A stretch of 64,000 nt of DNA from Lentisphaerota bacterium (GTDB lineage: Bacteria; Verrucomicrobiota; Lentisphaeria; Victivallales; Victivallaceae). A model generated the notes under the pieces. That model was given only the letters and a program-made list of their open reading frames with translations, had not been told where the DNA came from and made no database searches. The position numbers were made by a program, and so were the translations under genes. This document shows, piece by piece, positions 1 to 64,000 of this stretch. The stretch spans positions 1-64,000 of the forward strand of contig SUWG01000010.1 in the NCBI GenBank assembly GCA_015061625.1, read 5' to 3'. Within the stretch, counting starts at the first letter, position 1, and each line of letters opens with the position of its first letter.

Positions 1-36
1 CGATATTCCGCTTTTCTTGAAAAGGGGAGAGGGTTT

Positions 37-88
37 GGGAGAGGGGAAAAACCTCTTTTCCCGTGAAAAGAAGTTTTTCCCCTCTCCC
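37..88. repeat. Long hairpin (24-bp arms, CCGT loop)
   Basis: Bases 37-60 and 65-88 are reverse complements with one mismatch, separated by the four-base loop CCGT. The arms are purine-rich on one side and pyrimidine-rich on the other, unlike a GC-rich intrinsic terminator. It lies just beyond the 3' end of the minus-strand ung gene, so it may end or stabilise that transcript. A second hairpin with the same CCGT loop lies at 42689-42720 and the 12-mer at 61-72 recurs at 42721-42732, which suggests a dispersed element. Bases 1-36 contain nothing else I recognise. Confidence 0.7.
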
Positions 89-100
89 AAAAGAATCCCT

Positions 101-751
101 TTACCAGAAACGGCAGTTTAGGATTTTTTCCACTTGGGAAAAGGGTTTACTGCCGAAAAATCCCCGGTATGCCGAGAGCGGCGATGGGTGGGCATTTTCC
201 AGCACAAAGTGTTTTTTCCGGTCGATCAATGCTGATTTTTTCCGGGCAAATCCGCCCCAGAGCATAAAGGCGATGCCGGATTTTTTTTCGCTCAAACTTT
301 TTATTACTGCATCGGTGAATTTTTCCCATCCGTATTTTGCGTGACTGCCGGGGGTATGGGCATCGACGGTCAGCACGGCATTGATCAGCAGCACGCCTTT
401 TTCCGCCCAGCAACTCAAATGACCGGAAGCCGGGGCAGGGCGTTGCAGATCATCGGCAAATTCCTTATAAATGTTGCGCAGAGAGGGCGGTAATGGCACG
501 CCATCGGGTACGGAAAACGCCAAACCTTCCGCCTGTCCGTCATCATGATAGGGGTCTTGACCGAGTAATACGACTCTGACATTTTCCGGCTGGGTCAGGG
601 CAAAGGCATTGAAAACCTTTTCAGCGGGTGGAAAAACGGTACACTCATGCCGTCTGGCGATCGATTTTGCCAATGGGATTTCCCATGTTTCCGGAGAGAC
701 TCCGGCATCGGTCAAAAATTTCTGCCACACTTCAGGCAGTTCGGCACTCAT
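101..751 (-). CDS. ung: Uracil-DNA glycosylase (family 1)
   Basis: Removes uracil from DNA, starting base-excision repair of deaminated cytosine. The 216-residue protein has the family-1 water-activating motif GQDPYHDD (Asp66, His69) and the C-terminal HPSPLSAYRGFFG uracil-recognition segment; length fits the family (about 220). A longer in-frame start exists at 856, but it would run inside the upstream gene; the ATG at 751 is preceded by GGGAG at a good distance and leaves a 2-base gap to the upstream stop, so I chose it. It is the last gene of an lptF/G - binding protein - ung operon. Confidence 0.96.
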   Translation of the reverse strand: MSAELPEVWQKFLTDAGVSPETWEIPLAKSIARRHECTVFPPAEKVFNAFALTQPENVRVVLLGQDPYHDDGQAEGLAFSVPDGVPLPPSLRNIYKEFADDLQRPAPASGHLSCWAEKGVLLINAVLTVDAHTPGSHAKYGWEKFTDAVIKSLSEKKSGIAFMLWGGFARKKSALIDRKKHFVLENAHPSPLSAYRGFFGSKPFSQVEKILNCRFW

Positions 752-753
752 CG

Positions 754-2541
754 TTATTCTCCCGGATTGATGTAGAAACTCAATGATTCGATCCCGGTGG
801 CAAAGACCCGGATGTTGTCGATATTCGAGTGGTAAGCGAGCAAAGCATCGGAACAAAAGAGGAAAGTATAAGGCTGATCTTCGTGGATTATCCTTTCCAG
901 TTGATGAAACATGGCGATCCTTTTACTCATGTCGAATTCCTGGCGCAATTCTTCGATCAGGCGGTCAACTTCCGGATTGCGGTAGGAAATGAAGTTATCC
1001 CCGCCGATCTCACTCTGACTGGAATGAAATAATTGATAAAGATCCGGATCGAATCCGGTTCGCCAGCCCAGATTGCAGGCTTCAAATTCCTGATTTTTCA
1101 AGCGTTGCAGTAAAACGCTCCATTCGACGGTCTGCAATTTCATTTCGATACCGGCGGCGGCAAGGTCATTCTGGATCATCAACAGCATCCGTTGCTGGGT
1201 GGTACTGCCGGAGATCATCAGCATAGTAAAAGAGAATTTCTGCCCGTCACGCTCCAGAATACCGTCCCCGTCGCGGTCAAACCAACCGGCTTGGGCGAGC
1301 AACGCTTTGGCTTTTTCCGGATCGTAGGGCCACGGCTGTAAATTCTGATCGGAGTAGGATGAAGTAGGTATGATCGGGCCTTTGGAGATCGTGCCGCATC
1401 CGTAAAGCAGCCGGTCGAGTATCTCCTGCCGGTTGATGAGCATGGTCAATGCCCGGCGGGTGGCGGCATCCCGGAAGCAATGGATTTTATTGTTGTAGCC
1501 GATATAACTGTATGAAAAGTAGTCCGGATAGCGCAATTTTGCAATCGCTCCGGAAGTGAATTCCGGGGAATGGGTGCGGTTCATCCACTGTTCTGCACTC
1601 AAGCCGAGCATGCTGATTTTTCCGGCCAGAAGCGATTGCAATCTGGTATTGGGCAGTGCGATGACTTCAAAAATCCTCGTTTCGATCGGAGGGGCGGCTC
1701 CGTAAGCAAAGCCGATGTAATCGGGGTTGCGCTCCAGACGGATGCGTTTGGAACTTTCCCAGCTGTGGAACATATACGGGCCGCAACCGACGATCATCCG
1801 GTTGCGTTTGTGGTCGTCATTGAAACGTGCCGGATCAAATTCGCCATCGGGCATATAGAAGTGCCGCGGCATGGGGAACAACCCCAGAGTTTGTGCCAGA
1901 GAGCCGTAATATGCTTTGCTCCAGGTGATGACCAATTCGTAATCGTTGATCACTTCCACGCTTTGCAGATCCCGGTAATATACCCGCATGACTTCGCAGT
2001 TGGTCTGCGGATTGCGGATGATGTCGATGGTGAATTTTATATCGTGCGCCGTGACCTCTTTTGCCGGATGGGCAACGCCGGTTTCCGGATCGGTGAATGG
2101 GTGCCACATCACACCCCGGCGCAATTTTATGCGGTAGGTTTTGTGATCGGGGGATATGGTGTAACTTTCCGCCAGAGCGGGACGGAAAGTTTCCGGATTT
2201 TCCCAATCTCTTTCTGCCAGTGTCATGCTGCAAAGGGCAAAAATATCCATGGCGGTAGCTTCATTGTGAAGCAGGGGATTGAGGCCCGGCGGTTCACTGG
2301 CGATCGCCTGTATCAGCACCCCGCCGTCAACCGCTTCCGGAGAAAAGAAATTCATATTGGCAAAGTCGCCGACTCCCCGGTGTTGTGAGCCGCCCATACG
2401 GCGGATGGAAAGTGCCGTGAGCCGCGCTTCGAGTTTTACCGATGCTTCCCTTGCCCGGTCGAAACTGGAAATCAGCAACAGCAGCAGCACCGTTGTTGCG
2501 ATCAAAAGCAGTACGATAGCGGTATTTACTGCCGTGCGCAT
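754..2541 (-). CDS. Membrane-anchored oligopeptide-type ABC solute-binding protein
   Basis: A 595-residue protein of the SBP_bac_5 (OppA/DppA) family, which binds peptides or other solutes outside the membrane for an ABC importer. Residues about 5-27 form one hydrophobic segment without an obvious lipobox, so it is probably held by an N-terminal membrane anchor. The periplasmic domain begins near residue 70; EPPGLNPLLHNEATAMD and FTMLMISGSTTQQRML are typical of the fold. No permease or ATPase genes for it lie nearby: it sits between an LptF/G permease (3-base gap) and ung (2-base gap). Its ligand cannot be told from sequence. Confidence 0.85.
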   Translation of the reverse strand: MRTAVNTAIVLLLIATTVLLLLLISSFDRAREASVKLEARLTALSIRRMGGSQHRGVGDFANMNFFSPEAVDGGVLIQAIASEPPGLNPLLHNEATAMDIFALCSMTLAERDWENPETFRPALAESYTISPDHKTYRIKLRRGVMWHPFTDPETGVAHPAKEVTAHDIKFTIDIIRNPQTNCEVMRVYYRDLQSVEVINDYELVITWSKAYYGSLAQTLGLFPMPRHFYMPDGEFDPARFNDDHKRNRMIVGCGPYMFHSWESSKRIRLERNPDYIGFAYGAAPPIETRIFEVIALPNTRLQSLLAGKISMLGLSAEQWMNRTHSPEFTSGAIAKLRYPDYFSYSYIGYNNKIHCFRDAATRRALTMLINRQEILDRLLYGCGTISKGPIIPTSSYSDQNLQPWPYDPEKAKALLAQAGWFDRDGDGILERDGQKFSFTMLMISGSTTQQRMLLMIQNDLAAAGIEMKLQTVEWSVLLQRLKNQEFEACNLGWRTGFDPDLYQLFHSSQSEIGGDNFISYRNPEVDRLIEELRQEFDMSKRIAMFHQLERIIHEDQPYTFLFCSDALLAYHSNIDNIRVFATGIESLSFYINPGE

Positions 2542-2544
2542 AAC

Positions 2545-3651
2545 TTACCTCTGGGAAATGCGGTAGGTCATACCGGCACCGAGCAACTGGAATATGATAT
2601 TGGGCAGCCACAGCAGATATTGGGGGTAGAGCCAGGTGTAGTTGTCCAGCGATTCAAAGATGATGATGGAAAAGAAGTAGACCGAAGCGAGGATGACACT
2701 GATAAACAGCCCGATGGAAGTTTCCCGGCGGCTGGTGCGGATGGCCAGCGGCATTCCCAGAAGCAGAAAGGCGATGGGGGAAAGGGCAAAAGCGATGCGC
2801 TTATTCAATTCGATTTCCAGTTTTGTAGTATCCTCGCCATTGAGTTTGGTGCGGCGGATGTCGCCGAGCAACTCTCTCAAGGGCAGATATTTGGCTCTTT
2901 CGCTCAATTTCTGGGCGTTGGCTTCCTGACCGTAGTTGAATTGAAATTTCCACTCATCGGAAAAAATCCGTGAAACTCCTTCAAGAGAACCGGGATCCCG
3001 GTTGGTGATCATGCAATCATACAAGGTGAAATGCAGAATCATCTCTTCGGTATCGGTGTGGATGATACCTCTGGCCGCACTGACTTCCTGAAGCACGTTG
3101 CCGTCTTGGTCGGTTTTGCAGAAAAGCACGCCCTGCAATTCATTATCGCTGATCCGGTCATCGATGGAAATGACGATATTGTTGTCGCCTTCCTGATAAC
3201 TGAATGGATTGCCAGGTTCAAAGAGAGCCATCGGCCGCATTGCCGCTTCATTGGCCATCATGCTGCGGGATTTCCACAGCAGCGGCGGGCCGATCTCCAC
3301 TTGCAGATAGAGGCAGATCAACGTCATGAGAAAGGTGATCATCAGAATCGGGCTGATGACCTGAAAAATACTTACTCCGCAAGCCCGCATGGCAGTTATT
3401 TCGCTGTCGGCGGACATTCTGCCGAAGATCAGCACCACCGACACCATCACTGCCCACGGCACGGTAAAGGTCAGAATCCTCGGCAGAATATAGAGCATAT
3501 ATTTGCCGAATACCGCCAACGGGATACCTCTGGAAACAAAATCCAGAACTTTGATCAGATTGGCCCCGGTCATGGCAAAGGTCAGAATCAGGATCGCCAT
3601 GCCGAAGGTGACCAGAAATGATTTAGTTACATACCAATTCAAACAGCGCAT
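2545..3651 (-). CDS. LptF/LptG family permease (YjgP/YjgQ)
   Basis: Inner-membrane permease of the LptB2FG lipopolysaccharide exporter family, 368 residues. The architecture fits: membrane segments near residues 10-35, 50-75 and 95-120, a central periplasmic beta-jellyroll domain (about 130-250), then three more segments (about 280-360). The second LptF/G partner and lptB are not in the window, so I cannot say whether this is LptF or LptG. It is the first gene of the minus-strand operon, with a promoter at 3692-3720. The start is ATG 3651 with only a weak ribosome site. Confidence 0.88.
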   Translation of the reverse strand: MRCLNWYVTKSFLVTFGMAILILTFAMTGANLIKVLDFVSRGIPLAVFGKYMLYILPRILTFTVPWAVMVSVVLIFGRMSADSEITAMRACGVSIFQVISPILMITFLMTLICLYLQVEIGPPLLWKSRSMMANEAAMRPMALFEPGNPFSYQEGDNNIVISIDDRISDNELQGVLFCKTDQDGNVLQEVSAARGIIHTDTEEMILHFTLYDCMITNRDPGSLEGVSRIFSDEWKFQFNYGQEANAQKLSERAKYLPLRELLGDIRRTKLNGEDTTKLEIELNKRIAFALSPIAFLLLGMPLAIRTSRRETSIGLFISVILASVYFFSIIIFESLDNYTWLYPQYLLWLPNIIFQLLGAGMTYRISQR

Positions 3652-3691
3652 TGTTTACCTGCTTTCGATTCAAAAAATGTTAATATTTTAT

Positions 3692-3720
3692 ACCATAGCA
3701 CCGGGAATCGTTTTTTTCAA
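3692..3720 (-). promoter_or_regulatory. Predicted promoter of the lptF/G operon
   Basis: Reading the minus strand, TTGAAA (3720-3715), a 17-base spacer and TATGGT (3697-3692). The -10 is less ideal than in other promoters here. The -35 forms one arm of the dyad at 3716-3736 shared with the divergent dapB promoter. Confidence 0.5.
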
Positions 3721-3731
3721 GCATTTCACGC

Positions 3732-3760
3732 TTGAATTGCGTGCAGTTTCTGGTTATATT
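3732..3760 (+). promoter_or_regulatory. Predicted promoter of the dapB operon
   Basis: TTGAAT (3732-3737), a 17-base spacer, TATATT (3755-3760). It fits the pattern found at many operon starts in this window and lies 60 bases before the dapB start codon. Confidence 0.75.
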
Positions 3761-3819
3761 ATTATAAGAGTATAATGCTTGATGTTACAGAATTCTGTTT
3801 AAAGGAAGGTTTTTGTCTT

Positions 3820-4632
3820 ATGAATGGTGTTGTAATTATCGGTGCGGCCGGCCGCATGGGCCGCCGTCTGGTCGCCAATGTGATGGCCAGTGAAACGTTG
3901 ACTCTGGCCGGTGCCGTGGAATTTGCCGGTTCACCCTTTATCGGTCAGGATGCCGGCATCGTTGCCGGATGCGGTCAATCCGGCATTCTGATCAGCGATT
4001 CTCTGGAAAAAATCCTTGCTTCCGGCAAGGCCGCCGCCGTGATCGATTTCGCCACCGGCGGAGTGATCGACGATGCCAGACTTGCCGTGAAAAATAATTG
4101 CGCCATGGTCATCGGTACCACGGCTCTGACCGCAGACGACCGGGCGGAATTGAAACGGCTGGGAGCAGAGGAAAACGGCCGGATCGTCGCGGCGAACAAT
4201 ATGAGTGTCGGAGTTAATCTGCTTTTCAAACTGGTCAAAGAGGCCGCCGCTTTTCTGGGGATCGATTACAATGTGGAAATCGTGGAAATGCACCACAATA
4301 AAAAGTTGGATGCTCCCAGCGGTACGGCGGTGCGTCTGGGTGAAGTGGTTTGCGAAGCCCGGCAGTGGAAGTATGACGAAGCGGTGAAAAACGGCCGTGC
4401 CGGTATGGTCGGCCGCCGTCCGGCGGAAGAGATCGGTATGCACGCTCTGCGCGGCGGCGATGTGGTCGGCGATCACACGGTGATCTTCTCTGCCGAGGGT
4501 GAAAGGCTTGAACTTTCCCATAAGGCATCCAGCCGGGATATGTTTGCCCGCGGAGCTTTGCTGGCGGTGGAATATCTTTTGACTGCCCCCGCCGGACTTT
4601 ACGATATGCAGGATGTGTTGAATCTGAAATGA
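3820..4632 (+). CDS. dapB: 4-hydroxy-tetrahydrodipicolinate reductase
   Basis: NAD(P)H-dependent step of the diaminopimelate/lysine pathway, making tetrahydrodipicolinate for lysine and peptidoglycan. The 270 residues match the family length (about 270). Visible motifs: Rossmann IGAAGRMGR (near residue 6), the catalytic and substrate loop MHHNKKLDAPSGTAV, and ALRGGDVVGDHTV. An in-frame start at 3775 would add 15 residues, but ATG 3820 is preceded by AAGGAAGG at 3802-3809 and begins directly with the nucleotide-binding strand. The stop overlaps the next start by 4 bases (ATGA). Confidence 0.97.
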   Translation: MNGVVIIGAAGRMGRRLVANVMASETLTLAGAVEFAGSPFIGQDAGIVAGCGQSGILISDSLEKILASGKAAAVIDFATGGVIDDARLAVKNNCAMVIGTTALTADDRAELKRLGAEENGRIVAANNMSVGVNLLFKLVKEAAAFLGIDYNVEIVEMHHNKKLDAPSGTAVRLGEVVCEARQWKYDEAVKNGRAGMVGRRPAEEIGMHALRGGDVVGDHTVIFSAEGERLELSHKASSRDMFARGALLAVEYLLTAPAGLYDMQDVLNLK

Positions 4633-5795
4633 GCCGCCGTAAAGAACTCAAAAATATTCTTCTGCGCCATTTGCTGCTCTGCGGACAAGCCACCCGTCCG
4701 GAATTGGTTGCCATGACCAAAGTCCGGGCGGCTACCGTTTTTGAAGCGATCGACGAATTGAAAAGTACCGGTATCGTCGGTGAACCGGAAAGGCGCACCA
4801 AAAAGACCGGCCGCCGCGCTCCGGTGTTGTGCTGTATGCCCGATTGCTGTCATGCGATCGGCATGGAATTGCACTTATCCGGCTGTACCGGGGTGATTGC
4901 CGATGCTTCCGGCGAAGTTATTCACTGTGTGGAACATCCCGCCGGTGACCGCTCATCACTTCTGGAAGTGAAAGCCGAGATTTTTGAGGTGCTTCAACAT
5001 TTGCGGGATCTGGCGGATGACCGCTGGCATCTGATCCGCGGCATCGGCTTTGCCGATCCGGGGTTGGTGGACATCCGGGGCAGTATATCTACCCGTGCGG
5101 TGAATATACCGCCGTGGCAGATGGTCGAAACCGGAAAAATGCTTTCCAGTGCCTCCGGTTTGCCGGCAAGGGTCTGGCCGGAAGCGATGGTCAAGACCCA
5201 CATGGAGTATTTACAGCGTCTGCCTGATGCCCCGGAAAGTATTTTCAATCTGGTCACTGATGACGGTATCGGCGGCGGATTCATCAAAAAAGGCGAATTG
5301 TTTGTCGGCAGTTCCGGCCGGGCGATGGAGATCGGTCATCTGGTCGTCCGCCCTGACGGTGCGCGTTGTCAGTGCGGCAACTGCGGCTGTCTGGAATCGG
5401 TGGCAAGTCCGGCTGCTCTGGCGGGCAAGATCACTGAATTGCGTGATGCCGGAGTCGATCTGGGCGGTTTGCCGGAAAAATTCACGATGGAAACATTCGT
5501 GGAATTCGCTTCCAACAATCGCAGCGGCAGGATCATTGCCGGGGAGTTGTGCCGGGATCTGTCTCATGCTTTGAGTGTGGTGGTCATGCTGCTCAATCCG
5601 GAAATGATCGTTATTTCCGGCAAATTTGCCGGTATGGGGAACTTTTTGACTGAAGGTTTGAGGCGGGAACTGGAATTGCGCTGTTTCCCGGATGCGGTCA
5701 AAGAATTGAAAATAGAGATATCGTCTTTGAGTGCTTCAGATACCGCCCGTGCGGCGGCGATGATGATGCGGGATCAGATTTTGCTGGGTGATTGA
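4629..5795 (+). CDS. ROK-family transcriptional regulator (NagC/XylR type)
   Basis: 388 residues with an N-terminal winged helix-turn-helix (about 1-60) followed by a ROK fold. The ROK signature is present: EIGH followed by CQCGNCGCLES, the zinc-binding set. The NDxN-type segment holding the catalytic Asp of ROK sugar kinases is replaced by VWPEAM, so this looks like a sugar-sensing regulator rather than a kinase. It overlaps dapB by 4 bases and precedes pdxB, an unusual place for a sugar regulator; no sugar-uptake genes are adjacent, so the operator targets and effector are unknown. Confidence 0.88.
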   Translation: MSRRKELKNILLRHLLLCGQATRPELVAMTKVRAATVFEAIDELKSTGIVGEPERRTKKTGRRAPVLCCMPDCCHAIGMELHLSGCTGVIADASGEVIHCVEHPAGDRSSLLEVKAEIFEVLQHLRDLADDRWHLIRGIGFADPGLVDIRGSISTRAVNIPPWQMVETGKMLSSASGLPARVWPEAMVKTHMEYLQRLPDAPESIFNLVTDDGIGGGFIKKGELFVGSSGRAMEIGHLVVRPDGARCQCGNCGCLESVASPAALAGKITELRDAGVDLGGLPEKFTMETFVEFASNNRSGRIIAGELCRDLSHALSVVVMLLNPEMIVISGKFAGMGNFLTEGLRRELELRCFPDAVKELKIEISSLSASDTARAAAMMMRDQILLGD

Positions 5796-5803
5796 GGGGA
5801 TTT

Positions 5804-6916
5804 ATGAAAATCGTGATCGATGACCGGATACCTTTTATCCGGGGAGTTTTTGAACCGTTTGCCTCGGTGGTATATCTGCCGGGGAAAAGTATTGCTCCGG
5901 CAGATGTGGCAGATGCCGATGCTTTGATCGTGCGCACCCGCACCAGATGCGACAAGGCGTTGCTGGGAAATTCCAAAGTGCGTTTTGTGGCGACGGCGAC
6001 GATCGGTTTTGACCATATCAATGCGGATGAATTAACTCAATGCGGTATTCAGTGGAGCAATGCTCCGGGATGTAATGCGGTCAGTGTGAAAAATTATATC
6101 GCCAGTGCGCTGGCGGCAATGGATATCCCTTTATCCGGCAAGACGATGGGCATTGTCGGGGTCGGCCATGTCGGCAGTAAAGTTGCGGTCGTTGCCGGGG
6201 CTTTCGGGATGAATGTTCTGCTCAATGATCCGCCGCGCGCCGATCGTGAAGGGCGGGAAAAATTCGTGGAACTGGATGAATTGCTTGCCAAATCCGATAT
6301 CGTTACGCTCCATGTGCCTCTGGAATCCGGCGGCAAATATCCGACGGTAAATATGGCAGATGAGGCATTTTTCCGCAAAATGCGTTCCGGAGCGTGGTTT
6401 TTCAACAGTTGCCGCGGTGAAGCGGTACAGGAAAATGCGCTGATCGCGGCCGTGGATTCCGGTAAATTGGCCGGAGTGCTTATGGATGTGTGGCCGGGGG
6501 AACCGGATATGAGCAGAAAATTGCTGGATTCAGTTACTTTCGGTACTCCGCATATCGCAGGATATTCGGCTGACGGCAAAGCTAATGGTACGACCGCTTC
6601 GGTAAGGTATATCGCCGGCAAACTGGGCATTGAGGAGTTGGCGGATTGGCGGCCGGGCGGATTGCCTGAACCGGTCTATCCGGCGGTGATCGACCTCGCC
6701 GGATGCGATTCGGCATCAGAAGCCGTGAAAAAAGCGGTGCTTCATGCCTACGATATCCGGCGTGATACAACTGCGCTGGCCGGAGATCCGGCGCAATTTG
6801 AAAAGTTGCGCGGAACCTATTGGGTGCGCCGGGAATTTTCGGCATATACGGTGATCAACGCTCCGGAGGATGCGGTTGAAAGTTTGAAAAAACTGGACTT
6901 CAAGGTTGGCATATAA
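5804..6916 (+). CDS. pdxB: Erythronate-4-phosphate dehydrogenase
   Basis: D-2-hydroxyacid dehydrogenase that oxidises 4-phosphoerythronate in the DXP-dependent pyridoxal 5'-phosphate pathway. 370 residues. The NAD-binding segment MGIVGVGHVGSKVA is followed by LLNDPPRADREG, a PdxB-specific sequence that separates it from SerA; the catalytic region ends with GTPHIAGYSADGKANGT (the general-acid His). The C-terminal extension after residue 290 matches the PdxB dimerisation region in length. Start ATG 5804 follows GAGGGGA; a TTG at 5792 is less likely. It follows the ROK gene by 8 bases. Confidence 0.93.
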   Translation: MKIVIDDRIPFIRGVFEPFASVVYLPGKSIAPADVADADALIVRTRTRCDKALLGNSKVRFVATATIGFDHINADELTQCGIQWSNAPGCNAVSVKNYIASALAAMDIPLSGKTMGIVGVGHVGSKVAVVAGAFGMNVLLNDPPRADREGREKFVELDELLAKSDIVTLHVPLESGGKYPTVNMADEAFFRKMRSGAWFFNSCRGEAVQENALIAAVDSGKLAGVLMDVWPGEPDMSRKLLDSVTFGTPHIAGYSADGKANGTTASVRYIAGKLGIEELADWRPGGLPEPVYPAVIDLAGCDSASEAVKKAVLHAYDIRRDTTALAGDPAQFEKLRGTYWVRREFSAYTVINAPEDAVESLKKLDFKVGI

Positions 6917-6928
6917 GGGGAAATTACT

Positions 6929-8230
6929 ATGACTTATGCTGAAACATTGAGTGAAAGTGTGCGTAAAAAAGCGAGAATTCATGCTTATCTGGCGTGTATT
7001 TTCGGTTGTATATCGGAAGTAATGCTCGACAACAGTGCGCTGATTATCATCTATTTCACCATGCTTGACGGCGGCGATATGCTGACCATGATGGGAACCA
7101 GTTTCACCGGACTTATGGGCGCATTGCTCTATATTCCCAGCAGCATAATCATTGCCCGTACCGGTTTGAAACCGATGGTGCGTTATGCCTGCTGTACCGG
7201 TTGTGCCGGATTTCTGCTGATGGCCGCCGCTCCGTGGTTCGGCACGATGCTGGCCAAATATATTGCGCTGATCGGCTGTTTTATTTTCTGTATCCAGAGA
7301 TGTTGTTACGGGGCGACATGGTATCCGATGCTGGATGTATTTCTCCGGCCGCAGGACCGGGCCGGATTTTTTGGCATGATGCGCTTTTTCTACACCGGTT
7401 TTACCGGAATACTGTTCTTCATTCTCGGAGTGATTTTGAAGTATGATCCGCCATTGATCTTCATGCAGTCGGTGCTGGCGGCTTCCGGTCTGCTGTTGTT
7501 GGGGCGGTATTTTTACATTGCCAAATTTCCGGATAATCTCCGTGATGCTCCGGAAACTCCGGATGTGAAAAAGGGATTGTCTATATCGATGAAAAACGGG
7601 CCGTTGACGGCATATTCGGTCTATCTCGGTTTATTTACGATCGCCTATACGTCGCTCATTCCGCTGGCATATCTTTATTTCAAACAATTTGCCGGATTGG
7701 ATGACGGCACGGTGCAGATCATTTCATCAGTCGGTATCGGCGGATTGGTCACCGGATATCTGCTTTACAGCGGTAAATTGGGGAAATTGAAACTGAAATA
7801 TCTGGAATTATTCACTCATTGTGCCTATATAATCGTGGCGTTATCGCTGTTTTTTGTGGATAGATCACTGCCGGGTTTCCCGGTTTTTGCCGGAGCGGTG
7901 ATCTTCCTTGCATCGCTGGCTTACAGTGTATATATGTGCAACAACTCGGCAGAGTTGCTGGCACTTGCCCGGCCGGGCAACAAGACTGTGGCGATGGCGT
8001 TTGTGCAGACATACAGCAGTGCGGGGGTGGCCATCGGCCGTTTGGGGTCATCGTTGATTCTGGGCACTTCGCTGCTTGCTCCGGTCTGGGAATCAGGTGG
8101 GCGTGAGATCAGCCGTTATCAGACCTTCTTTCTTTTCAGCGGGGTGATGTTGCTGGTTCTGCTCTTTTTACTGCCGACCCTGCCTTCATTCATTCCGGCG
8201 CATGACGATTATTATGAGCCGAAAAAGTGA
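6929..8230 (+). CDS. Major facilitator superfamily-like membrane protein
   Basis: 433 residues with about 12 hydrophobic segments in two halves, separated by a cytoplasmic loop at residues about 190-220 (PDNLRDAPETPDVKKG). The short Arg-rich loops (for example IARTGLKPMVRYA) resemble MFS motif A, but no sub-family motif lets me name the substrate. It follows pdxB by 12 bases and is the last gene before the clpC promoter. MFS is the likely call; a more distant polytopic transporter family is possible. Confidence 0.7.
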   Translation: MTYAETLSESVRKKARIHAYLACIFGCISEVMLDNSALIIIYFTMLDGGDMLTMMGTSFTGLMGALLYIPSSIIIARTGLKPMVRYACCTGCAGFLLMAAAPWFGTMLAKYIALIGCFIFCIQRCCYGATWYPMLDVFLRPQDRAGFFGMMRFFYTGFTGILFFILGVILKYDPPLIFMQSVLAASGLLLLGRYFYIAKFPDNLRDAPETPDVKKGLSISMKNGPLTAYSVYLGLFTIAYTSLIPLAYLYFKQFAGLDDGTVQIISSVGIGGLVTGYLLYSGKLGKLKLKYLELFTHCAYIIVALSLFFVDRSLPGFPVFAGAVIFLASLAYSVYMCNNSAELLALARPGNKTVAMAFVQTYSSAGVAIGRLGSSLILGTSLLAPVWESGGREISRYQTFFLFSGVMLLVLLFLLPTLPSFIPAHDDYYEPKK

Positions 8231-8237
8231 TTCGGAG

Positions 8238-8266
8238 TTGAAAGTTTCTGTCGGGTGCATTATATT
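8238..8266 (+). promoter_or_regulatory. Predicted promoter of clpC
   Basis: TTGAAA (8238-8243), 17-base spacer, TATATT (8261-8266), 45 bases before the clpC ATG. I see no CIRCE or CtsR-type repeat around it. Confidence 0.8.
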
Positions 8267-8311
8267 ACTTGTGACAGAGAGAATAAGTTTTTTTGAGGAG
8301 AATAAATTTTT

Positions 8312-10813
8312 ATGAGTGATAAACCCCATCCCGGCGGATTTGAAAGATTCACCCCGCGGGCCAGACAGGCGTTGCTGTTGGCCAAACGGGAATCCATGCG
8401 TTTCAATCACGGTTACGTCGGCACGGAGCATCTTCTGCTCGGTCTGCTTGCGCTCGGTGAGGGCGTGGCAATGAGCGTATTGCAGGAGCGCGGATTGAAT
8501 CTGGAAGCGTTGCGTCTGGAAGTGGAAAAAAGTTGCGGGCAGGGGGAAGCGACCATGCTCGCCGGGGAACTGGCGATCACCAGCGGCTTGAGTAAAGTCT
8601 TTGAATTGGCTGCCAGCGAAGCGAGTTCCATGAATTACAACTTTATCGGCACGGAACATCTGTTGCTGGGGATTTTGCGCGAGGGGGCAAGTCAGGCTGC
8701 CAGAGTTATGCGCAATCTGGGCGTGGATGTCAATGATGTGCGTAAAGCGGTACTCAAAGCACTTGATCCGGATTATCTGCCGGAAAATTCCGGGGAGGAA
8801 TATTCTCCGGAAAATTCAGCATCAGGTACACCCGGAGCATCATCCGGCGGCAGTTATACTGCTTTGGAAGCATTCGGCCGCAATCTGACTGCTCTGGCCC
8901 TCAATGGTTCGCTTGATCCGGTGGTCGGCCGCAGTGAAGAGATCGAGAGAGTCATCCAGATACTCTGCCGCCGCACCAAAAACAATCCGGTGCTTATCGG
9001 TGAAGCCGGAGTGGGAAAAACGGCGATCATTGAAGGTCTTGCGCTGGCGATCGCCGCCAAAAAAGTTCCCGATCTGCTGGCGGATAAACTTATTTATTCC
9101 ATCGACCTGCCGCTGATGGTTGCCGGTACAAAGTACCGCGGTCAGTTTGAGGAGCGAATCAAAGGGGTCATCGACGAAGTCCGCAACTCCGGGAATGTCA
9201 TTTTATTCATCGACGAATTGCATACCATTGTCGGTGCCGGTGGTGCAGAAGGTGCGATGGATGCCGCCAACATCATCAAACCGGCACTTTCCCGTGGCGA
9301 ATTGCAATGCGTGGGAGCGACCACGCTGGATGAATACCGCAAAGGTATTGAGAAAGATGCCGCTCTGGAACGCCGTTTCCAGCCGGTGATCGTCAATCCG
9401 CCATCGGTGGAAGACTCCATAAAAATCCTGGATGGTTTGAAAGAAACTTACGAAAAGCACCATCATGTCCGCTATCTGCCGGGAGCATTGGAAAGTGCCG
9501 TGAAACTTTCCGACCGTTATATTTCCGGCCGTTTTCTGCCGGATAAAGCGATCGATGTGATGGATGAAGCCGGTTCCAGAGCGAGGATCAGTCAGGTGAT
9601 CCCTCCGCCGGATACGGAAAAGCTGGATGCCGAATTGGAGAACCTTTCTGAAAGCAAACTCAAAGCCGTGGCGGAGCAGAATTTTGAAGTTGCCGCCAAA
9701 TTGCGTGACGATGAGCGCAAAGTACGCCGGAAACTGGATGAATTGATGACCAGATGGCGTGAAGCCAAACGGGATACGGTCACGCCGGTATCGGCGGCAG
9801 ATATTGCCACGGTGGTTGCCAAACTTACCGGGGTGCCGGTTCAGCAGATCGAGGAGGGCGAAAGTGCCAAACTTCTGCGCATGGAAAGCGAATTGAAAAA
9901 GGTCGTGATCGGTCAGGATCAGGCTGTTTCGATGATTTCCAAAGCGTTGCGCCGTTCACGGGCAGAGTTGAAAAATCCGTTGCGGCCGATCGGCTCATTT
10001 ATTTTCCTCGGGCCGACCGGGGTAGGTAAAACTTTGCTGGCCAAAGCGTTGGCTGAATTTATGTTCGGTGATGCCGATTCTCTTATTCAGATCGATATGT
10101 CTGAATATATGGAAAAATTCAATGTTTCCCGTCTGGTCGGTTCTCCTCCGGGGTATGTCGGCCACGGCGACGGCGGGGAATTGACGGAAAAGGTGCGCCG
10201 CCGTCCGTACAGTGTGGTATTGTTTGATGAGATCGAAAAGGCTCATCCGGATGTAATAAATATGTTGTTGCAGATTTTGGAAGAAGGCCGTATCACCGAC
10301 ACCTTGGGGCGCAAGATCGACTTCCGCAATACCATAGTGATCATGACCAGCAATGTCGGAGCCGCCGAGATCGCCGGCACGGGAACTCTGGGGTTTGCTT
10401 CCGAACCATCTGCCGAATCGGTCAAGATGGAAGAAAAACTGCTCAACATCGCCAAAAAATATTTCAAACCGGAATTCATCAACCGTCTGGATGATGTGGT
10501 GGTGTTTCATCAGCTGGATAAGGATGCATTGATCAGGATCATTGATCTGGAATTGGATAAACTGCGGGCCAAATTAGCGGAAAGAGGTTTGACTCTCTTT
10601 GTCGCTTCCGCAGTTAAAAAATTCCTTTTGGAACGGGATTTTGAACCGGAGTACGGAGCCCGTCCGGTGCGCCGTGCGGTGGAACATTGGATCGAAGACC
10701 CCATGGCGGAAGAAATTTTGCGCGGTTCATTTTCCGGAGCGACCGGAGTCCGGGTGGAACTGGATAAAAAGAAAATATTGATCTTCCCGGAAAGTGACGG
10801 AGAGAAAAAATGA
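8312..10813 (+). CDS. clpC: ATP-dependent Clp protease ATP-binding subunit ClpC
   Basis: AAA+ unfoldase that feeds substrates to ClpP, 833 residues. Order: a duplicated Clp_N domain (about 12-150), AAA1 with Walker [10 protein letters not shown] (230-238) and Walker [10 protein letters not shown], a middle domain with a UVR-like stretch (about 450-480), AAA2 with Walker A GPTGVGKT (567-574), and LGF in GTLGFASEP as the likely ClpP-docking loop. The short middle domain makes it ClpC rather than ClpB. The ribosome site is GAGGAG at 8295-8300. It overlaps the next gene by 4 bases. Confidence 0.97.
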
Positions 10814-11157
10814 TTTGTCCATTTTGCCATGAGGAAAGTTTTGCCAAAAAGAAAAATCTGACGGATGGGTGGAAGATCACCGGCACGATCGAAGTTTGTG
10901 CGCTTTGCGGAGCCGAATTGAAAAAAAGTGATCCCGGTGCGGAAAAAAAGGATGATTCCGGAGCATCCCGCAACCGTCTGGCAACTTTGCTGGGCGGGGA
11001 TTTTTCGGTAAAGGTGGAGTTGACCGGCACATTTGACCGCAAATTCTGCCGGAATTGTCAGCATTTTCTGGTGCATCCATTCAAAAGTGTCTGTGCTTTG
11101 ACGGATAAGGAAGCCGATCCGATGGGCGAGTGTCCGCAGTTTGCCGTTAAAGAGTGA
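10810..11157 (+). CDS. Small protein with two zinc-finger-like cysteine clusters, translationally coupled to clpC
   Basis: 115 residues. The N-terminal cluster is MICPFC...CALC and the C-terminal cluster is CRNC followed by two spaced cysteines (SVCAL, GECPQF); together they probably bind one or two zinc ions. The middle (about 38-60) is charged and likely flexible. Its ATG lies within the clpC stop (ATGA), so the two are coupled. In Firmicutes the zinc protein McsA accompanies clpC; this protein shares the paired-cysteine style but shows no UVR motif, so homology is only a possibility. Function unknown; no membrane segment. Confidence 0.75.
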   Translation: MICPFCHEESFAKKKNLTDGWKITGTIEVCALCGAELKKSDPGAEKKDDSGASRNRLATLLGGDFSVKVELTGTFDRKFCRNCQHFLVHPFKSVCALTDKEADPMGECPQFAVKE

Positions 11158-11202
11158 CGGCCAAAAAAGTGTGGGGTAAATGAAAAAATTTTCAGTGCTT
11201 TG

Positions 11203-11243
11203 CCGGGCATTGACTGTGCTGAAGCACAGACGGCGTTGTGCCG
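11203..11243. other. Structured intergenic sequence
   Basis: A perfect 7-bp hairpin (11214-11220 with 11223-11229) sits inside a weaker outer stem made by 11203-11209 and 11237-11243 (six pairs with one bulge). No U-run follows, so it is not a simple terminator; the real terminator lies about 30 bases further on. Possibly a 3'-UTR structure of the clpC transcript. Confidence 0.35.
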
Positions 11244-11271
11244 GTTCGGTAATTGAATGAAATAAAAAAAG

Positions 11272-11314
11272 CGGGGCAGACAGATCAGGTACGATCCGTT
11301 TGCCCCGTTTTTTT
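11272..11314. terminator. Bidirectional intrinsic terminator
   Basis: GC-rich stem CGGGGCA (11272-11278) with TGCCCCG (11301-11307), extended inward with one mismatch to a 6-base loop. A run of As on the left (11264-11270) and of Ts on the right (11308-11314) lets it work for both the clpC operon (plus) and the lipoprotein gene (minus), which converge here. Confidence 0.9.
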
Positions 11315-11323
11315 GTTCCGGTG

Positions 11324-11800
11324 TCAGTAGCCGAGTTGGCGGTTGACTTCCGAAGTTCTCTTGTAAAGCAGATATTCAAAGGAGCGGCGTTTGCCGGTCG
11401 CCGGATTGCTGGTCAGCGGCTGTTGGCGGCCGAAGCGGGCCTCTTCTGCCGGATGCCGCTGCCGGTCGGCAGCGGTCGGCGCACCGAACTCATGTTCATC
11501 GGGCGTGTATACCCCGGTGCGGATGGTTTCCACTCCGGTAAGCAGCAGGATATCTCCGCCATATTCTCCGGCGCGCTCCAGTACGGCTTCTTCCACATCG
11601 TAAGGGTGGATACTCATCCGGGAAGTTACGGAAAAACGGCCGATCAAAGTGTAGTTATCCAAATCGACATCTGCCGCAGATTCAGTATATTGCACATGAT
11701 CCTGCGCCGTGAATTTTCTGCCCGTGTAGTCGATGTCGATACAACCGGAAAATGTCAGCGCAAGCAACATCAGTATCACCGGCAACAGCACTCTTTTCAT
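11324..11800 (-). CDS. Putative lipoprotein, unknown function
   Basis: 158 residues. The N-terminus MKRVLLPVILMLLALTFSGC is a lipoprotein signal peptide with lipobox FSGC, so the mature protein would start at Cys20 and be lipid-anchored. The mature part is small and polar: YTLIGRFSVTSRMSIHPYDVEE followed by AGEYGGDILLLTG, reminiscent of small outer-membrane lipoproteins that handle heavy-metal or envelope stress, but I do not recognise the family. It is a single-gene unit with its own promoter and a terminator shared with the clpC operon. The ribosome site is AAGGAG. Confidence 0.8.
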   Translation of the reverse strand: MKRVLLPVILMLLALTFSGCIDIDYTGRKFTAQDHVQYTESAADVDLDNYTLIGRFSVTSRMSIHPYDVEEAVLERAGEYGGDILLLTGVETIRTGVYTPDEHEFGAPTAADRQRHPAEEARFGRQQPLTSNPATGKRRSFEYLLYKRTSEVNRQLGY

Positions 11801-11847
11801 ATACGCTCCTTCAAGATATTAAAATTACAGATTTCAATCATACGGAT

Positions 11848-11877
11848 AATATATCACCGAAATCAACCGGATTCCAA
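11848..11877 (-). promoter_or_regulatory. Predicted promoter of the lipoprotein gene
   Basis: On the minus strand TTGGAA (11877-11872), an 18-base spacer and TATATT (11853-11848), with TG one base before the -10 (an extended -10). It lies 47 bases before the start codon. Confidence 0.6.
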
Positions 11878-11927
11878 CTTTTTTTTGAATAACTCCGCTT
11901 TTTCTCACAGAAAAGTGATAAAAAAGT

Positions 11928-11956
11928 TTGTAAAAAAGTCAGTGTTGAAGTATATT
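11928..11956 (+). promoter_or_regulatory. Predicted promoter of the tig-clpP-clpX operon
   Basis: TTGTAA (11928-11933), 17-base spacer, TATATT (11951-11956), 78 bases before the tig start codon. It is divergent from the lipoprotein promoter. Confidence 0.8.
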
Positions 11957-12034
11957 ATGGAATGACAGTGTAGACTGGAAGCAAAATATTTTTTTATTAA
12001 CATAATCAATCTTACATGAAAGGTGTGTCTGAAA

Positions 12035-13342
12035 ATGGCAAAGAAGTTGAGCGATTCCATCGTGCTTGAGGTCAAAGACAGCGGTGTTTGTACCAAAGAA
12101 TTTGCGGTCAAAATCGAGGCCGGAGTGGCCAAAAGCGAACAGAACAAAGTGGTTTCCTACATCGCCGGAGTGGCGAGCATCCCCGGTTTCCGTCCCGGTA
12201 AAGCCCCCCTCGGTATGGTCAGCAAAAAATATGAAGCGGAAATCAATGAAGAGTTGCGCAACCGTTTCGTCGGTGCCGCCGTGGAGAAGATCGAAGAAGA
12301 CAAATCTCTGGATCTCTTGAGCTTGCGTTTCAAAGAATTCGGCAATATCAAAGCCGGTGAAGAATTCTCCTTTACCATGGAAGGCGTGACCGCTCCGGCT
12401 ATCGATCTGGGCGATTACAAAAATCTCAAAGTCGATGTGCCGATGGATGCCGTCGAGGAAAAAGCCATCGATGAGCGTCTGGATATGTACCGCGCCATGT
12501 ATGGCACTTACGCCGATGCCGAGGGTGCTGCTGTCGCCGAAGATATGCTCAAAGTCGATTACAAAGGCGATTTTGAACTGCCCGAAGATGCCTCCGCTTC
12601 ACTGAAACGTCAGATCGAAGCGACCGATGCTTTCATGTGGCTCAACGAGCCGGAAAACATCCCCGGCTGTATCAAGGCTCTGACCGGTGCGGAAGTCGGC
12701 AAAGAGTATGCTTTCACCGCTGAATATCCGGCCGACTACCGTGAAGCCGCTCTGGCGGGCAAAAGTGTCAATTACACGGTCAAGGTTTCCGCCATCCAGC
12801 GCCGTAAAAAATTGACCGATGCCGAATTGATCGAGCGCACCGGCAGCAAAGATATCGATGCTCTGCGTGAAAACATCCGCAAAGGTCTGGAACTTGACGC
12901 CAAAAATCAGCAGCGTCGCAACGCTTCTGAAGCCGTTTTCGCCAAACTTGACGAGCAGGCCGGTGCTTTCGATCTGCCCGAAGCCCTGATCGAAAACGAA
13001 GTTCAGAAACTGCTCCAGCAGAAAGCCCGTGAAATTGTCAAGAGCGACGAGGATGCCGAGAAATTCAAAGCCGAATTGGCCGATCACCGTGCCGCGGTGG
13101 AAGAGGAAGCCAAAAAGATGGTTCGCCGTTCTTTGATTCTGCGTCAGGTCGCCAAACTTGAGGAAATCTCTCTGGATGACAAAGAACTTGACGATCAGTT
13201 GACCATGATGAGCCGTTACTATGGCTGCAAACCGCGCGAACTGCGTGAGATGCTGGAAAAATCCGGTTCCATCGATGAGTTGCGCATGGATATCATCAAC
13301 GGCAAAGCCCTTGAGAAACTTACCCAGGCGGCGATCGACTGA
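12035..13342 (+). CDS. tig: Trigger factor (ribosome-associated chaperone)
   Basis: Binds ribosomal protein L23 at the exit tunnel and shields nascent chains. 435 residues, close to the usual 430-450. The ribosome-binding signature GFRPGKAP is at residues 51-58, the FKBP-like prolyl isomerase domain spans about 150-245 and is divergent, and the helical C-terminal arms (about 260-430) are rich in Glu and Lys. An upstream GTG at 12023 is in frame, but ATG 12035 has AAAGGTG 9 bases before it. First gene of a tig-clpP-clpX operon, the same order as in E. coli. Confidence 0.95.
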
Positions 13343-13395
13343 TTTGGTCCGGGGATCGTGAACAGGTGGTTTGCGGGGGAGAAAAGGAAGATATA

Positions 13396-14004
13396 ATGAA
13401 AAAGACCAATTCTTATCTGGTTCCGACCGTGGTCGAGCAGACCGGTCAGGGAGAGCGGGCATTTGACATTTACAGCCGTTTGCTTAAAGACCGGATCATT
13501 TTGCTCGGCACTCCGATCGATGATCAGGTTGCCGGTTTGATCGTGGCCCAGTTGCTCTTTTTGCAAGCCGAAGATCCCAAAAAGGATATTGAATTGTATA
13601 TCAACAGTCCCGGTGGATCGGTTACCGCCGGACTGGCGATCTACGATACCATGCAGCTTATTTCATGCGATGTGCGCACTTACTGTATCGGTCAGTGCGC
13701 CAGCATGGGGGCTGTGTTGCTGGCCGCCGGAGCTCCGGGAAAACGTTTTGCGCTGCCCAACAGCCGGATCATGATCCATCAGCCGTGGGGCGGAGCCGAG
13801 GGTACGGCGGCGGATATTGATATTCAGGCCAAAGAGATCCTCCGCCTGAAAGAGATGCTCAATAAGATTCTTGCGGGTCATTCCGGTCAGCCGTTGAAAA
13901 AACTTTACAAGGATACCGAGCGTGACTTCTTTATGAGTGCGCAGGAGGCCTGCGACTATCATTTGATCGACAAAGTGTTGCTTCCCAAGAAAAAGAGCAA
14001 GTAA
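13396..14004 (+). CDS. clpP: ATP-dependent Clp protease proteolytic subunit
   Basis: Serine peptidase that forms the double-heptamer chamber served by ClpX and ClpC. 202 residues. Catalytic serine in [14 protein letters not shown], catalytic histidine in MIHQPWGG, and the aspartate in the segment [17 protein letters not shown]. Start ATG 13396 follows AAGGAAG; an upstream GTG-type start at 13366 would add 10 residues with no family support. The N-terminus LVPTVVEQ is close to the mature N-terminus of other ClpPs. It abuts clpX without a gap. Confidence 0.97.
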
Positions 14005-15309
14005 ATGGCAAAATCCAAAGACAAACAGTGTTGCGCCTTTTGCGGCAGTGAAGCCGGAGAGCGTAAAGGTGTTTTTTTCATCCCCAGTATGTATGAGGGA
14101 TTGTGCATCTGTTCGGAGTGTGTGACCAAAGGTTACGAGATCATCAGCGATGTCCGGGATGAGCGTGCCGGTAAAAAAGAGAGTAAAACTTCTCCGATCA
14201 AAGATTTGCACGTTCCTTCCCCCAGGGATATCAAAGCGGAACTTGACCGTTTTGTCATCGGTCAGGAACAGGCAAAAAAAGTGTTGTCCGTGGCAGTTTA
14301 CAACCACTATTCCCGGTTGAAAGCCAGATTTGACGGTCACGATGCCGCTCTGCCTGAAGATCTTGCCGATGTCGAACTGGACAAAAGCAATGTCCTGTTG
14401 CTGGGCCCCACCGGTTGCGGCAAAACTCTTCTGGCGCAAACGCTGGCCAAAATGCTCGATGTTCCTTTTGCCATTACTGATGCCACGACCCTGACCGAAG
14501 CCGGTTATGTCGGCGAGGATGTGGAAAATATCCTGTTGCGCCTCTATCAGGCATCGGGCAACGATATTGAAAAGACCCAGATCGGTATTATTTATATCGA
14601 TGAATTGGATAAAATTTCCCGCAAAGGTGAGAATGCTTCCATCACCCGTGATGTTTCCGGTGAAGGTGTGCAGCAGGCTCTGCTCAAGATACTTGAGGGA
14701 ACTGTTGCCAATGTGCCGCCGCAGGGCGGGCGCAAACACCCCAATCAGGAGTTTTTGCACATAGATACAACCAATATCCTCTTTATTTGCGGCGGGGCAT
14801 TTGTCGGTTTGGATAAGGTGGTCAAACGCCGCCGCGGCCGCCGGGTGCTTGGCTTCGGAGATAACGCTCCGCAGAAAAACCTGCCGGAAGTTGAGGAAAA
14901 TGAAAATATCGGCAAACTTTTTGCTGAATGTGAACCGGAAGATCTGGTTCACTTCGGTTTGATCCCGGAACTTATCGGCCGTCTGCCGGTATTGACTGCG
15001 CTTGAGCCGCTGGATAAGGCGGCATTGGTGCGGGTGTTGCAAGAGCCGAAAAATGCTCTGGTCAAGCAGTATCGCCGATTGATGGCGATGCAGGGTGTGG
15101 ATCTGCAATTTACTGCCGATGCGCTTGAGGAACTTGCCGACCGCACAGTTAAGCGGGGAACCGGTGCGCGCGGATTGCGTGCGCTGATGGAAAAACTGAT
15201 GCTGGATGTGATGTTTGCCGCTCCCGGATGCAAGGGCAAAAAACAACGCTGTATAATTTCTGCCGAGGTCGTGCGTGGAGAAGCCGAGCCTGAACTTAAA
15301 CGTGCCTGA
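14005..15309 (+). CDS. clpX: ATP-dependent Clp protease ATP-binding subunit ClpX
   Basis: AAA+ unfoldase partner of ClpP, 434 residues. N-terminal C4 zinc domain (Cys10, Cys13, Cys36, Cys39), Walker A GPTGCGKT (134-141), Walker [11 protein letters not shown], and the sequence VLGFG as the ClpP-binding IGF-type loop. The tail of the pore and sensor region ([13 protein letters not shown]) is standard. Its ATG directly follows the clpP stop codon. The last 35 bases overlap the start of a protein kinase gene in another frame. Confidence 0.97.
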
Positions 15310-16360
15310 TCCTGATGCCGAAGCAACGATCATCCTTGAGGATGAGCAGCGGGAAACAGAAACTGAAGATCTCATATCCACTTTGCCGCTGAAACCCCAG
15401 GATCGTTATAAATTCATCCGCAGTATCGGATTCGGCGGCATGAAAGGTGTGCTTTTGGTGCATGACCGGGATACCGGGCGCGATGTGGCAATGGCGATCA
15501 TGCCGGATTTCCGGGATCGTCCGCGTCATGATTTGAATCGTTTTGTCCGGGAGGCAAAAATCACTGCCAAACTGGAACATCCCAACATCGTGCCGGTATA
15601 TGATATCGGTATAGATGCATCGGGGTCACCGTTTTTTACCATGAAGTATCTGCGTGGTTCGACGTTGGCAGTGGTGCTTAAACGTCTGCGTTCCGGGGAT
15701 GAGGAAACCATGGAAAAATTTCCGCAGAGCCGTTTGCTTCAACTTTTTATCCGGGTATGCAATGCGGTGGCTTTTGCTCATTCAATGGATATTTGTCACT
15801 ACGATTTGAAACCGGGCAATATCCACTGTGGGGACTTCGGTGAAGTTCAGGTCATTGACTGGGGCCTGGCGGGTGATATTTCCACCGGCACTGCCGGACA
15901 GATCAAGGGTACTCCCGGCTATATGGCTCCGGAATTGATCAGCGGCACTGCATCACCGGGTAAAGCGGCTGATATCTATGCTCTGGGCGGTATTCTGTAT
16001 GCTATACTGACACTGGATTCTCCTTTGGCGGGGCTGCCCCAGCCGGAAATTTTGCGGCGGACAGTTTCCGGGCGGATCCCGGTGCCGACGATTTCCGGCA
16101 GTCAGTTGCCGACCGGTCTGGAAGCGATCTGTATGAAAGCGATGGCATTGGATCCTGCCGACCGTTATCAGAATCCGATGGAGTTGCGCAAGGATGTCAA
16201 TGCGGTCTTATCCGGTTATGCCGCCACGGCGGAAAAGGCTTCTGCCGGACGGAATTTTTTTCTTTTTTTGCGACGCAATATTTATCTGGTCATTATCGTT
16301 ATATTATTGGTGATATCCGGAGTGTCGGCCTATGTGGCGTGGTATTTATACCGCAATTAG
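15275..16360 (+). CDS. Membrane-anchored Hanks-type kinase with WNK-like lysine placement
   Basis: 361 residues: an acidic N-tail (1-45), a kinase domain (about 45-310) and one C-terminal membrane segment (about 333-355) with almost nothing beyond it. Present: glycine-rich GFGG (52-55), alpha-C Glu93, the catalytic loop HYDLKPGN (Asp177, Lys179, Asn182), DWG (195-197), and APE (218-220). The usual VAIK lysine is Ala74 (VAMA), while the third glycine of the loop is Lys57, the place where WNK kinases carry their catalytic lysine. GTG 15275 (GAGG upstream) is the likely start; GTG 15302 is possible. Substrate unknown; the gene overlaps clpX by 35 bases. Confidence 0.88.
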
Positions 16361-16373
16361 TTACAGGTAAAAT

Positions 16374-17516
16374 ATGGAAAAAGTGGTAGTTCTCGGTGCC
16401 AGCGGTTCGATCGGTCGCAGTGCGGCAGATGTTCTGGCGGCCAACAAAGATCGCTATACTGTTCATACGCTGGCGGCGAAAGAGAATCTGACTGAATTGT
16501 GCCGTCAAACAGATTTGCTTGCTCCTGAAAATGTGATCACCGCTTCAGAAAAGAGATTTCCGGAGTTGCAATCATTGCTTGCCGGTAAAACCGCAGTGAA
16601 ATGCGGTATGGAAGCGATGATCGAAGCGGTTCAACAGCCGGATGTCGATACGGTTCTGTGTGCGATCGTCGGCACGGCGGGGATAATGCCGGTGCTGGCG
16701 GCATTGAAAGCCGGTAAAAAAGTGGCGTTGGCAAGTAAGGAAGTGCTGGTTCTGGCCGGTGAATTGGTGATGCGGGCCGCTGCAGAATCCGGCAGTATCG
16801 TGCCGGTTGACAGTGAACACTCCGGAGTATTCCAATGTCTTGCCGGCCGCAGAGGTGATGAGATCAAAAAGGTGTGGCTGACTGCTTCCGGCGGGCCTTT
16901 CCGCACTTGGGAAGCGGAAAAGATCAACAATGCCTCTTTATCCGAAGCTTTGGCCCATCCGACCTGGAATATGGGGCGCAAGGTTACGATCGATTCGGCA
17001 TCAATGATGAATAAGGCACTGGAATTGATCGAAGCCAAACATCTTTTTGCTTTGAATGCCGATCAGTTGGATGTGGTGATAAATCCGCAATCGGTAGTTC
17101 ATGCGCTGGCGGAGTTGAGTGATGGTTCCATGATCGCCCAGATGTCGGTGCCGGATATGCGTATGGCGATCGCTTATGGTTTGAGTTATCCGGAAAGGTT
17201 GGAAAAACCGGGGAGTCATCTTGATCTGGCAAAATTATCCGAGTTGAAATTTTATGCTCCGGATAAGAAAAAATTTCCGTCATTGGAGTTCGCTGATGCG
17301 GCATTGCGTGCCGGCGGCACGCTCCCGGCGGTGATGAATGCCGCCAATGAGGTCGCCGTGGAGCGTTTCTGCAATGGTGAAATTCCTTTCGGCGGTATCT
17401 GGAAGATCGTGGGCCGGGTGATGGAAAACAGCGTGGTTGAGCCGCAGAAATCTTTGGAACAGGTTTTACAGGCCGATGCGGAAGCCCGGCGCAAAGCATG
17501 GGAAGTCAAAGGATAA
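16374..17516 (+). CDS. dxr: 1-deoxy-D-xylulose 5-phosphate reductoisomerase
   Basis: NADPH-dependent second step of the MEP isoprenoid pathway, making 2-C-methyl-D-erythritol 4-phosphate. 380 residues (family about 390). Motifs: NADPH-binding VLGASGSIGRS (6-16), ASKEVLVLAGE, the metal and substrate segment VPVDSEHSGVFQCL, TASGGPFR, TWNMGRKVTIDSASMMNK and NPQSVVHALAE. It starts 13 bases after the kinase gene and is followed within 3 bases by a GT-C protein, so it lies in the middle of the clpX operon. Confidence 0.97.
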   Translation: MEKVVVLGASGSIGRSAADVLAANKDRYTVHTLAAKENLTELCRQTDLLAPENVITASEKRFPELQSLLAGKTAVKCGMEAMIEAVQQPDVDTVLCAIVGTAGIMPVLAALKAGKKVALASKEVLVLAGELVMRAAAESGSIVPVDSEHSGVFQCLAGRRGDEIKKVWLTASGGPFRTWEAEKINNASLSEALAHPTWNMGRKVTIDSASMMNKALELIEAKHLFALNADQLDVVINPQSVVHALAELSDGSMIAQMSVPDMRMAIAYGLSYPERLEKPGSHLDLAKLSELKFYAPDKKKFPSLEFADAALRAGGTLPAVMNAANEVAVERFCNGEIPFGGIWKIVGRVMENSVVEPQKSLEQVLQADAEARRKAWEVKG

Positions 17517-17519
17517 ATC

Positions 17520-19040
17520 ATGGATGAGGCAGGGTTGAAAGAAAAGATTTCCCGGATCATCGTACCGGTATCACTGCTGTTGCCGGTGTTGTTGATGACG
17601 GCCAATCCGGTTTACGATGAGTTGTGGAGTTTGATATATTTCACCGATCTGCCGGTGCTGAAAATATTGACCGATCTGGCACTGCCGAACAATCACCCGT
17701 TGAATACTTTTTCTCTCAAGATTCTTTCTCTGTTTTCTCTGAATACCGTATTTTTGCGTTTGCCGTCGCTGATTTGCGGGGCATTTATTCCTTTATTGTG
17801 CGGTAAACTGGCTTACCGCTGGAGCAGAAACAACCGTTTGGGGGCGATGATTGCCGCCGCGGTGCTGGCGATGTTTTCCATTCCGCTGGCGGTGTATTCC
17901 GGTCTGGCCAGAGGCTATGCCATGCAGTTATTCTTTTTACTGTTGTGTCTCTCGGCAATGAGTACGGTAAAGGAAAATCCCAAACGTTCAGCGGTGTTGA
18001 CTGCCATCGGCGGTATCGGTACGATTTTATGTGTGCCGACCGGAGCATTGTTTCTGTTGCCGGCGGGGATCGGTTTTCTGATTTACAGCGGCAAAGAGGT
18101 GCGCCGCGATTACCGGATGTGGATCGCGGCCGGAATCATTGCTTTGATCGGCGGCATCTTTTATGCGGTGAATTTTTCTGCCTTGCGCAGCGCCCGATCC
18201 TGGGGCGTGGAGATCGATTCTGTCGGGGCTTACGGTGATTTTCTGCGGCTGATCTTTTTTTCATTGCTGATGATCCCGGCATTGTTGGCCACGTTTCCGG
18301 CATGGCGTGAACCGAAACGGCTTTGGGCATTGGGATTGCTGACGGTGCCGTTATTGCTGGCACTGGCGAGCAATGGCGGGCCGGCGCGCACCTATTTATA
18401 TTTATCTGCCGCCGTGGCGATCGCCGGTGGTATCGGCATCGGGGAAACAGCCGGGAAATGGCCGGGAAAGCAGTTGTGGATAAGTGGTGCGGCGGCATTG
18501 ATTCTGGCGGTGCCGGGAATATTTTTACAACTTGATTCATGGCGGATATTGGATTATACGGAAATTTTTGAAAAACACCGTTACAGTTGTCCGGCGGAAG
18601 TGCTGCCGGTCTACCGGGCATCGGCGGGGTTCCCGATGGCTAATGCTCTGCCGGAAGCGTTGGCAAGTTACAATTCCGTGGTTTCCAGCGGCAATTTCCG
18701 GCAGATCGCTTTTTTTGAGGCCGGGCAGGGGGAATTCAACGGATTGGATGCCAATCAGAGTGAAGCGGTCATCGTCACTGATTGCCGGGGTGTAGAGAGT
18801 GCGGTTGACGGATTGCCGTGTGTGATATATGATTTGACGGAAGTGGATTCGGTGGAAGCGGGCAAATGCTATTTGCTGATCGTTCCCCGGCAGGATCGGG
18901 CGTTGGAAACTTTTGACCGGTACGGCGAAGTGTTGTATCTTAATGTATGGTTTACAAGCGGAGTGAATTTGATCGTATTGCGTTGTGAAACTCCGGCAGA
19001 ATTGCCGTGGCGGGTAAAAATTTACCGGATCGGAGAATGA
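17520..19040 (+). CDS. Polytopic GT-C/PMT-like glycosyltransferase family protein
   Basis: 506 residues with 10 or more hydrophobic segments in the first 345 residues and a soluble C-terminal domain (about 350-506). The first extracytoplasmic loop carries an acidic pair in NPVYDELWSL, where GT-C enzymes (PMT, ArnT) have their catalytic acid, and a second loop has GLARGYAMQ. Such proteins move sugars from polyprenyl-phosphate donors to lipids or proteins in the periplasm; donor and acceptor cannot be inferred. It follows dxr by 3 bases, which may reflect a shared polyprenol supply, though that is speculation. Confidence 0.7.
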   Translation: MDEAGLKEKISRIIVPVSLLLPVLLMTANPVYDELWSLIYFTDLPVLKILTDLALPNNHPLNTFSLKILSLFSLNTVFLRLPSLICGAFIPLLCGKLAYRWSRNNRLGAMIAAAVLAMFSIPLAVYSGLARGYAMQLFFLLLCLSAMSTVKENPKRSAVLTAIGGIGTILCVPTGALFLLPAGIGFLIYSGKEVRRDYRMWIAAGIIALIGGIFYAVNFSALRSARSWGVEIDSVGAYGDFLRLIFFSLLMIPALLATFPAWREPKRLWALGLLTVPLLLALASNGGPARTYLYLSAAVAIAGGIGIGETAGKWPGKQLWISGAAALILAVPGIFLQLDSWRILDYTEIFEKHRYSCPAEVLPVYRASAGFPMANALPEALASYNSVVSSGNFRQIAFFEAGQGEFNGLDANQSEAVIVTDCRGVESAVDGLPCVIYDLTEVDSVEAGKCYLLIVPRQDRALETFDRYGEVLYLNVWFTSGVNLIVLRCETPAELPWRVKIYRIGE

Positions 19041-19042
19041 AA

Positions 19043-19399
19043 ATGAAAAAGTTTGCGGTGGTATTTATGCTGTTTATGGCGTGTTATTCTGCTCAAGCGG
19101 TCGATCCGGCGACCGTGACTGCGGCGGCACCCAAGGCATTGGAATTGGCCACGATCTGGAGTCCTCATGCCGCCAGTACGCTGCAATCCACGGGGATCGG
19201 TTTGATGAAGATCGGGGAATCGACGGTTTCGATTCTGCTGTTGCCAGCCGGGATATTGCAGTGTACTCTCGGTGCGCCATTCGGAATGTTTGATGCCGGA
19301 GTGGATAATTTTATCAAAGGCATCTGTGCGCCGTTTGAGTTGGTTTATCAGGTGATTTTACTGCCGGTGCGGATAATCAGTCTGGGAACCGTCAGGTGA
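19043..19399 (+). CDS. Small exported protein of unknown function
   Basis: 118 residues with a signal peptide MKKFAVVFMLFMACYSAQA and likely cleavage before VDP. The mature part contains two moderately hydrophobic stretches (STVSILLLPAGILQC and FELVYQVILLPVRIIS), so it may associate with the membrane. GGAG at 19031-19034 fits ATG 19043 better than ATG 19037, which overlaps the upstream stop. It is the last gene before the ftsA promoter. I recognise no family. Confidence 0.65.
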   Translation: MKKFAVVFMLFMACYSAQAVDPATVTAAAPKALELATIWSPHAASTLQSTGIGLMKIGESTVSILLLPAGILQCTLGAPFGMFDAGVDNFIKGICAPFELVYQVILLPVRIISLGTVR

Positions 19400-19423
19400 T
19401 GAGAGGTTTTTCTCTGAAATGAC

Positions 19424-19452
19424 TTGAATATTTGCCGGGATGGAGTTATATT
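19424..19452 (+). promoter_or_regulatory. Predicted promoter of ftsA-ftsZ
   Basis: TTGAAT (19424-19429), 17-base spacer, TATATT (19447-19452), 45 bases before the ftsA ATG. It suggests ftsAZ is its own unit and not part of a classical dcw cluster. Confidence 0.75.
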
Positions 19453-19497
19453 CTTTTCCGGTATATTTTTTTGATTTGGAAAAGGGATTTATTTATA

Positions 19498-20739
19498 ATG
19501 TTTCGTAAACGAAATGTAACTTGCGCCGTAGAATTCGGCACATCCAAAATCGTGGTGCTTGTCGGCGAAGTCGATGACCATGGCGGAGTGAGTTCCGTTA
19601 TCGGTTACGGGGCGGCTCATGCTCCGGGGGCGGTGGTCAAAGGAGAGGTTGCCGATGTCAAGCGTGCCGCAGAGGCATTCCGTCAGGCGTTGGAGGAAGC
19701 CGATCGGGCATCCGGCGGTGAATTGGTCAACTGCCGTCTGATGACGATGCTGGTTTCCGGTTGCGGTATTGAATCCAAACTTTCCAAAGGGATCGTCACG
19801 GTAAAAAATCCTGACCGGATAATTACTGAAGTTGAGCAGCAGGAAGCCAGAGAAAATGCCAAATTCACCGCGTCCGGCAACGGCAGGGAGATCATCAATA
19901 CATCAGTATCGCACTATCTGGTCGATAACCGCCGGGTGAGCAATCCGCTGGGGCAATCCGGCACTCAACTTGAAGCGTGGGTACATATTATTCACGCCGT
20001 GGCCGGCAGAGTGGATAATTTCCGTTCAGTGGTGATCAATTCCGGGGTGGAAGATGCCCGGATCGAGGCGGTGTTTTCGCCGCTGGCCACCGGTGAGGGG
20101 ATTTGCAGTGAGCTGGAAAAGGAAAATGGTTCACTGCTGGTGGATATCGGAGCCGGAACAACTGAATATCTGGTTTATTTTGATCGCGGGGTCTGTGCAT
20201 CCGGAGTTATTCCTCTGGGCATGGAACACGTTGCCAATGATTTGAGCATCGGTTTGAAACTGCATATCGACGCCTGTCGCAGATTGTTGGAAAACGGCAC
20301 ATTGGCCAAGGCGATACAGGAAAAGAAAAGTTCTCTGGAGTTGCCCGGAAGCACCGGCAGGATGATGACGATACCATTGACATCGTTTGAAGTCATTGTT
20401 GATGCCCGGATACGGGAGATTTTTGAATTGATCCGCCGTCAACTGCGGGAAAAGAATGCGCCGCGGGCGTTGGGGGCCGGCGGTATTCTTACCGGCGGCG
20501 GTGCGGAATATTTCCGCAGCCGTGAGTTATTTTGTGACATATTTGATATGAATTGCCGTATCGGTATTCCGGCGAATGCGCCCGGAGCCGGATTTGATTT
20601 GGATTCCCCCCGTTTCAGTGCGATTTGGGGAGCATTGAAAGTTGCGGCATATTTTCAGCATAATTTCATTGCACCGACCGGTGCCGGGGATAACGTTTTC
20701 AAACGCCTTGGCAAGATGTTCGGACGCAGGAGCAGATAA
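19498..20739 (+). CDS. ftsA: Cell division protein FtsA
   Basis: Actin-fold ATPase that tethers FtsZ filaments to the membrane. 413 residues. Phosphate-1 segment FGTSKIVVLVGE near the N-terminus, the SHS2 (1C) domain at about 90-165, phosphate-2 VDIGAGTTEYLVYF, the adenosine motif ILTGGGAEYF, and a C-terminal basic amphipathic helix NVFKRLGKMFGRRSR that would bind the membrane. An upstream in-frame start at 19432 overlaps the predicted promoter, so ATG 19498 is chosen. It is followed by ftsZ after 2 bases. No ftsQ or mur genes are adjacent. Confidence 0.92.
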   Translation: MFRKRNVTCAVEFGTSKIVVLVGEVDDHGGVSSVIGYGAAHAPGAVVKGEVADVKRAAEAFRQALEEADRASGGELVNCRLMTMLVSGCGIESKLSKGIVTVKNPDRIITEVEQQEARENAKFTASGNGREIINTSVSHYLVDNRRVSNPLGQSGTQLEAWVHIIHAVAGRVDNFRSVVINSGVEDARIEAVFSPLATGEGICSELEKENGSLLVDIGAGTTEYLVYFDRGVCASGVIPLGMEHVANDLSIGLKLHIDACRRLLENGTLAKAIQEKKSSLELPGSTGRMMTIPLTSFEVIVDARIREIFELIRRQLREKNAPRALGAGGILTGGGAEYFRSRELFCDIFDMNCRIGIPANAPGAGFDLDSPRFSAIWGALKVAAYFQHNFIAPTGAGDNVFKRLGKMFGRRSR

Positions 20740-20741
20740 GT

Positions 20742-21914
20742 ATGGCGGAAAACAGAATTACCATCATGGCAGTTGGCGGTGCCGGATGCCGGATCATGCA
20801 AAAATTTACTGCGTTGGAAGCGGCGGATAAATTCCGTTTGCTGGCTTTGGATAGCGACAGTAATTCATTGCAGAATTCCGGAGTAAGTGAAGAAAACTGG
20901 ATACAGGCGGGGCGGTTGTTACGTTCCGGGCGCGGATGCGGCGGAGATATCATTGCCGGTCAACAGGCATTGGCAAATGAAAGAAAATTGCTCAATTCGG
21001 TTCTGGCTTCAACGGATATACTGGTCGTGGTTGCCGGTTTGGGCGGCGGTTTGGCTACCGGCGGACTGCCGGTAATTTTGGGTGTGGCGGCCAAATTGCA
21101 TATTACCACGACGGTATTGGTCACATTGCCGTTTGCCATGGAAGGATTCCAGCGGCGGCACATCGCTGAAGAGAAGATCAGAAATGATCTTCTGCCGATC
21201 GCGGATGCGGTGATCGCATTGCCCAATGACCTGCTGTTTTCCACGATGGAAGCGGAAACGCCGATTTCAGAAGCGTTCCAAAGATCGGATGAAGAGATTT
21301 CCCGCACGCTTTTTGCGGTGGTTTCCGTGTTGGGCGGAGCGAATCTTTTCAATGCGGATTTTGCGGCTTTTACCGGAGTGTTGAAACGGCGTCACTCGTT
21401 GTGCGCTTTGGGAACTGCTCTGGTCGAAAATAATGAGAATGCCGCTTCAAATGCGATGGATGAGTTGCTTTCTTCCCCGTTGCTTGGGGGACCGGAAACG
21501 CTGGATAATGCTGATGCCGTGGCATTTTCGTTGATCGGCGGGCCGGAGTTATCTATGGGCAGTGCGCGGGCGGTGCTGGATTTGTGCGCCAGGCAGGTGA
21601 ATCCGGATTTTGAGAAAAAACTGCTTATGGGGGCGGCCACCGATGAGGATTTTACCGGTAAGATCCAGTTGACAGTTTTGACGGTAAGATATTTGGATAA
21701 TCAGGTGCAGGAAGATGCTCCGGCGGTGAAACATTCATTCCGCCGCCGTCCCGTTGCGGCCGGTGGTGATGATGGTGAGCAGTTGGCATTGCCGAATCTG
21801 GATGTGGTGGAAAAAGGCATTATGGAAAATACCACGCCGGTCATGCTGGATGGCGAAGATCTGGATGTGCCGACTTTTATCCGGCGCAGTCTGGTGATCG
21901 AATTGGGAAAATAA
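20742..21914 (+). CDS. ftsZ: Divergent FtsZ homologue lacking the key T7-loop aspartate
   Basis: Tubulin-fold division protein, 390 residues, colinear with FtsZ. Conserved: nucleotide loop AVGGAGCR (10-17), the E/R pair in FAMEGFQRRH, PNDLL (161-165), and the C-terminal peptide DLDVPTFIRR, the FtsA-binding tail. Changed: the tubulin signature GGGTGTG is GGGLATG (101-107), and the T7 loop reads NADFAAF (204-210), so the residue equal to E. coli Asp212 is Ala209, while Asn207 and Asp209 equivalents remain. GTP binding is plausible, but normal hydrolysis is doubtful. It follows ftsA by 2 bases; no second ftsZ is in the window. Confidence 0.9.
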   Translation: MAENRITIMAVGGAGCRIMQKFTALEAADKFRLLALDSDSNSLQNSGVSEENWIQAGRLLRSGRGCGGDIIAGQQALANERKLLNSVLASTDILVVVAGLGGGLATGGLPVILGVAAKLHITTTVLVTLPFAMEGFQRRHIAEEKIRNDLLPIADAVIALPNDLLFSTMEAETPISEAFQRSDEEISRTLFAVVSVLGGANLFNADFAAFTGVLKRRHSLCALGTALVENNENAASNAMDELLSSPLLGGPETLDNADAVAFSLIGGPELSMGSARAVLDLCARQVNPDFEKKLLMGAATDEDFTGKIQLTVLTVRYLDNQVQEDAPAVKHSFRRRPVAAGGDDGEQLALPNLDVVEKGIMENTTPVMLDGEDLDVPTFIRRSLVIELGK

Positions 21915-22033
21915 AAAAAAGTAAAAAAATATTGAAGTTACTAAAATAATTAGGCTTTCTTTATCGTTTTAAGATTGGAAGCACTTGGAATATGGTGCAA
22001 AAAACATCAAAACTTAAAAGAAAGGATCCGATT

Positions 22034-22381
22034 ATGAAAAAGACAGTCAAAGTTACGATGCTTGCCGCCGTTATGGTAATGGGATGTGCCGCATTTGCCG
22101 GTCCGCATGGCGGCCGCCATCACCGTCACCACCGTGACGGTCTGGATCTGGCCACCGGCATTGTGAATCTGGTAATGAGCGTGGTTGCTCCGGCCCCGGT
22201 GGTAGTTGCCCCGGCTCCGGTGGTAGTTACTCCGCCGCCGGTTTACTATCATCAGCGTCCGGTGGTTGTAACTCCGCCGCCGCGGCATCATTACCGCCCG
22301 GCTCCGCGGTATCATCACCGTCCGGCTCCGCACCACCGTCCGGCACCGCATCACGGCCGCCGCCCGCCGCGGCACCGTTAA
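22034..22381 (+). CDS. Small His/Pro-rich exported protein
   Basis: 115 residues. Signal peptide MKKTVKVTMLAAVMVMGCAAFA with likely cleavage before GPH; VMGC is a poor lipobox alternative. The mature chain is low-complexity: a His/Arg cluster (HHRHHR), a Val/Ala/Pro block with APVVVAPAPVVV-type repeats, and a His/Pro/Arg tail. The many histidines could bind metal, but that is inference. AAAGGA at 22021-22026 supports the start. It precedes lepB by 18 bases. A weak promoter (TTTAAG, 17 bases, TATGGT near 21992) is possible upstream. Confidence 0.7.
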   Translation: MKKTVKVTMLAAVMVMGCAAFAGPHGGRHHRHHRDGLDLATGIVNLVMSVVAPAPVVVAPAPVVVTPPPVYYHQRPVVVTPPPRHHYRPAPRYHHRPAPHHRPAPHHGRRPPRHR

Positions 22382-22399
22382 TATTGGAAAGAATCGAGG

Positions 22400-23584
22400 A
22401 TGAAATTTTTTAAGGAAAGAAAGAGAAAAAAACAACTTTCCGCAATGAGATCACGCTGCCGCGCCGAGGATGACTTGCTCTCCCCGGCGTTGCATTCGCG
22501 TATTGAGGAAGTTATTTGCGAACTTCAACAGGCTCCTTTGGATGCCGTGGATGAAGCGATCAAAAAAGCGCAAACTGATTTCGCAGCTCTGCCACTGCCC
22601 AAACGGGGAAAACTTTACACTTTTCTGGATTTGGTTGCCGTGGTAGGCGCAGTCGCATTCGGTCTGCGCGGTTTATTTTTTCAACCGTTTCAAATTCCGA
22701 CCGGTTCCATGCAGCCGACGTTATTCGGCATCCATTATCAGCAAAGTGAGGGCAATGTCAACGGCGGATTCGGGAAAGTGCCGGGAATATTGCACAATCT
22801 GATTTACGGCACGACCAGAGTTTACGAAACACACCGCGGGAGCGAGGGATATTTTCAACATATTATTGAATCGTATGCCGGCAGAATATTTGAATATTCT
22901 GAATTGATAATCGGCAACAACCGTTACCGTTTACCGGGCAATCCCCGGCAGGTGGCAGATTACACCGGAGTATTGGATCGGGAATCATTTTCGCCGGATG
23001 AGGTCATCTGCGACGGCTATATGACTGTGGGCGATCATCTTTTTGTGGAACGGGTTTCCATGTATATTTCCGAACCGGAGCGGGGAGACATAATCGTTTT
23101 CAATACTGAAGGATTGATGGTAAGCGGTCAGAAATTGACTGATATCGGCGGATATTATTACATCAAACGTCTGGCGGCTTTACCGGGGGATACGGTAAAG
23201 ATCGTGGATAACCAGTTATATGTCCGTCCGGCGGGGGAGAGTGAATTTCAAAGGATACAGGATTTGGATCCGCGTTTTGCCAAAGTGTATTCCATGCAAG
23301 GCGGTTATCAGGGCCACCTGGGCAACATGGGCGAATACGGTTTTGCTTCCGGTGAAGAATATACCATTGCACCGGATCATTATCTGATGCTGGGTGACAA
23401 CTCCAATTTCAGTATGGACAGCCGCTATTTCGGGCCGGTTCCCCGGAAAAATCTGGTGGGCAGGGCGTGGTTCGTATTTTATCCATTCAGCCGGCGTACC
23501 GGTTGGGTAGACCGTCATGATGCATTGCCGATGCCGACCGGTGAAGCCGGTGAATCGACTTTCAGACCGATGTTTTTGCAGTAA
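22400..23584 (+). CDS. lepB: Signal peptidase I
   Basis: Membrane serine-lysine protease that removes Sec and Tat signal peptides. 394 residues: a charged cytoplasmic N-region (1-70), one membrane segment (about 74-95), then the periplasmic catalytic domain. Nucleophile Ser103 in IPTGSMQPTL, general base Lys256 in YYIKRLAALPGDTV, and box E GDNSNFSMDSRYFGPV. About 100 residues (110-208) are inserted between the nucleophile and the FVERVSMY region, longer than in most LepBs. Start ATG 22400 follows CGAGGA closely, so a slightly different start is possible. Confidence 0.94.
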   Translation: MKFFKERKRKKQLSAMRSRCRAEDDLLSPALHSRIEEVICELQQAPLDAVDEAIKKAQTDFAALPLPKRGKLYTFLDLVAVVGAVAFGLRGLFFQPFQIPTGSMQPTLFGIHYQQSEGNVNGGFGKVPGILHNLIYGTTRVYETHRGSEGYFQHIIESYAGRIFEYSELIIGNNRYRLPGNPRQVADYTGVLDRESFSPDEVICDGYMTVGDHLFVERVSMYISEPERGDIIVFNTEGLMVSGQKLTDIGGYYYIKRLAALPGDTVKIVDNQLYVRPAGESEFQRIQDLDPRFAKVYSMQGGYQGHLGNMGEYGFASGEEYTIAPDHYLMLGDNSNFSMDSRYFGPVPRKNLVGRAWFVFYPFSRRTGWVDRHDALPMPTGEAGESTFRPMFLQ

Positions 23585-23599
23585 TCCGGGGGAAATGTT

Positions 23600-24850
23600 A
23601 TGAAATTCAGACGAAATTTGATGTTGTGGGTGAGAAATATCTGGCGGATAATCAGATTCAGTTCCCGTCGTTACGGGCGTGATCAGCTGGGACAACAGGC
23701 GATCGTGCTGACTTATTATACCTTGTTTTCGATCGTGCCGTTTATTGCATTGATCTTCGGTATATCCAGAGGGTTCGGTTTGAATTTCCCGCTCCGGGAT
23801 ATTCTGCTTGAACGTTTTTCCGCCCACCGGGAAATGTTGCTTTATGTATGTGAATTGGCGGAGTGGACTTTGAAAGAATCTTCCGGCGGGGTGGTCGCCG
23901 GAGTCGGTATCATCACATTGCTGTGGTCGGTGGTGTGGCTGATCCACAGTATTGAAAAGTCATTCAATGTGATTTGGGGGTTGTCGCCCAAACGCAATGT
24001 GATCCGCAAATTCAGCAACTATTTTTCTCTGGTTATGCTTACTCCGGTGATGATGATTGCGATTTCCACTTTGGGGGTGATGGTGCGTACCAAAGTTATT
24101 GAACACACGGAACAATTCCCGGATGATCATTTTGAGGGATTTTTGTGGGAAAGTGCGGCAGAAGTTCTGCCGGTATGTATCACGATATTGCTGATATTTT
24201 TCATCTACTGGCTGGTTCCCAATACCAGAGTCAGATGGACAAGTGCGCTGATGGCGGCGGTGGTGATCGGTATATCTTTTCAGGTATTGCAGTCGTTATT
24301 TCTGTGGTTGCAGACCAGTGTATTTTCCTACAACCGGTTGTATGGCGGCTTTGCTTTACTGCCCTTGTTCCTGATCTGGTCAAACTGGTCGTGGCAGCTG
24401 GTTCTTTTCGGTGCGGAAATAAGTTTTGTGCATCAGCATTTGAAAAGCGGTATATTCAATGAAGACCGCCGCAAGATCAGTGTGCGTTTGCGCCGGGTGC
24501 ATCAGTTGGCGGTGCTGCGTTATGTTTATGCCAATTTTGAGAATGGTTCCGGGGCGGTATCGGCGGATGATGTTGCTCTGGCGTTGCGGGTGCCGGAATC
24601 GGTATTGCGTTCCGAGATCGATGAATTGATCGATTGCGGCATGGTTTGCCGCAGTATGCGGGAGGATGGCGAAATAGTTTTGTTGCCCTCCAGACCGGCG
24701 GAAAGATTGACATTGATCGACTTTTTGCGTGATATCAATGGTATCGGAGATGATGAAAGTCCGGAATTGGCTTGTTTTGAAAAACTTTTCCGGGATTTGG
24801 AAAATTTGATTGAAAACAGTAAGTATAATGCCAAAATACATGAAGTATGA
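23600..24850 (+). CDS. YihY/BrkB family inner-membrane protein
   Basis: 416 residues. Residues about 1-275 match the YihY (formerly 'RNase BN') family: a basic N-terminus, YTLFSIVPFIALIFG, six membrane segments, and the FALLPLFLIWSNWSWQLVLFG region. The C-terminal about 130 residues (from QHLKSGIFNEDRRKIS) are soluble and look like a winged-helix domain (VLRYVYANFENG to IDELIDCGMV), an extension seen in some family members. Function of the family is not established; the old tRNA-nuclease label is wrong. It follows lepB by 15 bases. Confidence 0.85.
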   Translation: MKFRRNLMLWVRNIWRIIRFSSRRYGRDQLGQQAIVLTYYTLFSIVPFIALIFGISRGFGLNFPLRDILLERFSAHREMLLYVCELAEWTLKESSGGVVAGVGIITLLWSVVWLIHSIEKSFNVIWGLSPKRNVIRKFSNYFSLVMLTPVMMIAISTLGVMVRTKVIEHTEQFPDDHFEGFLWESAAEVLPVCITILLIFFIYWLVPNTRVRWTSALMAAVVIGISFQVLQSLFLWLQTSVFSYNRLYGGFALLPLFLIWSNWSWQLVLFGAEISFVHQHLKSGIFNEDRRKISVRLRRVHQLAVLRYVYANFENGSGAVSADDVALALRVPESVLRSEIDELIDCGMVCRSMREDGEIVLLPSRPAERLTLIDFLRDINGIGDDESPELACFEKLFRDLENLIENSKYNAKIHEV

Positions 24851-24861
24851 AAGGATGAAAA

Positions 24862-26142
24862 ATGGATAAAAACTGGAAAATCGAAACTCTGGCAGTGCAA
24901 GCCGGATATGAACCGGGCAATGGTGAGGCCAGAGTGGTACCTATCGTACAGAGTACCACCTACAAATATGATGATGTGCAGAGTGTGGCAGACCTTTTTG
25001 ACCTGAAACGGGAAGGTTTTTTCTACACCCGTCTGGCCAATCCCACGGTCGATGCGTTTGAGAAAAAAATTGCTGCCATGGAAAACGGCGTGGCGGCAGT
25101 GGCGGTCAGCAGCGGTCAGACGGCCAATGCTTTTGCGCTGATGAATATTGCCAAAGCGGGCGATCATGTGCTGGCATTATCCAGCTTGTATGGCGGCACG
25201 GTGTCTCTGTTTACGAATACGCTGAAAAAGACCGGTATTGAGATCACTTTTGTTACACCGGATATGGATGAAGCCGCAGTCGATGCCGCAATGAAAGAGA
25301 ATACCAAGGCGGTATTTATTGAATCATTGGCCAATCCGGCACTGGTGGTGGCTGATTTTGAGATGTACGCCAAAGTGGCGCATAAGCACGGAGTACCGTT
25401 GATCGTGGATAATACGTTCCCGACGCCGGTGTTGTGCCGTCCGTTTGATTTCGGCGCGGATATCGTGACCCATTCCACAACGAAATATATCGACGGTCAT
25501 GCCACGGCGGTCGGCGGTATCATTGTGGAAAAGGGCGGATTCAACTGGTGCAACGGCAAATTTCCGGAATTTACTGAACCGGATGAAAGTTATCACGGTC
25601 TGATTTACACCAAAGATTTTGCCGCGGCTCCGTTTTCGGTGAAATTGCGGGTGCAGTTGGTGCGGGATTATGGTATTCCGATGATGCCATTCAATGCATT
25701 TCTCGCCAATCTGGGAACGGAAACATTGCATTTGCGGATGGAAAGACACAGCAGCAATGCTCTGGCACTGGCGGAATTTCTGCGCAACCATCCCAAAGTC
25801 AGTTGGGTGAATTATCCGGGAATGAGTGATAATCCGGAATATGGCAGAGTGCAGAAGTATTTCAAAAACGGCATGGCCTCCGGAGTGTTGTGTTTCGGGG
25901 TCAAAGGCGGCCGTGATGCCGGTGAAAAGGTGATGAATTCCCTTAAACTGGCGGCGATCGTCGTTCACGTTGCCGATGCCAGAACCGGTGTGTTGCATCC
26001 GGCGAGCATGACTCACCGGCAGCTTTCCGAAGCCGAATTGGTGGCCGCCGGAGTTTCTCCGGATTTGATCCGGGTGTCGGTCGGTTTGGAAAATATCGAC
26101 GATATCAAGGCTGATTTCGATCAGGCTCTGGCGCAGGCGTAA
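24862..26142 (+). CDS. metY: O-acetylhomoserine sulfhydrylase
   Basis: PLP-dependent Cys/Met-metabolism enzyme that makes homocysteine from O-acetylhomoserine and sulfide. 426 residues, the length of MetY rather than of the shorter cystathionine synthases (about 390), with the extra insertion after GGFNWCNGKFPEFTEP. PLP lysine is Lys208 in HSTTKYIDGH; substrate-binding YTRLANPT lies near 55-62. The metX and metW genes at 59.6-61.4 kb provide its substrate. The start is preceded by AAAGGATG. I see no SAM riboswitch before it. Confidence 0.93.
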   Translation: MDKNWKIETLAVQAGYEPGNGEARVVPIVQSTTYKYDDVQSVADLFDLKREGFFYTRLANPTVDAFEKKIAAMENGVAAVAVSSGQTANAFALMNIAKAGDHVLALSSLYGGTVSLFTNTLKKTGIEITFVTPDMDEAAVDAAMKENTKAVFIESLANPALVVADFEMYAKVAHKHGVPLIVDNTFPTPVLCRPFDFGADIVTHSTTKYIDGHATAVGGIIVEKGGFNWCNGKFPEFTEPDESYHGLIYTKDFAAAPFSVKLRVQLVRDYGIPMMPFNAFLANLGTETLHLRMERHSSNALALAEFLRNHPKVSWVNYPGMSDNPEYGRVQKYFKNGMASGVLCFGVKGGRDAGEKVMNSLKLAAIVVHVADARTGVLHPASMTHRQLSEAELVAAGVSPDLIRVSVGLENIDDIKADFDQALAQA

Positions 26143-27408
26143 GTGGGACTACTGCTGAAAAAATCAATATTATTCATCCTCGCGCTGTGGAGCATATTGC
26201 TCTGCGGCGGCGAGGTGAGTTTTATTATTACTGCGGATCTGCATGGTGATCTGGCGGCATTTGCCCGTCTCGCGCCGCAGATCAGGCGTTATCCGCAGGC
26301 GGTGAAGATCGATCTCGGCGATTTTGCTCAAAGCAGCTTCCCGGTGGTGAGACAGAATGGTTTTCCGGTCATAGAGGCATTCAATGAATTGAGTTATGAC
26401 ATTCTGGTTCCGGGGAATCATGATTTGGAGTTTCCCATAGCGGTAATGCAAAGCTGGCATGAATATTTCCGGGGCAAAATAATGGGGGCGCAGTGGTTTC
26501 TGGGGGATTTCCGGATGCCCGGCAGTGTGGTCGTTGAACGCAGTGGCTTGCGGATCGGGATCATTGCCCTCGGTGAAACCGGGTTGAGTAAACGTGCGCC
26601 ATTCTGGGCGGAGTTGCATTACGCTGATGAAGCTGCTGCCGTGGCAGCAGAAATGCGGAATTTGCGGCGGGAAAATTGCCATGCGATCATTTTGATCGCT
26701 CACATCAGCACTTCCAATTATCCGGTTTTCAGCCGGATTCTGAATGATTTTCCGGAAATAGATGCCGTCATCGGGGCGCATTCCCACCGGGAAATGCCCG
26801 GCGGTATCATGAGCCGGGTATTGTTTTGTCAACCCGGTTCCCATGCAGAATCGGCGGTTTTGTTGAAACTGCACTTTGACGATAAAAAACGTTTGCGTTT
26901 TGCCTCATCTGTATTGCTCCGTCCGGAGGCGGAGGGAGATGCGGCGGTGCTGGCGATCGCGCAACGGGCGGAATCGTCGGTGACGGCTGATGGCAACACG
27001 GTGTTGGCACGATTCCGGGATGTGGCGTCATTCGGCCGGATCGGGGCGGAAATCATCCGTCGTGCGGCCGGTGCGGATGCGGCGATCATCGCTTTTGATC
27101 CGGCCAAATTCCGGGAGAATATGAGTATCCGTCAATTTTATGAGTTGTTTCCCTACGGCAACCGGATCTCGGTGGTCACAGTTCGTGGAGATGCGGCAGG
27201 AAATTTGTTACGGCGGCGCAGACGGCATACCCGCTATTTCGGTGCGGGGGATTTTTCCGGCAGAGAGATCCGTCTGGCGGTGAATGATTATATTCTGACG
27301 TCAGTTGATTTTCTGCATGGTTTTCCGGCAGAGATTTTCAATGAAATTGAAAGAGATGTCATTCTTGAAGCCCTGAAAAACGGGGAATATTCAGAAAATA
27401 TACCGTAA
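26143..27408 (+). CDS. Exported 5'-nucleotidase/UshA-like metallophosphoesterase
   Basis: 421 residues: an N-terminal signal or anchor (about 5-23, ILFILALWSILLCGG), then a calcineurin-like phosphoesterase domain with the metal ligands TADLHGDL, DLGDFAQ, GNHDLEF, IAHIS and GAHSHREM. A smaller C-terminal domain (about 290-415) resembles the 5'-nucleotidase substrate domain, with FPYGNRISVVTV. It probably acts on nucleotides or other phosphomonoesters in the periplasm. It starts with GTG immediately after the metY stop, without a clear ribosome site, which suggests translational coupling. Confidence 0.82.
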   Translation: MGLLLKKSILFILALWSILLCGGEVSFIITADLHGDLAAFARLAPQIRRYPQAVKIDLGDFAQSSFPVVRQNGFPVIEAFNELSYDILVPGNHDLEFPIAVMQSWHEYFRGKIMGAQWFLGDFRMPGSVVVERSGLRIGIIALGETGLSKRAPFWAELHYADEAAAVAAEMRNLRRENCHAIILIAHISTSNYPVFSRILNDFPEIDAVIGAHSHREMPGGIMSRVLFCQPGSHAESAVLLKLHFDDKKRLRFASSVLLRPEAEGDAAVLAIAQRAESSVTADGNTVLARFRDVASFGRIGAEIIRRAAGADAAIIAFDPAKFRENMSIRQFYELFPYGNRISVVTVRGDAAGNLLRRRRRHTRYFGAGDFSGREIRLAVNDYILTSVDFLHGFPAEIFNEIERDVILEALKNGEYSENIP

Positions 27409-27481
27409 AAAGTTGAAAAATTTTCAAGAGGCACTAAATTATAGTGAAGTATAGATAAAATGTTGCCGTTAATGGTGGAAT

Positions 27482-29161
27482 ATGATAAATAATGAAAAAT
27501 TGCCGCTCTCATTGCGGTTGGAAAATGCGGTGTTGTTCCGGCGCGGAATGCTGCTGATCACGGTCTTGTTTTTGTTGATGTATCTGCCGTGGTTGATCAG
27601 CGGCCATGAACTTTACCGTCAGGAAGGTATCTTTGCGGCGGTGGCGGCTGATTATGTGGATCATCCGTGGAATCCGGAGGTCGGTATCACTGCGCAGGCG
27701 CATAATATGCCGCACAGTGACTTGTGGCCGCTTTATCCGGCGGTCGTATCACTGTTTTACCGTTGCGGAGTGCCGATGGAAAATGCGTTGCGGATAATTT
27801 CGGTGCTGCTGCTGGGAGTGCTTTCATTGTTAAGTGGTCTTGCCGCCGGGCTCCGCTGTGGAAAAAGGGCCGGTCTGGTGGCGGCGTGCTGTTGTTTCGG
27901 AACATTATTTTCACTGGAAAAGAGCGTATACGGCGGGCCGGAAACGATGGCGGCGTGTTTTTTGCTTGCGGCGCAACTGCTGTTTTTTCATTACGGCAGC
28001 CGTCTGGCGGATTGGAATTCGGCGTGGATCGCTTCTGCGGTATTGCTGTCATTGGGATTTCTGACTTGCGGTCCGGTGGTATTGCTGTTTTTTGTGGTGC
28101 CGTTGTTCTTTTTGCGGCGTCCGCTTTCTTTTGCCGGTAAATTCCGGACACCGGGATTTCTGGTGGGGATGGTTTTGTTGCTGATGGTGGTGTTGATGTG
28201 GGCATTCCCTTTCGGATTCAGTTTGCGTCATTATGCGGTCAGTGGTAATTTGATGATGATCTCCACCGGAAAATATTGGGAAGAAGTTCTGCTTTTCCCG
28301 TTGTTGTTTCCGTTGCGTATGCTGCCGTGGTCATTGCTGATGTGGATGCCGTTTTGTGTAGCGTTGCAGGCGATTTCGCCGTTGCCGGTTTTCAGCCGTT
28401 ATCTGCGGACGTTGTTCTTTTCGATGCTGGCTCTGGCGTGGCTGATTCCCGGAGCATCGAGCAAATTGATTTTCTTTCTGCTTGGGCCGTTGAGTATTCT
28501 GACCGGTCTGACCTATGAATTGGGGGTGCGCCGTTACGGAGTCTTTCTGCGCAAGGCGTTGCTGGCTGGCGGATTTTTCTTTCCGTTGGCGGCGGTGGCA
28601 GTTCTGGCGGTGAATTTTCTGCCGGAAAGTTTCCTGTCATTGTTCGGAGAAAGCGAAAAAATGCAGTTCCGGCAGGCTGTTCCCGGTTATTTATATTATT
28701 CACTGGTGGCGATCATCTGTCTGTTGGGATTGAATGTATTTTTCAGCACCGGTCACCGCCGTTTCCCGATCTGGGTGCAGTTGTCGTTGCTTTGTTGCGG
28801 TATCAGTATTGTTGCTGCGGTGGAATTTCTTCCTTACCGGATGATGGATAAAGGTTGGCGGACTTTGGGAGATGATGTGCGGGCGGTATTGCCGGAAGAA
28901 ACATCAAAACTTTACAAATACGATATCGATGGTATGTATTGCGGATTATTCTATGTCGGCAAACCGATCTACCAGTTGCAATCGCTGGATGAGTTGAATG
29001 ATCTGGAAGATACCGTTTATGTGATTTCTTCCGGTTTGCCGCTTGATCCGGGGCGGGTGTGGACTGCGCTTTTGCCGGATGATTACGTCTGCCGGGATGT
29101 GCCGGTATCAGTTTGGCGTGGAGTGCGCCGCAAAGATAACTGGATGGTCATTGATGAGTAA
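27482..29161 (+). CDS. ArnT/PMT-like GT-C glycosyltransferase family protein
   Basis: 559 residues with about 12 hydrophobic segments and a soluble C-terminal domain from about residue 450. The first periplasmic loop GHELYRQEGIFAAVAADYV has the acidic residues (Glu in HELYRQE) that GT-C enzymes of the ArnT type use for catalysis, and is followed by MPHSDLWPLYPAV, matching the ArnT 'K-P-P' loop position. It likely transfers a polyprenyl-linked sugar to lipid A or another envelope acceptor. It overlaps mnmA by 8 bases. The 73-base gap upstream holds a perfect TTGAAAA-A-TTTTCAA palindrome but no clear promoter. Confidence 0.75.
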   Translation: MINNEKLPLSLRLENAVLFRRGMLLITVLFLLMYLPWLISGHELYRQEGIFAAVAADYVDHPWNPEVGITAQAHNMPHSDLWPLYPAVVSLFYRCGVPMENALRIISVLLLGVLSLLSGLAAGLRCGKRAGLVAACCCFGTLFSLEKSVYGGPETMAACFLLAAQLLFFHYGSRLADWNSAWIASAVLLSLGFLTCGPVVLLFFVVPLFFLRRPLSFAGKFRTPGFLVGMVLLLMVVLMWAFPFGFSLRHYAVSGNLMMISTGKYWEEVLLFPLLFPLRMLPWSLLMWMPFCVALQAISPLPVFSRYLRTLFFSMLALAWLIPGASSKLIFFLLGPLSILTGLTYELGVRRYGVFLRKALLAGGFFFPLAAVAVLAVNFLPESFLSLFGESEKMQFRQAVPGYLYYSLVAIICLLGLNVFFSTGHRRFPIWVQLSLLCCGISIVAAVEFLPYRMMDKGWRTLGDDVRAVLPEETSKLYKYDIDGMYCGLFYVGKPIYQLQSLDELNDLEDTVYVISSGLPLDPGRVWTALLPDDYVCRDVPVSVWRGVRRKDNWMVIDE

Positions 29162-30188
29162 GGAAAAAATCGCCGTGGCAATGTCCGGCGGAGTGGATTC
29201 GGCAGTTGCCGCGTATCTGGCGGTGCGGGATGGGTTTCAGGTTACCGGTATCCATCTTAAAATGGAACCGGATGCGCCGGCAGATCAACAACTGTATGCA
29301 AGTTGCCGGATGCTGGGGATCGAATTGATCGAACATGATTGTTCGGCGGAGTTTTACGACCGGGTATTGTATGCTTCTGCCATGGAATATGCTTGCGGCA
29401 GAACGCCGAATCCGTGTTGCCGTTGCAACAAAGTTTTGAAATTTGCCGAATTGCTCCGGGCGGCGGATATGGCGGGGATAAACAAAGTTTTTACCGGACA
29501 CTATGTGCGTTTGAGTTGTGAAAACGGCATATACCGCCTGACCAAAGGGGTCGATTTGACCAAGGATCAGAGTTATTTTCTTTACCGTTTGACCCAAAAT
29601 GAGTTGTCGAGGGTCGGTTTTCCGCTGGGCAGTTTGACCAAATGTGAAGTGCGTCAGATTGCCGCTGAAGTGCATTTGCCCTGTGCGGTACGCAAAGACA
29701 GTCAGGATGCCTGTTTTCAGATACCCGGAGAGTGTTGCGGTGAAACGTTGCGCCGCCGTTGCGGTTTGCCGGTAAAGAAGGGGCGATTCATCCATCAGGG
29801 CAAAGTTGTCGGCCGCCATGAGGGGATCCACCGTTATACGCTTGGTCAGCGTCAGGGGTTGAATGTGGCTTTGGGGGTGCCGGCATATATCAAAAGCATT
29901 TCGGCGGACAGCGGCAATATTGAATTGACCACTTGTCAGGATGAGTTGCTTACCGGTTCTTTCACCGTGAAAAATATTTCGTGGCAAAGCGGTCAGATGC
30001 CGGAACCGGATTTGACTGTCAGGGTGCGTTACCGTTCACCGGGAGTTGCCTGCCGTCTGGAAAAACTGGCAGATAACAGGTGGCGCGTATATACTGCGCC
30101 ACCCCAGCGGGCGGTCACTCCCGGTCAGGCGGCGGTTTTTTATCACGGGGATATCCTGGCTGGCGGCGGGGAGATCGAAAGTGTTTGA
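29154..30188 (+). CDS. mnmA: tRNA-specific 2-thiouridylase
   Basis: Makes 2-thiouridine at wobble position 34 of Lys, Glu and Gln tRNAs. 344 residues. PP-loop SGGVDS (11-16), the first catalytic cysteine in PNPCCRCNKVLKF, and the persulfide cysteine in RKDSQDACF; then YTLGQRQGLNVALG. It is slightly shorter than the usual 360. A start at 29043 would run 37 residues into the upstream gene; ATG 29154 begins directly with the PP-loop strand. It overlaps both the gene before (8 bases) and the gene after. Confidence 0.95.
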   Translation: MSKEKIAVAMSGGVDSAVAAYLAVRDGFQVTGIHLKMEPDAPADQQLYASCRMLGIELIEHDCSAEFYDRVLYASAMEYACGRTPNPCCRCNKVLKFAELLRAADMAGINKVFTGHYVRLSCENGIYRLTKGVDLTKDQSYFLYRLTQNELSRVGFPLGSLTKCEVRQIAAEVHLPCAVRKDSQDACFQIPGECCGETLRRRCGLPVKKGRFIHQGKVVGRHEGIHRYTLGQRQGLNVALGVPAYIKSISADSGNIELTTCQDELLTGSFTVKNISWQSGQMPEPDLTVRVRYRSPGVACRLEKLADNRWRVYTAPPQRAVTPGQAAVFYHGDILAGGGEIESV

Positions 30189-31023
30189 ATTCATCCAGCA
30201 ACTTGCCCTGACCGGGGAGGGTAATCCGGCAGATAATGATCCGGTCATAATTTTATGCGGTAAAGAAACCGTGATTTTTGATAATGGCGAAACGAGGCGT
30301 TTGCCGGTATGGGTGGAAGTGAAAACGTTTGTCGCCGGTGCTGATGCTTTGTTCCGGGTCGGTAATTTGGATGGTCAAAACTGTTTTGCTTTGGAAAGTG
30401 GATTGCCGCCGGTATTGCCGGAAACTTTGAAACAGTGGCCGATCCGGCAATTCCTCTTTGAATTTCCTGAAAGCGAAACTGCGGCACTCTGCCGGGCGCG
30501 CGGTTTGCTTTCCTGGCGTAAACAGCATCGTTTTTGCGGATGTTGCCGGAGTGAATTACGAGCTTCGGAACATGATTCAGGCTTGTTTTGTCCGGCGTGT
30601 AAAAGTGTTTATTATCCGCAACTTGCTCCGGCGGTGATCGTTGCGATCACCCGCAACGGGGGCAGAGAATTGCTTTTGGCTCACAACCGTAATTTTTCCG
30701 GTAATATTCACAGTCTGATCGCCGGATTTGTCGAGTGCGGTGAATCTCTGGAAGCGGCTGTTGGCCGGGAAATTCTGGAAGAATGTTCGATCAAGGTGAA
30801 AAATCTGCAATATGTCACCAGTCAATTCTGGCCGTTCCCCAATTCGCTCATGCTGGCATTCATTGCCGAATATGATAGCGGCGAAGCCCGGCCCGATGGC
30901 GTGGAGTTGACCGGTTTGGGGTGGTTCACCGCCGATGATCACCCGGAATTACCCGCTCCGGGATCGGTTGCCAGAGCGGTGATCGACCGGATCTTTGCCA
31001 CATCAACTGATCACGCTCATTGA
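30181..31023 (+). CDS. nudC: NADH pyrophosphatase / NAD-capped RNA hydrolase
   Basis: Nudix hydrolase that cleaves NADH and removes NAD caps from RNA 5' ends. 280 residues. The zinc ribbon CGCC...CPAC lies before the Nudix domain; the Nudix box is GFVECGESLEAAVGREILEE, followed by CSI, where the usual Gly is Ser. The NudC-specific SQFWPFPNSLML motif follows and makes the sub-family assignment secure. Start GTG 30181 has GGGGAG upstream and overlaps the mnmA end by 8 bases. Its 3' end overlaps the convergent MATE gene by 21 bases. Confidence 0.93.
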   Translation: MFEFIQQLALTGEGNPADNDPVIILCGKETVIFDNGETRRLPVWVEVKTFVAGADALFRVGNLDGQNCFALESGLPPVLPETLKQWPIRQFLFEFPESETAALCRARGLLSWRKQHRFCGCCRSELRASEHDSGLFCPACKSVYYPQLAPAVIVAITRNGGRELLLAHNRNFSGNIHSLIAGFVECGESLEAAVGREILEECSIKVKNLQYVTSQFWPFPNSLMLAFIAEYDSGEARPDGVELTGLGWFTADDHPELPAPGSVARAVIDRIFATSTDHAH

Positions 31024-32439
31024 CTTCCATTTGCCTTTGCGGTAACGCCAGTAAAATGTGGCGGCGAGCATGGCGATATATAAGTTGCATATACTCCACA
31101 AACTCCAGACGTTGATCTCCTGTGCGGTGGCATCGGAGAATTTGTCGATCGCCCACGAACTGGAAAAGGTGTAATATACCGCCAGACACGGTATGGCAAA
31201 CAGTACCCAGCCGAGAATGATTCCAGCCCACATGACAAATCTGGTATCTCCGGCACCTTTGACTGCGTTGCCGAAAAGAATATTTATGGCATCAAAAAAG
31301 AGGTAACCGCTGGTGAAGATCAGCATGATTCTGGATAACCGCAACACTTCTTCATCTTTCAGGTCGAACATCCGGCAGATCAATTCCGGAAAGATGATGA
31401 ATACCACCAGCATCAAAGCCGCATAGCCCAATACCAGCATGAAGCAGTTGCGTACCGATTTTTCAGCGAAAGGAATATCTTTGGCTCCGACTCCCTGACC
31501 GACAAGGATCGATGCCGCCTGACCGAAACCGATCATCGGATTGAAGGCCAGACTGTAAGCCGACATCGCCACGGTGCTGGCGGTGAGGACGTTTTCACTT
31601 ATTTTGCCGAGCAGAACCACGAAAATATTGAATGTCGCCAGATCAAGAACCAACTGAACTCCATTGGGTGTACCGTAACGGATGAGCCTTTTAAATATAT
31701 CCGGCGCGTATGGATTGCGGCAAGTGCCGTAAATTTTCCGGGGCGACGGCAGGAAAAAACAGATGAGATAGACCATCATGCCGCTTGCCCCGGCCCCGAT
31801 CGTACCCCATGCCGCCCCGGCAATGCCTAATTCAGGTACGGCAAATGAACCGAAATCCCAACCGAAAATCAGCAGGGCATTGAGAGGAATATTGAACAAG
31901 GTGATCAATAAGTTGACCAGCATGATCATTCCGGTTTTTGCCCGTCCGCTCCAAAAGGTGGAAAGTGCCGCCGTGGTCAACGGCACAAATCCGAACCAGG
32001 AGAGCAGATCATAGTATGTTATTTCCATCGGTCGCAGGGTTTCTGCATGGCCGAAAAGATCAAAAAGCTGTTGGGAAAACAAAGTGGTTGCCGCCATTAG
32101 CATTCCCCCGGCAAGGGCGAGGAAAATGGCTTGCCAGACTGCTTTACCGACATGGTGATTTTGTTTTGCTCCGCTGTACTGGGCAACAAAAACTCCGGCA
32201 TAGCCGACGATACCCAGAAAAATACAGGACATGGTGAAACTGGTCAACCCTGCCGGGAATGCCGCCGCCATCGCCGCCGGATTGTAATTCGCCAGCATCA
32301 CGCGGTCAGTAAAGAGGTTTACTCCGTGGCCGATGGAAGCGATCACCAGCGGAAAGGCTACTTTTGACACATCAGCAATGCCGCCGCGGCCTTTGAAAGA
32401 TTGAATAAAGTTACTTTTCATAATCAGTTGAAATTTCAT
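31003..32439 (-). CDS. MATE family efflux transporter
   Basis: 478 residues with 12 predicted membrane segments in two halves, the second starting around KRLIRYGTPNGVQLVL. Signatures: DRVMLANYNPAAMAAAFPAG in the first half and GNAVKGAGDTRFVM near the C-terminus. MATE proteins export drugs, cationic compounds or, in some families, lipid-linked molecules, driven by H+ or Na+. ATG 32439 is listed; ATG 32421 is also possible, since neither has a strong ribosome site. It overlaps the eamA-like gene upstream (same strand) and nudC (opposite strand). Confidence 0.9.
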   Translation of the reverse strand: MKFQLIMKSNFIQSFKGRGGIADVSKVAFPLVIASIGHGVNLFTDRVMLANYNPAAMAAAFPAGLTSFTMSCIFLGIVGYAGVFVAQYSGAKQNHHVGKAVWQAIFLALAGGMLMAATTLFSQQLFDLFGHAETLRPMEITYYDLLSWFGFVPLTTAALSTFWSGRAKTGMIMLVNLLITLFNIPLNALLIFGWDFGSFAVPELGIAGAAWGTIGAGASGMMVYLICFFLPSPRKIYGTCRNPYAPDIFKRLIRYGTPNGVQLVLDLATFNIFVVLLGKISENVLTASTVAMSAYSLAFNPMIGFGQAASILVGQGVGAKDIPFAEKSVRNCFMLVLGYAALMLVVFIIFPELICRMFDLKDEEVLRLSRIMLIFTSGYLFFDAINILFGNAVKGAGDTRFVMWAGIILGWVLFAIPCLAVYYTFSSSWAIDKFSDATAQEINVWSLWSICNLYIAMLAATFYWRYRKGKWKSMSVIS

Positions 32440-33319
32440 GCTCTTGTTTTTTTTGAGTTCCGCAGATAACAGTGACGGTCGCCATAATGATCATTACGAT
32501 ACCGCAAACCGTTTTGACGGTCAATGTTTCATGGAAAACCAGTATGCCGACGGTGACTGCGGTTACCGGTTCCAAAGCACCGAGTACCGCAGTTTGAGTA
32601 GCTCCGATATGTTTTACCGCAATGGCGGTGAATAGAAATGCACACAAAGAGGGAAACAGGGCAAGTCCGGTCGCGTAGCCGAATGCGCGCCACGAGGGAA
32701 GCATTTGCAGATCGAACCCCATTCTCAAGGGGATAAGCAGAATGATCACTGATATCAGCATGGCATAAAAAGTCATGGTAAATGGCGAAAATTCTTTCAG
32801 AGGGGAAACTTTCACCAAAACGATGTAAACCGCATAGGCCAATGCCGACCCCATGATCAGGGCGATTCCGGCGATGGATATGTTGTTGCCGCCGGATTGA
32901 CAGAGCAGGATCACTCCGCCAAAGGCAGTAACAATACCGGCAAGGGTGAAAGTATTGAGTTTTTCACGGAAAACTCCCCACATGATCACGGCTACCAGAG
33001 CCGGATAAACAAAAAGCATGGTCGCCGCAATGCCGGTATCCATGATCCGGAAACTCAAGAACCACAGCAGACAGGTCAGAGCCATCAATATTCCGGCGAC
33101 GATGGTCGGCAGGAGATACTTCACCGGCAGACGGAATGTATTACCGGTCAGCGGCAGAACGAGGCCGGTCAAAACGGCCGCAAAGGCAAAACGGTAAAAG
33201 AGAACTGAAAGCGGCAACATACCTTCAGCATAGAGCGGAATACCGAAAAACGGATTCAATCCGTACGATATTGCGGCGCAAATGGCAAAAAAACTCCCTT
33301 TCACTTTGGCGGTATTCAT
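32411..33319 (-). CDS. EamA/DMT superfamily transporter
   Basis: 302 residues with 10 membrane segments forming two EamA repeats (about 5-140 and 150-290). Motifs typical of the family: LPLSVLFYRFAFA, the end of repeat one AATMLFVYPALVAVIMW, and repeat two IGATQTAVLGALEPVTAV. The family exports metabolites such as amino acids; the substrate is not evident. The start lies 12 bases after the lolD stop, so it belongs to the same operon. Confidence 0.88.
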   Translation of the reverse strand: MNTAKVKGSFFAICAAISYGLNPFFGIPLYAEGMLPLSVLFYRFAFAAVLTGLVLPLTGNTFRLPVKYLLPTIVAGILMALTCLLWFLSFRIMDTGIAATMLFVYPALVAVIMWGVFREKLNTFTLAGIVTAFGGVILLCQSGGNNISIAGIALIMGSALAYAVYIVLVKVSPLKEFSPFTMTFYAMLISVIILLIPLRMGFDLQMLPSWRAFGYATGLALFPSLCAFLFTAIAVKHIGATQTAVLGALEPVTAVTVGILVFHETLTVKTVCGIVMIIMATVTVICGTQKKQEHEISTDYEK

Positions 33320-33331
33320 GATTTACAACGA

Positions 33332-34015
33332 TCAGCGTTTGGTTAAAGTACCGTTTTTCAATTCGACCGTCCGGGTGGCTAATGAGGCGATATCGTGATT
33401 GTGGGTAATCATCAGGATCGTGCGTGACGGATCATTTTTGCGGAGCAGTTGAAAGAGTTTCAAGATCTCATTTCCGGTTTCCGGGTCAAGGTTTCCGGTC
33501 GGTTCATCGGCCAAAAGCAGAGCCGGATCATTGATCAGACTGCGGGCAATGGCGGCGCGTTGCTGTTCACCGCCGGATAATTCGGCGGGGCGGTGGGTGA
33601 TGCGCTGGGCAAGTCCGACCATTTTCAGCAGTTCTTCCGCTTTTTTTCTGGCGGCGGCAAATTTTTTCCCGGCGACAGCTCCGGCAAGAGCCACATTTTC
33701 CAGAATGGTCAATTCGGGAAGCAGATGGTAAGACTGGAAAATAAAACCGATCATCTCCGCCCGGAATGCCGCCGCTTTGTTGCGGGACATTTCCGCCGGG
33801 ATCTCGCCGCAGACGGCGATTTTACCGGAAACAGGGTTTTCCAGACCGCCGATCAGATTGAGCAAAGTGGTTTTTCCACTGCCGGAAGCACCGTAAATGC
33901 AGCACCATTCGCCTTGATCGAGGGTGAAATTCACGCCTTTGAGAATATCGAGGCGCTTGGAGCCCATCTGGTATGAATGACGGACATCGCGTAATTCAAG
34001 GATCTTCTTACTCAT
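33332..34015 (-). CDS. lolD: Lipoprotein-releasing ABC transporter ATP-binding protein LolD
   Basis: ATPase that powers extraction of lipoproteins from the inner membrane. 227 residues. Walker [11 protein letters not shown]-loop FQSYHLL, signature LSGGEQQR, Walker [14 protein letters not shown] and the H-loop THNHD; the sequence [15 protein letters not shown] and the adjacent permease point to LolD rather than to a general MacB ATPase. A start 12 codons upstream exists, but ATG 34015 fits family length and overlaps the lolC end by 8 bases. Confidence 0.92.
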
Positions 34016-35339
34016 AACGCAAAGCCTCCGAGGGTTGCAGCCGTGATGCACGCAACGCCGGGATCAATGCCCCCAGAGTGCAGAGCAGAATACTGCTGAT
34101 CACGATAAATGCCACATCTGAAACGACGATCTGTGCGGGCAGATGGTCGAAAAAGTAGAATTTGCGCGGGAAAAGTTCCTGACCGCTGACCATGGAAGCA
34201 AAATCCAGAATATTCTGCCGGAAACGGATGACCAGACAGCCGAGGATCGTACCGGAAACACTGCCGATCAAACCGACCAGAAATCCCTGCAATACAAAAA
34301 TCCGCATCACTGCCCGGTCAGTACAACCGAGAGCCTTGAGCAAACCGATCTCTCTGGTTTTCTGATAGACTGAAGTTATCAAGGTATTGGTAATGCTGAA
34401 TGCCGCTACCAGCACGATGAAAATGAGCAGAAAGAACATCATAAGTTTTTCCACTTCCAGCACTTCGAGGAAGTTGCGGTTGGCATCTTCCCAGCCGACG
34501 ATCCGGAATCCATTCAATTCCACGGCCAATTCATTGAGCATGGTTTGCTGGTCAAATGGATCCGGGCCCCAACCGTAAACGGCAGTGGCGCACGGATAAA
34601 CTCCGGTGATCCGGTCAGGCTCAAAAAGCAGATCTGCCGCATCGCCGGGCCCGGCAAAGAACACCATCTGGTCAAAGTCGGATTTACCCAGTTCATAGAT
34701 ACCGGCCACGGTGAATTCCGCCGGCAGATAAGCGGTGCTGTCGTCATTCAACTCAATACCGCCTTCAGCATTGAATTTTACCAGATCGGTAAGATTTTTG
34801 GCTGAATGTACCAGAAATGTGTCTCCCACTTCCAGTTGCCACCGGCGGGCCATGTAGGTACTGATCACCGCATAATGAGCATCGGTGTCAAAGTCATAAT
34901 CCAAACGCAGTGACCCGGCTTTGATATATTGGTCAAGGTGCAGATGTTCGATCAATGCTTCAGAAGAAGCGGCAAAAAGCATACACTGGGTATCTAATTG
35001 CTGGGTTTTGCGGCCGAGACGGTTGGTCGCCGCATACTGCACGAGAACTGAACTTTGAATGACCGGCGTACCGGTGGCATCGTGACGGGCAAGTGCCTCC
35101 TGAATACGCTGAAAATCGGTATCATAGATCGGGCCGCGCGGGCCGTATATTTGAAAATGGGCCTGGGTTTCGATCAGTTTTTCTTTCATTTCTCCGGAAA
35201 AACCGCTCATGACCGCCATCACTACCAACAGTACCATCACCCCCAGAGTAACTCCGAGTATACTGGTCAGGGTAATCAATGAAACGGCATTGCGGCGCGG
35301 CTTGAGATAGCGGAATGCCAGAAAAAGTTCATATAACAT
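34008..35339 (-). CDS. lolC: Lipoprotein-releasing system permease (LolC/LolE family)
   Basis: Inner-membrane permease of the Lol lipoprotein sorting machine, 443 residues. One N-terminal membrane segment (about 22-47), a periplasmic domain (about 48-300), then three segments with LITSVYQKTREIGLLKALGCTD between them and the FtsX-like end [14 protein letters not shown]. Only one permease gene is present with lolD, so it may work as a homodimer ('LolF' style), as in many non-enteric bacteria. The start lies 5 bases after the upstream stop. Confidence 0.92.
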   Translation of the reverse strand: MLYELFLAFRYLKPRRNAVSLITLTSILGVTLGVMVLLVVMAVMSGFSGEMKEKLIETQAHFQIYGPRGPIYDTDFQRIQEALARHDATGTPVIQSSVLVQYAATNRLGRKTQQLDTQCMLFAASSEALIEHLHLDQYIKAGSLRLDYDFDTDAHYAVISTYMARRWQLEVGDTFLVHSAKNLTDLVKFNAEGGIELNDDSTAYLPAEFTVAGIYELGKSDFDQMVFFAGPGDAADLLFEPDRITGVYPCATAVYGWGPDPFDQQTMLNELAVELNGFRIVGWEDANRNFLEVLEVEKLMMFFLLIFIVLVAAFSITNTLITSVYQKTREIGLLKALGCTDRAVMRIFVLQGFLVGLIGSVSGTILGCLVIRFRQNILDFASMVSGQELFPRKFYFFDHLPAQIVVSDVAFIVISSILLCTLGALIPALRASRLQPSEALRYE

Positions 35340-35344
35340 AGGAA

Positions 35345-36712
35345 TTATTCGCTTTTTACAACTTCAGTTTGGTTCTCATTGCAGAATATCCGGCGCAAGT
35401 TCGGATCTTGGATCTTTGCCTCACTGTTGAAACACCATGATATCGCCAACGGCAGGATGGCAATGGAGAAAAAGTAGAGATAGAGCCGACTGCGCCAGTT
35501 GCCGCGCAGACTGTAAAGCAGAATACCTCCGCCCAACAGAGAAGTTATTCCCAGATTGATCAGGAAAAGCGGGGTGATCGGCAGAGTTTCGGCATATCCG
35601 GCAAGAATATTGTCACTCATATACCAGCAGATGACCTCAATGATTCCGGAAATGACCAGAAACAATCCCCAGACATTCAGCATCCAGTTGAATGATCGGT
35701 GGTGGCCGCCGTTGTTGAAATATGCCTGTATTCCCATGCTGATCAGCAAACTCAATGCGGGGAAGACCGCAAAAATCATTCCCAAAGGAGCATTGCGCAA
35801 AGCAGTTACTGCCACCGCGGCAGTGATCATCGCAATCAGGGCGAAACGGCAGAGCGGCTGGCGCATCAGTCTGCTCCATGATTCTCTGCCCGCCATAATG
35901 ACGGTCGGCAGCAGAATGATGACCGGGAAAAAGCCGATCAGCAGCACTGCCGGATAAGCGTACCAGTTGGCCGCTGTACCCAGTGTGGCGGTGAAGTTGC
36001 TGAATGAGACAAATTCCTGCCAGTATCCCGGATAGACCGATTCAACTGTTATTGCCCAGGGTACTATCGGCAGGAGGGAAAAGAACAGATAAAACGGCGC
36101 GATGAAAAACAGTTCTTTGATGCGGCTTTCGCTGATGACAAAGAGAATGATCGCCGCTGCCGGAAGCAGGAAAGCGTATGATCCGGCGGTCAAAAAGGCT
36201 GCCGCTGTGAATAATCCGCTGACAATGATCATGAAAAATTTGCGGCGGTTGATTTTCTGCTCCTGGGTGGCAAGGAACAATGCTCCGGATGCTCCGGAAA
36301 CAAACATGGTGAATATCGCCATGGTTTGATCCGAATTACTCAGGAATAATGCCAGAGAGAAACTCAAACAGACCGTAGCCGACAATGCGGCAAGTTTTTC
36401 ATCCCGCATAGTTTGTTGAATCATCAATGCCACCAGCAAGGCGGTTATGCCGATCGCCAGTGCGCCGGGGAGCCGGTTGCTGAAACGGTTGATACCGAAA
36501 AGTTTGTAACTTCCGATCGTGAGCCAGTTCGCCATTGGCATTTTGTGGAATTGCACTTCCCCGCCGTAAACCGGCAGTATCGCATCTCCGGCAAACATTT
36601 CACAGGTTGTTTCCCAGTGGCGGATTTCGGTGTCGCTCAATATCGGGCGGTTATTGAGCGGCAGAATATACAGCATGATAAAAAACAGAAAAATCCATCC
36701 GAAATACTTCAT
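35345..36712 (-). CDS. GT-C/ArnT-like membrane glycosyltransferase family protein
   Basis: 455 residues with about 11 hydrophobic segments. The first loop SDTEIRHWETTCEMFAGD and the following GGEVQFHKMPMANWL match the ArnT/PMT layout: an acidic residue in loop one and a K-P-like turn in loop two. It lacks most of the soluble C-terminal domain seen in ArnT (usually about 550 residues). It is placed between another polytopic protein (2-base gap) and lolC (5-base gap), so it is co-transcribed with lipoprotein sorting genes. Acceptor unknown. Confidence 0.75.
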   Translation of the reverse strand: MKYFGWIFLFFIMLYILPLNNRPILSDTEIRHWETTCEMFAGDAILPVYGGEVQFHKMPMANWLTIGSYKLFGINRFSNRLPGALAIGITALLVALMIQQTMRDEKLAALSATVCLSFSLALFLSNSDQTMAIFTMFVSGASGALFLATQEQKINRRKFFMIIVSGLFTAAAFLTAGSYAFLLPAAAIILFVISESRIKELFFIAPFYLFFSLLPIVPWAITVESVYPGYWQEFVSFSNFTATLGTAANWYAYPAVLLIGFFPVIILLPTVIMAGRESWSRLMRQPLCRFALIAMITAAVAVTALRNAPLGMIFAVFPALSLLISMGIQAYFNNGGHHRSFNWMLNVWGLFLVISGIIEVICWYMSDNILAGYAETLPITPLFLINLGITSLLGGGILLYSLRGNWRSRLYLYFFSIAILPLAISWCFNSEAKIQDPNLRRIFCNENQTEVVKSE

Positions 36713-36714
36713 TT

Positions 36715-37878
36715 TTACTCTCCTGTGAAGCGGAATATTTTACAATTTTGTCTGGATGTATATCGCACCGGAATCAAATCTTCCGGCAAAAAAGAATCCA
36801 ATTCACCTTTGGCGGAAACTACGATCACATCGCCGTTGAGCAAGGCATTTCTGATCTTACCAGCGAGCTGATCCGGCGGCAGATCATCGGGATTTCTGCC
36901 GACTTTGCTTACCGGGATATCCAGCGTATAAGTGAGGGCAGCCCAAGTGGAGTCGTCCGCAAAAATCGCTGTATCGGGTTGATTGATTTCCGGTACCATC
37001 TGTTCCAACTCATCTTTGGCGGGAATCGTGGAAAGTCTGTTCCACGGCACTGACGGCGGCAGAGTAAGCATGACAAAACCGGCGGCAAAGCAGATGAAAA
37101 AACTTTTTTCAGAGAACTTTTCCGCCTTGAGGGCAATGTAAAGCCAGAGAAATGGTATCAGCAGAGCCACTGCCGGGCGGTAAAGCTGCAGTCCGCGGCT
37201 GAGGGTGGATAAATCGGCGGGCAATTCCACGTTGCAGATTTTGGCAAATGACGGCAGAAGAAAATATATCAGCAACAGCGCAAAGAGCATGGCGGTCATG
37301 ATCGCCATACGGTTGAGGCGGCGCAGAGCGACCTGACGCATATCCAATTTTTCCAGATACACGCCGAAGGTCAGGAATATCACCGGCAGAAATGCCATCA
37401 CGACACCGGCCCAGGTGAAAAATCTGCTCCGGGCGATAAGGGCCGCAATTATTGCTCCGGCAACTCCGGTGATGAAACTTGCGATCTTTTCCGCCTTGTT
37501 TGTACTGCGCCGGGTAATGAATAATCCGGAAACGGCAAGGGTGATGGATAACGCCAGCAACGGTGCCGCCGAGGCAGATGTGCCGATCCACCATACCGGC
37601 GGAAAACAGAGGTAAAATCCGGCCGTGCTTCCCGGGTGGAGCAGTTTGAGTTTTGCGGCGGTCAGCCAGAGCAGACCGCCGGTAAGCAGCGTGGCAGCTG
37701 CCGCCGGTAATTTCGGCAGAAATGCCCCGGATAATCCGGGGAAAATCCCTTTGAGCATCAGGGCAAATTCATATTCTCCGGAGGTCAGCATACCCCGGAA
37801 TTTCAAGGAAACGACATAAAGCAGTATTGCCAGAAATGTTCCGGCCCACGGCATAAGGTTGATTTTTTCTTTTTCCAT
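36715..37878 (-). CDS. Polytopic membrane protein, possibly GT-C-like
   Basis: 387 residues. About nine hydrophobic segments (to residue about 285) and a soluble tail of about 100 residues with DTAIFADDSTWAALTYTLD, similar to the tails of the GT-C-like proteins in this window. The first loop has TSGEYEFALMLKGIFPG, with Glu residues where GT-C enzymes carry catalytic acids. It is short for that family, so the call is tentative. A TTG five codons earlier is possible; ATG 37878 has no clear ribosome site. First gene of the lolCD operon. Confidence 0.6.
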   Translation of the reverse strand: MEKEKINLMPWAGTFLAILLYVVSLKFRGMLTSGEYEFALMLKGIFPGLSGAFLPKLPAAAATLLTGGLLWLTAAKLKLLHPGSTAGFYLCFPPVWWIGTSASAAPLLALSITLAVSGLFITRRSTNKAEKIASFITGVAGAIIAALIARSRFFTWAGVVMAFLPVIFLTFGVYLEKLDMRQVALRRLNRMAIMTAMLFALLLIYFLLPSFAKICNVELPADLSTLSRGLQLYRPAVALLIPFLWLYIALKAEKFSEKSFFICFAAGFVMLTLPPSVPWNRLSTIPAKDELEQMVPEINQPDTAIFADDSTWAALTYTLDIPVSKVGRNPDDLPPDQLAGKIRNALLNGDVIVVSAKGELDSFLPEDLIPVRYTSRQNCKIFRFTGE

Positions 37879-37920
37879 AAAAATATATAACAAGAACTGA
37901 AAACACTGTTCAATCAGTAT

Positions 37921-37949
37921 AATATACTATCGAATAGCGATTAAATCAA
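37921..37949 (-). promoter_or_regulatory. Predicted promoter of the GT-C/lolCD/eamA/MATE operon
   Basis: On the minus strand TTGATT (37949-37944), 17-base spacer, TATATT (37926-37921), 43 bases before the ATG. It lies directly after the azlD stop codon. Confidence 0.7.
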
Positions 37950-37955
37950 GCCGTT

Positions 37956-38303
37956 TCAAGAGAAAATGCATTGCACCAGCAGCATATAGACCGCCGTACC
38001 GGTGATGATCGAGAGCAGGGGATTCTTTTTCCACCAGTGCAGAGCGATCACCGTGACTGAAGCGATCAATTCCGGCAGTCCCCAGCCGCCGTCGGCCAGT
38101 GAGCGGCCGCGGTACTCTGAACAAAGACAGTAAACGACCAGCATGGCAATCGCCGCCGGCGAGAGGACTTTGCCGATGTAAGTGATCACCGGCGGACATT
38201 TTCTGCCGGAGGAAAAGAGCAGAAAGGGGAACGCCCGCAACAGTACGGTGATCGTGGCAGTAACCGCAATTACGGAGATGATGGTGATGGTTTGCCCGCT
38301 CAT
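37956..38303 (-). CDS. azlD: AzlD family branched-chain amino-acid export subunit
   Basis: Small partner of AzlC, 115 residues with four membrane segments. The family start TVLLRAFPFLLFSS is clear, as is the central LSPAAIAMLVVYCL. AzlCD pairs export branched-chain amino acids (and the toxic analogue 4-azaleucine). The start overlaps the azlC stop by 4 bases (ATGA), the usual arrangement. Confidence 0.9.
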   Translation of the reverse strand: MSGQTITIISVIAVTATITVLLRAFPFLLFSSGRKCPPVITYIGKVLSPAAIAMLVVYCLCSEYRGRSLADGGWGLPELIASVTVIALHWWKKNPLLSIITGTAVYMLLVQCIFS

Positions 38304-39022
38304 TTGACCACCTCCGCCGGTTCAAATTGTTTTTCCAGTGTCTTGCGGAAAATGATGAATGTGGCGGTCATCATGACCATTGCGGGAATGAGCATATTAT
38401 CCACGCTGAAAAATACTCTGCCGGCAATCGCACAGATAATGCCGATCGCCGCCGGCAGCCGGTTGCGTTTTTCCCGGCATTGATCGGTAAGCACCACCAG
38501 AAACAATGCGGTCATGGCGAAGTCGATCCCTTCGGTGGAAAAGGGCAGAAAACGGCCCGCCATGGCACCGATGGTAACTCCGGAAACCCAGTAAAGGTGG
38601 TCGAGAGCTGCCACGCAGAGGCAGTAAAAGGTGTTGAGTTTTTTATCGGGAATGGCACTTTCTGCTTCGAGAGCAAAGGTTTCATCGGTCAGGCTCCAGA
38701 TCAGATAGGATTTGCGCCAGAAACCGGTATTTTTGAATTTTTCCAGCAAAGATAAGCCGTACATGGCATAGCGGATGTTGAGAAAGAGTGTGAGCAGAGC
38801 CACATCGATCAGCGGCATATTGTTGTCTATCCAGTTAACGATGGCAAATTGCAATGCTCCGGAAATGCTGGTCAGACTGCTTAAAAAAGCCCAGAATACG
38901 ATATCCGGGCGTTCGATTTTTCCGGCCAGCAGTATCCCGGCGGCCATGCCCATTGCGGTATAGCCCATGAGTACGGGCAGCGAGGCGGAGAACGCCTGAT
39001 AAAAGATTCGTTTTCTGGTCAT
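38300..39022 (-). CDS. azlC: AzlC family branched-chain amino-acid permease
   Basis: Larger subunit of the AzlCD exporter, 240 residues and about seven membrane segments. Family motifs: PVLMGYTAMGMAAGILLAG near the N-terminus, SISGALQFAIV, the NIRYAMYGLSL stretch, and SLTDETFAL. A weak promoter (TTGCTT, 16 bases, TACATT) may lie at about 39055-39082 on the minus strand. The operon has only azlC and azlD; no Lrp-type regulator is adjacent. Confidence 0.92.
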   Translation of the reverse strand: MTRKRIFYQAFSASLPVLMGYTAMGMAAGILLAGKIERPDIVFWAFLSSLTSISGALQFAIVNWIDNNMPLIDVALLTLFLNIRYAMYGLSLLEKFKNTGFWRKSYLIWSLTDETFALEAESAIPDKKLNTFYCLCVAALDHLYWVSGVTIGAMAGRFLPFSTEGIDFAMTALFLVVLTDQCREKRNRLPAAIGIICAIAGRVFFSVDNMLIPAMVMMTATFIIFRKTLEKQFEPAEVVK

Positions 39023-39121
39023 AATAATAAATCCGGTAAAAGTTATTTCGCTTAATGTAACTTAAAAAGTAAAAAAAGCAAATGGAATGAGAAAATTTCT
39101 GTTGAAAAAGTCATCGGCGGC

Positions 39122-39149
39122 TTGCAAATCTGATAAAGTGGGGTATATT
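39122..39149 (+). promoter_or_regulatory. Predicted promoter of rpmF-plsX
   Basis: TTGCAA (39122-39127), 16-base spacer, TATATT (39144-39149), 67 bases before rpmF. Confidence 0.75.
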
Positions 39150-39216
39150 ATGTAGATTGAAAGTTGTTTTTATGAGAACGCACAAGAATTTATTGTTTAA
39201 ATAAGGAGTTTGAAAA

Positions 39217-39396
39217 ATGGCAGTTCCGAAAAGAAAAACTTCCCGTATGCAGCGTCGTCAGCGCAAAGCCGCCAACCGTTACGAAGGCGTTGCCGCTACC
39301 TATTGTCCCGGTTGCGGAGCCCCGGTGATGCCGCACCGTGTCTGCGCCGCCTGCGGCCAGTACGATGGCAAACAGGTCATTACGGTTGAAGCATAA
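39217..39396 (+). CDS. rpmF: 50S ribosomal protein L32
   Basis: 59 residues, too short for many gene finders. It begins MAVPKRKTSRMQRRQRKA, the hallmark N-terminus of L32, and carries the zinc-binding set CPGC...CAAC. The ribosome site AAGGAG (39203-39208) is strong. It precedes plsX by 41 bases; the rpmF-plsX order is conserved widely in bacteria and links ribosome and membrane-lipid synthesis. A second in-frame stop follows the first directly. Confidence 0.96.
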   Translation: MAVPKRKTSRMQRRQRKAANRYEGVAATYCPGCGAPVMPHRVCAACGQYDGKQVITVEA

Positions 39397-39437
39397 TAAG
39401 CGGTCACTCTGACCGTGTAAACCCGGACGCGAGAGAT

Positions 39438-40466
39438 ATGAGGATCGGCGTTGATGCAATGGGGGGAGATTTTGCTCCCGGTGTCGTTGTAGAGGGTGTC
39501 GCACAGGCACTGGTCGATTTTCCCGATTTGGACATTGTTCTGGTCGGTCATCGCGACCGGGTCGCTTTTTATCTGGAAAAGTACGGCATCGCTGGAAATC
39601 CGCATCTGGAATTGATCCATGCACCGAGTGTGTGCGAGATGTCGGAGCCCTCGGCGGTGTCTTTGCGTTCAAAGCGGGATTCATCCATCACCGTTTTGGC
39701 TAAAATGATGAAAGCCAAAGAGATCGATGCCATGGCCACGCCCGGTCATACCGGAGCGACAGTGGCGGCGACGACGGTTTTGGCGCGTACCTTGCCGGGG
39801 GTTGACCGTCCGGCATTGGGTGCGAGTATGCCGGCGCAGGAAGACCGTTTCCTGCTGATGGATGCCGGGGCGAATCCTGATTGTGCCGTGCATAATATGG
39901 TGCAGTTTGCCCTGATGGGTGAAGTATATGCCCGTTACCTTTACCACAAGGAACGTCCGCGGGTCGGTTTGTTGAGTGTGGGCGGCGAAGATATCAAAGG
40001 TTGTGATTTGACCAAAGAGACCTTTAAAAGGTTGGAGCAGTTGCCGATCAACTTTGTCGGCAATGTGGAGGCCAATACCGCATTCAAGGGGGCTTGTGAT
40101 GTTCTGGTCAGTGATGGATTTGCCGGGAATGTACTGCTCAAGAGTGCCGAAGGTTTAGCCAAGGCGACCGGTTATTGGCTGAAGCAGGCGTTGAATAAGA
40201 GTGCAGCCCGTCTGGTCGGTGCGGTGCTGGCGAAAAATGCTTTTGCTGAACTCAAAGCCCATGGTTCATCCGATGTTATCGGCGGTGCGCCGCTGTTGGG
40301 GGTGAATGGCATTTGCATTATCGGTCATGGCGGATCCAATCCGGTTGCAGTACGCAATGCGATCCGTGTTTCGGCGGAATGTGTTGAATTTGAATTGAAT
40401 CAGCGCATTATCGAAGCCATTGAGGAGGCCGGAAACCTGGCCAAACCGGAAAAGGCTGAAAAGTGA
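39438..40466 (+). CDS. plsX: Phosphate acyltransferase PlsX
   Basis: Makes acyl-phosphate from acyl-ACP for PlsY, starting phospholipid synthesis. 342 residues. Signature N-terminus IGVDAMGGDFAP, then ATPGHTGATVAA (substrate loop), ANPDCAVHNMVQFALMG, VSDGFAGNVLLKSAEG and GGAPLLGVNGICIIGHG. It is typical in length (about 330-350). The end overlaps the next gene by 4 bases (GTGA). Confidence 0.97.
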   Translation: MRIGVDAMGGDFAPGVVVEGVAQALVDFPDLDIVLVGHRDRVAFYLEKYGIAGNPHLELIHAPSVCEMSEPSAVSLRSKRDSSITVLAKMMKAKEIDAMATPGHTGATVAATTVLARTLPGVDRPALGASMPAQEDRFLLMDAGANPDCAVHNMVQFALMGEVYARYLYHKERPRVGLLSVGGEDIKGCDLTKETFKRLEQLPINFVGNVEANTAFKGACDVLVSDGFAGNVLLKSAEGLAKATGYWLKQALNKSAARLVGAVLAKNAFAELKAHGSSDVIGGAPLLGVNGICIIGHGGSNPVAVRNAIRVSAECVEFELNQRIIEAIEEAGNLAKPEKAEK

Positions 40467-42073
40467 GCCGCAAATCTGTTAAAAAAAACTCCTCTGAATC
40501 TGCTGCTGAAAAAGTACGTCATAAAGTTGCCGTGCAAAAAAATAAAGATTTGATTTGGCGTGAGGCGATCATCTTTATCGGCACATTTATATTTTTTACC
40601 CTGTTTGCCCGTCTGGGCATTGATCCCCACCATGACGGCGTTATGCTGATACCTGCGATGCGGGTGGCGGATGGTGCGGTCGTTTTCCGTGATGTTTTCT
40701 GCCAGTATGGATTACTGGTTCCTCTGATTCAAGGGCTGGCGGTGAAATTATTCGGCGGGGAATTGCTGGTTATCCGGATGCTGACGGTATTATTTTACGC
40801 CGGAAGTGCAGTGTTGCTCGATCTTCTATGGCGCAGATATCTGCCGGCGAAATTATCCTGTTTTACGGCGGTGGTATTTTGTCTGCTTGCCTCGTGTACG
40901 ATGGTGACATTTCACAGTTGGAATAGCGTATACGCACTGTTTTTCATGCTTTTATCCGGATTTTTTCTGCTCCGTTATCTGGAATCTGACGGCAGTAAAA
41001 GGCGTGAATTGTGTTTTGCCGGTGTTGCCGCCGGATTGACTTGGGGGTGTCGCACTCCTTGCGGGGTGGTGACGGTTTTTGCCGCAGTGCTGGTGTTGCT
41101 GGGGGCGAATTGGTTCACCGGAAAGGATCGGTGTCAGATCATGAAAGAGGCGGGGAGTTATGCCGCCGGAGCATTGGCAGTGGCAGTGCCGGCATTATCC
41201 TATATTATTTTCACCGGAGCGTGGGAAGATTTTATCAAGCAGAATTTCGGTTTTGTCAGCAGTTTCGTTGCCCGGCGTGGCGGCGGTGGTAATTGGACAT
41301 ATTTCAGTGAAAGTATGTTTCCTTTTTATCAGGAAGAGTATTATTTTTTCAACTCATTTTTTGCGCTGATGCCGTTGGGGGCAATGGTTATGCTGTATTT
41401 TGCCTGCCGCAAAGGGGTTCTTGACGGCAAAGAAGTTATGAAAAAGGAGTTGCCGTTTATAGCATTGCTGGTGCTGGGTTTGGGCAGTTGGCATCAATAT
41501 TATCCGGTGCCGTGTGTGCGCCATCTTTTCTGGGGCGGTGCGCCGCTGTTTGGAGCGTATTTGCTGATGCTGTGCCGGTTGTGGCAAGGCAAAACGATGT
41601 TGAAAAAACTTCTTATGGTGTTTTTGGGAATCGTGCTGATCGGAGCGGTGGCAGTGCGTGTGGCCGGTGGTATGATGCGCTTGTCGTCCGTAGATTCGTG
41701 GGGCAGCCGCAATGTGGCGGGTATCCGGGGGATCAAACTGAACCAGATGGAATGCGGAATAGTTGATATGTTGTTGCTGACCAACCGTCTGCCGGAAAAT
41801 ATCCGTCAGAGAGGGGTGATGAATTGGAGTGAAGATTCCCTTTATTCGGCGATGATACCGGGGAGCGGATTTCAGGATTTGCAGTTTTACCGGTTTGATG
41901 CGGAGCAGTATCCGGGGTACGATATGAAAGTTTTTCAACACATCATGAGTGAACATCCGGTTGTTCTGACCGATCATGAGGTAGTGCCGCCCGGATATGC
42001 AGTGGCGATGGAAGCGCTTTATTTTGACCGGGTTTTGCGGATACTTGTTCCGGTTGCCGATTATCAGCGATGA
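40463..42073 (+). CDS. Polytopic GT-C-like membrane protein
   Basis: 536 residues: a basic cytoplasmic N-tail of about 30 residues, 10-12 membrane segments, and a C-terminal soluble domain from about residue 415. The first loop GIDPHHDGVMLIPAMRVADG has the Asp/His pattern that several GT-C families show in place of DE; VVFRDVFCQYGLLVP follows. Probably a polyprenyl-sugar-using glycosyltransferase, but no exact family is recognisable. It starts with GTG overlapping the plsX stop by 4 bases and is the last gene before the repeat block. Confidence 0.68.
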   Translation: MSRKSVKKNSSESAAEKVRHKVAVQKNKDLIWREAIIFIGTFIFFTLFARLGIDPHHDGVMLIPAMRVADGAVVFRDVFCQYGLLVPLIQGLAVKLFGGELLVIRMLTVLFYAGSAVLLDLLWRRYLPAKLSCFTAVVFCLLASCTMVTFHSWNSVYALFFMLLSGFFLLRYLESDGSKRRELCFAGVAAGLTWGCRTPCGVVTVFAAVLVLLGANWFTGKDRCQIMKEAGSYAAGALAVAVPALSYIIFTGAWEDFIKQNFGFVSSFVARRGGGGNWTYFSESMFPFYQEEYYFFNSFFALMPLGAMVMLYFACRKGVLDGKEVMKKELPFIALLVLGLGSWHQYYPVPCVRHLFWGGAPLFGAYLLMLCRLWQGKTMLKKLLMVFLGIVLIGAVAVRVAGGMMRLSSVDSWGSRNVAGIRGIKLNQMECGIVDMLLLTNRLPENIRQRGVMNWSEDSLYSAMIPGSGFQDLQFYRFDAEQYPGYDMKVFQHIMSEHPVVLTDHEVVPPGYAVAMEALYFDRVLRILVPVADYQR

Positions 42074-42081
42074 TCTTTTTG

Positions 42082-42131
42082 CTTTGCATTGCGGGCAATC
42101 TCTTGTCAAACTGTCGGACACCGGCTCGGTC
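42082..42131. repeat. Repeat A, copy 1
   Basis: A 50-base sequence that recurs exactly 200 bases downstream (42282-42331) with three mismatches. It starts 8 bases after the upstream stop codon and lies outside the inverted-repeat-bounded block. Confidence 0.85.
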
Positions 42132-42227
42132 ACATACACAGTATGCTCCCTCGCCGTTGCCTCTGTTTGACTTCGACATTGCCTCGCACTGCTTCGCAAA
42201 AAAGGCCGCAGTTTGTTTCGACTCTTG

Positions 42228-42274
42228 CGGGCGGTTGCACCGCCCTTGACAGGGGCGTTGCCCCCGTACCCCCG
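42228..42274. repeat. Left arm of an inverted repeat pair
   Basis: The reverse complement of 42228-42274 matches 42590-42637 with a few mismatches and a one-base indel. The arm itself folds into two GC-rich hairpins (GGGCGG...CCGCCC and GGGGC...GCCCC). With the right arm it bounds a block of about 410 bases. Confidence 0.8.
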
Positions 42275-42281
42275 TTTTTTA

Positions 42282-42331
42282 CTTTGCATTGCGGGCAATC
42301 TCTCGTCAAACTATCGGACACCGGCTTGGTC
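42282..42331. repeat. Repeat A, copy 2
   Basis: Second copy of the 50-base repeat at 42082-42131, with three substitutions. It is the first element inside the inverted-repeat-bounded block. Confidence 0.85.
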
Positions 42332-42343
42332 GAGTACATAGTA

Positions 42344-42553
42344 CAGGTCAGCGGCTCGCTTACGCTCGATATTCGCCCGGTACGGATGAGTACGGAGTTG
42401 TACGGAGAAGTACGGAGCAACACAAGCGGAGGTAATACCCCACCGGAGCAGGTCAGTGGCTCGCTTACGCTCGATATTCGCCCGGTACGGATGGGTACGG
42501 AGTTGTACGGAGAAGTACGGAGCAACACAAGCAGAGGTAATACCCCACCGGAT
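42344..42553. repeat. Two tandem 105-bp repeats with 10-bp sub-repeats
   Basis: Copy 1 is 42344-42448 and copy 2 is 42449-42553, with three substitutions plus a changed end. Each contains four consecutive 10-base units of the form GTACGGANNN (42380-42419 and 42485-42524). Because 105 is a multiple of three, both strands have open frames through the repeats, but these give low-complexity peptides with no ribosome site, so I treat the region as non-coding. Confidence 0.88.
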
Positions 42554-42589
42554 TGCCGTTAGCGTCTGTAATGTCCGTATTGTCCGTGC

Positions 42590-42637
42590 CGGGGGTACGG
42601 GGGCGCAGCCCCTGTAAAGGGCGGTGTCAACCGCCCG
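42590..42637. repeat. Right arm of an inverted repeat pair
   Basis: Imperfect reverse complement of 42228-42274. Between 42074 and 42739 (666 bases) I find no credible gene; the stretch consists of these repeats, a leader of unknown origin (42132-42227) and short unique spacers. Confidence 0.8.
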
Positions 42638-42688
42638 TCCGATCAAGGCACGACAACGGAGTGCCGCGACTTCCCGTTTTTCTTTTGG

Positions 42689-42720
42689 TTACTTTTCTTT
42701 TTCCGTAAAAAGAAAAGTAA
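42689..42720. repeat. Perfect 14-bp hairpin with CCGT loop
   Basis: AT-rich arms 42689-42702 and 42707-42720 pair perfectly around CCGT. It is followed by CCGTGAAAAGAA, which also occurs in the hairpin at 37-88. It lies 20 bases past the metG stop on the minus strand and could act as a processing or termination structure, though it lacks a GC stem and U-run. Confidence 0.7.
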
Positions 42721-42739
42721 CCGTGAAAAGAAAAGTAAG

Positions 42740-44686
42740 TTAGCCGATGGAGATGCCGGAGGGCATATCGCCGTCGATGGTAACGAGTTTCAGGTTGTTG
42801 CCGTCTTTGGCGGCGAGGAGCATACCTTGAGATTCGATACCGCGGATTTTTGCCGGTTTAAGGTTGGCGACGATGACGATAGTTTTGCCGGTGATTTGTT
42901 CCGGGGAGTAGAATTGGGCGACACCGGCGACGAGTTGCCGGATTTCGCTGCCGACTTCGATGGAAAGTTTCAGAAGTTTATCTGCGCCCTCGACTTTTTC
43001 GGCGGAGAGGACTTTTGCAGTTTTCAACTGGGTTTTGAAAAATTCATCGATAGTGACGACGACATTGACCGGAGTTTCTGCTTCAGCGGGGGCAGATTTC
43101 TCTGCTTTGGCTTTTTTCTCTGCTTTTGGGGCAGGGGCGGCTTTGGCGGCGGCATCTTCTTCCACGATGATACGGGGGAAGAGCGGGGAGGCTTCTTTCA
43201 TGACGAAACCGGCGACGGATTTCAGATTTTTGAGATCGGCGATGCCGTTGATATTGGCTTGACCGGCACCGAGGACGTTGAGCAATTCCGCCATTTTTTC
43301 CGGCATGACGGGAGCGAGCAGGACGGCGACTTTGCAGAGTGCTTCGGCGGCGTTATGCAAGACGGTATGGAGTCGTGCGGGATCGCCGTTTTTGGCGAGG
43401 GTCCACGGGGCGCATTTTTCCAGATAGCGGTTTCCGGCGCGGACGGCATTCATTGCGGCATCGATACCCTGATCAAGTTTGTAGGAGTTCAGGCAGCATT
43501 CCATGGAAGAAATGGCATTATTGACGGCGTTGGCGAGTTCGGCATCGTCTTCATTGAGTTCATTGGGGGCGGGGATTTCGCCGCCGGTGGCGCGGATGGT
43601 GAGTTTGCTGACGCGGGAAAGGAGGTTGCCAAGATCGTTAGCCAAGTCGCTGTTGTAACGTGAGATGAATGAATCTTCGCTGAAGTTGGCATCGTTGCCC
43701 GGACTCATTTCGGCGAGGAGGAAGTAGCGGAAAGCATCCACTCCGGCGCGGTCGATCATATCCATCGGATTGACGACATTGCCGAGCGATTTGCTCATTT
43801 TGCTGTTTCCGGTAAGCCACCAGCCGTGGGCGAAGATGGTTTGCGGCATGGGCAGTCCGATAGCTTTGAGCATGGTGGGCCAGTAAACGCTGTGAGTGGT
43901 AAGGATATCTTTACCGATCAGGTGACAACTTGCGGGCCACCAGGCGTTGAATTTTTCGTCATCAGAACCGTACCCGACACCGGAAATGTAGTTGATCAGT
44001 GCATCGAACCAGACGTAGCAGACGTAATCGGGGTCGAAAGGCAGTTCGATACCCCATGAGAGTCGTGATTTGGGACGGCTGATGCAGAGGTCGCCCAAAG
44101 GTTTTTTCAGGAAGCCGAGAGTTTCATTGGCGCGGAAAGCGGGGAGAATGAAATCAGGATGGGTCTGGATGTATTCGATGAGCCAATCCTGATATTTGCT
44201 CATACGGAAAAAGTAGTTGCTTTCGGTGATGGCGTTGACATCGCGGCCGCAGTCGGGGCATTTGCCGTCAACGAGATCTTTTTCGGTAAAAAAGCGTTCA
44301 CATCCGACGCAGTACCAACCGGTGTAATCGGCTTTGTAGATTTCGTCGCGGTCATAAAGATCCTGCATGATTTTAGCAACGATTTTCTTGTGATTTTCCT
44401 GGGTGGTACGGATGAAATAGTCATTGGTGATGCCGAGCCGGTTCCAGAGTTCCTGAAATCTGACCACAGTTTCGTCGCAGTGGGCGAGGGGGGCGACGCC
44501 GCGTTTTTCGGCGGCCTGTTGAACTTTCTGTCCGTGTTCATCGGTACCGGTGAGGAAGAATGTTGCATCGGAAAGTGAGCGGTGACTGCGGGCCAGCACA
44601 TCGGCAAGCACGGTGGTGTAAGCGTGACCGATATGGGGGCGGTCATTGACGTAGTAGATGGGGGTGGTGACGTAAAATTTGCTCAT
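42740..44686 (-). CDS. metG: Methionyl-tRNA synthetase
   Basis: Class I synthetase that charges initiator and elongator Met tRNAs. 648 residues. HIGH-type motif PHIGHAYTT near the N-terminus, a CP domain with one zinc knuckle CVGC...CPDC, KMSKS in NSKMSKSLGN, an anticodon-binding helical domain, an Ala/Lys/Glu-rich linker (about 515-545), and a C-terminal EMAP/Trbp111 tRNA-binding domain (about 548-648) that forms the dimer in longer MetRS. Its predicted promoter overlaps the 3' end of the upstream gene. Confidence 0.97.
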   Translation of the reverse strand: MSKFYVTTPIYYVNDRPHIGHAYTTVLADVLARSHRSLSDATFFLTGTDEHGQKVQQAAEKRGVAPLAHCDETVVRFQELWNRLGITNDYFIRTTQENHKKIVAKIMQDLYDRDEIYKADYTGWYCVGCERFFTEKDLVDGKCPDCGRDVNAITESNYFFRMSKYQDWLIEYIQTHPDFILPAFRANETLGFLKKPLGDLCISRPKSRLSWGIELPFDPDYVCYVWFDALINYISGVGYGSDDEKFNAWWPASCHLIGKDILTTHSVYWPTMLKAIGLPMPQTIFAHGWWLTGNSKMSKSLGNVVNPMDMIDRAGVDAFRYFLLAEMSPGNDANFSEDSFISRYNSDLANDLGNLLSRVSKLTIRATGGEIPAPNELNEDDAELANAVNNAISSMECCLNSYKLDQGIDAAMNAVRAGNRYLEKCAPWTLAKNGDPARLHTVLHNAAEALCKVAVLLAPVMPEKMAELLNVLGAGQANINGIADLKNLKSVAGFVMKEASPLFPRIIVEEDAAAKAAPAPKAEKKAKAEKSAPAEAETPVNVVVTIDEFFKTQLKTAKVLSAEKVEGADKLLKLSIEVGSEIRQLVAGVAQFYSPEQITGKTIVIVANLKPAKIRGIESQGMLLAAKDGNNLKLVTIDGDMPSGISIG

Positions 44687-44733
44687 AGTATGTAAATCTC
44701 CTTAAAAAACAGCAAAAAATCGTTCATTTATAT

Positions 44734-44762
44734 AATATACTTCAATTTTCCATAATCGTCAA
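44734..44762 (-). promoter_or_regulatory. Predicted promoter of metG
   Basis: On the minus strand TTGACG (44762-44757), 17-base spacer, TATATT (44739-44734). The -35 and most of the spacer lie within the last codons of the upstream gene. No T-box-like leader fits in the 47 bases before the ATG. Confidence 0.75.
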
Positions 44763-46343
44763 TATCCGGTGGGTATCATTTAAGAGCATAGTGTATTTCT
44801 GATACATATCCGGCGGCAGATCTTCGGGGTGGAGTACATGGAGGAGGTGTGAATAGACTTTGTGCGGATCTTCCCGGAGTGCGAAACACCATGCCATGTA
44901 GTAGTGGATATAATCCGGATTTATCAATTCTTCTTCCCATGCTTTTTTTGCGGCACCGGCGGCCGGATCGATACGTCCTTTTTCCAGACACTTATCCATG
45001 AACATAAAGAAGGCGGTTTCGGAACGGAAATTGCAGGCTTTCCAGTGGTCGAAATATGCTGCGAGGACTTCGCTGTCGTTTGCCTGTTCAGAGTTTTCCA
45101 TAGCCATAGCCCACGCCGAGTAGTCATGCGGGCGGATTTTTTGCGGCACATCGCCATTATGGATGCTGAAAAAAACTCCGATGGCGGCGGCGAAAAGCAT
45201 TGCACCGCGCATTCGGGCATCTTTTATCCGGAAAAAGATCACGACGGCACTGGCGGCGATGATGAACAGATATGGCACCAGCATCAGGCGGTATCGGCCG
45301 ATGGGTTCTCTGGCGCAAAGCGGCAGTACCATAGTTATCAAAGGTAACAGGAGCAGTCCGTAACGTTTTTTCCATGAACCGGAAAAGATGACGATCATAA
45401 TTCCGGCCACGGCAAGCGGAATTATCAGACCGGGTGCGGGAAAATAATCCAGCAGCGGGAGTTTCTCGCACCAGAAATAGATGTTTTGATTTTCGGGTAA
45501 TTCGCCGTATTTGAACATAGCCGGTATTCTGGAAGCGGCCTGTTTGACGGTTGTCAACAGGCCCGTTGTTACCGAAGATGCCGGGGCCGCGGCACTGCTT
45601 TCCGGAGTGCCGGTGTTATAAGAAACCGTGTAGCTGACAATGTCGAAAAACGGAGAAAATTTCCAACCGTTGGCTTTGTTGAATGCCGAGGCGGCCGGCA
45701 GCAGAAGCAGCGGCAGGAGCGCAGCCCGGAAAATTTTACAGAATTGTTTGCGTTTATACATTTTGTAAGCACAGTACAGTGCCAAAGCTCCCAGATACGG
45801 CATGACCGCCAGCCGCCCCTCGATCGTGGCGAATGCGGCAAAGCCGAAGAGCAGTGAACTTGACCAGTTGAAACGTTTGCGTAAAGCATTGAGCATACAC
45901 CAGAATGTGAAAAGAGCAAAATTGACGGCAAAGGTTTCTTTCAGAATGGAAAATTCGTAAACCAGAAATGGCAGATACGAGGCGGAAATAAATCCGCAGA
46001 TCAGAGCTGTCCGCCGTTTGCCGGTAAATTTCAAAATGATATCGGTCAGGCATGTGCAGCCGGCAATACCGACAGCCGTCTGGATGGCAAATACTGCCCA
46101 TACAGCATGAATTTGCCGGTTGCACAGATAGCACAGATAAATCACCAGACGGTGAAAGGTGAAAAATGCCGGATACGGGTCACTGCCGCTCCATTCTGAG
46201 TAGCGCAGTAAAGTTTGCATATCCAGCCCCGGCACGAGGTGATAAGCGGCAAAAAACGAGTTGAAAAACTGGAGTGCAAAAATAATGCGGATGAATAAAG
46301 CGGCAAGGGCAACGGATATCAGAATTTTTTTTCTGGTCAACAT
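44742..46343 (-). CDS. Polytopic membrane protein, probable glycosyltransferase (GT-C-like)
   Basis: 533 residues with about 10 hydrophobic segments to residue 385 and a soluble C-terminal domain with TPR-like helices (AAGAAKKAWEEELINPDYIHYYMAWCFALRE region). The first loop VPGLDMQTLLRYSEW and SGSDPYPAFFTFHRLV carry the acidic residues expected of GT-C proteins of the dolichyl-phosphate-mannose type. AAGGA precedes the ATG. It is a single-gene unit with its own promoter, read into metG. Confidence 0.68.
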   Translation of the reverse strand: MLTRKKILISVALAALFIRIIFALQFFNSFFAAYHLVPGLDMQTLLRYSEWSGSDPYPAFFTFHRLVIYLCYLCNRQIHAVWAVFAIQTAVGIAGCTCLTDIILKFTGKRRTALICGFISASYLPFLVYEFSILKETFAVNFALFTFWCMLNALRKRFNWSSSLLFGFAAFATIEGRLAVMPYLGALALYCAYKMYKRKQFCKIFRAALLPLLLLPAASAFNKANGWKFSPFFDIVSYTVSYNTGTPESSAAAPASSVTTGLLTTVKQAASRIPAMFKYGELPENQNIYFWCEKLPLLDYFPAPGLIIPLAVAGIMIVIFSGSWKKRYGLLLLPLITMVLPLCAREPIGRYRLMLVPYLFIIAASAVVIFFRIKDARMRGAMLFAAAIGVFFSIHNGDVPQKIRPHDYSAWAMAMENSEQANDSEVLAAYFDHWKACNFRSETAFFMFMDKCLEKGRIDPAAGAAKKAWEEELINPDYIHYYMAWCFALREDPHKVYSHLLHVLHPEDLPPDMYQKYTMLLNDTHRILTIMEN

Positions 46344-46377
46344 GATAATTTTTCCTTCTTACTGTATATTTTAGAGA

Positions 46378-46406
46378 AATATATCACCAAAAGGGGTTGA
46401 AAACAA
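46378..46406 (-). promoter_or_regulatory. Predicted promoter of the 533-residue membrane protein gene
   Basis: On the minus strand TTGTTT (46406-46401), 17-base spacer, TATATT (46383-46378) with TG one base before the -10. It is divergent from the rnpB promoter. Confidence 0.7.
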
Positions 46407-46445
46407 GTGAAAAAAATTATCTCGTGAAGATTTGCAGAATTTTTC

Positions 46446-46473
46446 TTGCATATTTTTGGAATATGATTATATT
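46446..46473 (+). promoter_or_regulatory. Predicted promoter of rnpB
   Basis: TTGCAT (46446-46451), 16-base spacer, TATATT (46468-46473). The expected start, about 7 bases on, coincides with the first base of the RNase P helix P1 at 46480, which supports the call. Confidence 0.8.
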
Positions 46474-46479
46474 AAATAA

Positions 46480-46846
46480 GAAGAACATCTTGATCGCGGG
46501 CAATCGCGGCGGGGGGTATTCCCCCCGTTGAGGAAAGTCCGGACTGCATAGAGCGGGGAGCCCTTTTGAAAAGAAGGGTGCTGTGGACTATATTCCACGG
46601 AAAGACCAGTGCAACAGAGAGCAGACCGCCGCCGCAAGGCGGTAAGGGTGAAAGGGTGGGGTAAGAGCCCACCGGGTGACAGTGAGAGCTTCACCGCATG
46701 GTAAACTCCTCCCGCAGCAAGACCAAATAGGGAGTGAGCCGTGGCTCGCGGCGTTATGAACTCCGGGTTCTGGTCGCACAGACAGATGATTGCCGCCGCC
46801 GCAAGGCGGTACAGAATCCGGCTTACAGCGGTCGTGATGTTCTTGT
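46480..46846 (+). ncRNA. rnpB: RNase P RNA (bacterial class A)
   Basis: Catalytic RNA that matures tRNA 5' ends. The conserved 5' core GAGGAAAGTCCGGACT is at 46530-46545 and the 3' core ACAGAATCCGGCTTA at 46811-46825; AGACCAGTGCAACAGAGA and the CACCGGGTGACAGTGAGAGC region lie between. Helix P1 is unusually long: 46482-46490 pairs perfectly with 46836-46844 and continues inward with wobbles. A 19-base hairpin sequence occurs twice (46626-46644 and 46793-46811). A T-run at 46846-46850 follows P1. Open frames on both strands here are spurious. Confidence 0.95.
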
Positions 46847-46908
46847 TTTTGAAGATTTCAGGAGCGGCGCAGATTGCCGCAGATTTTGATAAATTGAGGA
46901 TTTTTTTC

Positions 46909-47721
46909 ATGGCGAAGTATGCTGTTTTAAGCGATATTCATGCTAACGCCGAGGCATTGGAAGCGGTTTTGGCGAAGTGCCGGTCGGTTGGCGCGGATCA
47001 GTTTTTGTTTCTGGGTGATCTGGTCGGTTACAATGCCGATGTCAAACGTTGTCTTGAGTTGGCCAGAGAATTGAATTTCGTGGCGGCGGTGCGTGGCAAT
47101 CATGACGATTTTGCCATAAAAAAAGATGAGATACCCAGCGGATTCAACACCAATGCGGCGATCGCTATCGGTTGGACAAGGAGCATGATCACCGACGAAG
47201 ACCGGGAGTTTCTGGAGTCGATGCCGCTTAAACGCACGGTGCCGGGAATTCCGGTGACTCTGGTTCATGCCACGTTGGATTCTCCGGAGACTTGGGGGTA
47301 TGTGTTTGACACCCATCATGCGGTGGGGAATTTTTCGTATCAACTTTCGCAAGTGTGTTTCTGCGGACACTCTCATGTGCCGGTGGCGTTTGACAAAGCG
47401 CCATTTGCCAGCGGCAGAAAACTGGTCGAAGTGATCGATGCGTGGGAGCATAGTGCGGCTTATCCGCTTGCCGATGATGATTTTACCATTTCAGATGAGT
47501 TGGAAGTCAAGTTGGAAAAAGGTCATAAATACCTGTTCAATATCGGCAGTATCGGCCAGCCGCGCAATGGCGACAACCGGGCTTCATTTGCGGTTTATGA
47601 TACGGAAGCGCAGAGTGTGACCCGTTACCGGGTGCCGTATGATATCGCTGCGGCGCAGGCCCGGGTGCGGGAAGCCGGTTTGCCGGAAAGATTGGCGTTG
47701 CGCCTTGAATGGGGCCGTTAA
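46909..47721 (+). CDS. Calcineurin-like metallophosphoesterase
   Basis: 270-residue cytoplasmic phosphoesterase of the YfcE/Mre11-related superfamily. Metal ligands: SDIHAN, GDLVGYN, RGNHDD, VHATLD and GHSHVPVAF. Similar stand-alone enzymes hydrolyse phosphodiesters or diadenosine compounds; the substrate cannot be inferred. An upstream in-frame start at 46741 lies inside rnpB, so ATG 46909, with GAGGA at 46896-46900, is correct. It is followed by a heptosyltransferase after 10 bases. Confidence 0.88.
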   Translation: MAKYAVLSDIHANAEALEAVLAKCRSVGADQFLFLGDLVGYNADVKRCLELARELNFVAAVRGNHDDFAIKKDEIPSGFNTNAAIAIGWTRSMITDEDREFLESMPLKRTVPGIPVTLVHATLDSPETWGYVFDTHHAVGNFSYQLSQVCFCGHSHVPVAFDKAPFASGRKLVEVIDAWEHSAAYPLADDDFTISDELEVKLEKGHKYLFNIGSIGQPRNGDNRASFAVYDTEAQSVTRYRVPYDIAAAQARVREAGLPERLALRLEWGR

Positions 47722-47731
47722 GGAGATTATT

Positions 47732-48733
47732 TTGCAGATATTAGTGATCAAACCGAGCAGTTTCGGGGATATCGTGCATCTTTTCCCGGCGTTGGCACTG
47801 ATGCGGAAGAAGTTTCCGGAAGCCGAACTGGATTTTGTGGTCAATCCTGAATTTGCATCGTTGCTGGATTTTTCACCGTTCCCGGTGCGGCGTAAGATCA
47901 TATTTGAGCGCAAGAAGTTGTCATCGCTCCGTTTTCTGCCGGAGTTGCTGGCGTTGCGCCGCAATTTGCGCAAAGTGCATTACGATATAACGATCGATTT
48001 TCAGGGATTGTTTCGCAGTGGTTATGTGGCGCATTTGAGCCGGAGCAAGGTGAAAGCCGGTTTTTCCGGAGCGCGTGAAAGCAGTGCTGAAATTTTTTAC
48101 AACCGGAAAATAGCGGTTTCACCGGCCCATGCGGTCGAGCGTTACGCGGCATTGGCGAAAGAACTTTTTGAGATCGGTTACGAGCTTGAGCAGCCGGATC
48201 TGCCGGTGAATGAAAAAGCCCGGCAGAGTTTGCCGGAATTACCGGAAAAATATATCGTTTTGCTGCCGGGGACCCGTTGGGAAAGCAAACGTTTTCCGGC
48301 GGAGTTTTTCGGCAGTATCTGCCGGAATATCCGGGAAAAGCATCCGGATATGGCTTTTATTGCCGCCGGAAGTGCCGGTGAACGTGAACACGCCGGTACG
48401 ATTTGGGATGAAGTGATAAATATGGCTGGCAAGACTTCTTTGCCGCAATTGTTTGAACTTTTGCGCCGGGCGGAAGCGGTGATCGGTAATGATTCCGGGC
48501 CGTTGCACGCGGCGGCGGCATTGAAGCGGCCGGTTTTCGGTTTTTACGGGCCGACAGATCCGGTGCTTACCGGGCCGTGGGGGGATAATTGCCGGTTCTT
48601 TTTTGCGGATTGTTCCTGTGCCGGTTGTCTGAAGCGGATTTGTCCGGATGGCAGTTACCGCTGCTGGCAGATGGATACACAGATGATCGCCGATGAAGTA
48701 AGTCAGGTGTGCAACAGGGGAGAGGGAATATGA
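47732..48733 (+). CDS. Heptosyltransferase-like GT9 family protein
   Basis: 333 residues of the ADP-heptose:LPS heptosyltransferase family (WaaC/WaaF/WaaQ). The N-terminus ILVIKPSSFGDIVHLFPAL is the family signature; the C-terminal domain has LLPGTRWESKRFP and the nucleotide site IGNDSGPLHAAAAL. It likely builds the LPS inner core after KDO is added by WaaA (53.4 kb). Start TTG 47732 is preceded by AAGGAG at 47720-47725; the upstream ATG frame runs through the previous gene. It ends CAGCLKRICPDGSYRCW before a short tail. Confidence 0.87.
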   Translation: MQILVIKPSSFGDIVHLFPALALMRKKFPEAELDFVVNPEFASLLDFSPFPVRRKIIFERKKLSSLRFLPELLALRRNLRKVHYDITIDFQGLFRSGYVAHLSRSKVKAGFSGARESSAEIFYNRKIAVSPAHAVERYAALAKELFEIGYELEQPDLPVNEKARQSLPELPEKYIVLLPGTRWESKRFPAEFFGSICRNIREKHPDMAFIAAGSAGEREHAGTIWDEVINMAGKTSLPQLFELLRRAEAVIGNDSGPLHAAAALKRPVFGFYGPTDPVLTGPWGDNCRFFFADCSCAGCLKRICPDGSYRCWQMDTQMIADEVSQVCNRGEGI

Positions 48734-49698
48734 AAAAAATGATAAAAGCCGCCGTGATGTTGTTGCTGATGTTGTCAGTGATGCCGGTTTCCGGGCAGTT
48801 GTCAGTGACGTTGCGATTCAACCGCACTCATTATATGGTTCATGAGCAGGTGTATGCCTGTGTGACGATCCGCAATGATTCCGGCCGTCCGTTGATTTTC
48901 GGTGAACGCCCGGAACTTCAGGGGTTCATACTCTTTGACATCCGCGATCAGAATAACCGTTTGATCCAGCGTTTGCCGGATATGGAGTTCCAAACCAAAG
49001 GGTTGTATCTTGCCCCCGGAGAAACCAAAAATATCGTAGTGCCTCTGCACCGGTATTATAATTTGCGCCGGGCCGGGACATACCGGATTCACGCCTATGT
49101 TTCCCACAATGCTCTGCGTCAGGAGTTCCGCAGCCGCAATGTTTCCATCCGGGTTTCCGACGGGGCGGTGGTGTGGCGCAAAACGGTGGGGTTGCCCAGC
49201 CGCACCGGCAGCGATGATGAACCGGTGGTAACCCGGGTGTATTCGATCGTAAAAATGGAAAATAATACCGAAAAATTTTACTATCTGCGCGTGGAAGATA
49301 ACGGACTGATCTATGCTGTTACCCGTATCGGTCAGGTTTTGGCGCATACCCGTTATGAAGTTCAGGTGGATATGCTCAGCCGGATCCATCTGCTTATGCC
49401 GGTCGGCCCGCGGGTATTCCATTATATGTCCTTCAATGGTGACGGCATGATTCTGGAAAATTCTTATTGGAAAACCAGCGGCACTGTTCCCATGCTGCAT
49501 CGGGATGCATCTACTGGCACTGTTACCCGGATGGGGGGCGTTCCGGCGAGAGCGGGGGTGGATTATGTTGACCCGTCCAGCGGTCAGGTGACGGCATCGG
49601 ATTTGATGGGCGGCACTCCGGCGGCACCGCGTCGTGACAGCGGAGTGGTTGATCTCGGTGACGGTGTGATGCCGACCCAGGTAGATGATGCAGAGTGA
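48730..49698 (+). CDS. Exported protein with N-terminal beta-sandwich, unknown function
   Basis: 322 residues with a signal peptide (1-22, cleavage likely after VSG). Residues about 25-150 look like an Ig-like or BsuPI-type beta domain: HEQVYACVTIRNDSGRPL, LYLAPGETKNIVVPL and RRAGTYRIHAYV. A second region (170-260) has KFYYLRVEDNGLIYAVTRIG. The C-terminal 60 residues are low-complexity. Start ATG 48730 follows GGGAGAGGG and overlaps the heptosyltransferase stop by 4 bases (ATGA). I do not recognise the family; envelope location is likely. Confidence 0.72.
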   Translation: MKKMIKAAVMLLLMLSVMPVSGQLSVTLRFNRTHYMVHEQVYACVTIRNDSGRPLIFGERPELQGFILFDIRDQNNRLIQRLPDMEFQTKGLYLAPGETKNIVVPLHRYYNLRRAGTYRIHAYVSHNALRQEFRSRNVSIRVSDGAVVWRKTVGLPSRTGSDDEPVVTRVYSIVKMENNTEKFYYLRVEDNGLIYAVTRIGQVLAHTRYEVQVDMLSRIHLLMPVGPRVFHYMSFNGDGMILENSYWKTSGTVPMLHRDASTGTVTRMGGVPARAGVDYVDPSSGQVTASDLMGGTPAAPRRDSGVVDLGDGVMPTQVDDAE

Positions 49699-50821
49699 AG
49701 TTATTGAGATCACGTCGTGTGCTTACGGCGGTGATGGTGTCGGGCGTTTGAGCGACGGCCGGATCTGTTTCGTGCCGGGGGTGACCCCCGGAGAGATCGC
49801 CGGGGTGAAGATCATTGCGGAAAAGAAGCGTTTCTGCCGGGGTGAAGTGGTGGAAATTTTCCGCAAGTCTGACCATCGTCAGGATGCGCCGTGTCCGCTT
49901 TACGGTCATTGTCCGGGGTGTGCGTATATGCACATGGATTACGCTTGTGAAGTGGAAATCAAATCCTGCCAGTTGCGTGATTTTCTGGTGCGCGGCAAAG
50001 TAGCTTCTCCGGAAGTGATAAAATCCCCTTTTGCTTCTCCGTCTGAATTATTCTACCGAAACAAACTGGTTTTGCATCATGCCGGTTATGTGGCATCTGA
50101 CAACCGGAGTATTATTCCGGTGAAAAAGTGTTTTCTGGCCGATGAAAAGATCAATGATATTCTCGGTCAGGCGGGGGGAGGGGAAACGCTGTTTCGCAAG
50201 AGCAGCACGCAGGAAGCGGCGCAGATCATATCTCCGGAAACGCCGGGAATCATCCGGGAAAACATTGATGGAGCCGGAAATTTTTCGGTTGCTGGGAATG
50301 GATTTTTCCAAACGAATATGGCGGTGGCCTCCGAATTGGTGCGTCAGGTGAAAACGGCGGTGAAACTTTCCGGTTGCCGGCATTTGCTGGAACTTTACTG
50401 CGGGGTCGGAGTTTTTTCCATAGCATTGGCGGAAAGTTTCCCTGAATTATGCTGTACCGGTGTGGAGGTCAACAGTCAGGCGATCCGGTTTGCCAAGCAG
50501 AATGCGGCGGAGCATCAGGTATCTGACCGTTGCCGCTTTTACGCCATGGACGCACTCAAGGCATTGAAACGCTTCCGGAATCATCCGGATTGGGCGGTGC
50601 TGGTCGATCCGCCCCGGGGCGGCATGGAAAAACCGGCATTGCAGAAACTGCTTGAAGTTGATGCCCGGCAGATCATTTACATTTCCTGTGCGGCAGATAC
50701 ACTGGTGCGGGATCTGCAAATACTTGTTCCGGCGGGCTATGAGGTCAGAAGTGCGCAAATGCTGGATATGTTCCCCCGGACGGCGCATTTTGAAGTGCTT
50801 TGCGTATTGCAGAAGCGGTGA
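49685..50821 (+). CDS. Class I SAM-dependent RNA m5U methyltransferase (RlmD/TrmA family)
   Basis: 378 residues: an N-terminal TRAM-like domain (about 1-60), an iron-sulfur cysteine set (CPLYGHCPGC and a later Cys), then a Rossmann methyltransferase with LLELYCGVGVFSIALAE, VDPPRGGM and the catalytic cysteine in IIYISCAADTLVRD. The Fe-S set fits RlmD/RlmC-type 23S rRNA enzymes better than TrmA, but the exact site is unclear. The start overlaps the upstream gene by 14 bases. It ends convergently 4 bases from the next gene. Confidence 0.88.
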   Translation: MMQSEVIEITSCAYGGDGVGRLSDGRICFVPGVTPGEIAGVKIIAEKKRFCRGEVVEIFRKSDHRQDAPCPLYGHCPGCAYMHMDYACEVEIKSCQLRDFLVRGKVASPEVIKSPFASPSELFYRNKLVLHHAGYVASDNRSIIPVKKCFLADEKINDILGQAGGGETLFRKSSTQEAAQIISPETPGIIRENIDGAGNFSVAGNGFFQTNMAVASELVRQVKTAVKLSGCRHLLELYCGVGVFSIALAESFPELCCTGVEVNSQAIRFAKQNAAEHQVSDRCRFYAMDALKALKRFRNHPDWAVLVDPPRGGMEKPALQKLLEVDARQIIYISCAADTLVRDLQILVPAGYEVRSAQMLDMFPRTAHFEVLCVLQKR

Positions 50822-50825
50822 TTTA

Positions 50826-51140
50826 TCAGTGCGGATGCCCCAATTCTTTCCAGGCCGATTGCCTTACTCTCGGAGCATCGCCTCCGGCGACATCCAGTTG
50901 CAAAATCCATGATTTCCCGGTCAGTGTATCGAGTTTGACCAGCACATACTGGGTGTCGTGGCTGCCGTTTATTCCCGGAGAAATGACATTGACCTGGGCG
51001 GCGACGATCACATAACGGCTGGGGGAGTATTCCTGACTGTTGCCGACTTGAGCATTGCATAACGGGATCATCAGTGACAGCAGGATAAGAATGATGATCA
51101 TTACGACTGTGGAAGTGAGAATAACCTTTTTCATTTTCAT
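50826..51140 (-). CDS. Small exported or anchored protein, unknown function
   Basis: 104 residues. N-terminus MKMKKVILTSTVVMIIILILLSLMIPLCNAQ is a signal peptide or anchor; cleavage after CNA is possible. The rest, with RYVIVAAQVN and TQYVLVKLDTLTGKSWILQLD, looks like a small beta protein ending in a conserved-looking Trp. GGAG precedes ATG 51140; a start at 51182 would add 14 unsupported residues. Single-gene unit with its own promoter. Confidence 0.68.
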   Translation of the reverse strand: MKMKKVILTSTVVMIIILILLSLMIPLCNAQVGNSQEYSPSRYVIVAAQVNVISPGINGSHDTQYVLVKLDTLTGKSWILQLDVAGGDAPRVRQSAWKELGHPH

Positions 51141-51164
51141 AAACTCCTTTCTCCTCTGAAAATA

Positions 51165-51192
51165 AATATAAGCGGAAATCATGGCAACTCAA
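51165..51192 (-). promoter_or_regulatory. Predicted promoter of the 104-residue protein gene
   Basis: On the minus strand TTGAGT (51192-51187), 16-base spacer, TATATT (51170-51165). Divergent from the ptsH promoter, with the two -35s 11 bases apart. Confidence 0.65.
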
Positions 51193-51203
51193 GGAAAAGA
51201 GGG

Positions 51204-51232
51204 TTGAAAAAATGTGAAAATGGTGATATATT
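51204..51232 (+). promoter_or_regulatory. Predicted promoter of ptsH-ptsI
   Basis: TTGAAA (51204-51209), 17-base spacer, TATATT (51227-51232), with TG one base before the -10. The leader to the ptsH ATG is about 70 bases. Confidence 0.8.
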
Positions 51233-51311
51233 AAGGAAATGTTAAGTTTCCGGTTATTTCAAGAGAGGTGCCGGAAAGGTTTTTTTTAGATAGAGAGGAA
51301 ATGGAGTTTCG

Positions 51312-51605
51312 ATGATGGCAACTGGTGCAAGTGTATGCAGAAAGGTGATAGTCGGCAGCGCGATGGGATTGCACGCCCGTCCGGCGGCTCAAATCGTGCA
51401 TATTGCCGGTAAATATAATTCCGAGTTGAAACTCCGTCGTACTGACGGCAAGGGCAGTGATGCTGATTGCCGCAGTGTGCTGGCGATGTTGATGCTTGCC
51501 GCCGGCAAGGATACCGAGCTGGAATTGCGCGGGTGCGGCATTGATGCTGCCGAGGCGGTCAATTCTGTCGCAGAATATTTCGAGCGTAATTTCGACGACA
51601 AGTAA
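51312..51605 (+). CDS. ptsH: Phosphocarrier protein HPr
   Basis: Carries phosphate from enzyme I in the phosphotransferase system. 97 residues. Active histidine His21 in MGLHARPAAQIV; regulatory-serine motif CRSVLAMLMLAAG (Ser55, equal to Ser46 of classical HPr), so control by an HPr kinase is possible, though none is in the window. The chain has a three-residue insertion between the two sites compared with E. coli. ATG 51312 or 51315 could start it. ptsI follows after 17 bases; there is no EII permease gene nearby. Confidence 0.93.
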   Translation: MMATGASVCRKVIVGSAMGLHARPAAQIVHIAGKYNSELKLRRTDGKGSDADCRSVLAMLMLAAGKDTELELRGCGIDAAEAVNSVAEYFERNFDDK

Positions 51606-51622
51606 TATCACAGGGGTAACAG

Positions 51623-53383
51623 ATGCGGGTTCCGAGTTGTACTGTTCAGGCTACTCCGGTTGCTGCCGGTATTGCTATCGGCCGGGTGATGCTGATCCAC
51701 AGCGAGGCACAGGAAACGAAAAATGTTACGATCACCCCGGAAATGGTTCCGGCGGAATTGGAGCGTTTCCACACCGCATTGGCGATTACCAAAAAAGAAC
51801 TTCAGGAACTTCAGGAAAAACTCCGGATCAAACTCAACGACAGTGAAGCGGATATTTTTGAAGCGCATTTGCTGCTGGTCGATGACCGGACGATGGTTGC
51901 TGAAGTTGAGCGCAGTATTTCCGAAGAATTATTTGATGCTGAATCAGCAGTTTACCGGGCGGTGGATAAATTTGCCGCCGCCTTTTCAGCGGTCGAAGAT
52001 GCCTATTTGCAGGAAAGAGCGGTGGATGTCCGTGATGTCGGCCACCGGATCGCGGTAAATATTTCCGAGGTCGGTCCCCAGAATCTGGTTTATGATGAAC
52101 CGCGCATTGTGATCGCTTCCACGCTGACCCCGTCGGAAACGGTGGGGATGAACCGGGAAAAGGTATTGGGTTTTGCGGTGGAAACCGGCAGTACGACCAG
52201 TCATACGGCGATCCTGGCGCGTTCTCTGAAACTTCCGGCAGTGGTTGGTTTGCCCCGGCAGTTGCTTGACACGCTGACGGTTGCGGATAAGATGATCATT
52301 GATGGTTTCAGCGGCAAAGTTATCATCAATCCGGATGCCGGCACGGAAGAAGCGTACCGGTTGAAAAGCCGTGAAGCCGAAGAAATTTACCGGCAGTTGC
52401 GTGGCGAAAGTGATCTGCGGGCGGTGACGACGGATGGATTTTCGGTGGAGATCGCCGCCAATGTGGAGTTTCAGGAAGATTACAGTGAGATCCGGAAAAA
52501 CGGTGCCGGTGGCATCGGTTTATTCCGCACGGAATTTATCTTCATGGATGAAAAACATCTGCCGGATGAGGATGAACAGTTTGAAATTTATAAGAAACTG
52601 ATGATTTCAGCCGGAAATGATCCGGTGACGATCCGCACGATGGATATCGGCGGAGATAAACTAAATAGTGGCATAGTCCGTTCTGCGGAGCAGAATCCGT
52701 TTCTCGGTCTGCGTGGCATCCGGCTGTGTTTGCGTGAAAGACGTGATCTTTTTGAAATGCAGTTGCGTGCGTTGATACGGGCCGGTGTGCATGGCAATAT
52801 GCAGATCATGCTGCCGATGGTCAGTTGCATGGATGAGTTGCTGGAAACCAAAGAGATCATTGCCCGGCAGAAAGTGGAATTATCCCGGCGGGGAGTACCC
52901 TTTGCCGATTCGATCCCGCTGGGGGTGATGATCGAAACCCCGGCGGCGGCGATGACGGCGGATCGTTTTGCCCGTGAAGCGGATTTTTTCAGTATCGGGA
53001 GCAACGATTTGATCCAGTATACGATCGCTTCCGACCGGAGCAATGAAAGAGTGGCTCATTTGTACCGTCCGGCGCATCCGGCGGTGTTGCGTTTGATCAA
53101 GTTCACCGTTGAAGAAGCGGTCAAGCAGAATATTCCGGTGGCGGTTTGCGGTCAAATCGCCGAAGATATGTCGATGGTGCCGTTTCTGCTTGGTTTGGGG
53201 ATCAATGAATTGAGTATGTCCTCCGGAGCGATGCCGCTGGTAAAAAGATTGATCCGGAGTTTGTCGATGCATGAATGCGGCGAATTGGTAGGTAAGGCGT
53301 TGTTGTGTGACAATTCGGCGGATGTAACACTTTTGTCACAGGAAATGATCAGCCGTTGTGCGCCGGAATTGCTGGATATTTGA
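51623..53383 (+). CDS. ptsI: Phosphoenolpyruvate-protein phosphotransferase (enzyme I)
   Basis: Transfers phosphate from PEP to HPr. 586 residues, close to the usual 575. N-terminal HPr-binding helical part (about 30-140), phosphohistidine domain with His194 in GSTTSHTAILARSL, and the PEP-binding barrel with GIGLFRTEFIFMD, NPFLGLRGIRLCL, FFSIGSNDLIQYT and the active cysteine in VAVCGQIAED. All catalytic motifs are intact. It may serve a regulatory PTS, since no permease is linked here. The waaA gene follows after 16 bases. Confidence 0.96.
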   Translation: MRVPSCTVQATPVAAGIAIGRVMLIHSEAQETKNVTITPEMVPAELERFHTALAITKKELQELQEKLRIKLNDSEADIFEAHLLLVDDRTMVAEVERSISEELFDAESAVYRAVDKFAAAFSAVEDAYLQERAVDVRDVGHRIAVNISEVGPQNLVYDEPRIVIASTLTPSETVGMNREKVLGFAVETGSTTSHTAILARSLKLPAVVGLPRQLLDTLTVADKMIIDGFSGKVIINPDAGTEEAYRLKSREAEEIYRQLRGESDLRAVTTDGFSVEIAANVEFQEDYSEIRKNGAGGIGLFRTEFIFMDEKHLPDEDEQFEIYKKLMISAGNDPVTIRTMDIGGDKLNSGIVRSAEQNPFLGLRGIRLCLRERRDLFEMQLRALIRAGVHGNMQIMLPMVSCMDELLETKEIIARQKVELSRRGVPFADSIPLGVMIETPAAAMTADRFAREADFFSIGSNDLIQYTIASDRSNERVAHLYRPAHPAVLRLIKFTVEEAVKQNIPVAVCGQIAEDMSMVPFLLGLGINELSMSSGAMPLVKRLIRSLSMHECGELVGKALLCDNSADVTLLSQEMISRCAPELLDI

Positions 53384-53399
53384 GAGTACAGTAGGTAAA

Positions 53400-54683
53400 A
53401 TGGGAAGATTCATATATAATTTATTTTTGCCTTTGGGCTTTATTTTTTTCCTGCCGGAATTGATTTTGAAGTACCGTCGCCGCGGCGGTTGGAAAAGCAC
53501 TTTCGGTGAACGATTTGCCCGTTTCGGCAAGCGTAAAGAGGAGTTGAAGTCATTTCGCGGGGCGATCTGGATCCATGCGGTAAGTGTGGGTGAAACGGTG
53601 GTTGCGCTTTCTCTTATCCGCCGTTATTTGCAGCGTTATCCGGAAAGGAAGTTTATTCTTTCAACCACTACGACTACGGGGCAGGATGTGGCGCGGGCGA
53701 AGTGTCCGGAAAATACGGCAGTGATCTTTTGTCCGATCGATTTTCCGTGGATGGTGCGCAAAGCGTTGCGTCTTTTCCGTCCGGCGGAACTGGTGATATT
53801 TGAAACGGAGATCTGGCCCAATCTGATTTCGATAGCGGCGAATAAAGGAATTCCGGTGTGTCTGGTCAATGCCCGGATGTCGGATCATTCAGCCAAAGGC
53901 TACCGGCGGTTCGGGAAGTTGTTTTTCTCGCCGTTATTGCGTAAATTTTCCATGATCCTGACCCAGTCGGAAATCGATGCCAAACGCTTTCTGTCGGTTT
54001 CGCCGCGGGCGACGGTGGAAGTCGGCGGAAATATGAAGTTTGATCAGCAGATCCCGGAATTGCCGGAAGATAATGTTTTTGATGTTTATTTCGGCAAAGA
54101 TCCGGAAAGGGTGGTGGTTTTGGGAGCCAGCACGCATCCGGGGGAAGAAGATTTGCTGACGCAGAGTTTTTTGCAGTTGCAGAAAAGTTTTCCCGGATTG
54201 AAACTGGTGCTGGTGCCGCGCCATGCTGAAAGGGGCAATGATGTGGCGGCGATGCTGGAAAACAGTAAAGTCGCGTTTTGCCGGCGCAGTGATGATGCGT
54301 TACCGGAAAAAGTGGTGGATGTATTGTTGGCTGACACGACCGGAGAGATGCTGTTGCTGATGAATAGTGCCGATGTGGTGGTGATGGGCAAAAGTTTTGC
54401 CGGCCATGATGAGGGGCATAATCTGATTGAACCGGCATTGCTGGGCAAACCGATCGTTACCGGGCAGTTGTTGCGCAACTTCCGTTATATTCTCAAGGTG
54501 TTGGAAGACAGCAATGCGGTTTATTGCTGCAATGATGCGGAATTGACCGGGGTGTTGTCACAACTGATCGCCTCGGCAGATTTGCGGAAAGAGGCCGGTA
54601 TAAAAGCCTATAATGCCATTGCTCCGCACCGTGGCGCGGCAGACCGCACGATCGACACGCTGGAAAAGTTGCTGAAAAAGTAA
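53400..54683 (+). CDS. waaA: 3-deoxy-D-manno-octulosonic acid (KDO) transferase
   Basis: Adds KDO to lipid IVA, the first inner-core step of LPS. 427 residues, usual for GT30. Short N-terminal membrane anchor (about 4-20, FIYNLFLPLGFIFFLPELIL), then the glycosyltransferase domains: WIHAVSVGETVVAL with the catalytic Glu, FETEIWPNLI, and the donor site GHNLIEPALLGKPIVTG. The frame is open from 53358 inside ptsI, but ATG 53400 starts at the natural N-terminus. Terminated by the hairpin at 54703. Confidence 0.95.
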   Translation: MGRFIYNLFLPLGFIFFLPELILKYRRRGGWKSTFGERFARFGKRKEELKSFRGAIWIHAVSVGETVVALSLIRRYLQRYPERKFILSTTTTTGQDVARAKCPENTAVIFCPIDFPWMVRKALRLFRPAELVIFETEIWPNLISIAANKGIPVCLVNARMSDHSAKGYRRFGKLFFSPLLRKFSMILTQSEIDAKRFLSVSPRATVEVGGNMKFDQQIPELPEDNVFDVYFGKDPERVVVLGASTHPGEEDLLTQSFLQLQKSFPGLKLVLVPRHAERGNDVAAMLENSKVAFCRRSDDALPEKVVDVLLADTTGEMLLLMNSADVVVMGKSFAGHDEGHNLIEPALLGKPIVTGQLLRNFRYILKVLEDSNAVYCCNDAELTGVLSQLIASADLRKEAGIKAYNAIAPHRGAADRTIDTLEKLLKK

Positions 54684-54702
54684 TACGGTATTTAACAAAA
54701 TA

Positions 54703-54747
54703 ACGGACATTGTGGAAAGATCATCCGCAGTGTCCGTTTTGTTTTTT
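54703..54747 (+). terminator. Intrinsic terminator of ptsH-ptsI-waaA
   Basis: Stem 54703-54716 with 54724-54737 (14 pairs, two G-U), loop of 7, followed by TTTTGTTTTTT. Confidence 0.88.
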
Positions 54748-54770
54748 CATATCTATTGTTAGCAGATGCC

Positions 54771-54807
54771 AAAAAAAGACTGCTGCAAAACAAACGTTTT
54801 GCAGCAG
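54771..54807 (-). terminator. Intrinsic terminator of the LRR gene
   Basis: Perfect 12-bp stem (54780-54791 with 54796-54807), loop of 4; on the minus strand it is followed by seven Ts (54777-54771). Confidence 0.88.
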
Positions 54808-54830
54808 CCCCAGTTGACTTTGTCCGGTTA

Positions 54831-57800
54831 TTACCGCCGGATCACTTGGCAATTACTGGGAAATGTTTCATTTGTTACCCGGCAATACGGTGGGATAGTT
54901 ATACTGCTTAAATTTTTACAGTCGGCAAAAGCCCAAGGTCCGATCATTCGTACACTATCAGGGATGTTGATATGTCTTAAACTTGTACAAGCTGCGAATA
55001 CATGTCTGTCAAAGAATTTTACTCCATCTGGAATATGGATACTTTGTAAACTTGAGCATCCTTCAAATACTCCGGGTCTTAATAGAGTAACACTATCTGG
55101 AATGGAAACGGTGGTTAATGCTGAACAGTAATAAAATAATCCTTGGGGTAAATATGTTAGACCATGCTTTATATTTACAGTTGTTAATTTGTTGCAATAT
55201 GAAAAGACATTGATACCGAATTCTCTCACACTTCCGGGGATTGTGATGTCTGTTAAACCTGAACATCCGGCAAAAGCAGTATCTCCGATGTGTGTTACAC
55301 TATCCGGGATGTTGATTTGCCTTAAACTGGCACAACCATTGAATACATCTCGGTCAAATGATATTGTGCCGTCGGGAATGGTGACATTTTGCAAACTTGA
55401 GCATTTATGAAATACTCCGGGGCCGAAATGGGTGACACTGGCCGGAATGGAAACGGTGGTTAATGCTGTGCATTCATAAAATAATCCCTGTGGCAAATAT
55501 GTTATACCGTGTCCTATATTCGCAGTCTCTAATTTTTTGCAGTACGAAAAGACATTGATACCGAATTCTTTCACACTTCCGGGAATGGAGATGGTGGGCA
55601 AACTTGTACATGAGGCAAATGCTTCTTCACCAATGGTTGTCACATTTGAGGGGATATTGATATTTCTCAAACCTGTGCAATCTTTGAATGCTCCTGTTCT
55701 GATGGTGACGACACTGTCAGATAGAGTCACATCAGCCAATTTGTAACATCTGGTAAAAGCATAATCGCCGATAGTTGTGACTTTATCCGGGAGGGTGATA
55801 TTGGTCAAGCCGGTACAATCTGCAAATGTTGCAACTTCAATGCTGACCAACTGGCTGGGAAGTTTGATTTCGGTCAATTTGTAACACTGTACAAAAGCAT
55901 AAGAACCTATATTGGTTACACTCTCCGGGAGGCTGATTTGAGCCAAATTATGACATTGATGAAATGCCCCCTGTTCGAGAGTTGTTACACCATGCTCAAT
56001 GGCAACTTGAGACAAACTGCGGCAACGGTTGAATGTATTGAATTTGATCGTTTTCACACTTCCGGGAATGGTGATAGCAGTAAGGGCAAAACATTCTAAA
56101 AATGCTTCCCGCCCGATATCGGTTACGCTGGCTGGGATGGTGATATGAGTCAGACTGCTGCAATTCTTGAATGCACCGTCACCGATGGTGAGCAAGCCAT
56201 GGGAAAGATCGACCCTTGCAAGTTTATCACACCAGATAAATGCATCCATTCCGATATATTTTACACTTCCGGGAATGGTGATTTGAGTCAGACTTTTGCA
56301 CCAGCCGAAAACTCCGCGACCGATATTTTCAACTCCATTATTAATGGTGACCGAGGATAAATTTTCGCAGAAAATAAAAGCATCCCACTGAATATCTCTA
56401 ACACTTGATGGAATGGTGATACTCTGCAAACTTTTGCACTCTTTGAATGCTCTTTCTCCGATAATAACGACCCCTTCCGGAATGGTCACACTGGTCAGAT
56501 TCAGGCATTGGGCAAATGCGTCATTGCCGATGGCAGTTACTCCATCGGGAATGATACATCTGGTAATATTTTTATTAACCACTCCGACAACGGTTTTGCC
56601 ATCGGCACTTAACACACACAAGTCATATCCTTGAGCCTGTCTGCGGGCAATTTCCTGTCTGCGTGCTTCTTCCTGCCGTCTGCGGACTTCTTCCTGCCGC
56701 TGTTGGCGGATTTCCTCACGTCCTTTCCAGTTTATGTAGCGAATACCGGTTTCGTTTTCAAGTCTGCATCCTTGAGGTACAGTGACCGTGCCTAAACTTG
56801 TACAGCCGAAAAAGGCATGGGATTCAATAAATTCCAAATCTGCCGGCAAAACAACTTCTTTCAAATTTGTGCATCCACTGAATGTACCCCGTTGGATGCC
56901 TTTTATCCCATCCGGAATAACAATAGTGTCTAAACCTGTACATCCCTTAAATGCATAGCCGTCAATCGTGGTTACACTGGCCGGAATTTCAATAGCGGTC
57001 AAACTTGAACAATCCAGGAATGCATACCCGGAAATCTCAGTGACTCCATTATGGAGAATTACTCTTTTTAAACTTGAGCATCCGTTAAGGAAATTAATGG
57101 AGGTTACACCTTTGGGAATATTGATTTCGGTTAACGCAGTGCAATTGGTAAAAGCCCAATTACCAATAGATGTTATATTATCGTGAAATGTAATTCCGGT
57201 CAAATTGCTGCATCCGGCAAATACACTGTCATCAATTGAAGTTACACTTGCCGGGACTGTATAGTTGCCGCTGAATTCTATCGGGAAATAGAGCAATTTT
57301 TTTTGATTGACGTCAATCAATGCTCCCGATGCGTCATTTTGAAAAATCTGGTTGCCGGAAGCGACTTTTACCGATTTTATTCCGGTCAAGGCTCCGCTGC
57401 CAATCGTGGTTACACTTGCCGGGATGGTGATTTCATTCAACGAGGTGCAACCGGAAAATACATGAGGTTTGATAGTTGTTACAGTGTCCGGAATATTGAT
57501 TGTACTCAGACTTTTGCATCCGCAAAATAAAAATGAATTAAGGACAGTCAGTGCATTTGACAGTCTGACTTTTGTCAGATTTTCACATCCAATAAATGCT
57601 CTTTCCCCGATGCTGGTCACACTGTCGGGGATGGTGATTTCAGACAAACCGGTGCATTGGTCAAATGCTCTTTCTCCGATGCTGGTCACACTATCCGCAA
57701 TGATGACCGTGGTTAAACGTGAGCAGTAGGAAAATGCACTTGCTCCGATGCTGCGTACTCCGCGTGAAATCGTGACTTTGGTTAAATTGTCGCAACTTGT

Positions 57801-59606
57801 GAAAGTGTTATTAAAAATAGCACTTACTCCCTGAGGAATAATGATTTCAGTCAGTTTGTCACATCCTGAAAATGCTTGCTCGCCGATGTGGGTCAATCCG
57901 GCCGGGAGATTTATTTCCTCCAAACCAGTACAGCCTTTGAATGCTTCAGCATCAATGTATGTAACACTATCCGGAATGGTGATACTGTATAAGGTCGTCC
58001 ATTCGGAAAATGCGCCTCGTCCGATGGTGGTGACACCATCCGGGATGATACAGGTACGGTATTCGCGGTTTTTTACTTCAGAGGCGACACCGGTAACGGT
58101 TTTGCCGTCAGAACTTAAAATACACAGATCATAACCGAGAAGTTCCCGGTATCGCGGACGCAGTCCGATAGTTCCCAGATTGACCGTTGAAAAATCGATG
58201 GAAAGCACCAACTTGGATAAATTTCTGCAACTCTGAAAAGCCTGTTCTCCGAGAGATTCCAGACTTCCAGGCAGGATAACTTCCTGCAATCCGGTATTGC
58301 GGAAGGCTTGTTTCCCGATGGAGGTGACTCCTTCGGGAATGATGATGGTGGTCAAATTGCTGCAGCCGTCAAAAGCGTTATCGCCGATGGTTTTAACGCT
58401 GGCAGGAATAGTGATGCTGGTCAAGTTGTTGCAACCTTTGAAGGCATTGTCGGCAATAGAGGTCACACTGTCAGGAATGATCACTTCAGTTAATCCGGAA
58501 CAATTCTCAAATGCGCTGATTCCGATCGTGGTCACTCCATCCGGAATGGTGATGCCGGTCAGACTGCTGCAGTTGTAAAAAGTATTGGCATCAATGACTG
58601 TTATGCCCTGCGGCAGAGTGATTTCAGTCAAACTGGAACATTCATAAAATGCCCTTGCTCCGATCGTTGTCACACTATCCGGAATATTGATGGCGGTCAA
58701 ACGGGAACACCCGTCAAATGCTCCGGCGTTGATGGTGGTCAAACTTTCCGGCAGGATTATTTCCTGAAAACTCCGGTGTTGAAAGGCATTGGCCGCAATG
58801 GTGGTCACTCCATTAGGCACTATACATTTGGGAACCGGGCGGTATATCACTTCAGTAACCGTTTTGCCGTCACTGCTCACAATACACATATCCAAGCCCT
58901 GTTCATAGCGCGATTCCTGCCAGAAATACCAACCGGCATAACCACCGCCGCCCAACAGAATAATGACCGCAAGGATCAAAAACACCAGAAGTTTGCGTTT
59001 TTTGGCACCTTTTTTGGCAGTTTTTTCCAAATCGTCCACGTTGGGCAGCATGGAAAAGAGTTTTTCGGTGGCTTCTTTGACCGGATTGACCATCTCGGCG
59101 GTCAGGAGGATTTGACTGTTGAGCAGCTCTTTTTCTTTTGTAAGCGATTCTTCAAGCAGTTTGAGGTTTTCTTCCTGACCATTCAGCAGTTGTTTCAAAT
59201 TTTTTATTTTGCTGAAACGTTCCAGAAGTTGAATGCGGAGTCCGATTTCGGTACGCAGTTGGTTGTTGAGATTTTGGGCCGCCTGTAATTGCTGCATGGC
59301 CTGTTGCTGTCTGGCAAGGATACCATTCAGATAAGCCGCCAGTGCCGGATCGGCAAGTTGTAAAGCGATCGCAAAATTCCGCTGTTGCGATATTCCGGGA
59401 ATATTGACTAACATATCCCGGTTGGCAACCGCATTTTCCGCCATGGATAAATAGAGATACCCCAAGGCATTCTGCGGCTCCGCATTGAGCAGCTGCAAAC
59501 ACGCCATGCCGCCATTCTGGAAGTCGCCGGCTTCGATCAACGTGATCGCTTGTTGCAGCAGCGGATTGATCTGCGCCGGAATTGAAAAATTGTTTTCTTC
59601 TGCCAT
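54831..59606 (-). CDS. Giant membrane-anchored BspA-type leucine-rich repeat protein
   Basis: 1591 residues. Parts: N-terminal helical, TPR-like region (1-100), coiled coil (about 100-195), basic stretch then one membrane segment (205-229, KLLVFLILAVIILLGGGGYA), and more than 1300 residues of BspA-type (LRR_5) repeats, about 23 residues each, of the type 'ITIPDSVTSIGERAFxGC'. Three headers with SSDGKTV or SADGKTV (about 240, 490 and 990) start three repeat blocks; the third is preceded by an Arg/Glu/Gln-rich helix (about 962-989). No classical signal peptide, so the N-terminus is probably cytoplasmic and the repeats outside. GGGGTGA supports ATG 59606. Base composition is more AT-rich than neighbours. 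Function unknown; such repeats often bind proteins or surfaces. Confidence 0.88.
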   Translation of the reverse strand: MAEENNFSIPAQINPLLQQAITLIEAGDFQNGGMACLQLLNAEPQNALGYLYLSMAENAVANRDMLVNIPGISQQRNFAIALQLADPALAAYLNGILARQQQAMQQLQAAQNLNNQLRTEIGLRIQLLERFSKIKNLKQLLNGQEENLKLLEESLTKEKELLNSQILLTAEMVNPVKEATEKLFSMLPNVDDLEKTAKKGAKKRKLLVFLILAVIILLGGGGYAGWYFWQESRYEQGLDMCIVSSDGKTVTEVIYRPVPKCIVPNGVTTIAANAFQHRSFQEIILPESLTTINAGAFDGCSRLTAINIPDSVTTIGARAFYECSSLTEITLPQGITVIDANTFYNCSSLTGITIPDGVTTIGISAFENCSGLTEVIIPDSVTSIADNAFKGCNNLTSITIPASVKTIGDNAFDGCSNLTTIIIPEGVTSIGKQAFRNTGLQEVILPGSLESLGEQAFQSCRNLSKLVLSIDFSTVNLGTIGLRPRYRELLGYDLCILSSDGKTVTGVASEVKNREYRTCIIPDGVTTIGRGAFSEWTTLYSITIPDSVTYIDAEAFKGCTGLEEINLPAGLTHIGEQAFSGCDKLTEIIIPQGVSAIFNNTFTSCDNLTKVTISRGVRSIGASAFSYCSRLTTVIIADSVTSIGERAFDQCTGLSEITIPDSVTSIGERAFIGCENLTKVRLSNALTVLNSFLFCGCKSLSTINIPDTVTTIKPHVFSGCTSLNEITIPASVTTIGSGALTGIKSVKVASGNQIFQNDASGALIDVNQKKLLYFPIEFSGNYTVPASVTSIDDSVFAGCSNLTGITFHDNITSIGNWAFTNCTALTEINIPKGVTSINFLNGCSSLKRVILHNGVTEISGYAFLDCSSLTAIEIPASVTTIDGYAFKGCTGLDTIVIPDGIKGIQRGTFSGCTNLKEVVLPADLEFIESHAFFGCTSLGTVTVPQGCRLENETGIRYINWKGREEIRQQRQEEVRRRQEEARRQEIARRQAQGYDLCVLSADGKTVVGVVNKNITRCIIPDGVTAIGNDAFAQCLNLTSVTIPEGVVIIGERAFKECKSLQSITIPSSVRDIQWDAFIFCENLSSVTINNGVENIGRGVFGWCKSLTQITIPGSVKYIGMDAFIWCDKLARVDLSHGLLTIGDGAFKNCSSLTHITIPASVTDIGREAFLECFALTAITIPGSVKTIKFNTFNRCRSLSQVAIEHGVTTLEQGAFHQCHNLAQISLPESVTNIGSYAFVQCYKLTEIKLPSQLVSIEVATFADCTGLTNITLPDKVTTIGDYAFTRCYKLADVTLSDSVVTIRTGAFKDCTGLRNINIPSNVTTIGEEAFASCTSLPTISIPGSVKEFGINVFSYCKKLETANIGHGITYLPQGLFYECTALTTVSIPASVTHFGPGVFHKCSSLQNVTIPDGTISFDRDVFNGCASLRQINIPDSVTHIGDTAFAGCSGLTDITIPGSVREFGINVFSYCNKLTTVNIKHGLTYLPQGLFYYCSALTTVSIPDSVTLLRPGVFEGCSSLQSIHIPDGVKFFDRHVFAACTSLRHINIPDSVRMIGPWAFADCKNLSSITIPPYCRVTNETFPSNCQVIRR

Positions 59607-59639
59607 TATTTCACCCCACATGATTTTGGCTTGTTTTGA

Positions 59640-60263
59640 TTATTTACCGGCGTCCTCCAAAACAAAGACTCCGCCGATAGCGAATAAATTCGGTTTGCGT
59701 CTGGTCATCCGCGGATAGCGGCCGGAAACCGGATATTCAGCAACGATCCGGATTCCGAGGTCAGAGCATAAATTACGAAAATCTTTCAATGTGCAAAAGT
59801 GGATGTTTGGCGTGTCATACCACTGAAACGGCATATGGGAACTGCGCGGCATTTTACCTTTGAATGCCACCTGCAAACGGCACCGCCAGTGACCGAAATT
59901 GATCACGCTCACTGCCGCCCTTTTGCCGATACGCACAATATCTTTCAACAACCGGTCGGGCCGCCGGGTCTCCTGTAAGGTGTGGCTCAAGACTGCCAGA
60001 TCAAAAGATTGTGCCGGCAGATAATTCAAATCATCATTGAGATCACCCTGAATGACCGGCACCCCGTTGCCGATGCAGTGGACGATCGAATCCTGATCGA
60101 TTTCCAAACCGAGGATCGATGCCCCTTTATCTTTTTTCAACTGCTTCAGAAATATTCCGTCTCCGCAACCGAGATCCAGCACTTTCATTCCCGGAGAAAC
60201 CAATTCGGCGATGATTTCCAGATCCCGTCTGCGGTTCGCGTCAAAATTTGCTTTGTTATTCAT
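59640..60263 (-). CDS. metW: Methionine biosynthesis protein MetW
   Basis: 207-residue methyltransferase-fold protein paired with MetX in many bacteria; reported to associate with and stimulate the acetyltransferase. It has the SAM-site motif VLDLGCGDGIFLKQL and the MetW-specific segments SHTLQETRRPDRLLKDIVRIG and KPNLFAIGGVFVL. It overlaps the metX stop by 4 bases, so the two are coupled. Confidence 0.92.
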   Translation of the reverse strand: MNNKANFDANRRRDLEIIAELVSPGMKVLDLGCGDGIFLKQLKKDKGASILGLEIDQDSIVHCIGNGVPVIQGDLNDDLNYLPAQSFDLAVLSHTLQETRRPDRLLKDIVRIGKRAAVSVINFGHWRCRLQVAFKGKMPRSSHMPFQWYDTPNIHFCTLKDFRNLCSDLGIRIVAEYPVSGRYPRMTRRKPNLFAIGGVFVLEDAGK

Positions 60264-61426
60264 CTTGAATATGCCTCCTGCTGATAATGGAGGAAATCTC
60301 TCACCATCCGCCCCAGAGTATCAACTTCGAGCAGGAATGCGTCGTGGCCGTAGCCGGATTTGATTTCACAGAAACTCACTTCGTTGCCGTTGGTCAGCAA
60401 CGCATCGACGATCCGCCGGGATTGACTGGTCGGAAAGAGCCAGTCGCTGGAAAAGGAAACCACCAGAAATGCCGCTTTGACCTTTTCAAAGGCCTTGGCC
60501 AGATCGCCGCCGGTATTGGCAGTCAGATCGAAGTAGTCCGTGGAACGGGTGATATAGAAGTAACTGTTGGCATCGAATCTTTCCACAAAACGCCGCCCCT
60601 GATACTGCAAATAACTTTCCACGGCAAAGTCGAAGTCAAAATCGTAGTCGTAATTATCTGATTTGTCCTGCAATGACCGGCCGAATTTGCGGCTGATGGA
60701 TTCTTCCGACAGATAGGTGATATGCGCCAGCATTCTTGCCGCTGCCAGTCCCCGTGCCGGAACATTTTCCGCATCATATTCGCCGCCTTTCCAATTCGGG
60801 TCGGCTTTGATCGCTTCACGGGCGACCCAGTCAAAGGCGATATTCTGCGGAGAATATTGACACGCCGTGGCAATGGGGATCACTGCCTGCATCATTTCCG
60901 GATAACTTACCGCCCATTGCAACACCTGCATTCCGCCCATGGAACCGCCCAGCACCGCCAGCAGTTTTTCAATGCCGAGGTGGTCGATCAACTGTTTCTG
61001 CGCGCGAACCATGTCGGCGACGGTGATCACCGGAAAACTCATATTGTAAGGTTTGCCGGTATCCGGATCGATCGACTGCGGTCCGGTCGAGCCGGAACAG
61101 CCGCCGATCACATTGGAACAGATCACAAAATATTTATTGGTATCCACCATTTTGCCCGGTCCGATCATCTCATCCCACCATCCCGGTTTCTTATCTTCCG
61201 GGGTATGGCGGCCGCAGACGTGGGCATCGCCGGTCAGGGCATGATTGACCAGCACCGCATTGGATTTATCAGCATTGAGGGTGCCGGCGGTTTCATAACG
61301 GATATTGACATCTTTGAGGATCCGGCCGCAATCCAGCTGCAGAGGTTCCGGCAAGCGGAAATCCTGCGGTGTGGTGATGAAAACCGGTTCATTTACAGTT
61401 TGCGTTTCGATTTTAAGACACTCCAT
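60260..61426 (-). CDS. metX: Homoserine O-acetyltransferase
   Basis: Acetylates homoserine with acetyl-CoA, first committed step to methionine. 388 residues, alpha/beta-hydrolase fold. Nucleophile Ser162 in VLGGSMGGMQVLQW; acid Asp in FSSDWLFPTSQ; base His in GYGHDAFLLE. NHALTGDAHVCGRH and GGCSGSTGPQSIDPDTG are MetX hallmarks. The promoter at 61446-61474 would give a leader of only about 13 bases with no ribosome site, so translation may be leaderless-like. No SAM riboswitch precedes it. Confidence 0.95.
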   Translation of the reverse strand: MECLKIETQTVNEPVFITTPQDFRLPEPLQLDCGRILKDVNIRYETAGTLNADKSNAVLVNHALTGDAHVCGRHTPEDKKPGWWDEMIGPGKMVDTNKYFVICSNVIGGCSGSTGPQSIDPDTGKPYNMSFPVITVADMVRAQKQLIDHLGIEKLLAVLGGSMGGMQVLQWAVSYPEMMQAVIPIATACQYSPQNIAFDWVAREAIKADPNWKGGEYDAENVPARGLAAARMLAHITYLSEESISRKFGRSLQDKSDNYDYDFDFDFAVESYLQYQGRRFVERFDANSYFYITRSTDYFDLTANTGGDLAKAFEKVKAAFLVVSFSSDWLFPTSQSRRIVDALLTNGNEVSFCEIKSGYGHDAFLLEVDTLGRMVRDFLHYQQEAYSR

Positions 61427-61445
61427 GTTAGACAGTTTAACTTAT

Positions 61446-61474
61446 AATATAACCTGCAATTCAACATTTTTCAA
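61446..61474 (-). promoter_or_regulatory. Predicted promoter of metX-metW
   Basis: On the minus strand TTGAAA (61474-61469), 17-base spacer, TATATT (61451-61446), only 20 bases from the metX ATG. Confidence 0.75.
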
Positions 61475-61485
61475 TTAATAAACAC

Positions 61486-61514
61486 TTGACATTTGCCGGA
61501 AAATGCTTTATAGT
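61486..61514 (+). promoter_or_regulatory. Predicted promoter of the exported hydrolase gene
   Basis: Consensus TTGACA (61486-61491), 17-base spacer, TATAGT (61509-61514), 20 bases before the ATG. The -35 is 12 bases from the divergent metX -35. Confidence 0.75.
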
Positions 61515-61533
61515 ATTAAAGAAAGGGGTTTTT

Positions 61534-62409
61534 ATGCGTTTTTTTATTCTGTTGCTGATGTTTACAACACTGCCACTGGCCGCGGAAGTATTCTTTATTC
61601 CCGGCTGGCAGACCGGGGTGGATTCCAGCCGGGATGGTTGTGTACGGATTCTCCGGGATATTTTTCCGGATGAAACGATTTCGGTGCAGTCATGGGATGG
61701 GATGGATCTGCAATGGTCTTATGTGAAAGCCAAAGCTGAAGCACATACCCGGAAAGTTCTGGAAAGAATTCTGGCGATGCCGGAAGATCAACGCCGGGAA
61801 TTGGTCGTTGTCGGTCATTCGATCGGAGCGCGGATCGCCATTGAGGTATTGTGTGAATTGGCCCGGCGCAATATGAAAGTTCATTCATCGGTATTTCTGG
61901 GCGGAGCGATCGGTGATGATGATCCGCGCATACGCCGTTCACTGGATGCCATACGTTTTACCTGTTGCATCGTTTACAATCCGGATGACTGGGTATTGAA
62001 GTATCTCTATCCGATGGGAGAAGTTCTCGGTCATACGCCGCTGGGATTGACCGGTTGGTCGGAGTGGGATTCGCGGGTGTTTGAATCCCGTGCGCCCAAT
62101 GAAAGGTTCGGGCCATTCAACCACTATGCTTATTTGTATCTGTATGAATTGGCGCGGCTTTACAGCCGGTTGCCGGAGTTCAGGGAAGTTGTCGTTATTC
62201 AGGATGAGGAAAATGTTGAACGTCACCCCGGCGATGAACTTTTCTGGGAAACGGTGGAGAGTTTCGGCGGCTGGAAACTGCAGAAAAATATTTATTCCGG
62301 CAAATTCCGGATATTGGATGACCATTTTATCCGCCGAGCCAACGGCAGTGAAAACAAGATGCGTGAATCATTTACCGATGTGAAGCGGCAGTTATTGGGT
62401 GAAAATTGA
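61534..62409 (+). CDS. Exported alpha/beta-hydrolase-like serine hydrolase
   Basis: 291 residues with a signal peptide MRFFILLLMFTTLPLAA and likely cleavage before EVFF. The nucleophile elbow is VVVGHSIGARIAIEVL; FIPGWQTGVDSSRD at the start of the mature domain is the oxyanion-side loop. A possible acid lies in YNPDDWVLKYLYP and a His in DDHFIRRANG. It resembles small esterases or DUF726-like hydrolases, but the substrate is unknown. AAAGGGG supports the start. It ends 2 bases from the convergent prfA. Confidence 0.78.
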   Translation: MRFFILLLMFTTLPLAAEVFFIPGWQTGVDSSRDGCVRILRDIFPDETISVQSWDGMDLQWSYVKAKAEAHTRKVLERILAMPEDQRRELVVVGHSIGARIAIEVLCELARRNMKVHSSVFLGGAIGDDDPRIRRSLDAIRFTCCIVYNPDDWVLKYLYPMGEVLGHTPLGLTGWSEWDSRVFESRAPNERFGPFNHYAYLYLYELARLYSRLPEFREVVVIQDEENVERHPGDELFWETVESFGGWKLQKNIYSGKFRILDDHFIRRANGSENKMRESFTDVKRQLLGEN

Positions 62410-62411
62410 TT

Positions 62412-63500
62412 TTACTGCTGCCGGAGTGCTTCCAACTGCTGTTCGCAGTTTATCTGCAATATCTGATCGAGGATCAATCCGAATTCCCCTTGCATTACTT
62501 TGGGCAGATCAAAGGATGAAACATTGTAGCGGTGATCTGTGACCCGGTTTTGGGGGAAGTTGTAAGTGCGGATTCTTTCACTGCGGTCGCCGGTGCCGAC
62601 TTGAGAACGTTTGTCGGCGGCAAGTTTTTCCTGTTCCTGCTGTTGTTTGTGTTCCAACAGTCGGGCATAGAGGATGCGCAATGCGATCTCTTTGTTGCGG
62701 TGCTGGGATTTTTCCTGCTGACTGGCAACTGATAAGCCGCTGGGGATATGGGTCACCCGGACTGCTGAATCGGTGGTGTTAACGCACTGACCTCCGGGGC
62801 CGCTGGAGCGGAACACATCGAAACGCAGTTCTTCCGGTTTGATATTCAACTCCACCGCTTCGGCTTCCGGCATGACAGCAACGGTAACGGTGGATGTGTG
62901 GATTCTGCCGCCGGCCTCGGTGGTGGGGACCCGCTGTACCCGGTGAACTCCGCTTTCAAATTTCATTTTGCTGTAAACATCACATCCGGAAAGCGAAAAG
63001 GAGACATCTTTCACGCCGCCGAGGTCGGTATCGGTCTGATCAAGGATCTCTACTTTCCAATTCTGGGATTCGGCGAAGTGCATATATGCCCGGAAAAGTT
63101 CTCCGGCAAAAAGAGCCGCTTCATCTCCTCCGGCGGCCGGTTTGATGCCGACGATGATATTTTTTGCATCGTTGGGATCCGGCGGCAGCAGAGAAAGTTG
63201 CACCCGGTTTGCCAATGTGCCGCACTCTGCCTGCAGAGAAGTTATTTCATCATCCAGCAAAGCGCGCATTTCGGCATCGGCTTCCTGTAAGAGCAGTTCT
63301 TTATCGGCGGCGATGGTATCCAGATTATTTTCCCAACGGTCAAAATCGCTGAAAAGCGCAGTCAATTTACTCAACTCCTGACTCAATTTGCGGAAATTAT
63401 TCATATCGTTGAAAATTTCCGGGGATGCGAGCAGATCCTCCAATTCCTTTGCCCGGGAACGGAGTTTATCTATATGGTTTGCAATATCAGCCGGAGTCAT
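62412..63500 (-). CDS. prfA: Peptide chain release factor 1
   Basis: Recognises UAA and UAG stops and triggers peptide release. 362 residues (E. coli RF1: 360). GGQ in SSGPGGQCVNTTDSAV, and the stop-codon motif PxT as RVPTTEAGGRIHTS; RF2 would have SPF, which settles the class. C-terminal SERIRTYNFPQNRVTDHR is normal. No frameshift site. It sits after rpmE with a terminator between, an rpmE-prfA order common in bacteria; partial read-through may drive it. Confidence 0.97.
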   Translation of the reverse strand: MTPADIANHIDKLRSRAKELEDLLASPEIFNDMNNFRKLSQELSKLTALFSDFDRWENNLDTIAADKELLLQEADAEMRALLDDEITSLQAECGTLANRVQLSLLPPDPNDAKNIIVGIKPAAGGDEAALFAGELFRAYMHFAESQNWKVEILDQTDTDLGGVKDVSFSLSGCDVYSKMKFESGVHRVQRVPTTEAGGRIHTSTVTVAVMPEAEAVELNIKPEELRFDVFRSSGPGGQCVNTTDSAVRVTHIPSGLSVASQQEKSQHRNKEIALRILYARLLEHKQQQEQEKLAADKRSQVGTGDRSERIRTYNFPQNRVTDHRYNVSSFDLPKVMQGEFGLILDQILQINCEQQLEALRQQ

Positions 63501-63511
63501 GATAAACGGTC

Positions 63512-63541
63512 AAAAAAAGGCTTGCCGGATTCCGGCAAGCC
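63512..63541 (-). terminator. Intrinsic terminator between rpmE and prfA
   Basis: Perfect 10-bp GC-rich stem (63519-63528 with 63532-63541), loop ATT; on the minus strand seven Ts follow (63518-63512). It ends rpmE and may limit read-through to prfA, whose ATG begins 12 bases later. Confidence 0.88.
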
Positions 63542-63561
63542 GATGATTTGTATAAGCCGTA

Positions 63562-63762
63562 TTACGCTTTTTTGTAGCGACGGTTGAATTTATCGATACG
63601 ACCGGCGGTATCGACGAATTTCTGTTTGCCGGTGAAAAACGGGTGGCATTTGGCGCAGATACCGACTTTGTACTCTTTACGGGTGGATTTGATGGTCCAA
63701 GTCGCACCGCAAGCGCAAGTCACGACGGCATCGCCGTAAGCGGGATGGATGTCTTTTTTCAT
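63562..63762 (-). CDS. rpmE: 50S ribosomal protein L31 (zinc-binding type)
   Basis: 66 residues, start MKKDIHPAY typical for L31. The four zinc ligands (CAC...CAKC) are kept, so it is the C+ form, not the zinc-free paralogue induced by zinc starvation. The end [11 protein letters not shown] is conserved. The gene has its own promoter and terminator. Confidence 0.96.
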
Positions 63763-63814
63763 TGTTTATCTCTCTTTATGTTAAAAAAATTGTTTGTCAA
63801 TATGTCAAGATAAG

Positions 63815-63842
63815 AATATACACCACTTTTTTATATTTTCAA
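63815..63842 (-). promoter_or_regulatory. Predicted promoter of rpmE
   Basis: On the minus strand TTGAAA (63842-63837), 16-base spacer, TATATT (63820-63815). It lies just after the stop codon of the upstream epimerase gene; the leader to rpmE is about 45 bases. Confidence 0.72.
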
Positions 63843-63847
63843 GCGCA

Positions 63848-64000
63848 TCAGCACTTTTTTCTTAATATTTCTTGAGCGACATCGTCAATGATCTGCTCAA
63901 GCGGGTGTTCCGGATGCCAATTTACCAGAGAACAGAGTTTTTCGGTGGAAGGTTTGCGGCGGCGCATATCCTCGAATCCTTTGGAATAAGCCTTGTCATA
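63848..64000 (-). CDS. C-terminal end of an NAD-dependent sugar-nucleotide epimerase/dehydratase (partial)
   Basis: The last 50 residues of a gene that starts beyond the right edge. AYSKGFEDMRRRKPST, then LVNWHPEHPLEQIIDDV is the typical C-terminus of short-chain epimerases of the UDP-glucuronate decarboxylase / NDP-sugar epimerase type (the 'GFEDMxRRxPD' region). The active-site part is outside the window, so the exact reaction is unknown. Stop TGA at 63850-63848. Confidence 0.75.
   Translation of the reverse strand, partial: YDKAYSKGFEDMRRRKPSTEKLCSLVNWHPEHPLEQIIDDVAQEILRKKC

What the first reader, a model, noticed from the sequence alone, without database searches (positions are those of the whole stretch)
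20742..21914. FtsZ with a degenerate tubulin signature and no T7 catalytic aspartate, next to an intact FtsA
Seen: the protein aligns with FtsZ from the nucleotide loop to the FtsA-binding tail (DLDVPTFIRR), but the GGGTGTG signature is GGGLATG and the T7 loop is NADFAAF. Known: in E. coli the T7-loop Asp212 is essential for GTP hydrolysis across the filament interface. Its counterpart here is Ala209 (codon 21366-21368), while Asn207 and Asp209 equivalents stay. Inference: filaments may bind GTP but hydrolyse it slowly or not at all, or the chemistry has been rearranged. Either would be an unusual division system in a cell that still keeps FtsA.
Basis: partly seen in the sequence, partly recalled or inferred. 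Interest (0 to 1): 0.72.

Follow-up and report, generated by a model that had tools for sequence, protein, structure and literature searches.

The report
FtsZ lacking one catalytic aspartate
A gut bacterium's only known copy of the cell-division protein FtsZ lacks one of the two acidic residues that normally break down its GTP fuel; relatives across its phylum often lack one too, so these bacteria may divide with slow or altered FtsZ dynamics.

Summary
ORF 20742-21914 is an FtsZ with GGGLATG for GGGTGTG and NADFAAF for NVDFADV; E. coli Asp212 is Ala209 (GCT, 21366-21368). It is the only tubulin-superfamily gene found in its genome (about 91% complete), lies 2 bp behind ftsA, keeps the FtsA-binding tail and is under purifying selection. 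A paralogue or pseudogene is unlikely.

It is not an oddity of this cell. Among 187 FtsZ rows from its phylum, 45 keep both Asp209 and Asp212, 95 only Asp209, 36 only Asp212 and 11 neither. In the window's genus 24 of 30 lack Asp212; none lacks both. The two losses avoid each other by one of two tree-based tests.

Best reading: the main division FtsZ, binding GTP and polymerising, with a one-aspartate active site that hydrolyses slowly. E. coli D212A keeps about 7% of activity (literature). A rearranged site with a normal rate is the main rival.

In one distant family of the class, 16 of 29 genomes have an FtsZ without the T7/C-terminal domain but with the FtsA tail; three near-complete genomes of another family show no FtsZ. 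No activity was measured.

The parts
20742..21914 (+). ftsZ, 390 aa, the only tubulin-superfamily gene found in the genome
19498..20739 (+). ftsA; start ATG 19498 inferred (the listed ORF begins at TTG 19432); stop 2 bp before the ftsZ ATG
   Evidence: TIGR01174 218.6 bits, cut-off 175.85; Pfam FtsA and SHS2_FTSA
20728..20732 (+). AGGAG, likely ribosome-binding site of ftsZ
   Evidence: sequence reading
21042..21062 (+). T4 'tubulin signature' GGGLATG (E. coli GGGTGTG; T108L, G109A)
21351..21371 (+). T7 loop NADFAAF, residues 204-210
   Evidence: ungapped against E. coli and PDB chains; coordinates
21357..21359 (+). Asp206 = E. coli Asp209, kept; GAT in all 12 rows of the closest clade, window included
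21366..21368 (+). Ala209 = E. coli Asp212, lost
21813..21842 (+). KGIMENTTPV, a tail motif that recurs in the class just before the FtsA-binding peptide; partner unknown
   Evidence: tails listed; coordinates
21858..21887 (+). DLDVPTFIRR, FtsA-binding tail
   Evidence: tail pattern in 66 of 72 family and 42 of 42 other class loci; five of the six misses differ by one residue and L057 ends with its contig (tails)

Best explanation
This is the cell's main division FtsZ. It binds GTP, polymerises and is tied to the membrane by the FtsA encoded beside it. Its active site, built between two subunits, has only one of the two T7 aspartates: Asp206 (= Asp209) can still hold the attacking water, but Ala209 (= Asp212) cannot share it or reach the arginine of the next subunit, and Leu104 replaces the threonine that touches the gamma-phosphate. 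Hydrolysis should therefore be slow, filaments GTP-rich and long-lived, and turnover low or driven by partners. Shown: sequence, single copy found, linkage, selection, fold by prediction, conserved pocket loops and tail, recurrent loss of D212 across the phylum. Inferred: polymerisation, slow hydrolysis, consequences for the Z ring.
For: Only one PF00091 match in the genome; exactly one in 72 of 78 family genomes, two in none, and one in 36 of 36 good-quality ones. ftsA upstream within 255 bp in 67 of 72 family loci. dN/dS 0.12-0.34 against 11 relatives (dS 1.0-1.8, so rough). 18 core columns are invariant in the 72 family proteins; 13 of them lie in the T1-T6 nucleotide loops and none in T7 (loop ranges). 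D209/D212 complementarity: 11 of 187 rows lack both, 0 of 30 in the genus; phi -0.39, P = 0.0055 against independent evolution on the tree. Literature passages: S. aureus D210 and D213 hold the water and T109 contacts the gamma-phosphate position (PMC8936486); E. coli D212A 7% GTPase (PMC8142252); D212G static rings, about a tenth of the activity in that paper's chimera and under 1% by a work it cites (PMC7320174); D212A with extra FtsA, in a wild-type background, makes septa that finish (PMC4383033).
Against: S. aureus D213N does not assemble in vitro (PMC8936486). E. coli D212G does not complement an ftsZ null without a suppressor (PMC5405962). The independent-pairs test of D209/D212 complementarity points the same way (2.7 against 0.6 pairs) but is not significant. 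The simulation behind P = 0.0055 over-predicts losses (mean 76.8 rows lacking both, 11 seen), and it gives an avoidance of N207 and D212 loss as well (phi -0.24, P = 0.0165), so the pattern is not clean. Not all pocket columns are strict: G20 is kept in 47 of 72, G106 in 56, N165 in 66. Class-wide changes (N43 to Asp in 72 of 72 and 42 of 42; A70 to Cys in 64 of 72 and 40 of 42) or acids elsewhere (see rival 1) could restore the rate. The structure model is weak at T7 (pLDDT about 57-58, residues 201-220). No biochemistry.
Confidence: 0.48

Rival explanations
1. Rearranged chemistry: the rate is near normal because the pocket was remodelled. One T7 aspartate suffices, helped by a new Asp in the T2 loop (N43D), Cys/Gly in T3, or an acid that took over from Asp212 from elsewhere in the chain.
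For: N43 is Asp in 114 of 114 class loci and A70 is Cys in 104 of 114; at least one T7 Asp is kept in 176 of 187 rows, as if catalysis were still selected; R142 stays R or K in 69 of 72. Columns that are more often acidic in the family when D212 is lost are acidic in the window protein at three core places: D255, E291 and D303 (E. coli 255, 289, 301).
Against: That column scan is not corrected for relatedness and tests hundreds of columns; its strongest core candidate, E. coli 237, is Ser in the window. Whether D255, E291 or D303 can reach the active site was not tested. N43D, being fixed, does not by itself explain why D209 and D212 each change at least 20 times (inference).
Confidence: 0.32
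2. Hydrolysis-free or non-polymerising scaffold: FtsZ here is mainly an FtsA-bound adaptor, an early stage of the decay that is complete in other families of the class.
For: 16 of 29 genomes of family f21 carry an FtsZ of N-domain plus tail without the T7/C-terminal domain, with ftsA upstream in 15 of 16 truncated loci and dN/dS 0.11-0.16 in the five truncated pairs that could be computed; three near-complete g56 genomes show no FtsZ.
Against: The window protein keeps both domains and conserved nucleotide loops. 28 of 29 f21 genomes hold a second tubulin-like protein that this family lacks, so they may not be comparable.
Confidence: 0.13
3. Degenerate paralogue or pseudogene, with a canonical FtsZ elsewhere.
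For: The assembly is 90.9% complete, so a gene can be missing; TIGR00065 cut-off not reached.
Against: One copy in 72 of 78 family genomes and two in none; open frame, purifying selection, ftsA linkage; the second tubulin-like family was not found in this family.
Confidence: 0.03

Closest known systems
FtsZ (E. coli, B. subtilis, S. aureus, M. jannaschii)
   Different: D212 to Ala, T108 to Leu, G109 to Ala, Q47 to Asn, N43 to Asp; 25% identity to E. coli
E. coli FtsZ D212A / D212G laboratory mutants
   Same: The same residue is lost; D212A is the same substitution
   Different: A natural, apparently sole and selected gene with further pocket changes; the mutants were made in an otherwise canonical protein
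FtsZ of other Verrucomicrobiota (Verrucomicrobium spinosum is described as divergent; its ftsZ is essential, PMC12283558, passages)
   Same: T7 aspartate pair broken in most rows examined (9 of 62 keep both)
   Different: Often D212 to Thr with T108 kept (e.g. L187-L189); V. spinosum's own sequence was not at hand, so its T7 loop was not seen
FtsZl1/FtsZl2 families (PMC2875224, passages)
   Same: Diverged members of the superfamily; FtsZl1 also lacks recognisable T6-H7 elements
   Different: The window protein is full-length FtsZ; the comparison bears on the second class paralogue, not on this gene, and was not tested by sequence

Membership tests
FtsZ | Tubulin/FtsZ GTPase domain (PF00091) and FtsZ C-terminal domain (PF12327) over Pfam cut-offs | tested here: met
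   73 (33) and 30.2 (27) bits
FtsZ | NCBI equivalogue model TIGR00065 over its cut-off | tested here: not met
   152.8 bits against 295.2 over residues 4-324; the only NCBIfam match at E <= 0.001, but too divergent for automatic naming. I therefore call it a divergent FtsZ, not a canonical one
FtsZ | FtsZ fold | tested here: met
FtsZ | FtsA-binding C-terminal peptide, ftsA neighbour, single copy | tested here: met
   single copy within a 90.9% complete assembly
canonical GTP-hydrolysing FtsZ | Tubulin signature [SAG]GGTG[SAT]G | tested here: not met
   GGGLATG; pattern as quoted in PMC1845146
canonical GTP-hydrolysing FtsZ | T7 loop with both aspartates (D209, D212) | tested here: not met
   D206 kept, A209 in place of D212
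canonical GTP-hydrolysing FtsZ | GTP-dependent polymerisation and GTPase activity | not testable with these tools
   needs purified protein
second tubulin-like family of the class (alignment A1) | match to its profile | tested here: not met
   no match in the own genome at E <= 0.01

The most novel reading that the evidence does not exclude
In Verrucomicrobiota, and most of all in class Lentisphaeria, cell division has been released from fast GTP hydrolysis by FtsZ. The two catalytic aspartates are traded one for the other, so that most lineages run on a one-aspartate active site. In one family FtsZ has gone further and become a small FtsA-bound protein with no T7 loop at all, and a few lineages have dropped it while keeping FtsA-like proteins and a second tubulin with a membrane helix. 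This would be a living series of steps from treadmilling FtsZ towards the FtsZ-free division of the neighbouring Planctomycetota and Chlamydiota.
Probability: 0.3. Interest if true: 0.87.

Novelty: new variant of a known kind. Interest (0 to 1): 0.6.

Why it matters
Treadmilling powered by GTP hydrolysis is held to organise septal wall synthesis in E. coli and B. subtilis (recalled), and the T7 residues are described as conserved across species (PMC8936486, passage). A phylum in which the aspartate pair is intact in a minority of FtsZ genes (45 of 187 rows) would show that fast FtsZ hydrolysis is not a universal need, or that it can be done another way. It gives natural proteins for dissecting the two aspartates, and makes the loss of FtsZ in the PVC superphylum testable step by step.

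Tried and rejected
Co-loss of T108 and D212: looked striking in the alignment (of the 36 class loci without Thr108, 28 also lack D212, against 32 of 78 with it), but it is largely shared descent. Independent pairs give no signal (about 1.0 pair the same way, 1.2 the other); the simulation gives P = 0.0475. Not claimed.

Second FtsZ as partner: the extra copy in 28 class genomes is a separate divergent family (A1) that has no gene of its own in the window's family; the five weak A1 matches in f1 and f8 lie on their FtsZ genes. A heteropolymer is not supported for this genome.

Compensating acidic residue: at T7 itself none. A scan of all columns in the family is not conclusive: the window is acidic at three core columns of that list.

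Outgroup phylum search: not possible; conservation elsewhere rests on E. coli, the chains shown and a statement in PMC8936486. A Bacteroidia locus (L186) was tried as a further outgroup row, but the script printed no FtsZ for it.

Paper searches on FtsZ in this phylum, the T7 loop and D212: nothing in the listings, or in the passages opened, reports this T7 loss. I opened only the papers named in this report plus PMC5147048, by passages (PMC1845146 also by its results section); subscription papers are mostly not held.

Full report
What is there. The window is contig 37 of a 2.7 Mb assembly, 90.9% complete; its nearest named relatives are sheep- and other animal-gut Lentisphaeria genomes. ORF 20742-21914 encodes a 390-aa FtsZ. 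Its start codon follows the ftsA stop by two bases, with AGGAG at 20728-20732. Neighbours are a ClpX-like ATPase, a protein kinase, dxr, a protein without Pfam match and ftsA on one side, and a small protein without Pfam match, a signal peptidase, a BrkB-family protein and a Cys/Met-metabolism enzyme on the other. Two FtsW/RodA genes lie elsewhere in the genome.

The residues. Alignment with E. coli FtsZ and with B. subtilis and M. jannaschii chains has no gap at T4 or T7. Against E. coli numbering: N43D, D45 kept, Q47N, A70C, T108L, G109A, R142 kept, N207 kept, D209 kept (Asp206), D212A (Ala209, GCT at 21366-21368). In S. aureus FtsZ the counterparts of D209 and D212 hold the attacking water, the counterpart of D212 also reaches R143 through a water, and T109 contacts the gamma-phosphate position (PMC8936486, passages).

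Single copy and selection. PF00091 finds one gene in the genome. In the family, 72 of 78 genomes have exactly one and none has two; 36 of 36 good-quality genomes have it. The six without a match are 76-87% complete, and in five of them the best FtsA match is weak as well (E between 1e-13 and 1e-16), which suggests that the ftsA-ftsZ contig is missing. ftsA lies upstream (within 255 bp) in 67 of 72 family loci and (within 400 bp) in 35 of 42 other class loci. dN/dS against 11 close relatives is 0.12-0.34, with dS at 1.0-1.8, so rough. The model (pLDDT 72.6; about 57-58 around T7) has the FtsZ fold.

How common the loss is. In the family, D212 is kept in 40 of 72 loci; the rest have A, S, N, T or K. 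In the window's own genus, 30 of 34 genomes gave a locus; 6 of these 30 keep D212 and none lacks both aspartates. I then aligned 126 Lentisphaeria and 62 other Verrucomicrobiota FtsZ rows. The 62 come from 75 genomes outside the class in a phylum search: its 30 best matches plus 32 that I chose to cover weaker matches and more families, so they are not a random sample. N207-D209-D212 is complete in 1 of 126 and 6 of 62. Over the 187 rows with letters at both sites, 45 keep both aspartates, 95 only D209, 36 only D212, 11 neither. Left out before these counts: repeat fetches of the same gene (including L001, the window again), the truncated f21 proteins described below, and class genomes whose gene was not fetched (178 of 197 class genomes had a PF00091 match).

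Evolution. On a quick tree of 184 rows, built without the T4 and T7 columns, D212 and D209 each change state at least 20 times, T108 21 and N207 17. Losses of D209 and D212 avoid each other: phi -0.39, P = 0.0055 under a simulation of independent two-state evolution on that tree. Cautions: the fitted model over-predicts losses (mean 76.8 rows lacking both against 11 seen), it also finds N207 and D212 losses apart (phi -0.24, P = 0.0165), and the treekit independent-pairs test agrees in direction (2.7 pairs against 0.6) but is not significant. I take 'at least one aspartate' as likely, not proven. In contrast, 18 of the core columns are invariant in the 72 family proteins; 13 of the 18 lie in the nucleotide loops T1-T6 and none in T7. 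Other pocket columns do vary (G20 kept in 47 of 72, G106 in 56, N165 in 66). By entropy 207, 209, 212 and 108 rank 199, 93, 157 and 131 among 300 columns counted from the most conserved. So GTP binding looks held and the hydrolytic loop looser.

Mechanism. E. coli D212A has about 7% of wild-type GTPase (PMC8142252, citing earlier work). D212G makes static rings; its activity was about a tenth in that paper's chimera and under 1% by a work it cites (PMC7320174). D212A overproduced with FtsA in wild-type cells gives septa that complete (PMC4383033). D212G does not complement a null, but suppressors arise (PMC5405962). S. aureus Q48A and R143K cut GTPase about six-fold and stabilise polymers, while D213N blocks assembly (PMC8936486). 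All were seen as passages. With Q47, T108 and D212 all changed, slow hydrolysis and stable filaments are the simplest expectation. Class-wide N43D and A70C, or acids elsewhere, could offset this, and that is the main rival: in an uncorrected scan, columns 255, 289 and 301 are more often acidic when D212 is lost and are acidic in the window protein.

The wider series. Outside this family the class holds two further things. First, a second tubulin-like protein of about 366 aa (motif STGGGTGNG, C-terminal LKRIGKL) matches strongly in 58 of 197 genomes; the three matches in the window's family (78 genomes) and two in f8 are weak and lie on FtsZ genes. Pfam sees the three examples tried only as Tubulin, one over the cut-off and two under it. 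Second, FtsZ decays. Of 29 genomes in family f21, 9 have an FtsZ match that spans both domains, 16 have an N-domain joined to the FtsA tail without the T7/C-terminal domain (243-297 aa where complete; L268 is cut at the end of its stretch; G109 was seen only as match ranges), one (G124) has only a linker-and-tail match, and three (G110, G111, G122) have none. Those three also have only weak FtsA matches, so the contig may be missing there. An ftsA match lies on the same strand upstream in 15 of the 16 truncated loci (15 genomes). dN/dS is 0.11-0.16 in the five truncated pairs that could be computed; three further pairs had saturated dS. Three g56 genomes, 94-96% complete, have no FtsZ match with either search (best E 0.004, on the second tubulin-like gene; none with profile A5); their best FtsA-model matches (E 7e-41 to 2e-43) are not among the matches listed as over the curated cut-off (a capped list). 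In the class as a whole the FtsA model matches in 197 of 197 genomes at E <= 0.001 and over its cut-off in 152; the weakest matches may be other actin-like proteins.

Verdict. In my paper searches neither the listings nor the passages opened report broken T7 pairs in this phylum; verrucomicrobial FtsZ is described as highly divergent (PMC9871819 and PMC12283558, passages; PMC1845146, results section).

Noticed in passing
L131, L132, L135, L138-L141, L143-L162, L163-L172; neighbourhoods L269-L272: A second, very divergent tubulin-superfamily protein (about 366 aa, STGGGTGNG, C-terminal amphipathic-looking LKRIGKL) in 58 of 197 class genomes; in two of four neighbourhoods viewed (L270, L272) a 110-115 aa frame sits directly upstream (which lists only frames of 110 aa or more). 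No T7 loop recognised by eye.
   Followed up: partly
L127-L129, L254, L255, L257, L259-L268: Truncated FtsZ (N-domain plus FtsA-binding tail, no T7/C-terminal domain), mostly with ftsA upstream, in 16 of 29 genomes of one family.
   Followed up: partly
genomes G087, G088, G089 (genus g56): Three near-complete genomes with no detectable FtsZ but with the second tubulin-like protein and FtsA-like matches.
   Followed up: partly
window 21813-21842: KGI(M/F)xNTTPV-like motif that recurs in the FtsZ linker of the class just before the FtsA peptide; perhaps a second partner site (tails).
   Followed up: no
window 21992-22381: Small His/Pro-rich protein, secreted by its look, between ftsZ and the signal peptidase gene; no Pfam match.
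   Followed up: no
L206, L212-L214, L216, L242, L248: FtsZ of family f28 (genus g89 in all seven; Akkermansia is a guess) lacks the Asp209 counterpart (Gly) and has Asp or Glu at 212.
   Followed up: no
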